A stretch of DNA of 64,000 bases from Rugalucina vietnamica. Its lineage: Eukaryota; Mollusca; Bivalvia; Lucinida; Lucinidae. The position numbers and the translations under genes are program-made. Positions 1 to 64,000 of this stretch are shown one piece after another. The stretch spans positions 42,515,431 through 42,579,430 of the forward strand of contig OZ024882.1 of assembly GCA_964017185.1 (NCBI GenBank), written 5' to 3'. How positions within the stretch are numbered: the stretch's first letter is position 1; every line of letters begins with the position of its first letter. Under the pieces are notes generated by a model. The model was not told the DNA's origin and ran no database searches. It was given only the letters and a program-made list of their open reading frames with translations.

Positions 1-528
1 TCATGTATGTGTATACCTACTAGTTCCCAAATGGACAGTAAGTTTGTTCATTTAGTTTAAATATCTTTGTATAGTATATTTCTTGGTAGTGTACTTATTA
101 TGAAGCCGAGCCAATTTGTAAGTTGTGGGCTTCTTGTCAGCCATCCCATTGCCCAAAAATGTCATTCCGTTATATTATGTCATTCAAAAAATATCAGTTG
201 TGGTCAAAATATTTGACTTGATCAAGGGGAGGGCATTAACTTATAAAAAGTTTTTGTACAATTTTAAGAGATGAAACTGTTTGAGTTACAAAACACATTT
301 TATGTCTAAATACAATAATAGAATCTTATTTTTCAGTGCATCACACTAATTTTATTCTGTATTTCAAACATTAATTGATACGATAAATATAAACTATATA
401 AATATGATTCTGAATTAAATCTCTAACGGTGCACTTTTGCATTGTGGAGGACCTCCATGCAACAAAATAATAGTTGATGCACGTAAACACATTGCGTCTT
501 AAACGAAAGGGGAAACATTCTGTTCCGC
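1..528. other. AT-rich intergenic stretch, no gene recognised
   Basis: No reading frame with recognisable protein similarity and no clear terminal repeats were seen. The base composition is strongly AT-rich, as in the other spacers of the window. Confidence 0.5.
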
Positions 529-532
529 TTAA

Positions 533-1473
533 GGATGTTCGCTGCCAATGAAAAAGTATTCAAACTTTTTTTCTAACCACTCTTTTTTGATTCCAAAATA
601 CAAAACAAGACATTTGAAAACAAAATAAATATAGGGTAGTGTGCATTTTTTCAAGCTACAGGCCTCTGAATGAGACCTCTGAGCATCATGTTTTAAATTT
701 GGTAAAATTAATTTAATTTTTAATTCTTTGAAACATACCTGTCTTGAACAAACATGCACCTAGAATGCTTTCAAAAGTCCTTATATTTACGTAACGCAGA
801 CTATTTTGGACCAAAAGCATAGAAATATTTGCAACTTGGAGTGGATGACAAAATTTTACGATTCCTTTTTCAACCCTACCCCCATACTTGAAAAGTTGGA
901 AAAAATCAATATTTTGAAATGTGCCAAAATCATATTTGTTGATTCAAACTTTTTCTTGTATTTTCACACAACATAGATTTTGGTAATATTGTTCGAATAA
1001 AAGAAAAAAATATATAGGGTAGTGAGCATATAAGAGAGAACCAACAACTTGAAAATCGCCATTTTCAGCCTTTCTTCGGCTGTTTTGTTTCTAAAAGCCC
1101 ATTTCAAAAAACCACCTAAAATTTTAAAACCAGCACACTAAAGACACAAAGACTGACTTAGAAGACCATGTACACATATACTGCTGCTAAAATAAACATC
1201 AAACTAGCGCAATTAATTTTAAGATGTGTAATATTCAAGTTTGATCTACCCTACCCCCTAAATTTTACTGACAACTAAAATTTTCTGAAAAGTTGCAGAA
1301 AATGGGGTGAAAAAATGAAGTTTCTTAGATTGACAATTTTCATGGCTCATTCAATGCATATCATCAATATGTATCCAAATGTAAAATAGAAAAATATCTG
1401 CAACCGTTTACGAGATATTCAAGAAAAGAAAAACCGGAAGTTCCGAAATGTCAAATGTTAGCAGCGAACATCC
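533..1473. mobile_element. Non-autonomous DNA transposon with TTAA target duplication
   Basis: The left end reads TTAA then GGATGTTCGCTGC; the right end reads GCAGCGAACATCC then TTAA. This gives a perfect 13-bp terminal inverted repeat inside a four-base TTAA duplication (529-532 and 1474-1477). TTAA duplications are known for the piggyBac and Kolobok superfamilies. No transposase similarity is visible inside, so the 941-bp element looks non-autonomous. Two internal direct repeats (TATAGGGTAGTG, near 630 and 1012) are present. The superfamily is inferred from the duplication only. Confidence 0.7.
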
Positions 1474-1674
1474 TTAAATCATTGATCAATGAAATGCGTG
1501 AACGCAATGGCATGTCACCTGTTATTACTGGAATTTTTAGAAACTGGCACGGAATGATTTTGCTTTCTCAAACCAAACTCGTCCATATCTTAGTATTATA
1601 TGCGATAAATTCACGAGATCTGGACAATGCCATTATCAAATTTAAATTGTCAAGATATTGTTAATCTCCAAGGC

Positions 1675-2418
1675 TCTCAGATACCGAAGCCCCCTTTTTA
1701 GATCTACATCTTTCTGTTGCAAATGGATTTGTTTCTTCTAAAATTTATGATAAGCGCGATGACTTTGATTTTGATATAGTAAATTTTCCTTTTTTTGGAT
1801 GGTGACGTTCCTCGTCGTGCTTCTTATGGTGTATACGTTTCGCAACTTATTAGGTTTGCAAGAGTCTGCAATCATGTTACAGACTTCAACGCTCGAAATA
1901 AATGTTTAACGGCAAAACTTCTCCAACAGGGCTATCGGTATCATAAACTTCGAAAAACCTTTTCTAAATTTTATCGTAGACACTATGAATTATTTTCCAA
2001 ATATAATGTTGGGTTAAAGACGCTTTTAAGTGAGGGCCTTTCGGAACCTGAATTTTATGGTGAATTGGTTTACAAATTTAAGAAACTTATAGGAATTAAT
2101 AATTTTTCTTTTCAATTCAGAAAAATCATAACACGTTACAGACGTATAGGTTATAACTTGAATGTTATGCGACAGTCTACATGCTTAGTTTCTAACCCAA
2201 TCATGGTTGATAACTATGCTGCCTTCTTTAATTGCACGCCGGTGGGTTAAGTTAAGGTAACTGAGTGACCACCTATTGGGAAAATAGCTGCTAATTCGGC
2301 TTACGATATGTTTCATGGTATAAGTACCTGATTGTTAGTTTTTTTTCCCACCTCGGTTTTTGGAGTGGGAATCTTTTTCTGATTGCGCCTTTTCCTGATC
2401 TTTGCCTACTTGTACCTT
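1675..2418 (+). pseudogene. Penelope-like element, truncated RT C-terminal part plus 3' tail
   Basis: The translated sequence matches the minus-strand copy at 52602-54495 from the residues SDTEAPFLDLHLSV onward, through a basic region rich in Arg, Lys and Tyr (YRYHKLRKTFSKFYRRHYEL) to NCTPVG. It starts abruptly about 1673, so the RT catalytic motifs are missing. One extra T in the run near 1790 breaks the frame; an open segment of 151 codons follows (1795-2250). After the codons for TPVG it jumps directly to the 3' tail (TAACTGAGTGRCCACCTATTGG to CTACTTGTACC), lacking about 500 bp present in the other copy. It is dead as a gene. Confidence 0.85.
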
Positions 2419-2441
2419 CCTACTTGGTTGTATTTAAGAAA

Positions 2442-2592
2442 TAGATCAGCTCTAACAGTGAATTGCTGAGTAACATATCACTGTTTGGAGGTCAGTTGTA
2501 AAGCAGAGCAAATCACGAGCGCGCAGTGCGTGTAATTTATCTGCGTACAACTGACCGACAAACTCAACAATTCACGCATTAGAGCTGATCTA
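2442..2592. repeat. Short foldback element (hairpin MITE)
   Basis: TAGATCAGCTCTAAC at the left is mirrored by an imperfect GCATTAGAGCTGATCTA at the right. Inside, GGTCAGTTGTA pairs with TACAACTGACC. The roughly 150-bp unit can fold into a long imperfect hairpin, typical of foldback MITEs. No coding capacity. Confidence 0.6.
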
Positions 2593-2597
2593 TTTTG

Positions 2598-2922
2598 ATT
2601 CTAACACACAATAAACGGAATAAAATCATTTTAAACCTTCAGTTTTTTTTAACTTTTCCACCATTGCACTGAAGAAATCCCGCCAAACTTTTGACTGCAT
2701 CGCAAATGTTTACATATGTTTGTTATATTTTGAACGCGTTGAAATGACGTTACACCGTCTAACGTCAAGGTAACGTGACTTATGGGATAGCTGACGTCAT
2801 AATTTAATCAAAATGGCGTCAAAACGGCGCAAAGTAACGTCACGCTAATCCGCCCAGTGATATATCACTCATTATATCACTGCACTTTACCAATGGCTTC
2901 TATAGAAAGGGTGTGTTAGAAT
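2598..2922. repeat. Possible short TIR element with TGACGTCA-like sites
   Basis: ATTCTAACACA at the left is inverted as TGTGTTAGAAT at the right, an 11-bp terminal repeat. Inside are several ACGTCA/TAACGT words and a short palindromic pair of TGATATATCACT-like words near 2862-2880. The terminal repeat is short, so the boundaries are tentative. Confidence 0.35.
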
Positions 2923-2976
2923 TAATATTTGATCATCCTCAAAGTCCCCTTTAAATTGAAACCTGTAACTTCCAAT

Positions 2977-3200
2977 GTACAGTCCCGGTAAAGTTTTAAC
3001 AACATATTTCTCGTTTCTCGGAGGACACTAACCTTTTTTTCTCGGAGAAAGACCGGTAAATTTCTCTTTTCATTAAAATATTTCGCGTTTCATGTATTCC
3101 GATTTCTCCGAGAAACACCGCGAAATTTCACCGCGACCGCAGATATTTACCGGAGAAAACAGGTAAGTCCAGATATTCGCGGAGTTTCTCGGAGAAATAA
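2977..3200 (+). repeat. Repeat family E, copy 1: dense CTCGGAGAAA palindrome motif
   Basis: This stretch is built from many variants of TTTCTCGGAGAAA and its complement TTTCTCCGAGAAA, together with CGCGAAATTTC words. It aligns with the reverse complement of 6419-6642: both begin with GTACA, CTGGTAAA, TTAACAACATATTTC and end with GCGGAGTTTCTCGGAG. It is therefore an interspersed repeat rather than low-complexity DNA. No reading frame is conserved between the copies. Confidence 0.65.
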
Positions 3201-3276
3201 TGTGCACGATTATGAAAATCGACTTTACCTTTAAGTTATTTTTTATAATCCTTTTAAGTATATTAATTAGAAAGAG

Positions 3277-3434
3277 TGATCAGCGCCTTTGTTTCCGCTA
3301 CTCGGATAGTGCTGTTCCCCCTCTCCTTAAATCTAAAATTTCAGGTTCTATCCACCGCCAGCGACTGTACAGGCTGGTATGTGTCAGAACTGGTCGGGAA
3401 CTATGCAGACCGGTTTTCTGACGCCGTGGCTCAG
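3277..3434 (+). repeat. MITE family F, partial copy
   Basis: It begins at the internal GATCAGCGCCTTTG word of the family and ends with GGTTTTCTGACGCCGTGGCTCA, a diverged right terminus. The left half is absent. Compare the fuller copies at 4702-4937 and 23011-23247. Confidence 0.6.
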
Positions 3435-3444
3435 ATAATTAAAG

Positions 3445-3657
3445 TAAAACTGGGATGAACCGGCTTATACATATTTTCTTATTTTTTGCTCTCAACATAA
3501 TTTATGGGTACATGTATTTGTTAGAAGCGCCTCACCGAGGCGGTTCCAACCTGTACCGACAATCAATGTTTAAAGCATAAATATTAAAACTACCATTTAT
3601 TTCCTACTAACTATGAATTTATCCAATTTTGCAGCTGAAAAAAATCTTTTCTTGTTT

Positions 3658-3693
<36 letters not shown>

Positions 3694-3752
3694 TTCATGC
3701 AATATTTAGCGAGGGTGACGCTTTTTGTATATCGCATGGGCAATTTTCGTAA
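3445..3752 (+). repeat. MITE family A, copy 1, expanded by an ATTT microsatellite
   Basis: It carries the family hallmarks in order: AAAACTGGG, the TTTTGCTC word, the central palindrome GCGCCTCACCGAGGCGGTTC, and the right end ATCGCATGGGCAATTTTCGT. About 30 bp of ATTT repeats (3660-3695) lie between the centre and the right end. Confidence 0.65.
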
Positions 3753-4701
3753 TACTACACCCCGGACATCGAATGTAGGGATCCTGGTAGTGGAAGCGGG
3801 CTTCTAACATATCATAAGAAAACCAGTCGATCATGTTAGATTACAACGAACCAAAGAAACAATCAGCGTTTGACATTCCGACTCCATGTAGAAACTGCAT
3901 GTTTAAATATCCTAAACGAAACCAACATAAAACGAAAATATTGCGAATACGAAAGCTAATTTGCGCTTAAACTTAATGTTTGCGTAGAAAGCAGGAACGG
4001 GTTCACTCATTTTGCACGAAAACTAATGCATGGCCTTATATTTTGGTGTCGGTTTTAAAAAATACCGGGACCGTCTACACAAACTATGTATGTGCATTAG
4101 TACTAAAATCACTTTGCAATATTGCTGTTACTAACGTCCTAAAAAAAGAAAAGAATAACCGACATTTTCCCTAATTCAGGCACATTTAAATAAAAGTAAG
4201 ATTTCAGCCTCTCACCTGATGCACTGTGCGAACTATTTAAACAGCGTGTCCAAAACAAATGTGTCTGTAGCATATAATGCATTTTTCTTGTCTAATAATA
4301 TTATTGAGATTTATAGAAGGAGCGAAATAAAAATTTAATACCATTAAAATTTTCGCGACTGAATAAACATGTATATTTGCAATGCTCCACACAAACCGCA
4401 ATCTTGCACAAGAAATAGCATACATGTAAATGTATTTTTAAGGTCAAACTGTCAAATTAATTATCAATCTCTAGTCTAAACGACCAAAACACTTTTCGTT
4501 TCAAAGTACATGTACATGCATATATGCAACTTAACAGTATGGAATTCTTAAGAAATCTTTAGAAGTGAATGAAACCTCCCCTTCAGAAAGCGCTTCTGCC
4601 ATTATTGTCTGTGATGTTATAAAGAAATTATGCCATATAACTTTCAAATCCGTGGAATAAAATAAGAATGGAAACTAAAAACTTATTACTCAAGAATGAT
4701 T
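3753..4701. other. Intergenic, nothing recognised
   Basis: There are only short chance reading frames, with no protein similarity I can name. I saw no terminal repeats. Confidence 0.4.
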
Positions 4702-4937
4702 TGAGCCGCCTCATGACAAAACAAACAATCTGCATATGCGAAACCAAAGGCGCTGATCAGCTTCGCCGTATCTACGAAGCTGATCAGCGCCCTTGTTTAC
4801 GCCATACGGAAAGTACGATTCGTCTGCTTTCTAAATCCAGAATTTCCAGCCTCTAGCCAACTTCTGTGCTTGAACAGCCTGGTTTGTGTCGGACCTGTTC
4901 GAAAACCACATTGTTGGTTTTCTCACGAGACGGCTCA
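4702..4937. repeat. MITE family F, full-length copy
   Basis: The left end TGAGCCGCCTCATGA is inverted at the right as TCACGAGACGGCTCA. The centre is a strong palindrome, GGCGCTGATCAGCTTCG facing CGAAGCTGATCAGCGCC. Length about 236 bp. At least seven more full or partial copies lie in this window. There is no coding capacity; the reading frames seen here are chance. Confidence 0.75.
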
Positions 4938-5690
4938 TTTTTAATGATGCATGTTCGTCAATAAATTTAGGTGATTTACAAAGCCGTCAGTTGGGATGAA
5001 GTCATATGACAGTGTTTGCTTCACGGTCGGTATTATTTATTTGCTTGATTTTATATTTCACTTTACGGTAGACAGTTTTCTAATCATGCGAAGGAGCAGT
5101 GTCATCAAGTACACATGCATGCTGAAACACACCTCCTGGTGATTCTGTCTCCCCCACTCTACAAGTATGCCACATAAGTCAACAGTAATTTCTGTAAGTT
5201 TTGTTGACTATTTTTGTTGTTAAAACCATGCATGGATTAGGGCGAAAGGGTATCAATATTGGCGATCCCATAAGTTCATGATTTAAACGGCTTTGTGGTT
5301 TTTCATGGAAAATAACTTTTTTTACGAAAATTCCTTCCTCCTACATGTAGGTTCGATATAATACGTACCATTATACATGTACGAGTGGTCAAATCATTTG
5401 TGTTTTATATTGAGCCATAATCTTAATATGTGATCACGGTTAGTACATGCACGTTAACAGCTTACCAAGTAATGCTGGCGGACGACTAAGGTACGAAAAT
5501 TTAATAAGACTGGCCGCAGTGGTCTTAAAGCTAGTGTGCTTGCTTCGCAAAGAAAAAGTTGCGGCCGGTATATTCTTGTCATTTTGATGGCCCGTGTTTA
5601 TCCTGACATGCATGCAATAAAAGCAAACAGCCTATTAAATCATTGCTACTGTACAGAATTGAATACCTTCGATCAAATGTTATTCATTTC
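4938..5690. other. Intergenic, nothing recognised
   Basis: AT-rich, without a supported gene or clear repeat boundaries. Confidence 0.4.
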
Positions 5691-5954
5691 GAAAACTTGC
5701 CCATGCAGTATACATGTATAGAGATTTTTTTCGAAAGCAAAATTGAAAATTTCATGGAAACTTTTTGACATCTTAATAATTTTGCTCAAAACATTGATTG
5801 TACGCCTTAGCACCGTATCCCCGAGGCGGTTCTACCTAATACTCACAATATGTTGATCAAAAATAAGAACAATAGGTATACATGACCCCTGCAAACCCCA
5901 GATTTTGTACATGAAAGTGGGGTGTAAGGGAGTACACATTTCACGGACATGTTT
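5691..5954 (-). repeat. MITE family A, copy 2 (reverse)
   Basis: It starts with GAAAACTTGCCCATGCAGTATACA, the reverse complement of the family right end. It runs through a decayed centre (CCCCGAGGCGGTTCTA) and ends with GGACATGTTTTCC, the reversed left end. Confidence 0.7.
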
Positions 5955-6024
5955 TCCTGGATACTGATTATCCATATGTTCACTGGAAGTGTGATTATTT
6001 CATTATTTGTCGGAAAGGACTATG

Positions 6025-6250
6025 CTCAAGCTACGAATATCTAATAACGCCCTTAAATATTAAGTGAGTTTCGCATCCATTCTTATGTTCAAAGATCGGG
6101 TAATCGTAGATGGTGTGAAACAAAACACATTAAATATGGACACTGCTCAAGCTACGAATACCTAATGACGCCCTTAAATATTAAATGAGTTTCGCATCCA
6201 TTCTAATGTTCAAAGATCGGGTAATAGTAGATGGTGTGAAACAAAACACA
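6025..6250. repeat. Tandem duplication, 2 units of 121 bp
   Basis: CTCAAGCTACGAATA occurs at 6025 and again at 6146. The 105 bp or so after each start are nearly identical, ending in GATGGTGTGAAACAAAACACA. Only a few substitutions separate the units, so the duplication is fairly recent. Confidence 0.85.
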
Positions 6251-6418
6251 GGTGATAAAGGTCTTTATAAAATTTAATGTAAACAAAACATCAAATATGG
6301 ATTATAATCCATCTAAACAAATACGTAATATCCGTAAGTTACATACTTGAAAAAACTTAAATTTAAATGTTTTATATTTATTCAAAAATGATCATACATG
6401 TACTCATTTTCAAAATTC

Positions 6419-6642
6419 CTCCGAGAAACTCCGCGAAACCGACATTGATCGACAAATCAAGGTTATTGCCTTTCTCGGAGAAACACCCAGAAATTTCACC
6501 GAGAAACACCGAGGAATTTCGCGCAGACGATTTTGTCTACCTGGCTTATTTCGCGGTGTTTCTCCGAGAAATGAAAATTTCGCGTTTGCCATGGTTGCGG
6601 AGAAACGCGAAATATGTTGTTTTAATTTTACCAGGAGTGTAC
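6419..6642 (-). repeat. Repeat family E, copy 2 (reverse)
   Basis: This is the reverse complement of the 2977-3200 repeat. It has five or more CTCCGAGAAA/CTCGGAGAAA words and ends with ATATGTTGTTTTAATTTTACCAGGAGTGTAC. A 145-codon open frame runs through it but is not conserved in copy 1, so I treat it as chance. Confidence 0.65.
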
Positions 6643-6944
6643 ATTACAAGTAGACCAATAACTATTAACAATAAAAATAAAACACGCTATGTAAGATATG
6701 AACCATACGTTGAACCGTTTAAGCAGCGTGTTTTAAATAACTCATTTTTGTGTCGATTATTGTTCATACATTTTATATACATAATGAAACAGATAATATG
6801 TTAAATTCAGATATGTGGATGGTAAACGATAGGGAAATAGCTGCTTTCTCGGCTCAACGCGTTCTCTTTGAACCAGCATCGGATTGTTTTTGTTGTTGTT
6901 GTTTCACCATGCCTTTTAGGATAGGTATTTGGTTCAACATCACT

Positions 6945-7180
6945 AAAACATGTCCATGTAATGTATACCCCCTTGAACTCCACCTTTTATATAGCAAAAC
7001 TGGGGTATACTGGGGTATACCTACTTTTCTTAATTTTGCTCCAAAACAAAGATTGTGGGTACTCGTTAGAACCTCCTCTTTGTTTTGAAAAAAAATAAGA
7101 AAAATATCAAATTTCTCAGTTGAAAATTTTCAATTTTCAAAGCTAAAAAAATCTCTGTTTATTGCATGGGCATGTTTTCG
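6945..7180 (+). repeat. MITE family A, copy 3
   Basis: The left end is AAAACATGTCCATGTAATGTATACCCCC and the right end ATTGCATGGGCATGTTTTCG; these are imperfect inverted repeats of each other. The central palindrome is mostly deleted here. GGGGTATACT is duplicated at about 7002-7020. Confidence 0.75.
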
Positions 7181-7841
7181 TGGTTACAGTTTCTGATGTA
7201 TTTTGTTTTTAATTTAAGCTTATATGCTACATGTACTTAACCTGATAGACATCCGTTTTAGAAAAAAAGTGAATCTCTCTCTCTTTGTTGGCTACTGCCC
7301 ATATTTATTTCTGAACTGAATACATTCTGTGTAGGCGTCTTTTTATGCACATGAAACAAATTCAAAACTCGGAGACATTGAAGTTGACATTTACGGCTAT
7401 GCAAATTAAGACATGAATATTACGGTTGCGTGCAAAACCCTTATTCACCGATTTGAAATGGAAAATTTGCATAAGTCTGACATAACTCTTGATCTTCGGT
7501 TTTTGTGCCCACGTTACATTTTTCATGCATATGCATGAACTGATAGATCTAATTTGTTATAATAAACAAATCAACAGGTCAGTCCTGAGCTTTCTAGACA
7601 AATAGATAAAGCAAAACTGAAACTAAAAAATGGTCATGGCGACAGACAAATGGTGGGGTTCAGGGCCCCGTAAATAGAGTTTCGACAAAAACACTATAAA
7701 CACGAGTAGCAACCCACTAATATGATCTTGCAAACTAAGCAATATTGCCGTGGCTCATAGTTACTGTAACAGATAACGTTTACTTTTTTAAAACGGAAGC
7801 ATGTCAAAAATAGTTTCTATTGATCCAGAATAGGATATATA
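7181..7841. other. Intergenic, nothing recognised
   Basis: AT-rich spacer. Weak similarity to 22440-22570 around TTATGCACRTGAAA suggests remains of an older repeat, but I could not place its ends. Confidence 0.35.
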
Positions 7842-8808
7842 CGAGGGGAAAGCAAAATGTTCGTGGACTTTCTTAATAACTTTTATAATTGACGTCCGAT
7901 TGTTTTCGTATTTTCACAAGTGTGATAATTGTCTATTTTCGACATTCATGTAAAATGTTATTTGTCGAATCTTATTTTTGATTGGTCAGATTACATCGAC
8001 AAAGACGTGGGGTTTGCTACCCCGGAGCACGCCGTAAAATCTCTGTTTACGTGTTTATAAATATAAAAATATTTTAAAAAATGACATTTCTAAATCTCCT
8101 TAAATGATGGAAATATTGATAATGATGTAATTCGGCTTGAAATGTGAAATTGCAGTTCTCGCATTCGAAAGACAACGCTACAGCGACACTTTTTGAAAGA
8201 CAAGGCTAAGCAAAAATAAACTTGCACATCGATAGAATTTGTGCGAGACTTCCGAAGAAAACCTACAGAAACGTCTGATTTGTTACAAACAGCTAGAGAC
8301 ACATCAGAACTGAAGCATACAACAGTGTTCAATGATGTGCAAAGTGTTAGTCACAACAAAATAGCTGTTAAAACAACAAGTAAGCACAAAAATCTATGCG
8401 AACAACTTTAACGTCATGGCATGCCCCGTATAATCCTAGCGTCTGTCGCAGAAATTGTCATAAAAACTTAATTTTTCTAGCGATTTGCCTTAAACTTTCT
8501 ACTGTAATCCTTCACGGATGGGGAATAAATATATGAACATTTGCTTGAAGTCGAATGAGAAATAATGTTTTATAGGAACTTTTGACTCGGCCAGCGTATA
8601 CAGAAAACCCGTTGGCAAATGACGTTAACGTCTTGGCGTGTTCCGGGTAGCGCTAACACGCATCAAACGATGTTTATCAAGCGATTTGTCTGAAACTTTC
8701 TATGCTTGTTTGTATTAAACTGATTGCAAACATACGGTAATTTCTGAGAAATCGCATATATACTTTTGATTTTACTGAAAAAGTCCACGAACTTTTTGCT
8801 TCCCCTCG
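7842..8808. mobile_element. Mariner-like non-autonomous TIR element
   Basis: The left end is TA then CGAGGGGAAAGCAAAATGTTCG; the right end is GAACTTTTTGCTTCCCCTCG then TA. The inverted repeats extend through GTGGACTTT on each side. The TA duplication and a CGAGGGG terminus fit Tc1/mariner-type elements. The 967-bp interior has no intact transposase. An 80-codon minus-strand frame (8090-8332) is not convincingly similar to any transposase. Two related segments near 8410-8530 and 8630-8720 (ACGTC then GGC..G, later TTGCCT/TTGTCT with AAACTTTCTA) look like an old internal duplication. Confidence 0.7.
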
Positions 8809-8904
8809 TAATAAGAAAAAAAGATCGTTTCATACGCTGTCATAACCATGATAATTTGTGGAAATCGCACTCAAGTTGTATAATTTTAAACGATGACTCT
8901 TTTC

Positions 8905-9062
8905 CAGACAATTACACCAAACAACTGACTCTGGGAGTCATAAAATTGGTGATTATTCATTCAGTATACGTTTCCCAGTATTGCATATCTTTAAACAACA
9001 ATAAATGCCTACGTTGTATTGTTACTGATTCCGATTTATTGTAGCTTTTATGCCTGTTTTGC
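8905..9062. repeat. Interspersed repeat G, copy 1
   Basis: It aligns with 22858-23007: both carry ACAACT.AC.CTGGGAGT, TAAAAT.GGTGATTATTCATTC and GATTTATTGTAG.TTTTATGCCTG. The element type is unknown. Confidence 0.6.
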
Positions 9063-9356
9063 AAAATGTCTTCGCCTGACGGTGTTAAATTTGGTGTAAA
9101 ATGTCGATATGGAGAAGCGGAATAATAAATGATATGAATATTTAACAGTGTCTTGTATACTAGTTTTGCGTCAGATCTTGCGAAACTGAAAAAAGGAGTG
9201 TGTTTCAGCGTATGACTAAATTTAAAGTATAATCATATGAATACTGTCAAAAATTGTCTACCATATGTAACAACTGTTAGTGTTAGGAGCAGCAAGCCTT
9301 TAAAATATTTTAGTAAAACTAAATGAATGCACTGTTTTTGCTTGAAGTTAATTATA

Positions 9357-10373
9357 CTCAACAAAAACGTTAAGGAAAATATGTATGAGCGCCTTGTTAC
9401 AACCGTTATATTTCATGAAATGTAAAATCTATATTATTATGAAGCGTATTTTGATCTTTCAAATGAGTGCTTATTTCAGATGATGACACTTACAAAAGCT
9501 TTAAAAATCAATTTCAAAGTTGACTGGTCTCCCCTCTGTGTTTCACAAATTGTCATATTTTTCGTTTTGTGTATCAATTGGCACTGGATCCTTTCACACA
9601 ATAACCATGTCTCCAGAGACACATTTTCTCATGAACAGCTGGACAGTGCACACCATGATGTGAGCAGACATGTTGTTAAGCATTTCCAGCACCTGCACCA
9701 TTGATGGTACCAGGAGGACAATGTCAGATGAAATCGCCCCAGTATCACCCAAGATTACCTACGTCGGAACAACGTTGTGGTCAAGGACTAGGCAAGCCAC
9801 CCAACCAGACATGCCCCCAACTGAACAAGTGTTTCACATCCGGGGACAGCAAGGTGTGGTCTTGTGTGGAATACTGGCAGCAAATACTCTCCAGGCTCTT
9901 GCTGTGATGCTTCAGGGGTAATGGAGGCTAATTTGCCAGCACCAAATTCGGCATATTGTTGGTCAGATTAAAGAATTGCCGGTTGGCTATGGTGCTTTGC
10001 AGCCTGATATTGCCATCTAGGAAATGACGCTGATGCAGGAAAAGCAGCATGACAAGCCTCAAGATCTTGTCTTGTACACTGATCTGTTGTCATGAGAAAA
10101 CTTGTCTTCAAAGTCTATGCTTTTAAGGCAAGAGTCTACATTGGCACTTTTTCCTCAAACCAAACAAAATTGCAATTTTGTGACAACTGGATTGACGACT
10201 AGTCAACTTTGACATTGTTTTTCTCAGCCACTGCCGATGCTACAAGTTCAAATGAGGCATCATCGAAAAGATAAAGTGGCACTTTATAAACACTCTAGTT
10301 TGAATTTCTAACTTTTTACTAGATTTATTGCAATAAGCACTTGAACACATTTTCCTTATTTTGTTCTGTTGAG
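9357..10373 (+). mobile_element. 1-kb TIR element, TA-flanked (pair member 1)
   Basis: The left end is TA then CTCAACAAAAACGTTAAGG; the right end is TTATTTTGTTCTGTTGAG then TA. The inverted termini, about 25 bp with related subterminal sequence, and the TA duplication point to the Tc1/mariner group. The interior is homologous, in the opposite direction, to 11413-12446: both share the words GTCTGGTTGGG/CCACCAGACATG, GTGTTTCACATCCGGGGACAGCAAG and the AGACACATTTTCTCATGAACAGCTG region. Open frames of 60-83 codons overlap here, but I recognise no transposase motif, so the source family is unknown. Confidence 0.7.
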
Positions 10374-10388
10374 TATATTAAACAAGAC

Positions 10389-10443
10389 GAAAAAAAAAAA
10401 GAAAAAAAAAAAGAAAAAAAAAAAAAAAAAAAAAAGAAAAGAA
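10389..10443. repeat. A-rich simple repeat
   Basis: About 55 bp of A runs broken by single G residues. It lies just outside the right end of the 9357-10373 element. Confidence 0.9.
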
Positions 10444-10574
10444 AACTGAAGACATTCAGTCCCAAAACTGTACTTTTTTACACATGAAAAAACAAAACAC
10501 AACCCTTCCGTAATTCAATCTTCATCAGTAATAGTCTAGAGCGCCTAATATAGTTCGCCTTTCTGGAACAATTC

Positions 10575-10760
10575 GCTTGAGACATATTATAATGGAATAG
10601 ACTTAATCCGTTTAATGTTCCGTATTGCTATCCGTTTAAAATCGCTATTTCTAGATTCTGAATTTGACTAGACAACATAAGTTTAAGAAAAGTATTATCT
10701 ATTTTTGGACGATTTTAATTAAAACTGACGATGCTCGTATAATTTGACTGAATACATTGC
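10575..10760 (+). repeat. Interspersed repeat C, copy 1
   Basis: It shares TAGACTTAATCC, TTCCGTATTGCTATCCGTTT, TCGCTATTTCTAGAT and GACTAGACAAC with 25795-25980, and more weakly with 45890-46080. No conserved protein is apparent. Confidence 0.65.
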
Positions 10761-11412
10761 CTTCGAAATGGTATTCCTAAAGCCAGACGTGCATAATGGA
10801 AGGTTAAAAAAGAACTGGCGTAACTAAATATTGAAAAGTCTTTTTGCACCGCATTTATAACGTGAGTTTTCATTCGAAACGTTATATTGTGTGGCATGAA
10901 GCATCAAGTTACGTTCGAAAACATTATTTTAGCGCCTTTTATCAATATTATACAAAATTATATCGGTGGTTTTGGAGCAAAGACGACGTCGCGCGTAAAA
11001 TGTACTGACTTTGGCAACTTATACATATACCTTATACGTTTGGCACATGGTTATGATAAGAAAACGAATGCAGTAGCTAGAACTTTCTCGTTAACTTGTG
11101 GTTGCCAGATATCACTAAAGAACACCAGTCTTTAGGAAAATTTAACCGTGAAGCTTGGCTTTGTTTGTCTAACGACGCATCAAAGCTGATGGGTAATTAG
11201 CGTCTAAAAATTAGAATGAATTGGAATCGTATAAACTGTGAACGGTACAGAAATGTGAACAGAACGGTATGTGAATCGAGAAAATATACAATTAGAAAGC
11301 GAGTGTTAAAAAAATACATTTTATATTGTCATCAATGCATTTTTGCTCGAGCATTTGATGATTTTTATGGCTGATATTTCCAAAACAAGGCCAGATAGGT
11401 ATTGAATTCTTA

Positions 11413-12446
11413 TCAGTTTCAGCAAAAAAAGTTAAGGGAAATGTGTTCAAGTGCTTATTGCAATTAATCTAATAAAAAGTTAGAAATTCAAACTTTAGTA
11501 CTAATAAAGTGCCATTTTGTCTTTCCGATGAGGCCTCATTTGAACTTGTAGCACCGACAGTGGCTGGGAAAACAATCGCAAAGTTGACTAGTCGCCAAAC
11601 CAGTTTTCACAAAATTTCAATATTGTTTTGTTTAAGGAAAAAGTGCCAATGAAGACACTTGCCATAAAAGCATAGACTTTGAAGGCAAGCTTTCTCACGA
11701 CAACAGATCAGTGCACAAGACAAGATGTTGACGCATGTCAAACTACTTTTCCTCCATCAGCATCATTTCATAGGTGGCAATATCAGGCTGCAAAGCACCA
11801 TAGCCAACCGACAATTCTTTAATCTGGCCTACAGTATGCCGAATTCGGTGCTGAGAAATCAGCCTCATTTTCACTGAAGCATCATAGCATGAGCCTGGAG
11901 AGTTTTTGGCGCCCGTTATTCACACCAGACCATATCTTGCTGTCCCCGGATGTGAAACACTTGTTCAGTGAGGGGGAGGGGGGCATGTCTGGTGGGTGGG
12001 TGGCCTAGTCCTGAACCACAACGGTAATCTTAGGTGATACTGGGGCGATTTCATCTGACATTGTCCTACTGGTACCATCAATGTCGCTGGTGCTGAAAAT
12101 GCTTTATAAAAGGTCTGCTCACCTCAGGGTGTGCACTGTACAGCTGTTCATGAGAAAATGTGTCTATGGAGACACATTATTGTGTGAAAAAGGTCCAGTG
12201 CCAGTTAATACACAAATCGAAAAATATGGCAATTTGTGAAACACAGAGTGGCGACCAGTCAAATTTGACATTATTTTTTAAAGCTTCTGTAAGTGTCATA
12301 ATCTCAAAAAAGCCCTCATTTGAAAGATCAAACGACACTTCATAATAATATGGAGTTCATAATAATGTGGAGTTCACATTTCATTAAATATAAAAGTTCT
12401 TGCATTAAAGGTGCTCAAACACATTTTTCTTAACTTTTATGTTGAG
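11413..12446 (-). mobile_element. 1-kb TIR element, opposite orientation (pair member 2)
   Basis: The left end (CAGCAAAAAAAGTTAAGGGAAATGTG) and right end (TTTTTCTTAACTTTTATGTTGAG) match the termini of 9357-10373. The interior is its reverse complement with moderate divergence and small indels. The TA duplication is mutated at the right (TTTA). Two related elements facing each other across about 1 kb could form a large imperfect cruciform. Confidence 0.65.
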
Positions 12447-12464
12447 TTTATATTCTATCAACTC

Positions 12465-12465
<1 letters not shown>

Positions 12466-12502
<37 letters not shown>

Positions 12503-12517
12503 CAGAGAGAGAGAGAA
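12466..12517. repeat. GA microsatellite
   Basis: An imperfect run of GA repeats with AA and CA interruptions, about 50 bp. Confidence 0.95.
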
Positions 12518-13962
12518 TATACCGTGAGATCAATTACGTACATCTGGCTTCAAGTAGCGCCAAGGAATTGTATATTCATATATTGTCCTATTGTTGTGCA
12601 TATTTAAGCCACAATGAAGCAAAATTATAACCAATCATGTGTTTGGTCAGACCTTGACATTCCGTGATTCTTTTCACCTTGAATGTCTATCTTTGCAACG
12701 AAAAAGCAAATAATACATCCAGCATCGACACTCGTAAAGTTTTATATACCAAGTAGATCAGCTGGCTAACCTGCACTCCGATACACTTCGTGACCTCGCT
12801 CCTCTCTCGTGACAGCTTAGCATTAGTTGCCTTTAAACTATTGTACAGCTGTAGAACAGATTATGGATTTCGTAAGAAGCTTATAGCTGCTTTTATTTGG
12901 TGATAATTATTAAAATTTTTCTTATGTTTTGTTAGAAAATGTAAAAATATTTTTGTAATCTGGTTAGCCTCCAGAATTTCAATAAATTTGCAAAAAACGA
13001 TCGATTTTCTACTTTGTGTCCCATATTCTACAGTAGTCTCCCCTTATCTATTTATAGACGCATGTGATATTTTCCACAGAAAACATGATGTATTTTATAT
13101 ATCTGCGTATCTTTACATCAAGAATATGTAAAAACTAAGTCATATCAGTCAGAAAAGATATTACATAACACAATTTTCAATTTATTTGGCGTCTTCGATG
13201 ATTTTTCATTTTCGACCAAGGGCTCAATACATGTCATTTCCGTCGGTATGAAGAGGTCTAACGGAATACCGATGGAAATATTTCGTCTATATACCAAGGT
13301 GTATAGTGACTTTTCTATCTATTCAATTATATGCCAATATATGAATATTGTGTTTTACACCGTGAGCCTTATGCAAATAAGACAGTTGAGTCATGTTCAA
13401 TAAGATTTAACATAGACGAAGCATATTAAAAACAAATATTGGCTAAAGTGAAACAAAGCAGGTCTAACTTGGTCCCGATCAAAAGTGTTAAGGTATTGTA
13501 ATTCATCTTTTTATAATAAATATACCAGTTCTTAGACTGACTATAACAATCAGCATCGAGATAATATGTCCGAGAAATGTTTACCACATTTTATAATGCA
13601 ACAACCCTACATATTAGCCTAAATAGAAGCTTTATTTAGCTACTGACCTAATAAAGACCACCCCCACTGACTAACAAAAGACCGCGTTGCAATTTTGTTT
13701 AACGCACCAAAAAGAAGCGCGCCAGTGACGTCAAATTTAGTCACGTTTTGTGACGTCAATCTCCGCCGTTACGTAGATGAAACAATGGACAACAAAACTA
13801 TAAATTATTAACAAAATGTACTGATATGGTGGCAAAGTTTGAGGAGTCTTTCTGCGGAGTAATTGATGAGTTCTTGACTAAACATACGAAATGGCGGAAC
13901 GCAAATCGGATGAGTTTTTTTTTTTTCGCAAAATTTGTCGGCTTTTCTTGCATTATCAAGTG
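12518..13962. other. Intergenic, nothing recognised
   Basis: No gene supported. One ACGTCA cluster (13725-13760, TGACGTCAAATTTAGTCACG then TGACGTCAAT) resembles the words near 2745-2850. Otherwise AT-rich spacer. Confidence 0.35.
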
Positions 13963-14106
13963 AATAACTATCCTGTGACCAAACATAAACCAACTTATCA
14001 CGCTCGTACCGTAAACAGATGAAACAGCCCTTAAGCTCGCCATTTCATCTGTTTACTAATCCTTGCGTGATAAGTCGGTTTATTTTTGGTCACCGGGCAG
14101 TTATTT
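13963..14106. repeat. Foldback hairpin, arms about 65 bp
   Basis: The left arm (AATAACTATCCTGTGACC, AACCAACTTATCACGC, GTAAACAGATGAAA) is mirrored by the right arm (TTTCATCTGTTTAC, GCGTGATAAGTCGGTT, GGTCACCGGGCAGTTATT). The loop of about 18 bp contains CTTAAG. It abuts MITE A copy 4. Two overlapping minus-strand frames starting here are chance. Confidence 0.75.
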
Positions 14107-14111
14107 ACTAT

Positions 14112-14330
14112 AAACCCTACTTCTATATAGTAAAAGTAGGGTATACAGGTGTATACAGTTTAGTTTCTTATTTTTAATCCAAACCATAGATTGTCGGTAT
14201 TATGTGGAAACCGCTTCGGGGAGGCGGTTTTAACGTGTACCTACAGTCTACACAAAATGTCACAAGTATCATTTATATCAAGTTTGTAACTCTGAATATA
14301 TTTAAATATTGTATGGGCGTGTTTTCGTAA
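14112..14330 (+). repeat. MITE family A, copy 4
   Basis: Contains the TATATAG AAA GTAGGGTATAC words, the centre CCGCTTCGGGGAGGCGGTTTTAACGTGTACC and the right end ATTGTATGGGCGTGTTTTCGTAA. The left 30 bp are missing. Confidence 0.7.
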
Positions 14331-14549
14331 CAGGTGTATGATTACGGCTCAGCCCAGCTAGAGAACAAGCATATTTTATTCATGTACGACACTGATGATC
14401 AGATAGTTTCACAAATTTGTATCTTTAAAGCTATACAAGTATAAGCTTTAACAAAAAGCTTGGTCTACGCTTCGCTATATAAACTAGAATGTCAAAGAAT
14501 CTGACCGCACTCCCATTTCATCGTGGTTCATGTGACTGAACAGAAATAA

Positions 14550-14760
14550 AACGCTGCGCGGTCAAAGCATTCATACCTGACAATCGACCGTCACAATACT
14601 GTCGGTTCATTTCATTCAATTGTGGCTTGGATAGAATGTAATTGGCTACACGGCAGGTGGGGCGCGGTCAAAACTTTCATACCTGACCATATAGCGTCAC
14701 AATACCGTCGGTTCAATTCATTCCATTGTTGCTTAGATAGAATGCAATCATGCACCAGTT
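14550..14760. repeat. Tandem duplication, 2 units of about 106 bp
   Basis: GCGCGGTCAAA followed by TTCATACCTGAC occurs at 14556 and 14662. Each is followed by CGTCACAATAC.GTCGGTTCA and ATTCA.T.CATTGTGGCTT-like sequence. The overlapping 97- and 63-codon frames are by-products. Confidence 0.75.
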
Positions 14761-15224
14761 CCACGAATTTTACAATTTGCCCCATTTTTGGTACCTACTG
14801 CACCATTGGTACAAATGTTACCAACCAAAGGGAGGTTTGCATGTGTGTTTGGGTGTTTACACGGTCCTTGGCGAAACGACCCGGAATCCTACTAACACGA
14901 TGGTCAAGCCACTAGACTCAAACGTGCAGTTGCAGTTGTAGCGAGGTGTATGAGTTGTCTTGTAAGTAGGTCAATCTCAAACTTTAGAGTAGTCTACGCG
15001 CTGGCGCGTAGACAATAAATGTGTAATAAGACACAGTGTGCTAGTAATAGATAACAGCCTGAGACGAAAACAACAGCTTCTTTAATTTGCTGTTTAGTCA
15101 ATATCCTTTGAACAAGAGGTATTAAACATATACTTACAAACGTGAAGTGCGAACAAATAAATAGTTGTCTTACTTTGATACTTGAATGATTGTCTCCATG
15201 TGCATTTTCAGAATCTTCTATTTG

Positions 15225-15626
15225 ACTAGTTACAGATTCACCACCATGGACCGAACAACTAGCAAAATGTTGTAAACCACTGCAGAAGCTGAGGGTGCAG
15301 TTATGGCCATGTAAAACTAGTAATTTTATTTTATTGATTGTTCCAAGGCGATACTTCTGTTGTGGTTATTAGTGTTTTATGTCTTGGTGTTGAAAGTTTG
15401 TGCTGCTTGCACCTTATGTGCGTTTTCATATTTTAGTTAGGTTTGGGTAACTGAGAGGCCGCCTTTTGTGTAAAAGCTGCTAACTCGGCTTATGACATGT
15501 TTCTTCGTATAAGTACCTATTATATATAGTAACTGTCAATTTATTTTTTCCCACCTCGGTTTTTGGATTGAGATTTTCTTTCTGATTGCGAAATTTCCTG
15601 ATTTTTGCCTACTTGTACCTTTTTTT
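15225..15626 (+). mobile_element. Penelope-like element, 5'-truncated 3' end only
   Basis: It matches the non-coding 3' region of the 52602-54495 copy read on its own strand: ACCACTGCAGAAGCT, TGTTCCAAGGCGATACTTCTG, GTTTTATGTCTTGGTG, TAACTGAGAGGCCGCC and the terminal TTTTTGCCTACTTGTACC. No RT sequence remains. Confidence 0.8.
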
Positions 15627-16957
15627 AGCCTAAACACTGAGGCGAAAATGATGAAAGAAAAGGGATTATCCGCAAAGTTACATGTAAATGCGCGGTTGTT
15701 ATTTCAGATGCAGACATTTCATGACAACACATGCAGTATTTATATCAGACGCCAAATACTGATTTTCACAGTAACTGTGTTCTGTAAATAATGTATTGGT
15801 AGTTTTATATAGTAGGACAAAATTGTGAGGAGTATAACTTTACTGATACGTTTTGAATTACAATGTGAATTCGTCTTATCAAGAGTGCCCGATATGGCGA
15901 AATAAGAAACAATATTATCTTTTATATACGGTAACATACTCCGAATATGTACTATTGTTTTACACTTCTAATTCATGCAATACTGCAGACGATTCTATCA
16001 GTAAATCACTTCTAACTACAATCAAAGCAGACATCCCAATAAACAAAGTCTCTTCAGGGACATGATACGACTAGATGAACTATAGACTATGTTATAGGTA
16101 ATCAACTGAGTTTGCTTCAAGTGCAGGTTTTTGACAATTAATCCATAGTTTCAATGTCTTTTCCGCTGATGATCAGGAACCTACAAGCCCCTTACGAGCC
16201 CTGTTTCAAAAATCAGTTTTTGTCATTCTAAGTATAGTGTCGGAGATGTTCTAGACAAAAGTATTCAAAATATCGAAACAAAATCTGTGAGCAAAATGTA
16301 TTTTTGCCCTAGAAATGCATGTATTTATTTTTACCTTTCAATTTTGTTATTTGGCAAGTATACAGTTTGTGAATACATGAACAGATTATAACACATACCG
16401 TTGACATATTTTAGATCTACTCCGTGAAAAATGAAATTGAAAATATGTCATAAAGTTTATTTTTCTCATGTTTTAAAATCGATAAAAACATGGCTACCCC
16501 CACAAATCTTTACAATTTTGCTTTTTTGGAACACAAGACATAATATAGCATAGCCAGAAATTAAGTTCCTACCCGTGTACACTGCATGTTCAAATCGTGT
16601 GCACAACAGAGAGAGAGGTCTGAACTTTGATGCGCAATAATTTATAGCGAAGTGCGCATGTAGTTCCTCAACCAAAAATACTACTGCCTGACATGATAAT
16701 GCAGTTGTTTACTATAAAGCGTGGTTACATTAGTAAATTGTGCATACGCAAATAATACCCTCTAGTTTTTCCACTTAAAATTGTCTAATCGCTCTTCCAA
16801 TACCATTAGGAAAATTAAAACAAAAGCCTATTTCGCCCCAGAAGTTTACAAAATTAGAGATTTGATAAAATTTTAATGAATTGCCTGTGTTTACTGGCGG
16901 TGGTCTTATCGTCACATAAGTTCATTTTGAGGGTAAAAGTGATATTTGTACATCAGG
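15627..16957. other. Intergenic, nothing recognised
   Basis: Reading frames are short and overlap in both directions; none is recognisable. Confidence 0.35.
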
Positions 16958-17220
16958 AAATGAAATAAATACCCCGTTAAACCCCAACTGTATATAATAA
17001 AACTGGGGTATCAATGAGTAACATTTTTTTGTACATCAGGAAATGAAATGAATACCCCGTCAAACCCCAATTTTAATAAAACTTGGTTATAAATTATAAA
17101 TCGGTAAACATTTTTCTTTTGTTTGATCCAGAACATGCATTGTGGGTTCTCTTTAAAATCGCGTCGCTAAAAATAAGGGAAATAGTCCAAAATTTCAGTC
17201 ATTTTGATTTTCATTTCCAA

Positions 17221-17225
<5 letters not shown>
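16958..17225 (+). repeat. MITE family A, copy 5, rearranged
   Basis: The left-end words (TACCCCGTTAAACCCCAA and TACCCCGTCAAACCCCAA) occur twice, about 80 bp apart with a repeated TTTGTACATCAGGAAATGAAAT. This indicates a local duplication. The right half is decayed and runs into a poly-A tract. Confidence 0.55.

Positions 17226-17265
<40 letters not shown>
17223..17265. repeat. Poly-A tract
   Basis: An uninterrupted A run of about 43 bp, followed by AATA-rich sequence to about 17312. Confidence 0.95.
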
Positions 17266-17266
<1 letters not shown>

Positions 17267-17312
17267 AATAAATAGAAAAAATAAATAATAATAATAAAAA
17301 AAATAATAAAAA

Positions 17313-18743
17313 CTTAAAGAACGCATGAGAGAGTTGTTTTATATGTTGTTGCACTCTCCTGTCGTCTTTAAATAAATCGCAACCTTGTTTATCCTAGTAA
17401 TATCAATTGAACGAAATGAAAGCATGTTTTCGTTTGCTCCCTCTGCAAGATTGTTTGAAAAATGTGCTATCGATGATCAAAAGTACGCAAAACTCATAAT
17501 TCACGAAAACCCAGAGAGTTCAAAGAAATAGACCCATGATGATGCGTGTTGCGCTTTACGGTTTATTTCCTAATAAAAACAATCTGCTCTTTGCGTAGAG
17601 TGTTTAAAAGAGGTTGCCCGGGGTGTATATAAAATGTATATTTTCAAGCAAAGAAGCCGAATCGTATTACTAACCAGAACGAAAGTGTCATAACCGAAGG
17701 TTGGGTTTGGCGTCTGACACCAGCACATCGACAAAAGGCGAACCATAATTACTACGTTTTGGTGTTGAACGGGTGTGTTGTTTGCACCGTAAGTACTTTT
17801 TCACATATATTTTTATTACTTATTTTTATTTACATGATTGTATATTTATCTATTTTTATCTTTATTTTTCGTTTTTCTTTTTTTTTCCTTATTTGGTAAA
17901 TAACCCTTTGTCAATATAAACCAATTAAACTTAAACATTCATTTGTAAAATGTATACAAGATTTGTTTCTTTTATGTTTTGTGAAAAGAGATACGTTTCA
18001 AAGATATTTCATCTCATTAGGGGAGATTATTCTCTAACAGTGAACTCAGACTGGTGCTCACAGATCACAGACATCATCAACAGTCAGATAAGGGGTTACC
18101 ATAAAATCATTATCTAGAAACAGCTTGCTTTAATATAATCACTACTTGGTATTTTTCAATGGCTGGATGTCATACGTCAAAGTTTAATGAATTATGCGTC
18201 ATACTTGTCTTTACGGCTGACTCGTCAGAATAACACTATGATCATTGTTTTTGCTTTAAGAGAATAATGCATGGACCTATGGTGTCTGAAATGAAATTAT
18301 CGCAAAAAAAAAAAAACAACATATGATACAGAACAACAAATTACCGGCTTAAACGTTATCAAAACCGAGACTGTTTCTTAAATTTACCTTTGCTCATGGA
18401 TTACTTTTCCTGCATAACAATGTTGTATTGCTTTTAATATCAACCACAGAGTCACTAGAATTACGTCGCACCGCTTTTAGCCTGCATCTCAAAACCATAA
18501 TTTCCACTGGGATAATGACATTTTGGAATAATTGAATGTTCCATAAATACAACTCTTTTAGGTTCTGGCATAAGAATTTCACGCGTCAAAATAGCTTAAG
18601 CATGAGCCATTAAAGATAAGGTGTGTATTAAAACTAATGGCACCCATACTTATAATGTCGAGGAACCTCCATACACTAACTAAAGAAAGTAGTAAGAGAT
18701 AACGCCTTCACAGAAAAGTGGAATATTTACTTTCGCTCAAATA
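17313..18743. other. Intergenic, nothing recognised
   Basis: AT-rich spacer up to the left TA duplication of the Tc1-like element. Confidence 0.35.
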
Positions 18744-18745
18744 TA

Positions 18746-20354
18746 CTCCTCAAAATAATCTAAGGGCCAGAAATGTAATTTTGCAGATTTTGTGAATGTT
18801 AAATAATTTCTTTTATTTTATGATGTTTAATAAATGTTCAATGGGTACCCTACCCAATACACCCCAAAAAGCTGAAAATTAGTCGACAATTAACTTGTCA
18901 GCGATCATGGCACAGCACTACCCTAAAAAAATCGCTATGTTACACATGGTGGGTGGGGTATTAAAGTTTAGAAATTGTCTTCTTTTCTTAAGATTATAGC
19001 CGTAGACGTAAGCTTGATATTGGATAAGTTCATCTTGGGCCTGAATGACTTCCATGCAGTGTTACCGGAAGCTCTAAATCAACTTCCGGATGTCCACAAG
19101 AGGAATCATGCCCCGATTGTCTACCAGCTCACGTTCCAGACTTTATCGCATCCCACATTGGACATGAGAGGCCGTGATTCTTCTCTATTGACAATCCCGC
19201 ACGTGCTCAATCAAGTTCATGTCAGGAGGACGTGCTAGCCAGTCCATACGCTGAACTTACTTGCGTCCAAGGAACCCTCTAACCCATTTAGCCCTTCGTA
19301 ATTGGTCGTTATCGACCATTAAAATAAACTCAGAACCCTGTGTGCCAGCAAATGGATGAACAGTGATGCCCAAAGTTCCATATCCATATTGCATATCAGT
19401 CAGTGACCCGTTCTGAATACTGTACAGCTCCAAAGAAACAACATTACATACCTATCCCACATAAGCAGATTTGGTCTGCCAAACAAATCGTGTCCCAATA
19501 AGTCCATCGAAACTCTCAGTTGCCTAACAGCACTTACGTTACCTTCCGTCCATGGCACATAAGCTGATTTTCGACACCTAAGACCAAAGAAGCGGTCTCA
19601 AATGAGCCAGTAGAATGTTCTGATGTAAATATGCAAAGTCCAGACGAAGTCAACTGGATTGTTGGGTCGCTGTGAGGGTACAAGAGGTATTCTTGCATTA
19701 TTTTCAAGATTGTGCAGACAGATGTTTGCTGTCTGATCACAAACATGATTCCAAAAAGTATCATACACTCGAGTTTTAGCGTGTTTGTGGTATCAAACAT
19801 GGGTCGGATGGCTAAATAGACAATAAATTGATCATTAAGAGCCGTTTAATGGACTGACGAGCAGGCTCTGTTGGTCTCAACTGAATCGGTTGTGCTGTTG
19901 TTGCACCTTCTTCGGAGAATCATATCTGCCCGTAATGTTCGATCTGGAACGCGAGAGAGTCTGGAAATTAAAATGGAAAGAGGGTGTTGTTGGATTCGTC
20001 TTGCGCGCAACCGGAAGTTAATTTGAAACTTCCTGACACACTGTATTGAGGTTAAACAGCTTCATGCTTTATATGCCCGTTACTGGAATCACGTTTACGC
20101 TCATATCATTGTAAAAACAAGTTTTTTTGTAGAATTTACTACCCCACCCACCATGTGTAATATAGCGAATTTTTGAGTGTAGTGTTGTGTCATGATCGCT
20201 GACATGTTTATTGTCGACTGATTTTCATCTTTTTGGGGTTTCTTGGTTAGGGTACCCACTGAACATTTATTATACATCATAAAATAAAAATAATTATTTG
20301 ACATTCACAAAATCTGCAGAATAAAATTTCTGGCCCTTAGAATGTTTTGAGGAG
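18746..20354 (-). mobile_element. Tc1/mariner-type transposon, complete ends, 1.6 kb
   Basis: TA flanks both ends (18744-18745 and 20355-20356). The termini are CTCCTCAAAA and TTTTGAGGAG. The inverted repeats are long, about 215 bp (18746-18960 against 20140-20354), with the shared words CTAAGGGCCAGAAAT, GGGTACCC and ACCCCACCCACCATGTGTAA. A decayed transposase lies between on the minus strand. Long inverted repeats are known in some Tc1 subfamilies. The TSD and the protein relic agree on the assignment. Confidence 0.88.
18985..19560 (-). pseudogene. Decayed Tc1-type transposase
   Basis: Read on the minus strand, 19170-19245 encodes RMDWLARPPDMNLIEHVRD, which matches the well-known Tc1 signature around the last catalytic acidic residue (W-P/A-x-x-S/P-P-D-x-N-x-I-E-x-x-W). 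Upstream at about 19285-19345 is FILMVDNDQLRRAKWV, corresponding to the middle Asp segment (QDNAPxH in active relatives, here altered). Further upstream a GRPNLLMWDR-like stretch appears. Frameshifts and stops break it in several places, so it cannot encode an active enzyme. The catalytic spacing is not preserved well enough to give a DDxE/D subtype. Confidence 0.8.
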
Positions 20355-20631
20355 TAAAGTTGGGCAATGGAAAGTGTAAAAACTTCCTTTGTCGCCTACT
20401 GCTAATGATCTAATGATATACGCACTAGCCTATTCGGTCACTGGGTCTTGGAAATTGACAAAAGTCGATCTTGCTTTCTTCAACTGCCACAATTGTACGC
20501 CAAACATGTCTAGATCTTAGACTTCGATACGATACATTTAAGCGAGCTGGATAATGTCTTTTCAGAGCTCACAAAAAACAAGTGTCAGATGGTCAAAAAT
20601 ATGTAAATCTACACAGCTTAAACTTGTATTA

Positions 20632-21648
20632 GGCTGCGGTCACATAGGAGTAGATTATTCGGGTATACGGTGTATGTTTTTGAGGGCACGCGAATACTTG
20701 AAATCAATCATTATTATTTCCTTATGCCGGGTCAGATAGGAGGACACTATTCGAAAAGTTCGTATGGGCGCGTATAGGTGCGTATAGTATAGTATAGTGG
20801 GAATCGAACATGTTCGATTTTCGTATAGCGTATAGTTGTTTTCCTGGTCTGAATTTTTTTATTTACACAAGTTATAGAGCGTTTTGCTAGAAAAATAAGT
20901 TAAAAACAATTTTTACACAATAAAGTCATATATTTGAATCCTCATGAATATGTAAAACAACGTAAATAACTTTAATTTAATAACTTCTCATAATATTCTA
21001 ATTCAAGTAACGTTTGTTTGTTTTCTTGTTTGTCCCCATACTTCTCCCAGGTGTTTAGGTGCCTATCTGCACCAAACGTGATGGGACCTAGGTGTGTCAT
21101 TGGAGGATTTAATTTTGAAAGGACAATGTCGTCTAGGTCACTGGTCAAATTTCTCGGAGTTCCTTGGTTCGATTTGGATAAAAGTTGGCGAGTGTATGGA
21201 TTTTAGTGTATGAATAACATCAGAACGGGTACAGTTTACTAGTATTGATGATAAATAATGACATGCATGTCAGAAAGTTTCGACGTTTTCAATGAGAGTG
21301 GATGGCTGAAATAATTCATGAGATTCTGGAATGTTGTGTTAAAATTCGACCAACACAGACCGCATTTCAAAGTGTTGTCGAACCAATAAGCGTCGGATTT
21401 TCTTAGGTATTGCCGGCTCCTCCTCCTCGGCTAGTACAAGCAAAGCACAATATTCTTCTCCTGAGGAATTCATATCTTTTCAAAATACCATATTCGCAAC
21501 TTTTTTCATACTCACGAGAAAAGAGCACACTGAAAGCACGTGCTACTTCTATGTGAACCGCCGTGCCCGTATAGCGTATAGCGAATACCGAATAGCGTAT
21601 CGCAAATACCGTATAGCGTATACCGTATATTTCTATGTGAACGCAGCC
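20632..21648 (-). mobile_element. PIF/Harbinger-like element with TTA duplication
   Basis: The left end is TTA then GGCTGCGGTCACATAGGAG; the right end is CTATGTGAACGCAGCC then TTA. A three-base TTA/TAA duplication is characteristic of PIF/Harbinger. Both subterminal zones are packed with GTATAGCG/CGTATAC words. On the minus strand near 21410-21480 a frame encodes MNSSGEEYCALLVLAEEEE, followed by KKIRRLL. This resembles the acidic then basic N-terminus of HARBI1-type transposases in my memory. The rest is broken by stops. Confidence 0.65.
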
Positions 21649-21740
21649 TTAGCAACTGCCCAGTCTCCCCTTAGCGTCAATTTATTTAGAAGACTTACAT
21701 TTCAAACGTGAGTTGCAATTGGACAGCCCATCACGATAAC

Positions 21741-21990
21741 AAGTCCGTGTAATGTATACCCCCTTATACCCCACTTTTATATAGCAAAACTGGGGTATAC
21801 AGGGGTATACATATTGTTTCTTATTTTTGCTTCAAACATAGATTGTGGGTACTCGTTAGAACCGCCTCGCCGACGTGTACCCACAATTTATGTTTTGAGC
21901 GAAAATAAAACATATCAAACTTTTTCTACTGAAAATTTTCATTGTTAACAACTTAAAAATCCTTGTATATTGCATGTTCAAGTTTTCGTA
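21741..21990 (+). repeat. MITE family A, copy 6
   Basis: Left end AAGTCCGTGTAATGTATACC, duplicated GGGGTATACA words, a shortened centre (ACCGCCTCGCCGACGTGTACCC) and right end TATTGCATGTTCAAGTTTTCGT. One of the better preserved copies. Confidence 0.8.
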
Positions 21991-22131
21991 ATGCATTCAG
22001 TCAGTTTCAAATAACGTATTAAGTTGTGGTGTCGATTAATCTATTTGCATCTAACTTTAGATAACTGAATTACCAACTTGAAGAAAATGTTCCTCACCCG
22101 ACTTACCGTATGTTCTCTTTGAATCAATTAT

Positions 22132-22336
22132 GAAAACCCGCCGCCCATGTAATATAAAGATTTTTCTTAAATTGTTGAAAAAAATATCTGTAGAATTTTT
22201 GTTTTACTAATTTTTGGTCAAAACATAGATTGCAGGTACATGTTAGAACCGCCTCGCCATGTAAAAATAAGAAAAAAAAATCTACATCTGCATACCCAAG
22301 TTTTGCTATATAAAGTAAGGTTTCAGGGGTATACTC
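22132..22336 (-). repeat. MITE family A, copy 7 (reverse)
   Basis: Starts GAAAACCCGCCGCCCATGTAATATAAAG and ends TTTCAGGGGTATAC. Only one half of the central palindrome is kept (AGAACCGCCTCGCCATG). Confidence 0.65.
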
Positions 22337-22678
22337 ATTTCTTACTGGTAACATATCAATATACATGAACTAGGCATTTACATCGAAATTGAAGTATAAA
22401 TTATTTCAATTTTTGTTCATTAAAACACTCGTCTTGACTGGCGTATGTAATGATATTGCATTGTAAAATGCAGAGCTACATACTTTCTGTTTGGGTCCGC
22501 GTTATGCACGTGAAAATAAATTCATAATTCAAAGTTTCATATTGCAAATTAAGGAGGGACGCAAAGACTTGCTTTGATCTAGCATAATGGTATACATTCT
22601 AAAAAGAACTGATGATAAACAACATAATCAATCATGAAACGTGTGGCAAACGTATACATGTACATTATACCATTATTA

Positions 22679-22842
22679 TGGCGGCGTCACGATAAAGCCA
22701 GATCTTTTAATATGCAAAATACGACGGCGCAGATCAGCTGTGCAGTAACTGCAATCTTCTAGCCATCTTCTGTAGCTGCACAGTCCAATCTGTTACAGAC
22801 CTGGACGAAAACTTCGGACACCAGTTTTCTGGCGTCGCGAAA
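22679..22842. repeat. MITE family F, internally deleted copy
   Basis: The left end GGCGGCGTCACGA lacks the outermost bases. GGCGCAGATCAGCTGTGCAGTAACTGC marks the centre, and the right part is TTCTGGCGTCGCG. It lies 170 bp upstream of a full copy. Confidence 0.6.
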
Positions 22843-22857
22843 CGATGAAACCTTTCC

Positions 22858-23007
22858 AGACAAAATCTCGAAACAACTAACCCTGGGAGTTATAAAATCG
22901 GTGATTATTCATTCCTTGTAGGTTTTCCAGTATTACATGTTTTAAACTGCAATAAATGTCCATTGTGCGTTGTTATTGATTCTGATTTATTGTAGGTTTT
23001 ATGCCTG
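22858..23007. repeat. Interspersed repeat G, copy 2
   Basis: Matches 8905-9062 over its whole length and ends at the left terminus of MITE F copy 23011-23247. Confidence 0.6.
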
Positions 23008-23010
23008 ATT

Positions 23011-23247
23011 TGAGCCGCGACACGAGAAAACCGGTCTTCGGGGTTTCCGACCAGGTCCGACACAAATCGGCCTGTACAAGCTCAGAAAAGAGCTAGAAGC
23101 TTGCAATTTCGGATTTAAGTAGAAGAGGAATTGTACTATCCGAGTAGCGAAAACAAAGGCGCTGATCAGCTTCGCGGTTACCGCAAAGCTGATCTGCGCC
23201 TTTGTTTTCGCATAGGCAAAAATCCGGTTTTCTCACGATGCGGCTCA
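23011..23247. repeat. MITE family F, full-length copy
   Basis: The ends TGAGCCGCGACACGAGAAAACC and GGTTTTCTCACGATGCGGCTCA are inverted repeats. The centre is the palindrome CAAAGGCGCTGATCAGCTTCG facing AAAGCTGATCTGCGCCTTTG. This is the cleanest reference for the family in this window. Confidence 0.8.
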
Positions 23248-24009
23248 TTTGCAAATTTCTTTGCAGTAACATGGTTTCTGGTGTGTAATTGAGTGTACGT
23301 AAAGTGCCGGTCCCACTGAATCATAAGCAATCGTACGATTGTCTAATCATCAGTTTCTTGATAAGTCTACGTATGCAGAATTTGTAAAATGTTTTCCAAC
23401 GTGTTTCTGCTTTCAAGAGCGTCGATGATGATGCAAATTTTGGGGGCAAGAAATGTAAAATTGCCTTTTTTTTTTTTTTTTTTTTTTTTTGCAAAAATGA
23501 TTGTCTATGAAAATTTTCAATAAGGTTGGTTTTAATGTGCCCGTGATCTGCATCATGCCAGTGTCAGAAAAACAACAAAACATTTTAAAATTTCGATATT
23601 TTTTACAAAATTTTGAAAAAATTGCATTTTCAGAAAATTAATCTGTGGTTTTGACAATTTCCTTTAGAAAGCGAAAATACAACAAACATGCATTCTAAGG
23701 TTATAACAGATAAGCACATGCCCCACTTGACTGGTTTGGCCAGTTTTATACAAAAAAGTCGAGTCCGTTTGCTGTACTTTCGGTTTATACGCAATGAATT
23801 TTATTTTTAATTTTCCATGTACTTTTTTGTGCCATTTCAATAAATAGCGTCGAGAAACGTGTCTAAAACAATTAATTTATAGGAAAAAGCAAATTGTCCC
23901 AGCAAAGCAGCATAGAGATGGTGCTTTATTTGGTCCATATAGATTTTGCTCTTGAAACACTACCAAATAATGCACCAACTTAACTTTGCTTTAGAAAGCA
24001 GAAAGGGTT
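23248..24009. other. Intergenic with poly-T tract
   Basis: A T run of about 25 bp at 23466-23491; otherwise nothing recognised. Confidence 0.4.
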
Positions 24010-24283
24010 TTCTGAAAAATCAGAAATTTATTATCGGTTTAGATTCATTTTCTAACCAAAGTTTAATATATTTGGCCCCATTTGGATAATACTAGTCTTT
24101 GTGTTGACTACCCTGCTGAAAGGAAAGGTGCTGCAAAATTACAATTTAGTACTCTTTTGCTCCATGTTTACAAATCTAAATGTTCACTGATGAGGCTTGA
24201 GTAGCCGAAATTGCGGTTTGACCCAATCTTTTTCTCATTAATATACTCACTGCTTCTAAAGGATCTCAGTTTTATTTTTATTT
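24010..24283 (+). mobile_element. Hammerhead-ribozyme repeat (retrozyme-like), copy 1
   Basis: A 274-bp repeat homologous along its length to 43815-44079. Shared landmarks are CAGAAATTTATTATCGGTT, TTAATATATTTGGCCCCATTT, TGACTACCCTG/CGACTACCCTG, the ribozyme core and the 3' end TAAAGGATCT.AGTTTTA. It has no coding capacity. A non-coding element of this size with a type I hammerhead fits the retrozyme class, which is thought to be moved by other retroelements. The assignment to that class is inference. Confidence 0.75.
24181..24224 (+). ncRNA. Minimal type I hammerhead ribozyme, copy 1
   Basis: The core CTGATGA (24187-24193) is followed by stem II, GGCT (24194-24197) pairing with AGCC (24203-24206) around the loop TGAGT, then GAAA (24207-24210). 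A15.1 (24210) can pair with U16.1 (24217) to close a very short stem III. H17 is T24218, so the predicted cleavage is after 24218. Stem I (TTCA before the core, TGA after the cleavage site) has three pairs, a mismatch, then one more, so this copy may be weak. Very short stem III is a known trait of Penelope-associated hammerheads. Confidence 0.8.
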
Positions 24284-25440
24284 GCTGGTTCCAAACAAAT
24301 TATTGTATGGAACAATTAGTTCATTTTCAAATCAGTACAATGGCTAAAAAACAGAATAAAGAATGATAGTTGTAAAATCAAAATTAAAAATTCCTGCTTA
24401 CAAATCCGAAGTTTAGAAAACGGAATTGACCTACATGTATGTTTATGAAACACACAGAAACAGTCATGCAGGACAAGTGTTTATCTGCCATATCCCTAGT
24501 ATACATGGGCCTTTGTAATCTGTGCTGTTTAAGACCACAGGTTAATCTTGCAAAAAAGCCATTTTTTAAAAAAATGTAAAAACTACAAATTATCTAAAAT
24601 TCAAAATGGTTCGTTGTATTTCTGACACGGACATTATACGTAACACATGACATTGTACAATCAAAACTTAATTAAACTTTCAATGGCAACCAATTTTTCC
24701 AAAAATGTGCAATTTTATACTTTTAAGCACCCATTTTTGCATTAGCATCAACACTCGAGTTTGCTGCAAAGTCAAAGATTTGATATTGTAATTGACCAAA
24801 AAATGTTAGAAATAAAAAAAATGTTGATATTAAAAAACAACAAGAACAAGGTCTTGCAAGATTTTCGATTTTTAGTATATTGAGCCTTGGATCAATATGT
24901 TTCGATGGATTAAGACTCCAATACATTTGTCTATATTTTTTGCTTATTCAAGGTCCAGTCAAAATGCAGGAAATGCGGTCGGAAAAAATCAATATTGGCA
25001 GAAATTAGTGGAAATAAGCCCTGAAAATACTTTAAACGTTATGTTTTAAATACAGAAATTAAGATTTCTATTTATATGTTAACCCTGAAAATTAGTGCAG
25101 AATGTGCACAATTAAATTAGCTTTTCAACAGTGTAAATTTTATTGACATAATATTTCAACTTTAAGAGAAGTATTGCGCACCAAAATTGTACTGTTGGAT
25201 GGTACTTTTTTCCATTTTTACTGTATTTCATATCATCATTAAAAGGGATAAACTTTATTGAATTAAAATAATTGTATGATAATGTTATTCTACAGTCTTT
25301 TCTCTTTTACACTATCTAACAATTGTACCATTAATTTGCTTTATTATGCACCAATTAACCATGTTTTCAAAACATTTTACTATGTTATTGAATAGGCAAA
25401 TCTATTAGGGATTATTGGTTTTATTGTTTACCTGGAATAC
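24284..25440. other. Intergenic, nothing recognised
   Basis: Only short chance frames; strongly AT-rich. Confidence 0.35.
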
Positions 25441-25794
25441 AACGCTTTATGTAAAAAAATCAAGTTTCATACGCCAGATTAAGCTTAGAATTCTTGTAAG
25501 GTTATGATAACCGCTTAAGTCGGCAGCATCGTCAATTGTCACCTTAAAATATCTGGATTGTTTTTTGTTCGGAATGCATATACCACACCTAAGCCGTTCA
25601 CATCCGAATGCATGCACATTGTTAGTACACGTAAATAAACGTATTGCTTTTTCTAAAAGAAACTTTAAATACCAGTCGGAATTGTACGCTACAATGACAG
25701 TTACCTTAAGATACTTGCTACTGACAAAGCCGTTTTCTACACAGGATCTCCTCAAGTTCATAAATGACTTTGACCGCCTTAAATATTTTGCCAG

Positions 25795-25980
25795 ACAAAA
25801 TCCATTGAGTCATATAATAGACTTAATCCATTTAAAGTTCCGTATTGCTATCCGTTTTAAATCGCTATTTCTAGATCCTAAATTTGACTAGACAACTTGT
25901 AAGTTTAAGAAAGGTATGAGCCATATTTGGACGAATTTAATTAAACTTGACGGTGCTTGTATAATCTGACTGAATGCATC
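25795..25980 (+). repeat. Interspersed repeat C, copy 2
   Basis: Aligns with 10575-10760 from ATAATAGACTTAATCC to TGACTGAATGCAT. The 108-codon frame (25565-25891) and its 104-codon antisense partner overlap it. Neither is conserved in copy 1 as a frame, so I do not call a gene. Confidence 0.65.
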
Positions 25981-26145
25981 CACTGAATATACCTAATAAA
26001 TATAAAGAAAATGTGTCTTATTTCTAATTAATGTTATATTAGTGTATCCGATTCACAAAACGAAAGGATGCAAAAACTACCATATGTTACCTGCATTTCT
26101 TACGTAAAATATCAAAAGACTTTAGGCGTAGACAACTTTAGGCGT

Positions 26146-26222
26146 AGACAAGTGTATAATTTGTGGCATGTGTCAAAAGGAGAACAAGCAATATTTACGC
26201 ATGCCACAAATTATAGACTTTG
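26146..26222. repeat. Short inverted repeat
   Basis: GTATAATTTGTGGCATGTGT is mirrored by ACGCATGCCACAAATTATAG about 35 bp later. It could form a hairpin with about 18 paired bases. Confidence 0.7.
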
Positions 26223-26937
26223 TATGCATGCCAGCATGTGTCCTGAATACAGCTTGTGAGTAATTGCAATAAAAGCGTCAATTTGAATTTCGCCAGTATT
26301 AAATTCTGCAAATTGGAATAATGTCTTCGGTTCAATATGTGGCTTCTCAAAGACATCATTCCTTGTGGGTTGCGTAATTAAATAACTCGTTAATATATTA
26401 GTTCATGGATTTGAAATTAAAAACAAAATTTGATGTAGAGGTTACGCGTACTTAATAAGTTGAGATACCTGAACCATCTGTTATTATTTCAAAAATAAAA
26501 ACGCCTCAGTCAAGTTTGAAATGCCATACTGCCTAGTAATTGTTTCATGTATAGATAATATATACTGGTCAAAAAAACGTTAGGGATCAAATATTTAAGG
26601 ATGCATTTTTTGGTCAATCAATAATAAATCTTGTTTTTTTTTTTTTTCATTTATAAGGTGGATTAACAGTTTTATTCCACTTTAATATGCCACCAATTTT
26701 GAAATTGTTCATCATCAGGCTTAAGCAAAGCTGTTCTTTAAAATACTACCCTTAAAACCAAAGTGATGAAAAGTCCATAAAAACTGATTCCACAAAAAAT
26801 TCAATTTTGTCAATTCATGAAAATGTTCCGAAATTGCATGATAGTCGTCAAGTTTAATCATTTCTAAGGTCAGCCAGCCAAAAAAGTGGAATAATCTTGC
26901 CATTTTAAAAGTTTTACAACAAAAGTGGTAGAGGGAT

Positions 26938-27415
26938 TCTTATACCGAGAAAAAACGAAGGTCCCGGACTATGTAGTCCCTATGAATGCAAGACACCGCA
27001 CAGTATCTGATTTTGTTCCGTATGTTTCTTTTTCTAAGAAAAATCTCTATGTTCTTTTCAGTATGTATTTCAACTTCACGTTGTACAGTAATATAATATA
27101 ATTACATTTTAAAAGTTTGGTGTTTTGGGGTTTGTGAAACGACTCTGAAGGGCTTTCACGAATTTTCACGTCAAAAACGTTTGTATACCGAGAAAAACGA
27201 AGGTCCCAGACTATGTAGTCCCTCTAAATGCAAGACACTGCACAGTATCTGATTTTGTTCCGTATGTTTCTTTTTCTGAGAAAAATCTCTATGTTCTTTT
27301 CAGTATTTCAACTTCACAATGTCTAGTAATATAACATTTCAAACGTTTGATGTTTTGGGGTTTGTAAAACGACTTTGCAGGGATTTCATGTCAAAAGCGT
27401 TTGTACTTTGACATC
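26938..27415. repeat. Tandem duplication, 2 units of about 243 bp
   Basis: TATACCGAGAAAAA.CGAAGGTCCC starts at 26941 and again at 27184. CTATGTAGTCCCT, GCAAGACAC, CACAGTATCTGATTTTGTTCC and TTTGGTGTTTTGGGG/TTTGATGTTTTGGGG follow in both. Units are about 90 percent alike by eye. The second unit has a short deletion. Confidence 0.85.
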
Positions 27416-27678
27416 AGGGTGCAATCTCAAAAATGGTGCACAAACACACAATTTCAGAAAAGTACTCACCGTAACCAAAGTCGGTGTATGCTATACCATG
27501 AGACAGAACGTAAAATTGCGAAAAATGCCAATTTTGTTCATATTGTATATCTCTTGACAGAGTTATGTGCAGCATTTTCGATGGGACGTTTTATTGACGT
27601 CAGTATAATTTAATATGATCCCCATAATGAAAACATATGCTCGTCACATATTGCGACTAAGTAATTGAAGTACATCAG

Positions 27679-27940
27679 AAAAACGTGTCCGTGCAACAAA
27701 TACCCCCCTTAAACCCCAATTTTATTTAGCAAATCTGGGGTATGCAGGGGTATACCTATTTTCTTATTTTTGCTCCAAAACATTGATTCAGGGTACTCGT
27801 TAGAACCGCCTCGGTGAGGCGGTTCTAACGTGCACCCACGATCTATGTTTTGAGCAGAAATAAGAAAAATATCCAAATATTTCTGATGAAATTTTCACAG
27901 CTGAAAAAAAATCTCTATATATTGCTTTGTCATTTTTTCG
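27679..27940 (+). repeat. MITE family A, copy 8, with intact central palindrome
   Basis: Left end AAAACGTGTCCGTGCAACAAATACC and right end TATATTGCTTTGTCATTTTTTCG. The centre is a near-perfect palindrome: TACTCGTTAGAACCGCCTCG facing CGAGGCGGTTCTAACGTGCA, and the pairing continues outward through the AAAACATTGATT/ATCTATGTTTTG flanks. Confidence 0.8.
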
Positions 27941-28077
27941 GTATGAAATGTTTATTAGAATTCCACAATATACATGTACAATATAAACCCACGTTCCACA
28001 AAAAGTAAGCCCTGCCAGGTATTGGGTTTCTTGGATAAAGTTTTGTCACAATACTAAATTTAAAATATCATATGGGA

Positions 28078-30250
28078 AATTTATTGATGACCTGGGCCTA
28101 TATGAACATTATATCATTTGCATATTCACGAATATTTATAAAAATGTCAAAAAATGAGAAAAAAACGAGGGTAAAGATATATCCATTGCAAGGTATTGGA
28201 TAGGTTATAAGGTGTATCTTTGATCCTTGGGACAAATTCTGAAGGCTGGGACCACCTTAATGCCATAAAATATTGTCCTCAACGATAAACATGTTTGCAT
28301 GATGAATAATGACATAGTCTTCACACCCACCCCTAGTGTGATTCTAAAGAATAGGGTGTACCTTCAAAAATACATCACACCAACTGCGTGCTCTAGGATA
28401 CTTTAATTGGTCTAATAGTGATGCATAACCTAACCATTTAACCTTGATACCTTATATTTTAATCATTGAATTTGCTTATTCGTGAAAATTAATAAAATAA
28501 AAACATTAAAAAATGGAGAAATATCGTGGAAAAATAGAGGCTATACATACTAAATCGCTTGTACCAGAGCTATTAATAAACCCAAGATGCTGAAAGAGCT
28601 ATTGCAATGTACTATGACCCTAAAGTATGATTTAAGAATAATCTGATTTTCAGTTTCATGAATTTTCATGAAAACTTAAGAAATTTAAGGGAAAAAGTTA
28701 AAAACTTAAATGGGTAAACCTACAAAATGACTTGCATCTCAGCAGTAAAAAGCCCTATAGTGCTAAAAATGGTATCAAATGGTTGCTATGGCAATATTAT
28801 ACCATCCTATACTACAATATTTAAGTTATTTGATATTCTGTATGAAGAATATTAACAAAACGTTTTGAATTTAGTGAAAAATACAGAAAAATAATGGGGG
28901 TATACGTAGAAAAACGCACATATCTTTGTTACTGAAAAACCTAGAGAGCTATAATTGGTTTAAAAATGATTGCTAGGACAATGTTCTATGACCATGTAAT
29001 CAGCAAGATATAACATCAACTATTGTTGTTGAATGGATATTAATGAGATCGTCATAAATAAGAGAAAAATCAATGAAAAATGACTGGGTACACCAACCAA
29101 ATCGCTAATATCTCATTTACCAATAGCCATACAGAACTCAAAATGGCATCAATTTATTGCTAGGACAATGTATTATTGCCAGGTACTCAGCTATATGAAT
29201 CACCTTCGCTGGCAAGCAAGATTGAATAAATTTTGTTTAAGCACAGCCTTCAATTTTCTGTTATTTTCACAATTTTTCAAAATTTTATGTAACATTCAGA
29301 AAATTTTATAACATTTTGTTAAACTATCAGACCACATGGCGGTAGTGCATTCTCCTAGCTATCTATTGGTTCCATTTTCAGCACTCTAAGGATATAGGAA
29401 GTTGAGATATAAGCAATTTTGTTGGTGTACCCCTTCATTTTTCGTCTATTTTTCTCTTAATTATGACAATCTCTTTAATATACATACACCAACAATAGTA
29501 GATGTTTTATATTGCTGATTACGTGGTTATAGAACATTGTTCTAGCAACCATTTGATACCAAATATAGCTCTCTAGGTCTTTCAGTAGTCAAGATATGTT
29601 CGTTTTTCTACGTATACCCTCATTATTTTTCCGTATTGTTTCACTAAATTCAAAAGATTTTGTTAATATTCTTCAACTAAAAAATCAAATGACTTAAATA
29701 TTGTAGTACAGGATGGTATGGTATTGCCATAGCCACCATTTGATACCATTTTCAGCACTATAGGTCTTTTTATTGCTGAGATGCAAGTCATTTTTGCAGC
29801 TTTACCCATATAAGTTTTTAACTTTTTCTCTCAAATTTCTTACGTTTTCATTACAATTCATGAAATTGAAATTCAGATTATTCTTATATCATACTTCAGG
29901 GTCATAGAACATTGCAATAGCCTTCATTAAATTTGAAACATCTTTCAGTATTCTGGGTTTATTAATAGCTCTTGTACAAGCGATTTTGCATGTATACCCC
30001 TATTTTTCCACAATTTTTCTCCAATTTAGAATGTTTTTTTTTTTTTATTAATTTTCATGAATAAGCAAATTCTATGATATAAATATAAGGTATCAAGGTT
30101 AAGTTGTTAAGTTCATGCATCACTATCAGACCAATTATAGTATTCTAGAGCATGTGATGGAATGTGAGTATTTTTGTTAATATTCATGAATATACAAAAG
30201 AGATAATTTTCATTTAGGCCCAGGTCATCAATAAATTTGTCACATTTACT
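28078..30250. mobile_element. Foldback element: inverted arms made of a 187-bp repeated unit
   Basis: The left arm (about 28078-29215) is an imperfect inverse of the right arm (about 29290-30250). The outer ends AATTTATTGATGACCTGGGCCTA and TAGGCCCAGGTCATCAATAAATTT match. Within the left arm the landmark GCTA.GRCAAT recurs at 28598, 28785, 28972 and 29159, a strict 187-bp period. In the right arm its complement recurs near 29357, 29544, 29731 and 29919, again 187-188 bp. Neighbouring units differ strongly from each other, while mirror-image units match closely. The central spacer is about 75-90 bp. A further diverged unit in the right-arm orientation lies at 30340-30510. No transposase is visible. 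Confidence 0.8.
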
Positions 30251-30510
30251 GTTACATATTACTGGTTCAATGACAAAGTGTCAGAATGACAGTTTGGGCC
30301 TGAAATTAGTTTATTTATGGATTTTTAACACTTTTTCTTTCATTTTTAATGTTTTCATTAAAATTCATGAATATGCAAATTCATAAATTTGCATTACTCA
30401 CTATAGAATAAAAAAGCTATATCTAAGCTTTGAAATGAGACCAATTTCAGTGGTCTAGGATAAGTAACAATGGAGATATGGTCAATTTTCTATGTACACC
30501 CTCATGCTCA

Positions 30511-32035
30511 AGAATCGCTTTAACGGTTGCCATGGAAACCATGCATTTTTTCATAGTGCAATTGAGTTTATCTTTGAGGACAAAAATTCTTTGCATTTCT
30601 GGGGTTCCAATGAACGATTTGGCACCCATGAAAAATTGTCCTGGGGGTGCAAGGTAGGTCAAATTAGCTCCCGGGGTATATACAATATTAATTTAGAAGT
30701 CCGAAAAGTGGAAGCTAATCCCGCTTAGATTCATATCGTTGGGAGGAAATATAAATTATGTGTTAATTCACTCGGTTGTTTTTATCACATTGTGAACGTT
30801 TCTCATATATATATAATTTCTCAGACTTCTATGCATGTCAAAGATTACGCAGTATTTTGGTCTCTGATAAATTAAAGAATCTCTATGCCTAAGATGTGAA
30901 AAGTCCCAAAATCATAGATTTGGGAGGACCAAATTCTCAAGTTATGATTTTGGGGCTGAATTTCGCATTTACAGGAAAAGAAATGTATACACTTTTGTTT
31001 ACAAAACAGTTTGGCTGATATAACAGAATCCAGATAATGCAACTAAATTTCACGACCCACCCTATCTTTGGCCAAAATGAACCATTAGACATTGGAATGA
31101 TTTGCAGTGGTTTGTCAACAGCACTTTTCAAGCAAACAAATATGGGCTTGTTTGCCATATAAATACTGAATAATGTCCACACATTGATTGTTTATTTGTT
31201 TTTATGAAGTTTTTTCTGAATGAAACGTAAGATCTTTAATATACAATCTTATAGTTTATTTCTACGTATGTACCCCACCACCCACCACCCCTAGACCCAG
31301 CATGTCCTTTCGACAGTATATGTGTTTTTCACATACACACATCATATCAATCTAGGGGGGAACAGGGTCAGCAGGGCGATAATACATACTTTTCTAAAAT
31401 TTTCCATAGACTAAAATAAGCACAGTCATTATGGACAATTTAGAGACATCAACTGTAGAATTGTAAACATTCATGGCCGTATTTCTGGTCAAACCAGTCT
31501 CAGGGTCAGTATATCTAGTTCCTGTAGATGTATAGAGAGAGATACAGTACATGATCAAAAGTAAAATTGCTTTCAATCTATGTGTATTACATTATGCTTA
31601 GTTGCAATTTCCCTAAAAATGTTAAAACTGACATAAATAGTGTCACTGACTTTCAAAATATGCCAGAATCCAGTAACAACAAAATGCTAGGCATTTGCGT
31701 CTTTGAAAGTGACATATTTAACGATAAGGGAGAATTCCCATTTAATGCATAGATCTACTTTGATCTTTTCTTCCTTTAAATTACATACGTATCTTGGGAT
31801 ATGCACACAGTGGCAAACTATGCAATAAGCTTAATAACCAAAAGGTTCATGCTAGTAATTATATGCTATGAACCTATAGGCAATTAAGCTTATGTCATGG
31901 TTTCTTAGTAATTTGCTCTTTTTAAAACATGTTTATAGTTTTTGCAGGTATTACAGGATTAAACTTGAATAACTAGAACATTGGCATTCAATAATTGTAG
32001 TTGATACTCCACAATATGTATTGCAAGATTGAATA
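30511..32035. other. Intergenic, nothing recognised
   Basis: Short frames in both strands only. A CCACC-rich patch at 31271-31292 is the only compositional oddity. Confidence 0.35.
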
Positions 32036-33074
32036 CACTGAAAAAAAGTTATAAGAGGCCACTTTTCAAACTCATTTTTTGTTTCTAAGCCATGTTCAAA
32101 ATTGCACGATTTTTTGCCAAAAGACGTGTCTTTCAAGTAAGTAAAGTTCCAAAGTGTTAAGAAATAATTTTCTTTTACTAAAGGCGTTTTTGGAGTAAAA
32201 ATGCAAAAATCAATGTTTCTAAATAAAAAATTGGATACAGCACACCACTTATTGAAATTAGGAACGGGTGTCATCAAAGGGGTCGTTACGGCACGGAAAA
32301 CATCAAACATTCGAATTTTCTCTACTGGTAGAATTTTTATGCATTTTAAAAATCGCCAATTTTGAGATTTTTTGGAAAATTCATAAATGTGCCTCTTAAA
32401 CATGTTGACCCCTGTTAAATTCACTTGATGAGGCCTGGAATGAGAGATATAACTCGTCTGAACTGTTTTAGACCATTTTCGAGAACCAACAGGTCAAGGT
32501 TGCCGCACACTTCCGGTTTCAATGCCAATTTTTAACGAACAAAATAACAAAATTTGTGGACGATTTTTTTAATTTTCAAAGTTTATCAGAGTCTAGTATT
32601 TGACCTAAATAATCGCTGAAAATTTCAATGCCGTGCTGCTGATAATAACGCAACTGGAGAAGAACAAAGTTGGTATGCAAATTGCATACAAAAGCTGAAT
32701 TCCTGTTATTCAGGTTGTTGTCTTCTTTCATGTACAAAACAGAAACGAAGATTCTTATTGCAGTAACACTTTTGACTTAATTTTATCTTGCATCATGGCA
32801 GTCAGTAGCACTTTCAAATAAATTAAAATGTAAAAACACAACGTCATAATATGACATTTAATTTGATGTTAATAAAGTGTGACTTTTTGAAAAAGGGTAC
32901 CTTTACACATGCTTCGTCTGTGTGAGAAGTATCACGCATTTTGGAATGCAGAAACTCACAGAGCCACTGTTAGACATTGGTTTATTCATATGATAATGAA
33001 TTTTAATTGATCGTATTTTACTTTCTGAACAGAAGAAAAAAAATGAGGTGGCCTCTTATAACTTTTTTTCAGTG
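32036..33074. mobile_element. TA-flanked TIR element, 1.04 kb
   Basis: The left end is TA then CACTGAAAAAAAGTTATAAG, continuing AGGCCAC. The right end is its inverse, GTGGCCTCTTATAAC ending CAGTG, then TA. The terminal repeat is about 27 bp and essentially perfect. This and the TA duplication fit Tc1/mariner-type or IS630-like MITEs. A 157-codon minus-strand frame (31951-32424) overlaps the left part but runs through the terminal repeat into the flank, so it is probably not a real transposase. Confidence 0.8.
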
Positions 33075-33099
33075 TACACTTGAACTTCTAATATCTGAG

Positions 33100-33470
33100 G
33101 CGTAAACAAAAATAGCTGTGTTTCCGCTAACCCGACCGATTCTGAGTTTTTGCGCCGACCGTGCAGTTTTATTGCCAATAAAAATAAAAGAAAAATATTT
33201 TCATGCCGACCGACCCTCAAAATTTGAAGTGGAAAACAGACAATGATTTAAAAACTGCTATAATTTCAACAATACTAGGTCAACTCGCGTTCTTTAGCTT
33301 CCTACTGGTTTTAAACTTCACCGCATGTTTGTTTCGAGTACGTAACTTATGATTAATTTTAACATTTTTCTACCGTTTTTACCCATTTTCAAGAAGGAAA
33401 AAATACACGAAAAATAAAAAGATTTTCCGACCTACCGATTATACTCCGTCTTCGGCATGTTGACTGAAAA
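33100..33470. repeat. Interspersed repeat H, copy 1
   Basis: AATAGCTGTGTTTCCGCTAACCCGACCGA at the left recurs at 34561-34590. AAAAAGATTTTCCGACCTACCGA at the right recurs near 38800. The pieces appear to be parts of one dispersed element with unclear ends. The last 20 bases run into a MITE A fragment. Confidence 0.5.
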
Positions 33471-33518
33471 TTTTCATTTTTACAACCAAAAAAAAATCTG
33501 TATATTGCATGGGCGCGT
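33460..33518 (+). repeat. MITE family A, right-end fragment
   Basis: Only TGAAAATTTTCATTTTTACA and ATCTGTATATTGCATGGGCGCGTTTTTGTAATG remain. Confidence 0.6.
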
Positions 33519-33529
33519 TTTTGTAATGC

Positions 33530-34269
33530 AATGGTCCAGTGAAATAAAAATATAAGTCTTGTTTCATGGATGTTTATTACGAATATTGACGATTAAAAAA
33601 AGTATTTATGATAAGTGATTTATGTTCATATAGTTTAACCTACACACAGGCAAACCTACGACATGCATTTTATGTTTTTTTGTTTTATATTTGTTTACAT
33701 TTTACAAATTTCCACGATATGCTTCAGTGTATTTTCAGTGACAGGTCTTGTGAACAGGCAAGTCCACAAGAGTTCAAGAATAAATGCAGAAACTTGGCCT
33801 AGTCCAAAGAACATGTCACTACGCGCTGATTGGAAAAATGCTCTTGATATACTCGTATATGTAAGTAATAACATCATCCACATATGCAAACATGATGCAT
33901 TCTTATAACCAAATATGATGCTAAGCCTGGTAAGAGACGCATGCCGGTGTGGAGAAAACTACGTGCCATTTAAGCAATTTAATTAATATACATGTACTTA
34001 GTCGAGCGTATGGAATCACTTTCAAATGGTTTAAGTTTTTCCTAAAGTTTATGCCTTCAACATTTGTCTACTAATGTTTGAAAATTTACATATCCACGTT
34101 CTTGTTACAACCCCCTTAACTGTCCCTAGAAAGTTAACGAATATGAAAAAAATCTTACAAACATAACCTATATGATCCTGTCTTATATATGTAGCTTCTG
34201 AGTAACGACGCAAAAGAAAAAAAAAACGTATGATACAGAGCAACGGCATACTTATAGAGCCGTATTTGA
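33530..34269. other. Intergenic, nothing recognised
   Basis: Overlapping frames of 64-81 codons on both strands (33608-33908) show no recognisable protein. Confidence 0.35.
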
Positions 34270-34530
34270 ACTATAATGAAATTGAAACACTTTTCGCAGA
34301 ACCACTGGTTTAATACTCAAATTTGTAATTTAATTTTCTAAATGCGGCCTGTTTGACATTTTAACGGAAGGGAATCCATGGTGGTTTGAGGCAAATTTAA
34401 TACTCCATGGCGATGATAATCAACATTCCGCACCGAAGAAATTCTTAAATTGTTGCTCGTTTTTGCCGCGACATATTAACCTTATTGGGATGCCAAATTG
34501 GCTGTAATCCAATATTGCATTGCATGACAG
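34270..34530 (+). repeat. Interspersed repeat I, copy 1
   Basis: Homologous to 51005-51265. Shared words are AATTTGTAATTTAATTTTC, AATGC.GC.TGTTTGACATTTTAACG and GTTGCTCGTTTT. Type unknown. Confidence 0.65.
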
Positions 34531-34554
34531 AGAAATGTTGCACGACATTAGGCG

Positions 34555-34700
34555 TAAAAATATAGCTGTGTTTCCGCTAACCCGACCGACTCTGTCTCAA
34601 ATCGCCGACTCTGCTATTATTTATGGTTAAAAAAAAAAAAAAAAATCTGACCCAGCATTTTCTGTAGTCCGACCCCACCATTTCATGTCGCGGGTTTTGT
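34555..34700. repeat. Interspersed repeat H, copy 2
   Basis: Begins GGCGTAAAAATATAGCTGTG, the same left end as 33100, followed by CCGACTCTG words and a 16-bp A run. Confidence 0.5.
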
Positions 34701-34810
34701 TGGTCTTTCTGACACGTTTCCGACAGTTTCAGCATCTGTTGTATCGTAGAGTTCACCTGATTATTTAGCGAGGCACCGTCGTAATGACGTAGAATTTGGT
34801 GCCATTTTGA

Positions 34811-35035
34811 AGCCTGCGTGGTGCAGTGGTTTAGCCATTTGCCTTGTAAACCAGGGTTCGAAGGTACGCTCACGGGCTTCTCCAGTCCTTCGTAATGAGA
34901 CTATATGAGGTCCCATGACAATTCTCCAGGACAAACTGCTGACAAGGACATACCGTGACGAGGCTGGAGTCTGTGCTTTGCCTAGTCTTCTGACCTGACT
35001 TACGGACAAAAACTGTACACACACGCACACACACT
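34811..35035 (+). mobile_element. tRNA-derived SINE 1
   Basis: The head AGCCTGCGTGGTGCAGTGGTTTAGC contains a box A-like sequence (TGGTGCAGTGG). CCATTTGCCTTGTAAACCAGGGTTCGAAGG contains a box B-like sequence (GGTTCGA at 34855). The order and the TTGTAAAC anticodon-arm region resemble a Thr-type tRNA. A non-tRNA body of about 150 bp follows, ending in a CA-rich tail. Minus-strand frames of 64-98 codons across it are by-products. Confidence 0.75.
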
Positions 35036-35240
35036 GACTTCACATTTTCATGCATCTTCAACATATGACTTAACTGAGCTATTCAGGGGTTTCTTCCACT
35101 GTGATTTAGAAATGTCTTGTTCTAAAAGTGAATATACCGCAGGCATGTCATAACGCTTCAAAGTACCCTTAATGTATTTAAACCAACTTTTCTCATCTGG
35201 GTCTTTCATGACTAACTGTCTTTCTGCAATATGATATACC

Positions 35241-35435
35241 GGTCCCGAAAGCGAAATGGTTAGAGCGTCCGCTTCGGGAGCGGGAGGTTGTGGGTTCGAT
35301 CCAAGACCGCGTCATGCCAAAGGCGTTAAAATGGTACCAGTGGCTACCTTGCTTGGCGCTCAGCATTCATAAGGCGAACACTGGCTTCTCATCGAGGCGC
35401 TCCTAGCGGTTTGAGAATAAAATAATAATAATAAT
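35241..35435 (+). mobile_element. tRNA-derived SINE 2 with AAT tail
   Basis: The tRNA-like head has a box A-like GCGAAATGGTTAGAGCGTCC and box B GGTTCGATCC (35293-35302). The body contains CCTTGCTTGGCGCTCAGCATT, a sequence I associate with a widespread molluscan SINE of the V-SINE/RUDI kind (from memory, uncertain). It ends in AATAAAATAATAATAATAATT, a typical SINE tail. Confidence 0.8.
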
Positions 35436-35510
35436 TATATTCAGTTGTTGCTTTTTGACTTAGATCTATCATATTCATGGAGAGGTTCAGGGAGTTTTCA
35501 TGAATAACAA

Positions 35511-35826
35511 GGTACAAGTAGGCAACGATTAGGAAAAGGCGCAATCAGAAAAAAGATTCCCACTCTAAAAACCAAGGAGGGAAAACCTTAAATTAACAAT
35601 CAGGTACGTATACCATAAGCCGAATGAGCAGCTATTTTCCCAATAGGTGGCCACTCAGTTACCTTAACTTAACTAAAAAAATGATAACATACTTAAGGCA
35701 CCAACAGCACGAAAAAAAATAAATAAATAAACGCTAAGACATAAAACAAAAAATACCACCACAGAAGTATCGCCTTGGAACGATCAGTAATATAAAATTA
35801 CTGGCGGTCTTAAATCGATTTTACAG
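35511..35826 (-). mobile_element. Penelope-like element, 3' end only (reverse)
   Basis: Starts GGTACAAGTAGGCAACGATTAGG, the reverse of the family 3' terminus. It passes through GCCGAATGAGCAGCTATTTTCCC, GCCTTGGAACGATCAGTAATA and TTACTGGCGGTCTTAAA. RT sequence is absent. Confidence 0.8.
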
Positions 35827-36787
35827 GTAGCAACGATAAGTGACCATCAACAACTTGTCTACCATGTACAATTGCCGTTGCAGCCGCAACTACTTCTGTC
35901 CACAAGCTAAATGGACAATACTCGTTGAGCATGTATATGTGAAATTTACTTTCAACGATTACTGTTCATTTCTTAGAGCACTGCGAAAAAAGGTTAAATA
36001 CTGTTAAAACGTTTCTGTAAGCATATGCCTTGAACTCCATTTAGCAGACAACATTCACACTTAGACCATAAGCACTCTGTATGATTGGCTTTCAGTCCAT
36101 GGAAGGAACCAATGGATCGATGCCCGGGGGAGGAGGGTTGATTTATTATGATTCAAATATGAATGCTGCCCGGTAAGCGGTTGTAAAGATATAGACACCT
36201 AATAGTATATTGTTTTGCATTTTATCAGAAGGAAAAATTGTCCGTGAAATGTATACCCAACCAAACCCCACTTCTATATAGTAAGACTGGGGTTTGCAGG
36301 GATAAACGTATTACTCTTATTTTTGATCCAAAACATAGATTTGTGTACTCGTTAAAACCGCCTCGGCGAGGCGGTTCTAACGTGTACCCACAATTAATGT
36401 TTTGAGAAAAAATAAAACTATCAAAAATTTACTACAGAACTTTTTCCTTCTTAATGGCTGAAAAAATCTCTGTATATTGCATGGGCAAAATTTCATATTA
36501 TACAGCTGTATTCGTGAGTTTGAGGGTTTTTCAGAAATGGACAGTTGTCGTTGACACTGTAGGTCATGTCAACCACAGCAACGATAAATGTCCACAATGG
36601 ACAGAAACAGTTGAAAAATCAACGATTACTGTCTAGTGGACAGAAATCGTTGCGGCCGCAACGACAATCGTCCATGGTGGACAGAAGTCGTTGATAGACA
36701 GTTATCGTTGCTACATACCTATACTGGCGGGCTTAACTCGATTTTACGGGTACCTATACTGGCTGGCTTAAATCGATTTTACAGGTA
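35800..36787. repeat. Inverted repeat with CAACGA/TCGTTG motif arrays
   Basis: The left arm (35800-35960) and right arm (36528-36787) are imperfect inverses. Each carries CTGGCGGGCTTAA.TCGATTTTAC plus repeated CAACGA.TTCTGTCC-like words. The right arm has about eight TCGTTG or CAACGA words in 190 bp, including GTTGCGGCCGCAACGA. The outer piece CTATACTGGC.GGCTTAA is itself duplicated at 36718 and 36752. MITE A copy 10 lies between the arms. The CTGGCGGGCTTAA part is also the inner end of the Penelope-like 3' tails. Confidence 0.6.
36232..36496 (+). repeat. MITE family A, copy 10, intact centre
   Basis: The centre TAAAACCGCCTCGGCGAGGCGGTTCTAACG is a perfect palindrome core. Left end TTGTCCGTGAAATGTATACCC, right end TGTATATTGCATGGGCAAAATTTC. 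Confidence 0.8.
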
Positions 36788-36789
36788 AC

Positions 36790-38450
36790 TACTTCAGCTG
36801 GGGCAATCCCTTATAAAGGGAGTCCCTGAAGGATCACGTCAAAATCCGTGTTCAGTTTGCCTAGATTTTGAAAGCATGCATTAAGAAACGTGCATAAATA
36901 GTGCCTGTAATTGTGTGTATTTGTTGAAGCCTGGCATCCTGTGCACATAAGAAAACAAGTTTGATTTGAAAATTTTACCGTTAGTTTTTGGGGGGCAGGA
37001 GTAATTTTTTGACAAAAAAAATAATACCAAAAACCAAGAGTTTCTCAAGTATTGATCGAAATACATGGTAAAATAATATTTGCAGCGTGCAACAATGCTA
37101 CAAATGGTCACATTTTGATAAAAACGAGTTAAAATATTTCAAAGTTTTGTCAAATAATTATTTTATCTATAACTTTTGAACATTGCCTGTAATCCCTATA
37201 TCCTACACTGTCATCATTCAGGTGTATCACAAATACATACTGTCTACATGAAATTCAAGGTGAATACTCTACATGTCTGATAAATGTAGCTTCTTATACA
37301 TGCAATCAACAAAAATCGACTTTTTGTGCTTTAAGGCTAGTAAATATTTGCCCACTTATTTTGGGATTCACAGGTTGTCTGACATATCATTCAGCACAAC
37401 ATAGAACCCGATGACTATGTAAACCATGACTTGCCTCAAATATGCTAACACAAGCTTACATGTTTCTAAGCCAAGACAGAGGTATGGGGCACCACTTAGA
37501 CACAAAGAAACACATTGGTACAGACACTCTTGTTTCTAAAACTTAACGAGTGATGAGCATTAAAGTTCACCAGAAGTGTTTCCTGTTGAAGAACAGAGGG
37601 CAGACTTTCACCTGGTGTGGCTACTTTTCAAACACTAGGTCATGTTCAGCCAGGTAGATATATGTATATAAACAAGCTACAGTCCTAAACAAAATTATTG
37701 AAGTCACTTGATTTGATGGGCTAGCACTATAGATTGTTTTTGAGCATTTTGACAGCCTCACCCCCCGGGACCAAGCATGACATTTTTATATGATGTCTGT
37801 AATGTAAAACTACAACTGTATGCAAAAGGATTTTCTTGGTCCGGGGGGGGGGGACACACCTGAAAAAAACTTTTTCAATTTCTATTAAGGTTAATTGCAG
37901 AAACTTTGTTTTCACACCAACAATTTCAATTGGTGCTCTTTCCTGGAGGAAAACATTCTAGGAATCGATGAATGCATATTCAAACTATTGGATTTACTGA
38001 CAAAAAAGTGTTTTGAAATAAAAAAAAACTTATTTCGCCCTTTCTATAGGCAGTCTCCCATACAGAATGGACGTTCTCCTTTGCGTTAGACATTTTCGTT
38101 GTGCAGTTGTACAATTGTGAATGGTTTTGGGCCTAGGTGACCCGGAACAGATATGCAATTACAGTAATGAATTGGTGAGTTGTCCATCTATCGAAATTGA
38201 TATGTTGATGGTTTGTTTTCTTTAGAAAATTAATAACGTTGTTTATTTCTAATTAGTTTGTCATTAATGGCAGTTCCTGACAAGTGGCATGCAAAAAGAG
38301 TACTGTTGTGTGAAAAAGGTCGAATTGCTATCACCTAAATTGCTTGTATTGAGGTTTTACCTCGCAGTCAACATTATTTAAGTCATGTTGGGATGCAGCC
38401 AGTGTTGTGTTTTCTCTGTGACGAGCAGAACAAAGGAAAGAGAAGGTTTC
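36790..38450. other. Intergenic, nothing recognised
   Basis: There is a G run at 37842-37851 and a CCCCCCGGGACCAAGC / TTGGTCCGGGGGGG inverted pair at 37759-37851. Frames of about 62 codons are unrecognised. Confidence 0.35.
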
Positions 38451-38454
38451 TTTT

Positions 38455-38545
38455 TAAAGGACAAGACCCAGTGCAGGTGGGATTCCAACACAATACTTCA
38501 CAGTTCGGAGTCTGACGCTCTTCCACTTGGCAACCCTGCTCCCAG
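38455..38545 (-). mobile_element. tRNA-like sequence, SINE or tRNA pseudogene
   Basis: On the minus strand the sequence reads GCAGGGTTGCCAAGTGGAAG (box A-like), AGCGTCAGACTCCGAACTGT (anticodon arm-like) and GTTGGAATCCC (degenerate box B, expected GGTTCGAATCC). The order and spacing match a tRNA, but the T arm is mutated and the acceptor stem is not closed, so it is not a functional tRNA. Confidence 0.55.
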
Positions 38546-39104
38546 ATAGTGGTCTTTGACCAAGAGAAGACTGAAAGTCTATAACCTTCATTTGACGCGG
38601 AGACTGAATCTTATTCATAAAATACACTGTATGCTGCCAGTCGTTTTCATTGATGGGTTCACATGACTGAAGAACATAGACTCCATACCTTTGCGACGCA
38701 TTGACCATTTTGACCGTTTTCGATAAGAACTGCGTATAAAAATTTACATTTACCTACATACCCTTGATTTTTTCGCGGAAAAAATGAAATATTAAAATAA
38801 AAAAGATTTTCCTACCTACCAACCCTATTTTTTCAGACCGTTAGCTACAACGCTATTTTTAGGCTTTAGTTTGTAGATTCTTTCTATTTTCCTTTTCTTT
38901 CTTTTTCTTTTTTTTTTTTTTTTGTTTTTTTGTTTTTGTTTTGACAATTGTTAGAATTACTGACACTACAAATGTACAAAAAATTATATATACTTAAAAG
39001 AAACCCGAAAAATTAAAACTCATTTTCTTGAAAAGGATCATTTTGGCTCTAACAAGAGATGCGAACATGATGAGAGCACTGTGTATTATGACCTATGGTG
39101 TCAT

Positions 39105-39350
39105 TTCCCTCTATATCTATCAATTAGGTACTTCCGTACACAATTTAGCGACACCCATATTGCTGAAAGAAGAAGAATCTTTCATTGAAGCAAATTAAGC
39201 CCTTAGGTATTCTATTACTCTATTTGACGCACTTAATCTAAAAAAAACGAAAAAAAAGACGTTTTTGGAATCAGTAATAAATGTGATCAATTGCAGACAT
39301 GTGTAGTCAATTAAGATTTTATCTATTTTCGAATCAAGAAAAATCGACCC
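39105..39350. repeat. Interspersed repeat D, copy 1
   Basis: Homologous to 45000-45245. Shared words are TTAAGCCC.TAGGTA, TTTGACGCA/TTGACGCA, TGTGATCAATTGCAGACATG and TGTAGTCAATTAAGAT.TTATC. Confidence 0.65.
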
Positions 39351-39606
39351 CGTCCTGAGAAAATAATAAGTACAATATCTGATTAAGGCCTTGTTTGTCC
39401 TTTTAATAGCCTTTGGTTACGCCAGAATGTGATATTTTCGAGAATGTCCAGAACAATCATTATACTGGTATATTGGTATGTATGAGTACATACAAATTAT
39501 CAGTATTCCAATGGTTGCAAATTGTGTACCACTTGTAGACGATATTGTTCGGTATATGTAAAAGCAAGATAATCAGTTGAAGACGTACAACAACAGATGC
39601 CCACCA

Positions 39607-39724
39607 CGAAAACATGTCTGTGTAATGTATACCCCCTTATACCCCACTTTTACATGTATAATACACATGTTATATTATACTGAAATGGGGTTTGACAGGG
39701 GTAAACTTTTTTTTTTGCTCCAAA
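39607..39724 (+). repeat. MITE family A, left half
   Basis: Begins AAAACATGTCTGTGTAATGTATACC and stops at TTTTTTTGCTCCAAA, just before the central palindrome. The next element begins exactly there. Confidence 0.7.
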
Positions 39725-40577
39725 GTTAAGCATATTGAACTTTCATCAGCAAATATGATAAAATCAGATGTCCGAAAATAATATGCTTCATACACCAGTC
39801 AGAAAAACTTATTTGAAGGTTGGGGGCAAATTTTTGGATTTCAAAATGACAATTATCAACTCGAATGAACGGCATTTCGACATGTACTACCAGTAGGCGA
39901 AATGCCAAAAGTTGATGCTGTTCTAAGATAACGTCATAAAGTGGGTCTAATTGTTTCAGAAATTAAGGGAAATTGTTCAATCTAAGATTTGACAGTCAAG
40001 TTTTACAGATCACGTGATCATGAAGGCAGAAAAATGAAAGTAAAAAAATACAAATTTTTATCACAAAAAGTGCTATGGTTTCAAAGTTTTGTCTATAAAT
40101 TTGTTGCTTGACTGATTTTACTGCCCAAACTTGGTTGAAAGTATTGTTTGAAGATGGAAAAAAAGGCACAGTCACATTTAAAGACAATGAAAACTGTCAA
40201 AGGTTTTTGCAAGCCATTATCATGAATACACCTTAAATCAAATGAGCTAAATTTCATTACTGTTTTATCGCTGTATTTACTGACATGACTATTCAACTAT
40301 ACCAGTTCCATAAACTAGAGATGCATATCTTAAAATTTTGATAGAAAATCAGTGAAAAAAATTCCGAATTTTGGAGAAATACACATGTTTGGCTATAGGG
40401 GGTGTCTAATTAGGCACACGAATTGGCCTGTCATGACGTCACAGAGATACGTAGAAGGTCATGGCTTTGAATTTTGGAATGTTGAATAACAGTGCTTTAA
40501 AAAGGCAATGAACAATTTTGGTAAATTTTACAGTCTGAAAAATATATACACACATATCAAAATATGCTTAACTTTAT
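39724..40577. mobile_element. Possible TIR element breaking MITE A
   Basis: AAGTTAAGCATATT at the left is inverted as AATATGCTTAACTT at the right (40563-40576). It begins where the MITE A copy stops, as expected for an insertion, but the other MITE half is not found to the right and no target duplication is seen. Confidence 0.35.
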
Positions 40578-41814
40578 GCCATTAGTATATAAAACAGCAG
40601 CCTACCGTGTCGACTAACCGAAATATTTCACCTATGACAACTTTCTGACCGATCATCGTATGTTTTTAGCGGGGTTGCGTTTGTATAAGTTATAGTTTGA
40701 ATCATATTGCGTTAGTATTCCCTTATTTATTGACAACATCAAATAATTTTTGAGGGCATATTCTACGAACATTGATGTTTCAGAATTTAATGAATGTTTG
40801 TGCCATTTTTCCGAAACCGCATAAATATACCTCAATGTTATTAAAGCTTTAACTTTTCGTTTTGCCTTTCTTCGTGGTGACGTATGAATATTTATTTGTA
40901 AAATATTGAAATGACACATGTAGTATGCATGTAATCACTATGAAACATCCAATTTATAAACTTAATTTCCTTAATAATTACTTAACTTACATGAGACAAT
41001 AAATATACCTTTATCTCCACTAATCGGTTAACAAGAACTCCATGATAGAAAATCTGTTAATCCTAACACGATGGTTACACTACAGTGACAACGATAGACT
41101 GAGAGTAACAACTCTAGAAGCTGATTCGATATGAAGTTAATTCTACCAGACAAATAAACTACATCACAAGAAATCCAATGCGACGTAATCACCAATTTGT
41201 ATATCGGTCTTCAAGTAACAAGTGTCTTATAACTTAGCTTACAAAACTTAACAGATGGCGCTCTATTGTAATGTTTGTGCAGGCTGATTTGAGCTTTGGC
41301 TATCTGCGTCGAAAGAAACTCAAGACTGCAAAATTTGAGATCTACACGATCTACCTATCAGAAGGCGAAAAAGCCCCTGTGTAAAGACATGTGCCAACGA
41401 GTTAAATGTTTTCTAAAATCTTGGCTCGATTCTCCTTGTTAGCGCCCTGTCCTTAGAATTCAACCCTAAAACAGAACTGATATAGCTCGATATCAGATGG
41501 ATCAAAGACGGAACAATTCCACTTAGTAGCACGTGTAATGAGATAGTGACACTTTTACTACATAAAACACGTACGCTGCTTTTGAAAATAACTGTTACAG
41601 TAATGTTCTCAGTATTTCACCCAGTGGTTTTGACTCCATGTGCTGCTTCTTTAACCCGCCTGACGTTTGTTCCACCTGAGGCCATAATAGAGCTAAATAG
41701 AATAAAAAAGTACCGTACTACCTAAACTAAAATATGTTATCTATGGCTAATGCAATGCTGGTCTAAATGTCAAAGCAATCAGAGTTTTACACCCTAGATG
41801 TTGTGTATTTTTGT
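40578..41814. other. Intergenic, nothing recognised
   Basis: No supported gene. An 88-codon minus-strand frame at 40653-40919 is unrecognised. Confidence 0.35.
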
Positions 41815-41980
41815 CATAGTTTTAGTTAAGTTTGGGTAACTGAGTGGACGCCTATTGGATAATAGCTGCTCACTCGGCTTGCTATATTTATTCTCAGTAT
41901 AAGTACTTAGCGTTTAATTCTTTACCACCTCGGTGTTTGGAGTGGGGATTTCTCTCTGACTGTGTCATTTCCTGATTATT
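41815..41980 (+). mobile_element. Penelope-like element, last 165 bp only
   Basis: TAGTTAAGTTTGGGTAACTGAGTGG, TAATAGCTGCTCACTCGGCTTG and CACCTCGGTGTTTGGAGTGGG match the family tail. It ends near TTTCCTGATTATTTAG, slightly diverged. Confidence 0.75.
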
Positions 41981-41991
41981 TAGTCGTAGGG

Positions 41992-43155
41992 GCGTCCATA
42001 TAGCAAACTTAAACATCCGTCACATGAAACCTAAACTTGATCAAGTAAGAATTATGCTACAAGACTCCGCTGTTGATATTTTCAGCGTTTGTGAATTATT
42101 TTTGAACAAAATAATAAATGATGAAACACTTCATGTTAATGGATATACACACGAAAGAAAAGATAGAGAAGCTTGCTCAGAAATTTCATCCAATAATGGC
42201 GGGGGGGGGGGTTCTCATTTATTTGATAGAGGGACTTGACTATGTTAGAAGAAACGACATTGAAACGTCTGACGTAGAATCTATTTGGATTGAAGTCAAA
42301 ATAAGACAATCAAATTCCTTTTTAGTTTGTTCGGCCTATTTCCCACCTTCATCTCCAACACTGAGAATGGACAGATAAATTTTCAAGACAGGTCGAAAAA
42401 TCACTTACTTTCACCGATGAAATTTATCTCATGGGTGACTTCAATATAGATATAAAAGATGAACAATTATGCAACACTAAATGGAAACATGCAATAGAAA
42501 TTAATGACTAAAGAACAGCTTATCAAAGTACCAACGAGAATCACAGCTAATTTCGCAACAATCATAGACCATCTTTACGCATCCAAACCTGGTTTAGTCG
42601 CTGATTTATCGGTACCTAATATTGCAGTTAGTGACCATTTCCCTATACAGTTTACACGTGTTACTGTCAAATCTAATTTTAAACGAAATTTGCAAACAAC
42701 CATTACAAAAACACGCCCATGCAATATACAGATTTTTCTTAAGTTGTAAAAATTGTAAATTTTCAGTAGAATCTTTTTGATATTTTTCTTACTTTTGCTC
42801 TAACGAGTACCCACAATTTATGTTTTGGAGCAAAAATAAGAAAAATAGATATACCCCTGCATACCCCAGTTTTACTACATAAAAGTGGGGTTTAAGGGGG
42901 TTTACATTTCACTGACATGTTTCCTGATGGATACAATACCGATCATTTAAAGCATTCAACGAAGAACATTTTCTTTCAGATATGACAGACACTATGACAA
43001 ATATCAATATTTCTCATGTAAACATTTATCCAAAACTTTATGACTGTATTTGACAAGCTTGCTCCAATTAAGTCTAAGCGGATGAAAAAAGAATCTCATC
43101 CAGTTTAGTATAACGAGGATATTAAATTTGCTAGTAAACAGAGAGATATTTTTCT
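41992..43155 (+). pseudogene. LINE endonuclease domain, broken, with nested MITE
   Basis: In shifting frames it encodes ANLNIRHMKPKLDQVR, VDIFSVCELFLN, SNSFLVCSAYFPPSSPT, IYLMGDFNIDIKD and LVADLSVPNIAVSDHFPI. These are the expected blocks of an apurinic endonuclease of non-LTR retrotransposons: N-terminal Asn, a Glu in the SVCE block, GDFN and SDHFPI. Frames change near 42120, 42370 and 42500, and a 10-bp G run lies at 42200. MITE A interrupts it at 42706-42924. The post-endonuclease coding sequence resumes (FNEEHFLSDMTDT, KLAPIKSKRMKKESHP) until about 43155. The reverse transcriptase is missing. Confidence 0.85.
42706..42924 (-). repeat. MITE family A, copy 12, nested in the LINE
   Basis: Begins AAAACACGCCCATGCAATATACAG and ends TTTCACTGACATGTTTCC. 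The coding similarity of the LINE stops and restarts on its two sides, so it inserted after the LINE. Half of the central palindrome is deleted. Confidence 0.8.
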
Positions 43156-43388
43156 GTCACCGGTCCAAAACTATGGAATGCTTTGCCACTAGAAATTAGA
43201 AAATCAACAAGTCTTGCCACTTTCAAAACGTCTGTAAATAAATACTATTTAAATAAACAACTTAACAAGACATAAAACACACTGCATGCATAGCCAGCCA
43301 TAAAGCACATACTTACAATTGTTGGAACAGTGGTGTGCTGTCTGGACATTGGTAACCGCCACACTACCACTGTCCCGATTGGCAAATA
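43156..43388 (+). pseudogene. LINE C-terminus and 3' UTR
   Basis: Encodes VTGPKLWNALPLEIRKSTSL then ATFKTSVNKYYLNKQLNKT and a stop. This is the usual C-terminal block of LINE ORF2 (GPxLWNxLPxxIRxxxSLxxFK). It follows directly on the endonuclease remnant with the whole RT deleted. Confidence 0.8.
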
Positions 43389-43587
43389 CTAGAAATTAGA
43401 ACATCAACAAGTCTAAAGCTATTCAAAACGCCGCGAAGAATTATAAAGTAAGCAAATTAACGAGGCATAAAATATGTTGCACGCACATCCAACCATAAAA
43501 GCACCTACTTGTACCTGTGGGGCAGTGGTGTGCTGTCTGGACATTGGTTTCCGCCACATTACCGCTGTCCCGACTGGCAAATACACG
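43189..43587 (+). repeat. Tandem duplication of the LINE 3' end, period about 200 bp
   Basis: Unit 1 (43189-43388) and unit 2 (43389-43587) both run from CTAGAAATTAGAA through the ATCAACAAGTCT block to GTGGTGTGCTGTCTGGACATTGGT and CCGCCACA.TACC.CTGTCCCGA. Unit 2 is diverged in the coding part, so the duplication is old or came in from another copy. Confidence 0.85.
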
Positions 43588-43699
43588 TAGAATGAATTGT
43601 ATATCAAACCTTTATTCTCTTCATGTTCTCAAACTTGACTGGATCTGGCTACATTATTAGTATAGTGTATTGTCCCAATTTGGATATTGTATCTGTTAT

Positions 43700-43770
43700 T
43701 GTGTTGTGCCGTGTGCTGGTGTTGTGCCGTGTGGCGGCCCTAAAAAGTCTCCCCGTACATCATCCATAGT
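43700..43770 (+). repeat. GTGTTGTGCCGTGTGGCGGCCC repeat, possible LINE 3' terminus
   Basis: GTGTTGTGCCGTGTG occurs twice in a row. The segment TGTGCCGTGTGGCGGCCCTAAAA with GTCTCCCC recurs at 60976-61010, where it also follows a retroelement tail. Confidence 0.5.
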
Positions 43771-43814
43771 GCAGGTTATATTTTCTTTTTGGTCATTTGA
43801 GATCAGCGTAGATA

Positions 43815-44079
43815 TTCTGAGAACTCAGAAATTTATTATCGGTTAAGATTCATTTTCTAGCCAATGTTTAATATATTTGGCCCCATTTAGATAACACTAG
43901 TCTTTGTATCGACTACCCTGTTGAAAGTTGCAAAATTTCAGTAATTCTCTTTGGCTCCATGTTGCCAAATCTAAAGGGTCACTGACGAGACTTCAATAGT
44001 CGAAACCGCGGTATGGCCCATCACCTTTCTCATTAATGTGTACACTGCTCTTAAAGGATCTGAGTTTTAATTTTTATTT
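43815..44079 (+). mobile_element. Hammerhead-ribozyme repeat (retrozyme-like), copy 2
   Basis: Homologous to 24010-24283 over about 265 bp, with scattered substitutions and small indels. It lies downstream of the LINE 3' end. It contains the better preserved ribozyme. Confidence 0.78.
43976..44019 (+). ncRNA. Minimal type I hammerhead ribozyme, copy 2
   Basis: Core CTGACGA (43982-43988; only the variable position 7 differs from CTGATGA). Stem II is GACT (43989-43992) with AGTC (43998-44001) and loop TCAAT; GAAA is at 44002-44005. Stem III is A44005-T44012 and C44006-G44011 with loop CGCG. The cleavage triplet is GTA, with the predicted cut after 44013. Stem I is six pairs: GGGTCA (43976-43981) with TGGCCC (44014-44019), one G-T wobble. 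Compared with copy 1, the second pair of stem II changes from G-C to A-T on both sides. Confidence 0.88.
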
Positions 44080-44934
44080 TTCATGTTTTGTATTGTTGCG
44101 TGCGGTTGCTGGATACAGACTAGCTGGCTGAGTGATTTATTGGAGGTTTTCGGCAGTTTGCGATGAGTCTTTCAGCTCTCTTTATTTGTATCTTTCATGC
44201 AACGGGACAGCTTTTTATGCTTGAGGACACCCAGTACCTTTCCGTATCTCAATTAGCAAGTAAACATAAATTTAGCACCTTTCAATCGATCAGGAGACAA
44301 TAAATATAATGGTTATTGTGAAAGAAAGTTTTAGTTAATAGATAATTTCACTGGTCATACATTTATAAAGATGATAAAATTTAAAAATTTTGTATGGATC
44401 AAAAGGTCGCATGTTCTCTCTATGACTCACATATAACCTCAAATCTGTTATCATTAATATACATGTGTGTCCTTAAGTTGTATTTTCATTTTAATTCTGT
44501 GCCTCATTTAAAAGCAATAAGTGTACATGTTTTAATAGGTCTCACATACATCACATTTTGTACATATGTATATGTATATAACTATGTAAATATATGTTTT
44601 ACTCTTATTAAGAGGACCATGTCTGAGATTAGTTTATGTAGTAAATATGTCATCCTCTTTAAATTAAGACATTATTATTATTATATTATTATTATTATTA
44701 TTATTATCATTATTGCATTTTACTTTTTGATAAGCTTTTACTTGCCATGGCCCCAGCAGTCGGTTGACACGCTGTCTTGGAGCTGTTAAGACTTTTGAGT
44801 CTAGAATTAGAATGGACGATTCTAGGGTCTCGCACTTCATGGTTCAATCAGTGCAGAAAACACCGAAACTTGACGGAATTAGCAGAAGTACCTGATTTTA
44901 AGTAGCAATTTACAGTTGTAAAAAGAGAAATTTT
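44080..44934. other. Intergenic with TTA microsatellite
   Basis: An ATT/TTA run at 44670-44715. The 131-codon frame 44394-44789 runs through this microsatellite and is not a credible gene. Confidence 0.5.
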
Positions 44935-44995
44935 AGTATAAAAAGTCTGTTTTTTGCTTAAAACATAAATTGTGGGCACACGTTAGAACCGCCTA
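44935..44995 (+). repeat. MITE family A, central fragment
   Basis: Only TTTTTGCTTAAAACATAAATTGTGGGCACACGTTAGAACCGCCT is left. Repeat D copy 2 begins immediately after. Confidence 0.6.
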
Positions 44996-44999
44996 ATCG

Positions 45000-45245
45000 T
45001 ATGTTTGGACATATTCTAAACACTGTATTTTTTCTCTCTGTGCGCTTGTAAACGCATTTTGCGGCACCCATTTGTTCAAACATGACGAGTCTATTGTTGA
45101 TAAAATTAAGCCCGTAGGTAGTCAATCTCATTAGTTGACGCATTTAGTCTGCAGGAAGAGAAAAAAGAAGACATTATGAACCCTTGTGATCAATTGCAGA
45201 CATGTGTAGTCAATTAAGATCTTATCTATTTTCGGTTCAAGACAA
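45000..45245. repeat. Interspersed repeat D, copy 2
   Basis: See 39105-39350. It is followed by a 40-bp A run (45259-45297). Confidence 0.65.
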
Positions 45246-45260
45246 ATAGGCTACATCACG

Positions 45261-45298
<38 letters not shown>

Positions 45299-45889
45299 AG
45301 TATGTGAATAAACAGTCTATTTTATATCGCTTTTGATCATGCTGAAGTGTTTGCGATGCTTTAATTATCTCCAAGACTATACGTACAGACATGTACGACG
45401 TGGTGCTATATGCAAATCATTCAGACAAATTAGTGGTATTTCGATGCTAGTTGTGATCAAATTAAGTCTGCAACGAAATATATTCCGAGAAAAACGTTCC
45501 TGATGATAAGCAAGCAAATATCGTTGAAGCGTTTTCACCAAATTTGTCGATCGTATCAATATTGGCATTCCATATTTCGTAGATGCATACATATTCGTGT
45601 TTAAATGGTACCGATTTAAAGCTATTCGTGTTTGTTTTTTGGTACCGGATCTGTCCTGTCTGTTGTTTGGCCCACTGAGGTTTAACTAGTTTTTCTCGAA
45701 TATGTATTTAGAATATTATTTGGCTTGATGGGACGGATATGGATGAAGATTTTGTGCATATTATCTGATTTTTACTGAAGAGCAACCACGGATTAAAGAA
45801 ACAGAAACGCAAGCTTCACTAAGACGTTCAGACTTAAAAGCATTTTTACGGAAGAGAAAATATTGATTATTTAATGTCCATCAGTAATA

Positions 45890-46085
45890 GTATACACCGC
45901 ATTATATTCTTCGCAGAACAAACTCCCTTAGGACATGATCTTAATTGTGGAAATCACCTTTCGTCTCCTGTCCTGTATTGCAATCCGTTTAAAATCACTA
46001 TTTATAGAAATCTTAATTCAGCTAGTCAACATTTTTTAAGTATGTACTAATTTGGGACTTAAATTCAAAATGACAAATAGTCATT
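45890..46085 (+). repeat. Interspersed repeat C, copy 3 (diverged)
   Basis: CATCAGTAATAGT, CCTGTATTGCAATCCGTTTAAAATC and CTATTTATAGA match copies at 10510-10760 and 25795-25980. A poly-A tract of about 38 bp follows at 46171-46208. Confidence 0.5.
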
Positions 46086-46168
46086 TAAACTTCTTCCAAG
46101 AAATAATGTTGTTAAAGTGTTTCAAAAATACCCGCTTTCGCGATGTTAATTCTGTATAGTAAACATGC

Positions 46169-46211
<43 letters not shown>

Positions 46212-46552
46212 AACAGAAAGTCTACAGAGTACATACAAGTATTTGCTTTCACTTCAAGGAAAACATTTGATTGAGCCTTTTATTTGACCTGCCGTGTTCC
46301 AACTTATATTCATCTTTACACAAATGTTACGATGATTTACGAAAATTCGATGTTTATCCAATTGAAATCGATATTAAGGCAGCCTTATCTCATTTTGGTC
46401 TGACATAGCTGAAACACATTCTGTAAAATATTCAAATATGTTGTGTTATACCAGCATCTGTATAATGCAAGTACACCTGCTTCATGCAAACCTATACTAT
46501 TTAACATCGCATACAGCCACTGTTGTATTCGGAAGTTCAGCCCAATAATAGA

Positions 46553-46804
46553 TAATGGCTAGTCGAACTTATAAAGTAACCCGCAAGGGGCCGACTGATC
46601 TTTCATTGTCGCGCTTAACCATACGATCATCTCACCGCTGTGTCTGGTGTGGGTTCGAGTCCCACACGGGGCACATGCGAGACAAGCCGTGTTCTGCTTG
46701 CGGGTGTGCTGAAAGGTTTTTTTCTGGGGATTCTCCCGTTTTCGCCCAACCCACCGATTGTTCCGTCTCATATGAGCTAAAATAATCTTCAACTGAATCA
46801 AAAA

Positions 46805-46837
<33 letters not shown>

Positions 46838-46840
46838 TAT
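46553..46840 (+). mobile_element. tRNA-derived SINE 3 with TAA tail
   Basis: Box B GGTTCGAGTCC is at 46652-46662 within GTGTGGGTTCGAGTCCCACACGGGGCAC, a good T arm. The box A region is decayed. A body of about 120 bp follows, with an internal T run (TTTTTTTCTGGGG). It ends in a TAA repeat (46811-46837). Frames of 76 and 80 codons on opposite strands are by-products. Confidence 0.75.
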
Positions 46841-47230
46841 TCTCAGTACTTTACATTGAAAATATTGTTAAAGAACCAAATCGGAAAGACCATTTTTCTG
46901 GCTATAACATGTGACAAAAATTTTGTTTGGCTCTTTGTCAATGAAATCAAATATATGACTCTCTCACACTGGCGAAGTTTAAATAAAACTTTGCAATATT
47001 TCACAGAAAAGACGACTTCGAAAAAATATAATCAATGCCATATATTTTTCAAACATAGATGAATATATCCTGCAAGAATCAGAATGTCTCAACTGAATTA
47101 AATCATCGCAAAATGAAATATTGAAATTGGCTTGTAGTACATACATCCAAATTACAGCTCAAATTCAAAAGGCATTTATTGACGTCTACACATAGACGTT
47201 CGAGCTTGAAACGCATTTAACCATTTGAAA

Positions 47231-48527
47231 TGGTATTAAGAAAGTTCGAAGACATTACAACATTCCTTATAACTTCACAATTAATACTCATTCAATCTGA
47301 AAAATCTACACACTTTAAACCCATTTGAATATAAGTTTGCACAGGATAATAGAACTTCTACAACTTCTGATTTGGCTGATTCACATTGCAATTTCTAAGC
47401 CATAGTGGCACAGCTTGTAGCATTCCGCATGGGATATTGTGTAAAAGGGGTGATATATTTAACATATTTTCAAACATTCACACTATGAATCAGGGAACAT
47501 AAAATTAAAGTGACCTAAACATCACCATGAACATAATAGTTATAATAATTTTTAAAATAGTTAAGAACCTATTAATTTTCAGCAAATGAAAACATGTGAT
47601 GTATGGATGGAAAAGCTGTGGGTGTTTTGATAGGGGGTAGGGGTAATCAAGACTTAACAGAAACAAAATATGAAGCAAATAATTTACATGCAATATTTCA
47701 TATTATGTATAAATTGTACGTGAATTGAACAGAATTTTTGCGAATGTCCATTTTATCGATTGTGTGGTTAAAATTTATCACGCACTAAGTTTGACACAAA
47801 AAAGTTTCAAAATAGGGTAAAATGACGGAAAACTTATGTTTTTGAACCAAATAACATGTTTATCTGTATTGGCACCGTAAATCACAACTATATACATCCC
47901 TGTATTAAATATTACCACGCAAAACTGTAAAAAATATTGTATGTGTAACAAATGTATGTTATATTCAAAATAATGAAGTTTTTATCGCAAAATTTCATGT
48001 TGCCGAACGTGAGGGACAGGCTTAGGTATAACATATTATCAATTAAGAACGAAGGGAATGCATCAAAAATGAGTTTTGATTACACCACATCTTATACATG
48101 TATATGAATACTATCAATATATTGGAAAACTAAATGATAATAACCACGCAATTTCGAATGTTTGTAACATATTTACCTATTCCCCCTACTTTTTTGGCCT
48201 ATTTTAAGAATTGGGATACCCTTAACATTACCCTACCTTAAATCTAGAATGTTTATGAGACAATTTGAAATGATGACCCGAATTAGCATAAAACATTCCT
48301 GACAATATTTCTTATCAATGCATTCAACCATGAATCCACTGGTATTTAAGATTTAAACAGTTTCCCAGACGAGTCGCCGCAAAACAATTTTTCCGACCGT
48401 ATATCCGTCGATATATCTCTCCAAATGAAAAATTTGAATACATTTATCCCTAATTGAATTTATGAAATCTGAACGATAAAATTAAACACTTTGTGTCGTT
48501 TTGAATGATGCCTTCGAACTTTCTTAA
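47231..48527. mobile_element. Possible TIR element, 1.3 kb
   Basis: TTAAGAAAGTTCGAAGACAT at the left is inverted as ATGCCTTCGAACTTTCTTAA at the right, 19 of 20 bases. Similarity continues weakly inward. No clean target duplication and no transposase were found. Confidence 0.5.
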
Positions 48528-50440
48528 CACCCTATATTGTTTCATCCTAGTGTGCTCTATAGTAAATTCATAAAAACAAGCAAATATAATGGTTCAGCGG
48601 TACCAGAAATGCTAAAAGGGGTACGCATTTTAATGACGTCATATATATATCGCTTTATTATAAAGTTATCATAGCTTTGATAACGGTACTTTTTGTCACA
48701 TTGCTTTTCTAAATATACTATTATTTATCACTATAAAGTTGGAGAATTATAAAGATATAACGCATGAAACGCATACAACAATATTCATTCACAAATTCAA
48801 GAAAACGTGCCAGTGGCTTTACCTCAGGTGTCTTTCAAGACTTCTATTTCGAAGTATTTATTTTTGTGCATTATATTGGCATCAGTATAAAGGAGAAATG
48901 TAGTCCTTTCAATCAAAGTATAATGCAGCAACCTATCATGTCTATAAACAAAGCTATAACACCTATGACAGAACTTTATGATCCATCCTCGTATTCAGTG
49001 CATGTTTTGATAATGAATAAAAAATATTCACCCAGAGCTTGCAAAGGCAAACCGCCCACTGTTTTAGAGTTTATGTTCAGAGCTAAGAAAAAACAACAAC
49101 GAATGTCTTTAACTCGATGTCTCTCAAACAGGCTTCCGACCATTCTTAGCGGAAAACAATCGATACATTATCATGTTTCGTTATTTTGAGGCAAATGTAA
49201 AATTGAGTTTAAAGGAATAAGCAGCGGGAGAAAATAAAGAATCATATTTTCTTCCTGGAAAATACAGATTTACGCTCGCCCTAGATTGTTATGTATGCAT
49301 GCAAACGAATGTTCTCAATTAAGTAATAGAGTCATTTAAATGAAGGCGACAAATATAATTTTGTCTATGAAATAATTTAAAAGGCTGCATATTAGAATAT
49401 TGTCTGCGGTTGAGTATGTCGGTTTCCAAGAAATAAATACAGTCCTTTGAGTGTTGCATCGCATTAAAACGTCTAAATAATTCATGGGCAGACCTCAGAT
49501 AATACTACTGACACGATGTCGGCATAATATTTATTAATGCCTGAAAGAAGAAGAGCATACATGTACGTTTACATTTGCCAGGGGAACTCTTATATTAGCT
49601 AACTGATCGTTCAAGACAGCAATTCAACAGTTAAGGTTTTGAATGACGATAAGTTTTCCGTGTGGTTCAGTTAATAATGCAAATTTTTAAAATGCGATTG
49701 GACGTTTAAATACAGGTCAAAATGTCTGTTACACATGCTTGCATAATTGATATACATTATGATTATCAAGAAAAAATACTCTACAATGTTTTAACCTTGC
49801 AAATATCACAGTTGCAACTTCAACGACTACTTTGTCAATTTACCAGTCAATGTTGGTCGATTGCACCGGTTGATGGTGTGTGTTTGAATCAAAGGTTAAA
49901 GACAGTGATTGTGCAACGTTTAAAACCTCACAGCTATCACACGTGCAGTAAACCCATCGGACCGTGAAATATAGGCGCCATGATTTGCATGTAAGAAATA
50001 AACATCATGTGAGATTTTACCGTCGAGGCCACAAATATAAGAAATTTAAAGTATTTTGATGTTTATTCTGGACAGACAGACAGACGGGCTCGTGACCCAG
50101 ACACACGGACAAACGAACAAGAATTCGGACCAATATTTCGCATAATACTTTAGCAGGTGCAAAGCTTTACAGAGATGAGCTTACAAAGGCTCATTTGGTT
50201 GTCGTTTGTTCACATGCATAATATGTTTATTTGTTTGTTTCTGATTTACGTAAACCAGAAGTGAAAATGTAAAAAAGCTGCTGATTGACAAGTTTCATAG
50301 ATTTTTGGTATTATTTGGTTAAAATGAAGCATGATTTCTGCAAATAAAGTCCAGACACAAGACTACATCGTTTACATCCAGAAACAAGCTGATAATTCGT
50401 CTCACTAATGAGAAAATATCATTATTTCTTTAATAAGGTT
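48528..50440. other. Intergenic, one unsupported 141-codon frame
   Basis: A plus-strand open frame (48764-49189) is long for this AT-rich DNA but has no domain I recognise. It has no visible splice context and its composition resembles the surroundings. The rest of the stretch holds nothing recognisable. Confidence 0.3.
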
Positions 50441-50454
50441 CGTGTGTGATGGTG

Positions 50455-50852
50455 AGTTCTTTGATGGATGATAAGGCCAATTCTAGCTCTAAACTATCGT
50501 TTTCAAATAGAGCAAGTCATTGTTATAGAGTCTTCTGGTGGCTCATTGGTATTGGCTTTGCGTTCTCTGCGCTTTCTTTCAGCTTCACAGATTCTCTATT
50601 CTTCATACAGAGCTGCTCCTCTGTTCATGAGACATCGTCACTATGATCGCTCCTGTGCAGTCTGTTCCAAAGGCCCCATTGCTATTTCGAAATCCTTCAG
50701 ACAGGCTTAGAGGGTGTCTTTGTAGCATGTCTTCTGGCCACCTTGAGAGCGCTTTCCCTCCTGCAGTTCTCCATCGAAAACTTTCTTTGGAAGTCGCTCA
50801 TCAGGCATTCTTATAACATGCATAAAGCCAGTCCATCTTAGCCGTGCTAAAC
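50455..50852 (-). pseudogene. LINE RT C-terminal relic with C2H2 zinc finger
   Basis: On the minus strand: [44 protein letters not shown] then a stop, CLKDFEI, EQTAQERS, then a basic stretch ERKRRERKANTNEPPED and CSI-stop-KR-stop-FRARIGLIIHQRT. This block order is the C-terminal end of a common non-LTR retrotransposon ORF2: the RWxGHVxRMPDxRLPKxxFxGEL motif, then Lys/Arg-rich, then CxxCxxxFxxxxxLxxHxRxH. At least five stops make it dead. It lacks the RT catalytic part. Confidence 0.85.
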
Positions 50853-51004
50853 AAGCTAACTAGGAAACATTAAAGTACTTGTAGCAAGGCCAACAGTGCA
50901 GTGAGGTTTCACCGTTGAACTTCTTTGATAGAAAAACAGTCTGAATATAAGACGAAACTTAACTAAAGCCTATTATTATGCCGAGCATTTGTCTTGTTAA
51001 TGAA

Positions 51005-51265
51005 ACGTATTTCAGCTGGAACTAAATTGTAACTCTTTTCGTAGAACTAATGGTTCATTGCTTAAATTTGTAATTTAATTTTCCAAATGCAGCGTGTTTG
51101 ACATTTTAACGGGAAAGAATTCAAGATCGTTCAAGGCGAATTTAAGTCTTGATAATGATAGTTATCAGCTGGAACAGTAATAGAATTCTTCAAATGTTGC
51201 TCGTTTTCTCATGGAGGTGATTATAGCCTTATTGGAATGTCAAATTGTTTTCAATCAAATAATGT
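51005..51265 (+). repeat. Interspersed repeat I, copy 2
   Basis: See 34270-34530. Similarity extends from GAAACGTATTTCAGCTGG-adjacent sequence to TCAAATTGTTTTCAATC. Confidence 0.6.
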
Positions 51266-51365
51266 GCTCAGTTACAGGTAAGGATGTGAATAAATTGGTT
51301 CTTACTTGTACCTTCTTACATGTAGTACCTTAAAGTTGTGCAATAACTGGTAGTACATAGTACGC

Positions 51366-51459
51366 TCTAAATCCAAAATCTCTAGCCTCTAGCCATCTTA
51401 CATACATGTGCTTGCTCAATTCGGTTTGTATCAGACCTAATCGGAACGTACGAGGGCAC

Positions 51460-51460
<1 letters not shown>
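51366..51460. repeat. MITE family F, right-half fragment
   Basis: CTAAATCCAAAATCTCTAGCCTCTAGCCATCTT and TCAGACCTAATCGGAAC match the right half of the family. It is broken by a poly-T tract. Confidence 0.55.

Positions 51461-51504
<44 letters not shown>
51461..51504. repeat. Poly-T tract
   Basis: An uninterrupted T run of about 44 bp. Confidence 0.95.
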
Positions 51505-51506
<2 letters not shown>

Positions 51507-51727
51507 GTCGCTGCTGATTTATAACCACTACAGAAAATCATTAAGTTACTACTAGAAAAAAGCAAAACCAGCAAAATAAAATATTCCATTGTTTGTCTTA
51601 ATACGAAGGCTTGGCATATAAGCTAGGTTCATAATTGCGATTATATATGGGGTTTGGGAAACTTGGCACTATAGAATAAATTCGGCTTTTCGCCACGGAC
51701 ATGTGCAAAAACAAAGATTTTGATAGG

Positions 51728-51881
51728 CTAACCAGTTAAGCTGATCAGTGACTTTGTTTTCACTGCCTAAATAACATCGTCACTCTTATTCATATACAAT
51801 ACAATTCCAAATTCTAACCTTATGCTGCGTCTGAACAAGCCGATTTTTGTTAGCCTCCCCGAAGACATGTTTTCTCTGTCA
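51728..51881. repeat. MITE family F, diverged fragment
   Basis: AAGCTGATCAGTGACTTTGTTTTC, CCAAATTCTAACCTTATGCTG and GAACAAGCCGATTTTTGT correspond to the centre and right half of the family. Confidence 0.5.
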
Positions 51882-52601
51882 CAGTTCAGTTCGCCAATGA
51901 TTCCGTCACGACATGACTGAAAAATTGTTGACTGGGACGTTAAGCCTCAGTACAAACAAACAAACAAACAAAATTCGGCCATGACAAGATTTATGGCACA
52001 ATGTCCTTGTATCAATTTCTAATTAATTGGAACGTAATTGTGCTCCTTACTGGTACCTCAGTGATCACAGTTCACGAACAGACGATGTTTCAATCAAACC
52101 ATTGTAAGGATATTCTATTAAGTATCTAATAGTCATTTGCTTTCAATAACCCTAGCGGAATTTTGGAATTTTTCTGATATATTTAGGGCTAAGTAAAAAC
52201 GCAGCACATTGTTTCCTTAAACTCGTCGTTAAATCTTTGTCTTGTGAAATGCTGACACTGTGGAACTTGAAGTTTTACCGGCAAATGGGAAAATGAATAT
52301 ATTTCAAAGGGAGTTGTGTAAAATTGCTTGTGGGTCAGTGAAATTCAGACGTCGCGTAAACGTTCTGAAAAAGTAAACAAGTAGGCCTAAGCAAAACAAG
52401 ATAGGTGCACAACAGGTCCACAATAATTTTTGAGCAACCATAAAATGTTTTGTCATGGATTCATTAAGATACTTTATACGTTTAGCTGGTATTAAAGAAA
52501 ACGCAAAAAACAATGCGATACTGCAATGCTAAGCTTAACGTCTTTTCTGACGTGATCCGTAAGGGGTGGGGGGGTAAGTAAAACCCCCACCAACTGCTTA
52601 T

Positions 52602-54495
52602 AAAAAGGTACAAGTAGGCAAAGATCAGGAAAAGGCGCAATCAGAAAGAAATTCCCACTCCAAAAACCGAGGTGGGAAAAAAACAAACTAACAATCAGGC
52701 ACTTATAAAATGAAACATATCGTAAGCCGAATGAGCAGCTATTTTCCCAATAGGTGGCCATTCAGTTACCTTAACTTAATTAAAAATATAAAAACATACA
52801 TAAGGCGCCAACAGCACAAAACATTTTAAACACCAAGACATAAAACAAAAAGAACCACCACAGAAGTATCGCCTTGGAACGATCAGTAACACAAAGTTAC
52901 TGGCGGGCTTAAACCGGTTTTACAGGATCCTAACCTCACCCTAAGCTTCTGCAGTGGTTCATAACATTTAGTAACTTCTTCGGTCCTCGTGGTGAATCTC
53001 TAACTAGTCAATGAATCGTCAAGAACAAACAAATAAATCATGATAAACATCCTAATGAATCAAAAACAAGGACTCACAGATAGAGTAAGCTGCCCGACGA
53101 TGGAGATCCCTGGGCGCCGAATAACCCACTAACTCCGGAGCAAAAGAAAAACACCAGTTGGACCCCGGTGGGCCAAGCAACAGACAAGAAGCTCCGGCCC
53201 CAACCAACTAAAATGAATAGCTTTAAGTCGGGGCCATCATAGAGTCTGACGCCCGACCCACCGGCGTGCAATTAAAGAAGGCAGCATAGTTATCAATCAT
53301 GATTGGGTTAAACACTAAGCATGCAGACTGTCGCATAACATTCAAGTTATAACCTATACGTCTGTAACGTTTTATGATTTTTCTGAACTGAAAAGAAAAA
53401 TCATTAATTCCTATAAGTTTCTTAAATTTGTAAACTAAGTCACCATAAAATTCAGGTTCCGAAAGGCCCTCACTTTAAAGCGTCTTTAACCCAACATTAT
53501 ATTTGGAAATCAATTCATAGTGTCTACGATAAAATTTAGAAAAGGTTTTTCGAAGTTTATGATACCGATAGCCGTGTTGGAGAAGTTTTGCCGTTAAACA
53601 TTTATTTCGAGCGTTGAAGTCTGTAACATGATTGCAGACTCTAGCAAACCTAATAAGTTGCGAAATGTAAACACCATAAGAAGCACGACGAGGAACGTCA
53701 CCATCCAAAAAAGGAAAATTTACTATATCAAAATCAAAGTCATCGCGATTATTATAAATTTTAGAAGAAACAAATCCATTTGCAACAGAAAGATGTAGAT
53801 CTAAAAAGGGGGCTTCGGTATCTGAGATATTGGCTTTGTTCAACTGAAGTTCAGGTGGATAAATTTGATTGACCATACCTTCAAAATAAGGGTTGTCAAT
53901 GTTCAAAAGGTCATCGAGGTACCTAGATGTGGAATTAAAAGCCTCGATAACATCAGATTGATTATCATGGTTAAGAGAATCCATGAAATCTCTTTCGTAG
54001 CAGTATAAAAATAAATCAGCTACGAGAGGTGCGCAATTTGTACCCATCGGAATTCCAACAATTTGTCTGTCTAACTTGGTCCCAAATCTAATATAAATAT
54101 TATCAAGGAGATAGGACAAGGCGTCGCACACATTCTGACATGACCAAAGTGTATACCGACTTTGGTCAGAGGAAGTGAAAAAAGCCTTTCTGTCATTACA
54201 TGCCAAATAAAGTGAACCATAGTTTTTAATGCCCTTTTGAAGGTCCACTCTATCAAATCCAGAAGTTTTTTTTTTATTAGATTATGTGGTAATGTTGTAT
54301 ACAGAGTAGAAAAATCATACGTGGACAAGCTTGTCGCACGGAACCTTCTACACTTCAATTTACTGAGCACCTCACCAGAATTTTTTATTGACCAAAACAA
54401 ATTTTTATTTGAAGTTTCATACACTGTCTCACAGTATCTTATAACATGAGATTTGATAGCAGTAAGACAGGAAGTTGATAATTTAGAAAAGCATT
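52602..54495 (-). mobile_element. Penelope-like retroelement, RT to 3' terminus
   Basis: The longest RT-bearing copy in the window. Read on the minus strand it starts within the region before RT motif A (truncated near 54495), passes through the RT, a basic C-terminal region, NCTPVG then RASDSMM and a stop, about 650 bp of non-coding DNA and the family terminus CTACTTGTACC. The RT coding part is broken by one frameshift and at least one stop, so this copy is not autonomous. Confidence 0.88.
53475..54424 (-). pseudogene. Penelope-like reverse transcriptase, frameshifted
   Basis: Two overlapping frames make up one RT. The upstream frame (54071-54424) contains YDFSTLYTTLPHNL, the motif A block with its catalytic Asp. 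The downstream frame (53475-54248, 257 codons) contains GIPMGTNCAPLVADLFLY (motif B, residues 65-82) and SRYLDDLL (motif C, Asp-Asp at residues 112-113). It then has a basic region (KLRKTFSKFYRRHYEL). A frameshift lies near 54235. A stop after KTL arises from one T-to-A change relative to the copy at 1795-2250, where the frame stays open. The catalytic residues are intact in the sequence. I assign the Penelope-like class from motif style and from the linked GIY-YIG element at 61-64 kb. Confidence 0.87.
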
Positions 54496-54644
54496 TAAAG
54501 CATTTTTAAATAATCAAACTTTAAGAATCTATTGGATATAAGCAAGTTTATCGTCAACTGATATTTCAATATGTTTGCCTGAAGCGTTTTCAAGTCATGA
54601 GAAAAGTCCACGTAATTTTTGATAATCCCTCGTCTGTTGTGGAT

Positions 54645-54895
54645 CTTATGTTTTATGTCTTGGTGGTTAATTTTTATGTGCTGTTGTCGCCTTATGTATG
54701 GTATCATATTTGAGTTAAGTTTAGGTAACTGAGTGGCCACCTATTGGGAAGTAGCTGCTCATTCGGCTTACTAAAAGTATTCATGGTCTTAGTACCTTAT
54801 TGTTAGTTTGGTTTCTTCCCGCCTCAGTTTTTGGTGTGGGAATCTTTTTTTAATTGCGCCTTTTCCTGATCGTTGCCTGCTTGTACCTTTTTTTT
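54645..54895 (+). mobile_element. Penelope-like element, 3' end only (forward)
   Basis: TTATGTTTTATGTCTTGGTGG, TAACTGAGTGGCCACCTATTGG, TTGCGCCTTTTCCTGATCGTTGCC then TGCTTGTACC and a T run. It lies 150 bp beyond the truncated 5' side of the reverse copy at 52602-54495, so two 3' termini point away from each other. Confidence 0.8.
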
Positions 54896-55379
54896 TACAT
54901 ATTTGCAAGTAAAATATGCGTGTGATCATGTATTTAGTTTATGAGAAATTCATATTTCGCAGATGATAATTGTACGTTATTAAAGCCAATATTTGTTTAG
55001 GTGCATCCGGTGATTTCAAAAGGTTCTGTCAGTCGTGAAGCTATTAATTGTCAGATTAGTACACAGTTAGATGATATTAATCTCTGGACATACGCATTGG
55101 ACATACGCATTTTTATATTATTTTACAAAGTTACCTGCTTCCTCAGAATATCACATCAAAGACTCCATTTAATAGCGTAATCTTTACACATGGCCGTAAT
55201 GCTTATGAAGTATTGTCATCAAAAGCTCGTAAAGAGTTTGATGTAAAAGACTTTGATAAATCCTCTGACTTTTGTATAAAAATATTCTATCAACACGTTA
55301 GATCTTAAGATCATAGTTTGTCATCAAGATAAAATCCTGACAGATCTCACAATGCACCAACATGGGCATTGCAATCTTG

Positions 55380-55510
55380 GTGCAGTGCTGAGAGACACGT
55401 GGTATGGAATGTATACACAGCTGAGAGACAAGTGGTATGTATACACAGCTGAGAGATACGTGGTATTAACACAGCTGAGAGACACGTGGTATGGAATGTA
55501 TACAAACCGA
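55380..55510. repeat. Minisatellite, about 4 units
   Basis: GCTGAGAGACACGTGGTAT recurs four times with spacing 28-42 bp, with intervening GGAATGTATACACA of variable length. Confidence 0.85.
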
Positions 55511-55540
55511 TCAAATGATCAGTGACGCACATTGCAATCG

Positions 55541-55983
55541 TCGCCGAAGTTGAGGTTTGATATTTGAGTTTCCTCTATGGAATGATATACATGTGTAGGC
55601 AGTTCAGAAATTGAACATTTATTGAATTAAATTAACATAAAATCTAGGTTATTTCGTTTTCGCAAGCACTTCAGAAAAATGAACCTATAGTTACAATGAC
55701 TTAGTGGTGTAGATATTTATGTTTCACAATGCGTACGGTACGCATTACAATGAATGTCCAGTGCGTACTGACAACGCAATTGTGTACACGTTTTCTGAGT
55801 ATTCTTATTCTTACCTAAATACACTCAATATTTCAATCACAATAACATTGAAGTGTGCGAAAACGAAATAATCGGGATTTCTTCTGTTACTTACTTTTAA
55901 CAAATGTTCAATTTCTGCATTGACTGCACCCGTCTAAACGCAATTAGATAAAACTCAAAAATCTAACCTCAACTTCGGCCTTG
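55541..55983. repeat. Foldback MITE, arms about 140 bp
   Basis: GCCGAAGTTGAGGTTTGATA, TTTGAGTTT at the left is inverted as AAACTCAAAAATCTAACCTCAACTTCGGC at the right. Further in, GAAATTGAACATTT / AAATGTTCAATTTC and TTTCGTTTTCGCA / TGCGAAAACGAAA pair. The loop contains GCGTACGGTACGC. Confidence 0.75.
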
Positions 55984-56072
55984 GGGTAGTAGCAGTAGTC
56001 CAAGCGGTGCTAGCTTCAGTGCCGGTCGCCGTAGAGAACCACCGAAAGATCGAGAGTCGCAGAGATAGTAAG

Positions 56073-57116
56073 GAAAAATAAGTACACATAGGCATTGGTC
56101 AGGAAATGGCGCAATCAGAAAGAAATTCCTACTCCATAAACCGAGGGGTGGGAAGAAACCAAACTGACACTTAAGTACTTATACCATGAAAACATGTCGT
56201 AAGCCGAGTGAGAAGCTATTCCCCAATAGGCGGCCACTCAGTTACCCGAACTGAACTAAAAATATGAAAACGTACATAAGGCTCTAACAGCACAAAATAT
56301 CGACTCCAAAACACAAAACAATTAGAACCACAACAGAAGTATCGCCTTGGAACGATCAGTAGTATAAAACTACTGGGGGCTTAAACCGGTTTTACAGGCG
56401 CCTAACCTCACCCTCATCTTCTGCTGTGGGTCACAACATTTAGTTAGTTGTTCGGTCCTCGTGGTGAATCTCTAACTAGTCAATGAATCATCAAGGACAA
56501 ACGAATAATCATGATAACCACCTTGATGAATCAAAAACGAAGACTCAACAGACTCAGTAAGCTGCCCGACGATGGAAATCCCTGGATGCCGAATAACTTA
56601 CTGAAGACCGGAGCAAAAGAAAAAAACACCAGTTGAACCCCGGTGGGCCAAGCAACAGACAAGAAGCCCCGGCCCCAACCTACTAAATTGAATAGCTTTG
56701 AGTCGCGGCCATCATAGAGTCTGACAACCGACCCACCGGCGTGCAATTAAAGAAGGCAGCAAAGTTATCAACCATGATTGGGTTACAAACTAAGCACGCA
56801 GACTGTCGCATAACATTCAAGTTATAACCTATACGTCTGTAACGAGTTATTATTTTGCTGAACTGAAAAGAAAAAATCATTCTTTCCTTTAAGCTTTTTA
56901 AATTTGTATACCAACTCACCATAGAATTCTGGTTCCGAAAGGCCCTTACGTAAATGGGTCTTTAGCCCAACATTATATTTGGAAATCAATTAATAGTGTC
57001 TTCGATAAAATATAGAAAATGTTTTTCGAAGTTTATGATACCGATAGCCCTGTTGGAGAAGTTTTGCCGTTAAACATTTATTTCGCGCGTTGAAGTCCGC
57101 TACATGATTGCAGACT
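56073..57116 (-). mobile_element. Penelope-like element, C-terminal part and 3' end (reverse)
   Basis: Contains the family terminus (AAGTACACATAGGC), non-coding tail, the NCTPVG region, and RT C-terminal coding back to ADFNARNKCLTAKLLQQGYR. It ends abruptly at GATTGCAGACT, where a LINE ORF1 begins. Several substitutions and indels relative to 52602-54495, including stops. Confidence 0.82.
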
Positions 57117-57659
57117 TGGCAACTTGGCAAGAATGGCAAGAATCAGAGGGAAAAATCAAAGATTACATAACAATGGACCTTAAAATGGATGTACCCGAAA
57201 TAACCATTGAAAGAGCACATCGAATGACAAGTAGACAGAAGCCGTGTCCAATCATAGCTAAGTTTGCTTTCTTCAAAGGAAAGCGAAAGGAAAGTGATCA
57301 GAAAAGAGAGCACATAATAAAAATGAAAATGCAGATGGGCCACACGAAGGTGAATATGATGAGGAAAATGGTGAAGGTGAAACATTTAGAAAGGACATTA
57401 CAGTATGTAAAGATTTTCCGAGTAGAGTATTGAAAACGAGAAATGACTTCAGGGATTTTCTACGAAATGCACTTAAAGACAAGAAACAAGCGTATCTGAA
57501 GTATGATGAATTGATTATAGATGGTGAAATCTTTGAGTGTGATGACACAAGCGAGGACATTGTACAAGTACAAACTCAAATATATGGGCATGGCCGAAGC
57601 CTAGAAAATGCAATTAGTAATGATCTTGGGCAGAATCCTATAAACTTTACTCTAAAATA
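57117..57659 (+). pseudogene. LINE ORF1 fragment, frameshifted
   Basis: Two frames: 57117-57433 (ITIERAHRMTSRQKPCPIIA, KFAFFKGKRKE) and 57430-57659 (DFRDFLRNALKDKKQAYLKY, DELIIDGEIFECDD). The ERAHR-x(5-9)-RPIIAKF block followed by a basic helix and LKY.xLIIDG.xF is characteristic of L1/Tx1-like ORF1 RNA-binding proteins. The N-terminal coiled coil is missing because the sequence begins at the junction with the Penelope-like copy. A frameshift lies near 57400-57433. Confidence 0.8.
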
Positions 57660-57830
57660 GGTACATGGAATATTGAAGGGTTAGGAAAATATGAAAATGA
57701 TGAAAGTATATACAAATATGTTAACTTGATATCATAAGTTTTTGTGAACCTTGGCGAACCTTCTGTATCAAAATTTGACAACTTGTTTGGTGGTTATAAG
57801 GCTTATACGTATACACAAATTGAGATTTGC
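57660..57830 (+). pseudogene. Start of LINE ORF2 endonuclease
   Basis: Immediately after the ORF1 stop the sequence reads GTWNIEGLGKYENDESI, then after frame changes EPSVSKFDNLFGGYKAYTYT. GTWNIEGL with the Asn near the N-terminus is the usual start of a LINE endonuclease, and EPS..FxNLxxGY a later block. It is truncated near 57830. The tight ORF1-ORF2 spacing supports one LINE. Confidence 0.65.
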
Positions 57831-58047
57831 ACTTGATTTAGTCCAAGTGCAAATTTTGCGTATAGTTTAATTTTGCATATACGCACATGTGGACATGAAC
57901 AGATTTGCATACATGAGTAAATCTGGTCATGACAATGGGATTTTAGATTGGCAAAAGTAGCTGACACATGAAAGAGTATAAAGTTTCTGCGTTGGCTGTC
58001 GATAACATTATAAATGAAATGGTATATATTAATGTATAAGTAATGAA

Positions 58048-58360
58048 AAGGTACAAGTAGGCAATGATCAGGAAATGGCGATATCAGAAAGAAATTCCCA
58101 CTCCATAAACAAAGGGGTGGGAAAAAACTAAAATGACACTTAGGTACTTATACCAAGAAAACATATCGTAAGCCGAGTGAGCAGCCATTCCCTAATAGGC
58201 GGCCGGCCACTCATAAGGCTCAAACAGCACTAAAATTTGACTCCAAAACACAAAACAATCAAAACCACAACAGAAGTATCACATTGGAACGATCAGTTAT
58301 ACAAAATCACTGGGGGGCTTAAACCGGTTTCACAGGTGCCTAACCACATCCTGACTATCT
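58048..58360 (-). mobile_element. Penelope-like element, 3' end only (reverse)
   Basis: GGTACAAGTAGGCAATGATCAGG, AAGCCGAGTGAGCAGCC, GAACGATCAGTTATACAAAATCAC and GGCTTAAACCGGTTTCACAGG follow the family order. A 40-bp segment near the TAACTGAGT part is deleted. Confidence 0.8.
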
Positions 58361-58738
58361 TTGTAAAAGGCTATACGCAAAAGAACACGAGAAAGAGGCT
58401 ATGAGTAAACAATATTTTTTTTTTTTTTTCAGGAGAAATGTCCATTTGCAAACAAACTATAAAGCAATAGCTTTTCCGCAAAATATTTCATCAGCCAATT
58501 GCAAGATTGCAACAGACCGAACGCAGAAAAAAATGGCTGCAGACATTGCAATTGTTTCAAGGTCCAGCGGGTTTCATTCTGCTTAAGCGTTCAGATATGT
58601 AACAAAACATTCAAACTGGTCATAAATCCACCTGATTTGATTAAATCTTGCTAAAGCTAGGCTATTACTGAGACAGTTATTCCACTTCAGGAGCCTGTGA
58701 AATACGGCTTCCTGAGATAAAACGTATTTGTCTTAAAC

Positions 58739-58974
58739 GAGCCTGTGTATGAGAAAACAAACAATTTGGGTTTCCGACCAGGTCCAACAAAAACCTTGGT
58801 GTACAGTCAAAGAAGAAGGCTAAAATCTTGAAATTTCGGATTTAAGAAGAAGGTGGTTTGTGCTATCCGTGCTACGAAAACAAAGGCGCTGATCAGTTTT
58901 GCAGTTACTGCGAAGCTGATCTGCGTCTTTGGTTTCGCATATGCTAATTCTTGTTTTTCTAATGCGGCGGCTCA
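58739..58974. repeat. MITE family F, full-length diverged copy
   Basis: The left end is GAGCCTGTGTATGAGAAAAC, the right end TTGTTTTTCTAATGCGGCGGCTCA, with central CAAAGGCGCTGATCAGTTTTG. A 117-codon frame begins in it and is chance. Confidence 0.7.
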
Positions 58975-59186
58975 AATGGAAAAAATAGCAGCTGCTTGTC
59001 AGCCAGTGGCATTAGCATTGTTTATTAGTCGAAAGCGGTACATCAGACATACAATTCACCATCATATTCATAAAGACATATGTCCATCGCATTCATACTT
59101 ATTTCCGGTAGCTTTGATTCGTTTTGTTGGTCAAAACCTCCGGAAATTGGCAGTGTTATGTTCCCGAAAAGCCTTAACAGTTGAAA

Positions 59187-59217
59187 GAAGTACAAGTAGG
59201 CAATGATCAGGAAGTTA
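59187..59217 (-). mobile_element. Penelope-like 3' terminus, 30 bp
   Basis: AGTACAAGTAGGCAATGATCAGGAA matches the terminal 25 bp of the family and then stops. It could be a very short 5'-truncated insertion or chance retention. Confidence 0.5.
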
Positions 59218-59436
59218 TGCAAAAGACGATGCATTGATTACGGAACACAGAACGGGTTTGATAGAATCGCATCGTTTACACGTCCACACATTCGGTATAA
59301 TTACGTGTACACGAATAAGATATCCAGAAGGCATCAGACTAATTCACACAAAAACACATAAGATTAATTATGATAACTAAAATAAATTGAACCGTCCTTG
59401 TTCACGTTTCATGACGGTAAAGCTTGCAACATGAAA

Positions 59437-59439
<3 letters not shown>

Positions 59440-59486
<47 letters not shown>
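59440..59486. repeat. TAA microsatellite
   Basis: About 15 uninterrupted AAT/TAA units. Confidence 0.95.
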
Positions 59487-60320
59487 TCAACTATTGTTCT
59501 TTCTTTGCGCATGTACTTTTGATTCAATAGACTGAGTTTCCATGCCTTGCAAAATATATTAGTTGTCCTACTTCAGGTAGAAGAGATACATTTATTTATG
59601 GCGTATCTTTAAATTTATAGAATAGATCAAACACATGACCTGTCTGCCAGATGCCAGAATTGACTAAATGAAACTCGCGTACTGAATTTGTAACTATGCA
59701 TGGCATGTCTATTTTCCAACGGAAGCTGCATAGAAAACATTGCAATATTTCTAATTCCGAATAACCTCAACTGGGCATGTATTTTCTTTAAATATTTACA
59801 ACTCCTTATTAGGAAGTGTGTGAGACGAAAAAATTCAAAATCTCTCCAGTATTTTGTACAAGCTAGTACTTGTTTTACGTAAAATACAAATGAAGTATCT
59901 GCAGCAAAAGTATAGAAATTATTCCGATATGTTTATTCGAGATAGCGTCAAAAACGGTAGCTGGGGCCAAGGAGCAATTGTGAAGACCAATTCATACCTT
60001 AAAGCCGTAATGAGAACATTGTACAGTGAAATACAAGATACACTGTATACTATCCAGCTTCCGTAGCAAACTAGTCATGTCATGCAAAAAAAAAACGAAA
60101 TGTGAAATTCAACAGCGTATATCCTCGACACAAATGTGAATATGGATTCGGATTGCGATTTACATTTAGCCAAGTTATGCAGATAGATTATGTGTTTGAT
60201 CTATAAAATCATAGATTTATTTCGTTAAATTTATATATATTCTTTGAATCTATAGATACTTTTCAAATCAGTGTGTCTCCTCTACCAGTAAATGGATTCA
60301 ATGTAAAAAAAAAAAAAAAA

Positions 60321-60354
<34 letters not shown>

Positions 60355-60713
60355 GTGTCACTTTATGTACAAATGACCCTTACACAAGTGCAGAAAGGAA
60401 CATTGAAACCACCTTTTTTATAAGTCATATTGCCTGTATGGTATATGTACAGTGTGGTCGTGTCTATTTTAACTGAAAATATATCAAAGTGCATATAGTT
60501 ATTAGGAGATGCTCGTAAAATGTCTGCACCAAATCTGTGAATTCATTTATCAATGCTGTGTCTTAGAAGCATTCATCGCAGGCAATACATCATCTGTGCT
60601 TCAGACAACTTATATCATCTTCGTAATGAAATTTACTCTCAGATTTCAGTAAATAATACACTGAATATTGCTTTGAATCATAGCTGAGTCGTAGCAAAAG
60701 ACAGAATATTAAT
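59487..60713. other. Intergenic with poly-A tract
   Basis: An A run (60305-60353, one C). Other frames of 60-85 codons have no recognisable product. Confidence 0.4.
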
Positions 60714-60860
60714 TGAGCCGCGTCATGAGAAAAACCGGATTTTTGCCTAATGCGAAAATAAAGGTGCAGAGTAACTCCAAAGTTGACCAGCTCCTTTTGT
60801 TTTCGCTTCACGGATAGTAGGATTTCTCTTCTTCCTATATCCGACATTTCAAGCTACTAG
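60714..60860. repeat. MITE family F, left part and centre
   Basis: Starts TGAGCCGCGTCATGAGAAAAACC and runs past the central CAAAGTTGACCAGCTCCTTTTG to CGACATTTCAAGCTACTAG. The right third is missing. Confidence 0.65.
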
Positions 60861-60881
60861 ATGTTTTATTCTTTTTTATTC

Positions 60882-60958
60882 AGTTTTACTCGTTTTTTGG
60901 AATGGGAATCTTTTTCTGATTGCGCCTTTTCCTGATCTTTGCCTACTTGTGCCTTTTT
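60882..60958 (+). mobile_element. Penelope-like 3' terminus, last 75 bp
   Basis: TTTTTGGAATGGGAATCTTTTTC then GCGCCTTTTCCTGATCTTTGCC and TACTTGTGCC, the exact family end. It is followed within 20 bp by the TGTGCCGTGTGGCGGCCCTAAAA word seen at 43725. Confidence 0.75.
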
Positions 60959-61201
60959 ATATAAGAGTTATTGTGGTTGTGCCGTGTGGCGGCCCTAAAA
61001 GTCTCCCTATACATCCATTTAATGTTCTTATTTTCCAATCATCAGGGATTGCTTGCAATCAGTTTGTATTTTCCTATCTCTAACTACCACAACTCTTCGA
61101 TACCGTACTGAAGGTCATAAGTTGACCGTCACTCGTATCTCGTTGTATAAGCGATTCTAACGTTTCTATCCATGGACTTGTATTAGACATGGTCCTGAGA
61201 T

Positions 61202-62160
61202 GTGGGCTTCTGTTATACATTTCTCTATCATTCGAAAGATTTTGCATTACGATTAAGTGCATTTTTATTCTATAACCGGTATGAATGTCGCACTTCTTTT
61301 GGCAGTATCAACACAGAACTCCCAAATATGACTATCACAAAAAGATTAGGAATTACATTAACTCCCCTTAGGTTGCATGCCGCGTCTACTGTACGGATTC
61401 CTCATTTAACTAACAATTTTCAAAATTTATTACCTACTGTTAGGATGACACCTCTTAAAATGTTTTCGGCATCTACCGTAAATCTACACGGAGCTTCTAA
61501 TTCTAATATGTTTCGAAATAATCTTCAGATAAGGTTATCTCCACTCAAATCCCCAATTTTATGTAAATTTATTAATCCGTCCATGAGACCTGGACTGTAT
61601 CCTAGTATTTCTAAGTGCAATGACAAGAAGTGCAACTGTTGCAATCATTTATGCTTTAAGACTTCTATCACTTCATATGTGAATGGTAGGACATTTAAGT
61701 GGTTAATGGTTCTGATTTAGACTGAAAATCAATGAATCTTGTATATGTTCTTACTTGAAATACAAACAATTGTAAGATGCAATATGTTGGACAAACTTGT
61801 CGAACTTTGCAAAAACGATTTGATGAGCACAATCGTAGAATCAGAAAGCCCATAAATAATTATACTTTTCTGTACCAGCATTTTAAGCCCACTGGTCATT
61901 CTCCAAATAATGTTATAGTTCAACCAGTGGAAAAATCTCATATGATGAAAATTCTTCTGTTAGATTCAAAAACATCAAACGAATTGAAACTGAACTTAAA
62001 TGGATAAAATTATTGCAAACACCCTTTCCACGGGGATTTAACGACAACATTGACCATGAGGGTATTATTTCCAAAATGCCCGATTTTGATATACTTATAC
62101 TTTCGGAGTCTCGTAAACGTAAATCTAGATCTCATGGTATACGGGAAAAAGGGTAATTGC
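61202..62160 (+). pseudogene. GIY-YIG endonuclease domain with Cys motif
   Basis: The frame 61202-61720 encodes a region of unknown role, then RPGLYPSISKCNDKKCNCCNHLC, a Cys cluster as found before Penelope GIY-YIG domains. After a frameshift near 61690-61730, MQYVGQTCRTLQKRFDEHNR carries the YVG.T and R..H residues of the GIY-YIG fold. After another shift near 61940, RIETELKWIKLLQTPFPRGF supplies the conserved E and LxTxxPxGLN-type end. Nicking endonuclease activity for retrotransposition is known for the family; here it is inactive. Confidence 0.85.
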
Positions 62161-62165
62161 AAACG

Positions 62166-62656
62166 TTAAAAGGTACAAGTAGGCAATGATCAGGAAAAGG
62201 CGCAATCAGAAAAAAGATTCCCACTCCAAAAACCGAGGTGGGAAAACACCAAACTAACAATAAGGTAGCTATACCATTAAAACATTTCGTAAGCTGAATG
62301 AGCAGCTATTTTCCCAATAGATGGCCAGCCAACAGCACAAAAATTTCAAACACCAAGACATAAAATAATAAGAAACACCACAGAAGTATCGCCTTGGAAC
62401 GATCAGTAATATAAAATTACTGGCGGGATTAAACCGGTTTTACAGGATCCTAACCTCACCCTCAGCTTCTGCAGTGGTTCTTAACATTCAGTTAGTTGTT
62501 TGGTCCTCGTAGTGAATCTCTAACAAGTCAATGAATTCATCATGGACAAACAAATAAATTATGATAAATTCCATGATGAATCAAAAACGAAGACTCACAG
62601 AATGAGTAAGCTGCCCGACGATGGAGATCCCTGGGCGCCCAATAACTTACTAACTT
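62166..62656 (-). mobile_element. Nested inverted Penelope-like 3' fragment
   Basis: AGGTACAAGTAGGCAATGATC at the left is the reverse family terminus. It passes through GCCTTGGAACGATCAGTAATA and GGCTTAAACC-like words and ends with GAGTAAGCTGCCCGACGATGG then CTGGGCGCCC. It splits the linker of the surrounding element. TTAAA on both sides (62158-62164 region and 62656-62660) may be a short target duplication. Confidence 0.8.
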
Positions 62657-62659
62657 AAA

Positions 62660-64000
62660 CTAAGGATTCACGGTCGACATCCAATGCTGTCTTATCTTAG
62701 TTCTCTACCTATTGCTGTATTACGTTCCTTGGACACAATGGCTAATAGATTTTACGATAGAAATCATCAATTGTATGACGCTGCACTGTTAACAGCATAC
62801 TCTTCGTCCATTTATAGAATTTTTATTAAAATTCCTTTCATTAACAAAGGAGTTGAATTGACTTTATTGATTTATTAAGTATATTCCAGGATAATCAGTG
62901 ATACAGTCTATACCTACGTACTTTCAAAGTTCAGAACTTCTTATTATTTGTTACAAATATAATAAATCAATCAAAATACTATTTTAATTTCAATAAACTT
63001 GTTTCTTATCTTGATATCCATGCTAATACTCCTAGGTCTTGTGACTGTAAAGAATCAATATATGTTTATCAACCAGCCGGACATATAGTTACTGGAATTT
63101 AAAAAATTATTTCGGATTCTAGAATTCGCAAAATTGTTTCTAAAGGTCCGAAATATAGATTCCCTTCCTACATTAATTTCGACAAATGTAGAGAGGAGAT
63201 TGCATCTGCATTAAATGATTTCGGTTATCGATGGTGTAAACGAGAGGGTGTTGAGGATAATGCTTTTAAAGAATGGAAAAGAAGCATCTTCACTATCGTG
63301 GATAAACGTATAAAGTTGTATTCACAAATACTAATTTTTTACCTCCTAAACCCAAATCGTCATTTAAGCATTTGAAGCAGGGTATCAAAGAATTTCATAG
63401 AAAGTAAGTCTTGGTGTCGGCAGACAAATCCGCAAACAATGCTGTTGTCGTCTGTAGGCTTGGTGGTATGGCCCATCCCCTTTGTCATTAATGTTTTTAC
63501 TGCTCTTAAAGGATCTCGGTTTTAATTTTTATTCACTACGTTAACATCTTCAAACAGGAGCTTGATGGTACCAGGGCTTATCTGGAGACAGATACTGATG
63601 AAATGTCTGTAGTTAATGCTCACTTAAACGATTTACCGTTAAGTTTTCTGTTTGTGCCAATGAAGGCCAAGACAAACTTCCTAAATTCTAGCTCTTGTAC
63701 TACCACTGAAATTTCTAAAGTATTAACTTCCTGTCTTACTGCTATCAAATCTCGTGTTATAAGGTACTGTGAGACAGTGTATGAAACCTCAAATAAAAAT
63801 TGTTTTTTGTCAATAAAAACTTCTGGCGAGGTGCTCAGTAAATTGAGGTGTAGAGGGTTCCGTGCGACGAGCTTGTCCACATGATTTTTCTACTCTGTAT
63901 ACAATGTTACCACATAATCTAATTAAAGATAAACTTCTGGATTTGATAGAGTGGACCTTCAAAATGACATTAAAAATCTATGGTTCATTTTATTTTTTAT
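62660..64000 (+). pseudogene. Penelope-like RT N-terminal half, cut by the window edge
   Basis: Pieces in shifting frames: RFYDRNHQLYDAALLTAYS, IPFINKGVELT, CDCKDS.. with a CxC pair, AGHIVTG, KGPKYRFPSYINFDKCREEI, ASALNDFGYRWCKREGVED, KPKSSFKHLKQGIKEFHRK, VSADKSANNAVVVCRL, then (after an insertion at 63462-63533) HYVNIFKQELDGTRAYLETD, TSCLTAIKSRVIRYCETVYE, FRATSLST and DFSTLYTMLPHNL (motif A). The 93-codon frame 63603-63884 is one such piece. The region overlaps the 5' truncated minus copy at 54.4 kb, confirming one family. Confidence 0.85.
63462..63533 (+). mobile_element. Hammerhead-ribozyme repeat, 72-bp 3' fragment
   Basis: GGTGGTATGGCCCATC then CATTAATGTTTTTACTGCTC and TAAAGGATCTCGGTTTTAAT match the 3' part of 43815-44079, from stem III onward. 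It interrupts the codons VVVCRL | HYVNIF of the Penelope-like ORF without other loss, so its ends are precise. Only the 3' side of the ribozyme (GTA then TGGCCC) is included; the CTGANGA core is absent. Confidence 0.8.

Follow-up and report, generated by a model that had tools for sequence, protein, structure and literature searches.

The closest described systems are the non-LTR retrozymes of the mussel Mytilus galloprovincialis, which Cervera and de la Pena (2020, PMC7229834) describe as repeats of ~350-390 bp, with ribozymes that, in that description, are without most of the nucleotides for tertiary contacts between the stem I loop and loop II. The circles of published retrozymes are said to be highly self-paired. 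For the return of animal retrozymes to the genome, the mussel work proposes help from LINEs or Penelope-like elements (PMC7229834), and its authors regard Penelope-like elements as likely helpers (PMC7229834, PMC7761336). The satellite hammerheads of newt and axolotl lie in repeats of ~330-350 bp and, by the accounts cited here, are thought to act as dimers, and hammerheads with a weak stem III are reported there to cut better in that form (PMC7229834, PMC6155905). Minimal hammerheads are given as typical of Penelope-like elements (PMC7761336), and in the Anolis element of this kind, as PMC11167929 describes it, reverse transcription starts internally, about 85-92 nt past the hammerhead cut.

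We analysed a window of 64,000 nucleotides (the whole stretch of DNA presented here), to which all positions refer. Judged by its size and composition, the absence of coding, the type of hammerhead and the way units follow each other in relatives, the locus at issue is most likely an animal non-LTR retrozyme in a single, dispersed copy, ~370 nt long, non-coding and with a type I hammerhead in its transcript. This type of element is already known, and the present one is an additional member. The match to the mussel retrozyme is by description (PMC7229834), and it covers the type I hammerhead, the unit size, the low G+C, the lack of an ORF and the unit-after-unit order seen in relatives; unlike the mussel repeats as described in that source, however, the copies in the window are single, their 5' ends vary, and stem III is short and palindromic. 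Another difference is that the folds of the whole unit, unlike the highly self-paired published circles, are weakly better than those of shuffled sequences (z -1.93 and -1.24). The weak stem III with a palindromic loop recalls HHR_Amex1 of axolotl as presented in PMC7229834 and PMC6155905, a likeness of general form, with dimer action, on our side, predicted. The minimal hammerheads of Penelope-like elements, in the description of PMC11167929 and as modelled in RAGATH-1 (RF03152), share the weak stem III and a 3' insertion end soon past the cut, and also, for copy 2, a predicted upstream hairpin (PMC11167929); here, in contrast, no ORF linked to copies 1 or 2 was found and the RF03152 score falls below gathering, and the distance from the cut to the 3' end is 65-66 nt, as opposed to the longer one, about 85-92 nt, given for Anolis (PMC11167929). 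The features discussed below are as follows.

43976..44019, + strand: type I hammerhead of copy 2, from descriptor and sequence; predicted cut after 44013
44005..44012, + strand: stem III octamer ACCGCGGT, a perfect palindrome, from sequence and cofold prediction
43950..43969, + strand: predicted hairpin TTTGGC...GCCAAA upstream of stem I in copy 2, from a folding prediction
44014..44079, + strand: 3' tail, 66 nt past the cut, with the T-rich end common to three copies
43815..44079, + strand: stretch of copy 2 that can be aligned with copy 1, 81% over 275 columns
43700..44079, + strand: copy 2, a near-complete unit, from the P0104 matches, the relatives' unit length of 357-384 nt and a direct repeat
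24181..24224, + strand: hammerhead of copy 1, with ATTGCGGT in stem III and two mismatched positions in stem I; the cut is predicted after 24218
24010..24283, + strand: copy 1, 274 nt, from the alignment; nhmmer extends it to 23990
63462..63533, + strand: copy 3, 72 nt, with its start no more than 7 nt ahead of the cut position and the same 3' end
60973..61016, + strand: fragment resembling copy 2 in its 5' region (about 43718-43762), nhmmer E 1.9e-5, equalled by 0 of 200 shuffles

The hammerhead motif and its palindromic stem III

The hammerhead of copy 2 combines the core CTGACGA...GAAA with a stem II of GACT/AGTC, a stem I of six pairs, one of them T-G, and a stem III of two pairs closed by a CGCG loop; the site is GUA, with a predicted cut after 44013, and in all these respects, as in its extent from 43976 to 44019, the original prediction agrees with the sequence. 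Each of the 12 pairs, the core and the perfect palindrome are kept, and the motif has what defines a type I hammerhead, namely CUGANGA, GAAA and UH joined by three stems and open at stem I. Copy 1 has the core, a stem II of GGCT/AGCC and the site GUU, but its stem I pairs at 4 of 6 positions because of two T-C mismatches, and the C-G pair of stem III in copy 2 is a T-G pair there. The earlier view that the core of the two copies differs only at position 7 is thus accurate for the conserved letters, which are otherwise identical, and overlooks position 17 (GUA vs GUU); that structure was kept in both copies is true of copy 2 and only in part of copy 1.

A chance hammerhead-like sequence would be one reading of the motif, and it is the Rfam scores that speak for it: copy 2 reaches 15.6 of the 34 bits of Hammerhead_1, copy 1 reaches 18.0 of the 48.5 bits of Hammerhead_3 (Hammerhead_1 being unlisted there), and RAGATH-1 gives the two copies 15.6 and 14.5 of 56.3 bits, all below gathering, which is a threshold of recognition and no defining feature of a type I hammerhead. 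Against it stand simulations with a structural descriptor, composed after the copies were known and run over both strands. When stem I is required to have 5 or more of its 6 pairs, its sole match in the window is 43976-44019, and it has none in 1500 simulated sequences (first-order Markov, 128 kb each); with 4 of 6 allowed, copies 1 and 2 are its only matches in the window, where 0.0007 matches are expected (1 match in the 1500). Searches with the core pattern point the same way, as they returned 0, 0, 0 and 44 loci in viral contigs and 1 locus in genome contigs, and none of these 45 loci (several near-identical, so not all independent) has both at least 3 consecutive pairs in stem I and at least 4 in stem II; the best blastn match of the element among them has an E of 0.09. 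The hammerhead, moreover, recurs across a repeat family. We consider a chance origin exceedingly unlikely, and dropped it on the strength of the simulations and of the 45-locus comparison. The motif at 43976-44019 is a genuine hammerhead, of which the cutting itself is predicted. The hairpin predicted upstream of stem I in copy 2 is absent from the fold predicted for copy 1 in the same run.

The stem III loop of copy 2 belongs to the self-complementary 8-mer ACCGCGGT, on which the original prediction is silent; its equivalent in copy 1, ATTGCGGT, is self-complementary with G-U pairs, and the relatives described below fit ACTACGTAGT, likewise palindromic, with variants. When two 44-mers of copy 2 are folded together, the predicted structure of minimum free energy (MFE) is exactly the double hammerhead, at -35.1 kcal/mol, and a double hammerhead is also the MFE structure of two 76-mers and of two 95-mers, whereas the monomer takes another fold as its MFE structure. 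At 170 and 265 nt, the MFE structure of the copy 2 dimer is no longer the double hammerhead. The copy 1 dimer has the stem III pairing at 44 nt without stem I, and not even stem III at 76 nt. In 131 of 500 shuffled 44-mers, dimerisation brings an energy gain as large. Since weak stem III hammerheads are reported in the cited work to profit from dimerisation, and since stem III is palindromic here, hammerheads of the copy 2 type would be likely to cut as dimers.

Copies in the window and relatives among predicted proteins

The three copies have one 3' end, 65-66 nt past the predicted cut, so that the hammerhead is close to the 3' end of the repeat, and their 5' ends vary. The parts of copies 1 and 2 that can be aligned measure 274 and 265 nt, and the 8-nt and 2-nt indels between them indicate that the element is not coding; its G+C is 0.33-0.39, and both copies are therefore small repeats (retrozymes are ~170-400 nt) with a G+C below 50% and no ORF. 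Every copy is single, with no tandem copies in the window. For copy 2 a length of ~365-385 nt results from a 5' boundary inferred at about 43696-43723, around which lies an 18-nt duplication (43694-43729), while copy 1, by comparison, has lost the first ~100 nt of the unit or carries them beyond recognition, with a weak hint of homology back to 23985 that 13 of 200 shuffles equal. A second partial unit to the right of copy 2 was considered and given up, as 130 of 200 shuffles align as well. Target site duplications, which in retrozymes, when present, are longer than 4 bp, were looked for at each of the three copies, and the longest common word is 6 letters in every case, none of them convincing. 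Just upstream of copy 2 (43188-43584) the window has a direct repeat of ~200 nt in two copies that are 78% alike. Copy 1 is flanked by inverted arms of 63 nt, 76% complementary, at 23543-23605 and 24584-24646, and given these it may lie inside another mobile element.

Copy 3 interrupts a reading frame resembling that of a reverse transcriptase (RT), itself broken elsewhere, at a point where the predicted protein P0122 runs on uninterrupted (VVVCRL-HYVN). Its 72 nt correspond to 24 residues in excess of P0122, and because no residue is duplicated or missing alongside, the insertion looks blunt at the protein level. We had entertained the idea that copy 3 starts exactly at the cleavage site, but it begins 7 nt ahead of the cut, and 5 of these 7 letters match copy 2; a role as the 5' leader of the RT gene was likewise dropped, as copy 3 interrupts the reading frame. 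In the tail, the three copies are alike at 46 columns, all different at 1 and gapped at 1, and the odd one out is copy 1 at 12 sites and copies 2 and 3 at 3 each. Between copies 1 and 2 the differences are unevenly spread, with 25 of 95 sites in the 3' part vs 20 of 170 in the 5' part (Fisher p 0.0035). By alignment columns, 9 of the first 100 differ, and 25 of 95 in columns 180-276, which hold hammerhead and tail; subfamilies that have different 3' modules may be behind this contrast.

Relatives of the element were met as predicted proteins. P0104, a homologue of the RT-like frame at 53478-54281, reads in its C-terminal part through a hammerhead, a tail and the 5' part of a next unit, and it matches 43715-43789, 43524-43880 and 44011-44163 weakly (E 1.5e-5 to 3e-4) and in the head-to-tail order expected. 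A composite query made of this C-terminal part and of copies 1 and 2 matches 588 of 763 candidate proteins at E <= 10. In the best 120 of these 588 (E 6.8e-35 or lower), the tail runs straight into the next 5' segment in 103, a proportion biased by the query, which itself held such a junction, the existence of the junction being unaffected. Two or more tails occur in 19 of the same best 120 of 588, where 12 of 22 tail spacings measure 119-128 residues, i.e. 357-384 nt, and the other 10 are shorter (14-74 residues). We read these relatives as ORF calls through tandem arrays of units, bearing in mind that they are known as predicted proteins, not DNA, and that single cases may be spliced gene models. 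Such a reading makes the unit ~100 nt longer on its 5' side than the stretch common to copies 1 and 2; copy 2 would then be a nearly full unit, with its 5' end placed by the unit length and P0104, copy 1 probably is without 5' sequence, and copy 3 is without it. A caution follows for users of protein databases, which seem to include arrays of retrozymes in the guise of predicted proteins (588 candidates matched at E <= 10, the best 120 examined).

Among 360 proteins there are 130 segments within 7 mismatches of GHWWGFISRNYVVWP, 70 of them exact. The two W of this sequence fall on TGA TGA in copy 1 and on TGA CGA in copy 2, and a further W of the relatives (in FWEIRN) falls on a TGA of both copies. 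From this we infer that W in the relatives stands for TGA read through by the ORF caller, with the core intact; a W encoded by TGG would mean mutations at core positions 6 and 9. Two other frames are independent of W: 7 proteins show VTDEALLAET or a close variant of it (ACN GAY GAR), 16 show ends of the kind GSLMRLY (YTN ATG MGN), and taken together these are compatible with CTGATGA. The core is not intact in all, as 2 of the 7 carry I in place of T, a change at core position 3. In the informative frame, that of the 7, three loose matches (P0133, P0164 and P0230) had been excluded before counting, as their match falls in RT coding sequence. When segments are anchored on the 5' segment, WW is present in 75 of 97. 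We also compared conservation of the hammerhead and of its surroundings in the translated family and left the comparison unused, as it depends on the anchor: the hammerhead scores 0.952 when anchored on itself, and 0.819 when anchored on the 5' segment without gaps, against 0.874 for the tail and 0.945 for the anchor.

The paired change in stem II and selection on the fold

Stem II does carry a double change, with GGCT/AGCC in copy 1 and GACT/AGTC in copy 2. The second pair is G-C in copy 1 and in 7 of 7 relatives in the informative frame (GCN or GTN, then GCN, by codon), and for this reason the A-T of copy 2 is probably the derived state; the 7 proteins need not be independent of each other. 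It had been argued earlier that two copies with their structure kept and their sequence changed speak for selection on the fold, an argument that the two copies do not support. When the 6 substitutions are shuffled among the 24 paired positions, 26% of trials produce one or more pairs that are changed on both sides and kept, and 15% leave 10 or more of the 12 pairs intact; a single covariation, which randomised substitutions reproduce that often, was hence dropped as proof of selection. This chance of ~1 in 4, the faster divergence of the hammerhead (11 of 44 sites, 25%, vs 34 of 221, 15%, in the rest of the element) and the damaged stem I of copy 1 make the argument weak, and two copies do not demonstrate selection on the fold.

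The same facts lend weight to neutral decay as the whole explanation, with the ribozyme of copy 2 dead and the paired change in stem II coincidental, a reading compatible with a retrozyme family. That energy folding gives copy 1 no hammerhead adds to it, whereas the 12 of 12 pairs, the core and the perfect palindrome that copy 2 retains count against it. We regard decay alone as a serious contender, which falls somewhat short of being the account we would choose. A maintained fold would agree with what the wider family shows, though the family gives no measure of it: in 125 translated hammerheads in the commonest frame, pairing is possible in at least 118 at each position tested, inner dimer pairs included, and impossible in 0 to 7 per position, in a check that is weak and biased because resemblance to the consensus guided the choice of segments and several codon positions can be read in more than one way.

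A proposed retrozyme cycle and its possible helper

The motif, the repeat, the common 3' end, the differing 5' ends and the unit-after-unit order in the relatives' predicted proteins are read directly, and a retrozyme cycle might connect them as follows. Tandem or neighbouring copies would be transcribed, and their hammerheads, probably dimerised through the palindromic stem III, would cut the RNA into units, which would presumably be ligated to circles. An RT supplied by another element, a putative helper, could then start at the T-rich tail ~66 nt past the cut and copy towards the 5' side, and a start at that place would yield insertions with a common 3' end and varied 5' ends. It is conceivable, and we offer it tentatively, that target-primed reverse transcription from this fixed start in the tail inserts animal retrozymes one unit at a time, on RNA that is intact or religated across the cut, as Penelope-like elements do. 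Such a route would account for the common 3' end, the varied 5' ends and a near-full copy that stops near the start of the unit, and it is suggested by the likeness to the internal start in the Anolis element; if true, it would speak for a helper of the Penelope-like kind, a connection that until now is a proposal. The common 3' end, the differing 5' ends and the presence of copy 3 in a coding sequence known in its unbroken form make the helper proposal testable.

A closer kinship with Penelope-like elements has to be weighed as well, in which the copies would be solo pieces (pseudo-LTR, hammerhead and tail) of an autonomous element whose RT starts internally just past the hammerhead. A 3' end 65-66 nt past the cut, the reach of copies 1 and 2 well across the cut, the minimal hammerheads typical of such elements in the source cited for them (PMC7761336) and the presence of RT-like reading frames in the window are what one would expect of it. 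It fits poorly, however, with relatives in which, among the best 120 of 588, the tail leads on to a further 5' segment with no coding between them (103 of 120) and the repeats follow each other at a spacing of 357-384 nt; nor was any coding frame found linked to copies 1 or 2, where a Penelope-like element would have an ORF with RT and GIY-YIG endonuclease, and copy 3 is an insertion in an RT-like frame. We think this origin rather improbable and retain the retrozyme as the preferred reading.

The RT-like frames themselves deserve mention. Pfam was run on 20 translated stretches from the window, a few of which overlap, and nothing exceeded a family cut-off; P0001, a relative of the RT-like frame, matches RVT_1 below threshold with 20.7 of 29.6 bits, and it is this match, beside sequence motifs, that marks the window frame as a putative reverse transcriptase. 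Another homologue, P0060, stands in a metagenome-assembled genome of Candidatus Thiodiazotropha, and bacteria of this name are clam symbionts, which, with the likeness of the RT-like proteins, may point to a molluscan host. ARAGORN, with the bacterial code, found no tRNA genes in the window. On the minus strand, within 53181-54281, an RT-like frame (IPMGTNCAPLVADLFL...SRYLDDLL) has a SECIS element on its 3' side (RF00031, 39 bits, gathering 35); selenocysteine codons are a feature of some Penelope-like elements in the Naiad group. The end of this frame and the SECIS lie in a repeat of ~1 kb, present twice in the same orientation at 87% identity (52602-53640 and 56076-57116), and by Rfam the SECIS reaches the gathering score only in the first copy, 52602-53640. 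Further stretches similar to this repeat are located at 58043-58352 and 62168-62655.
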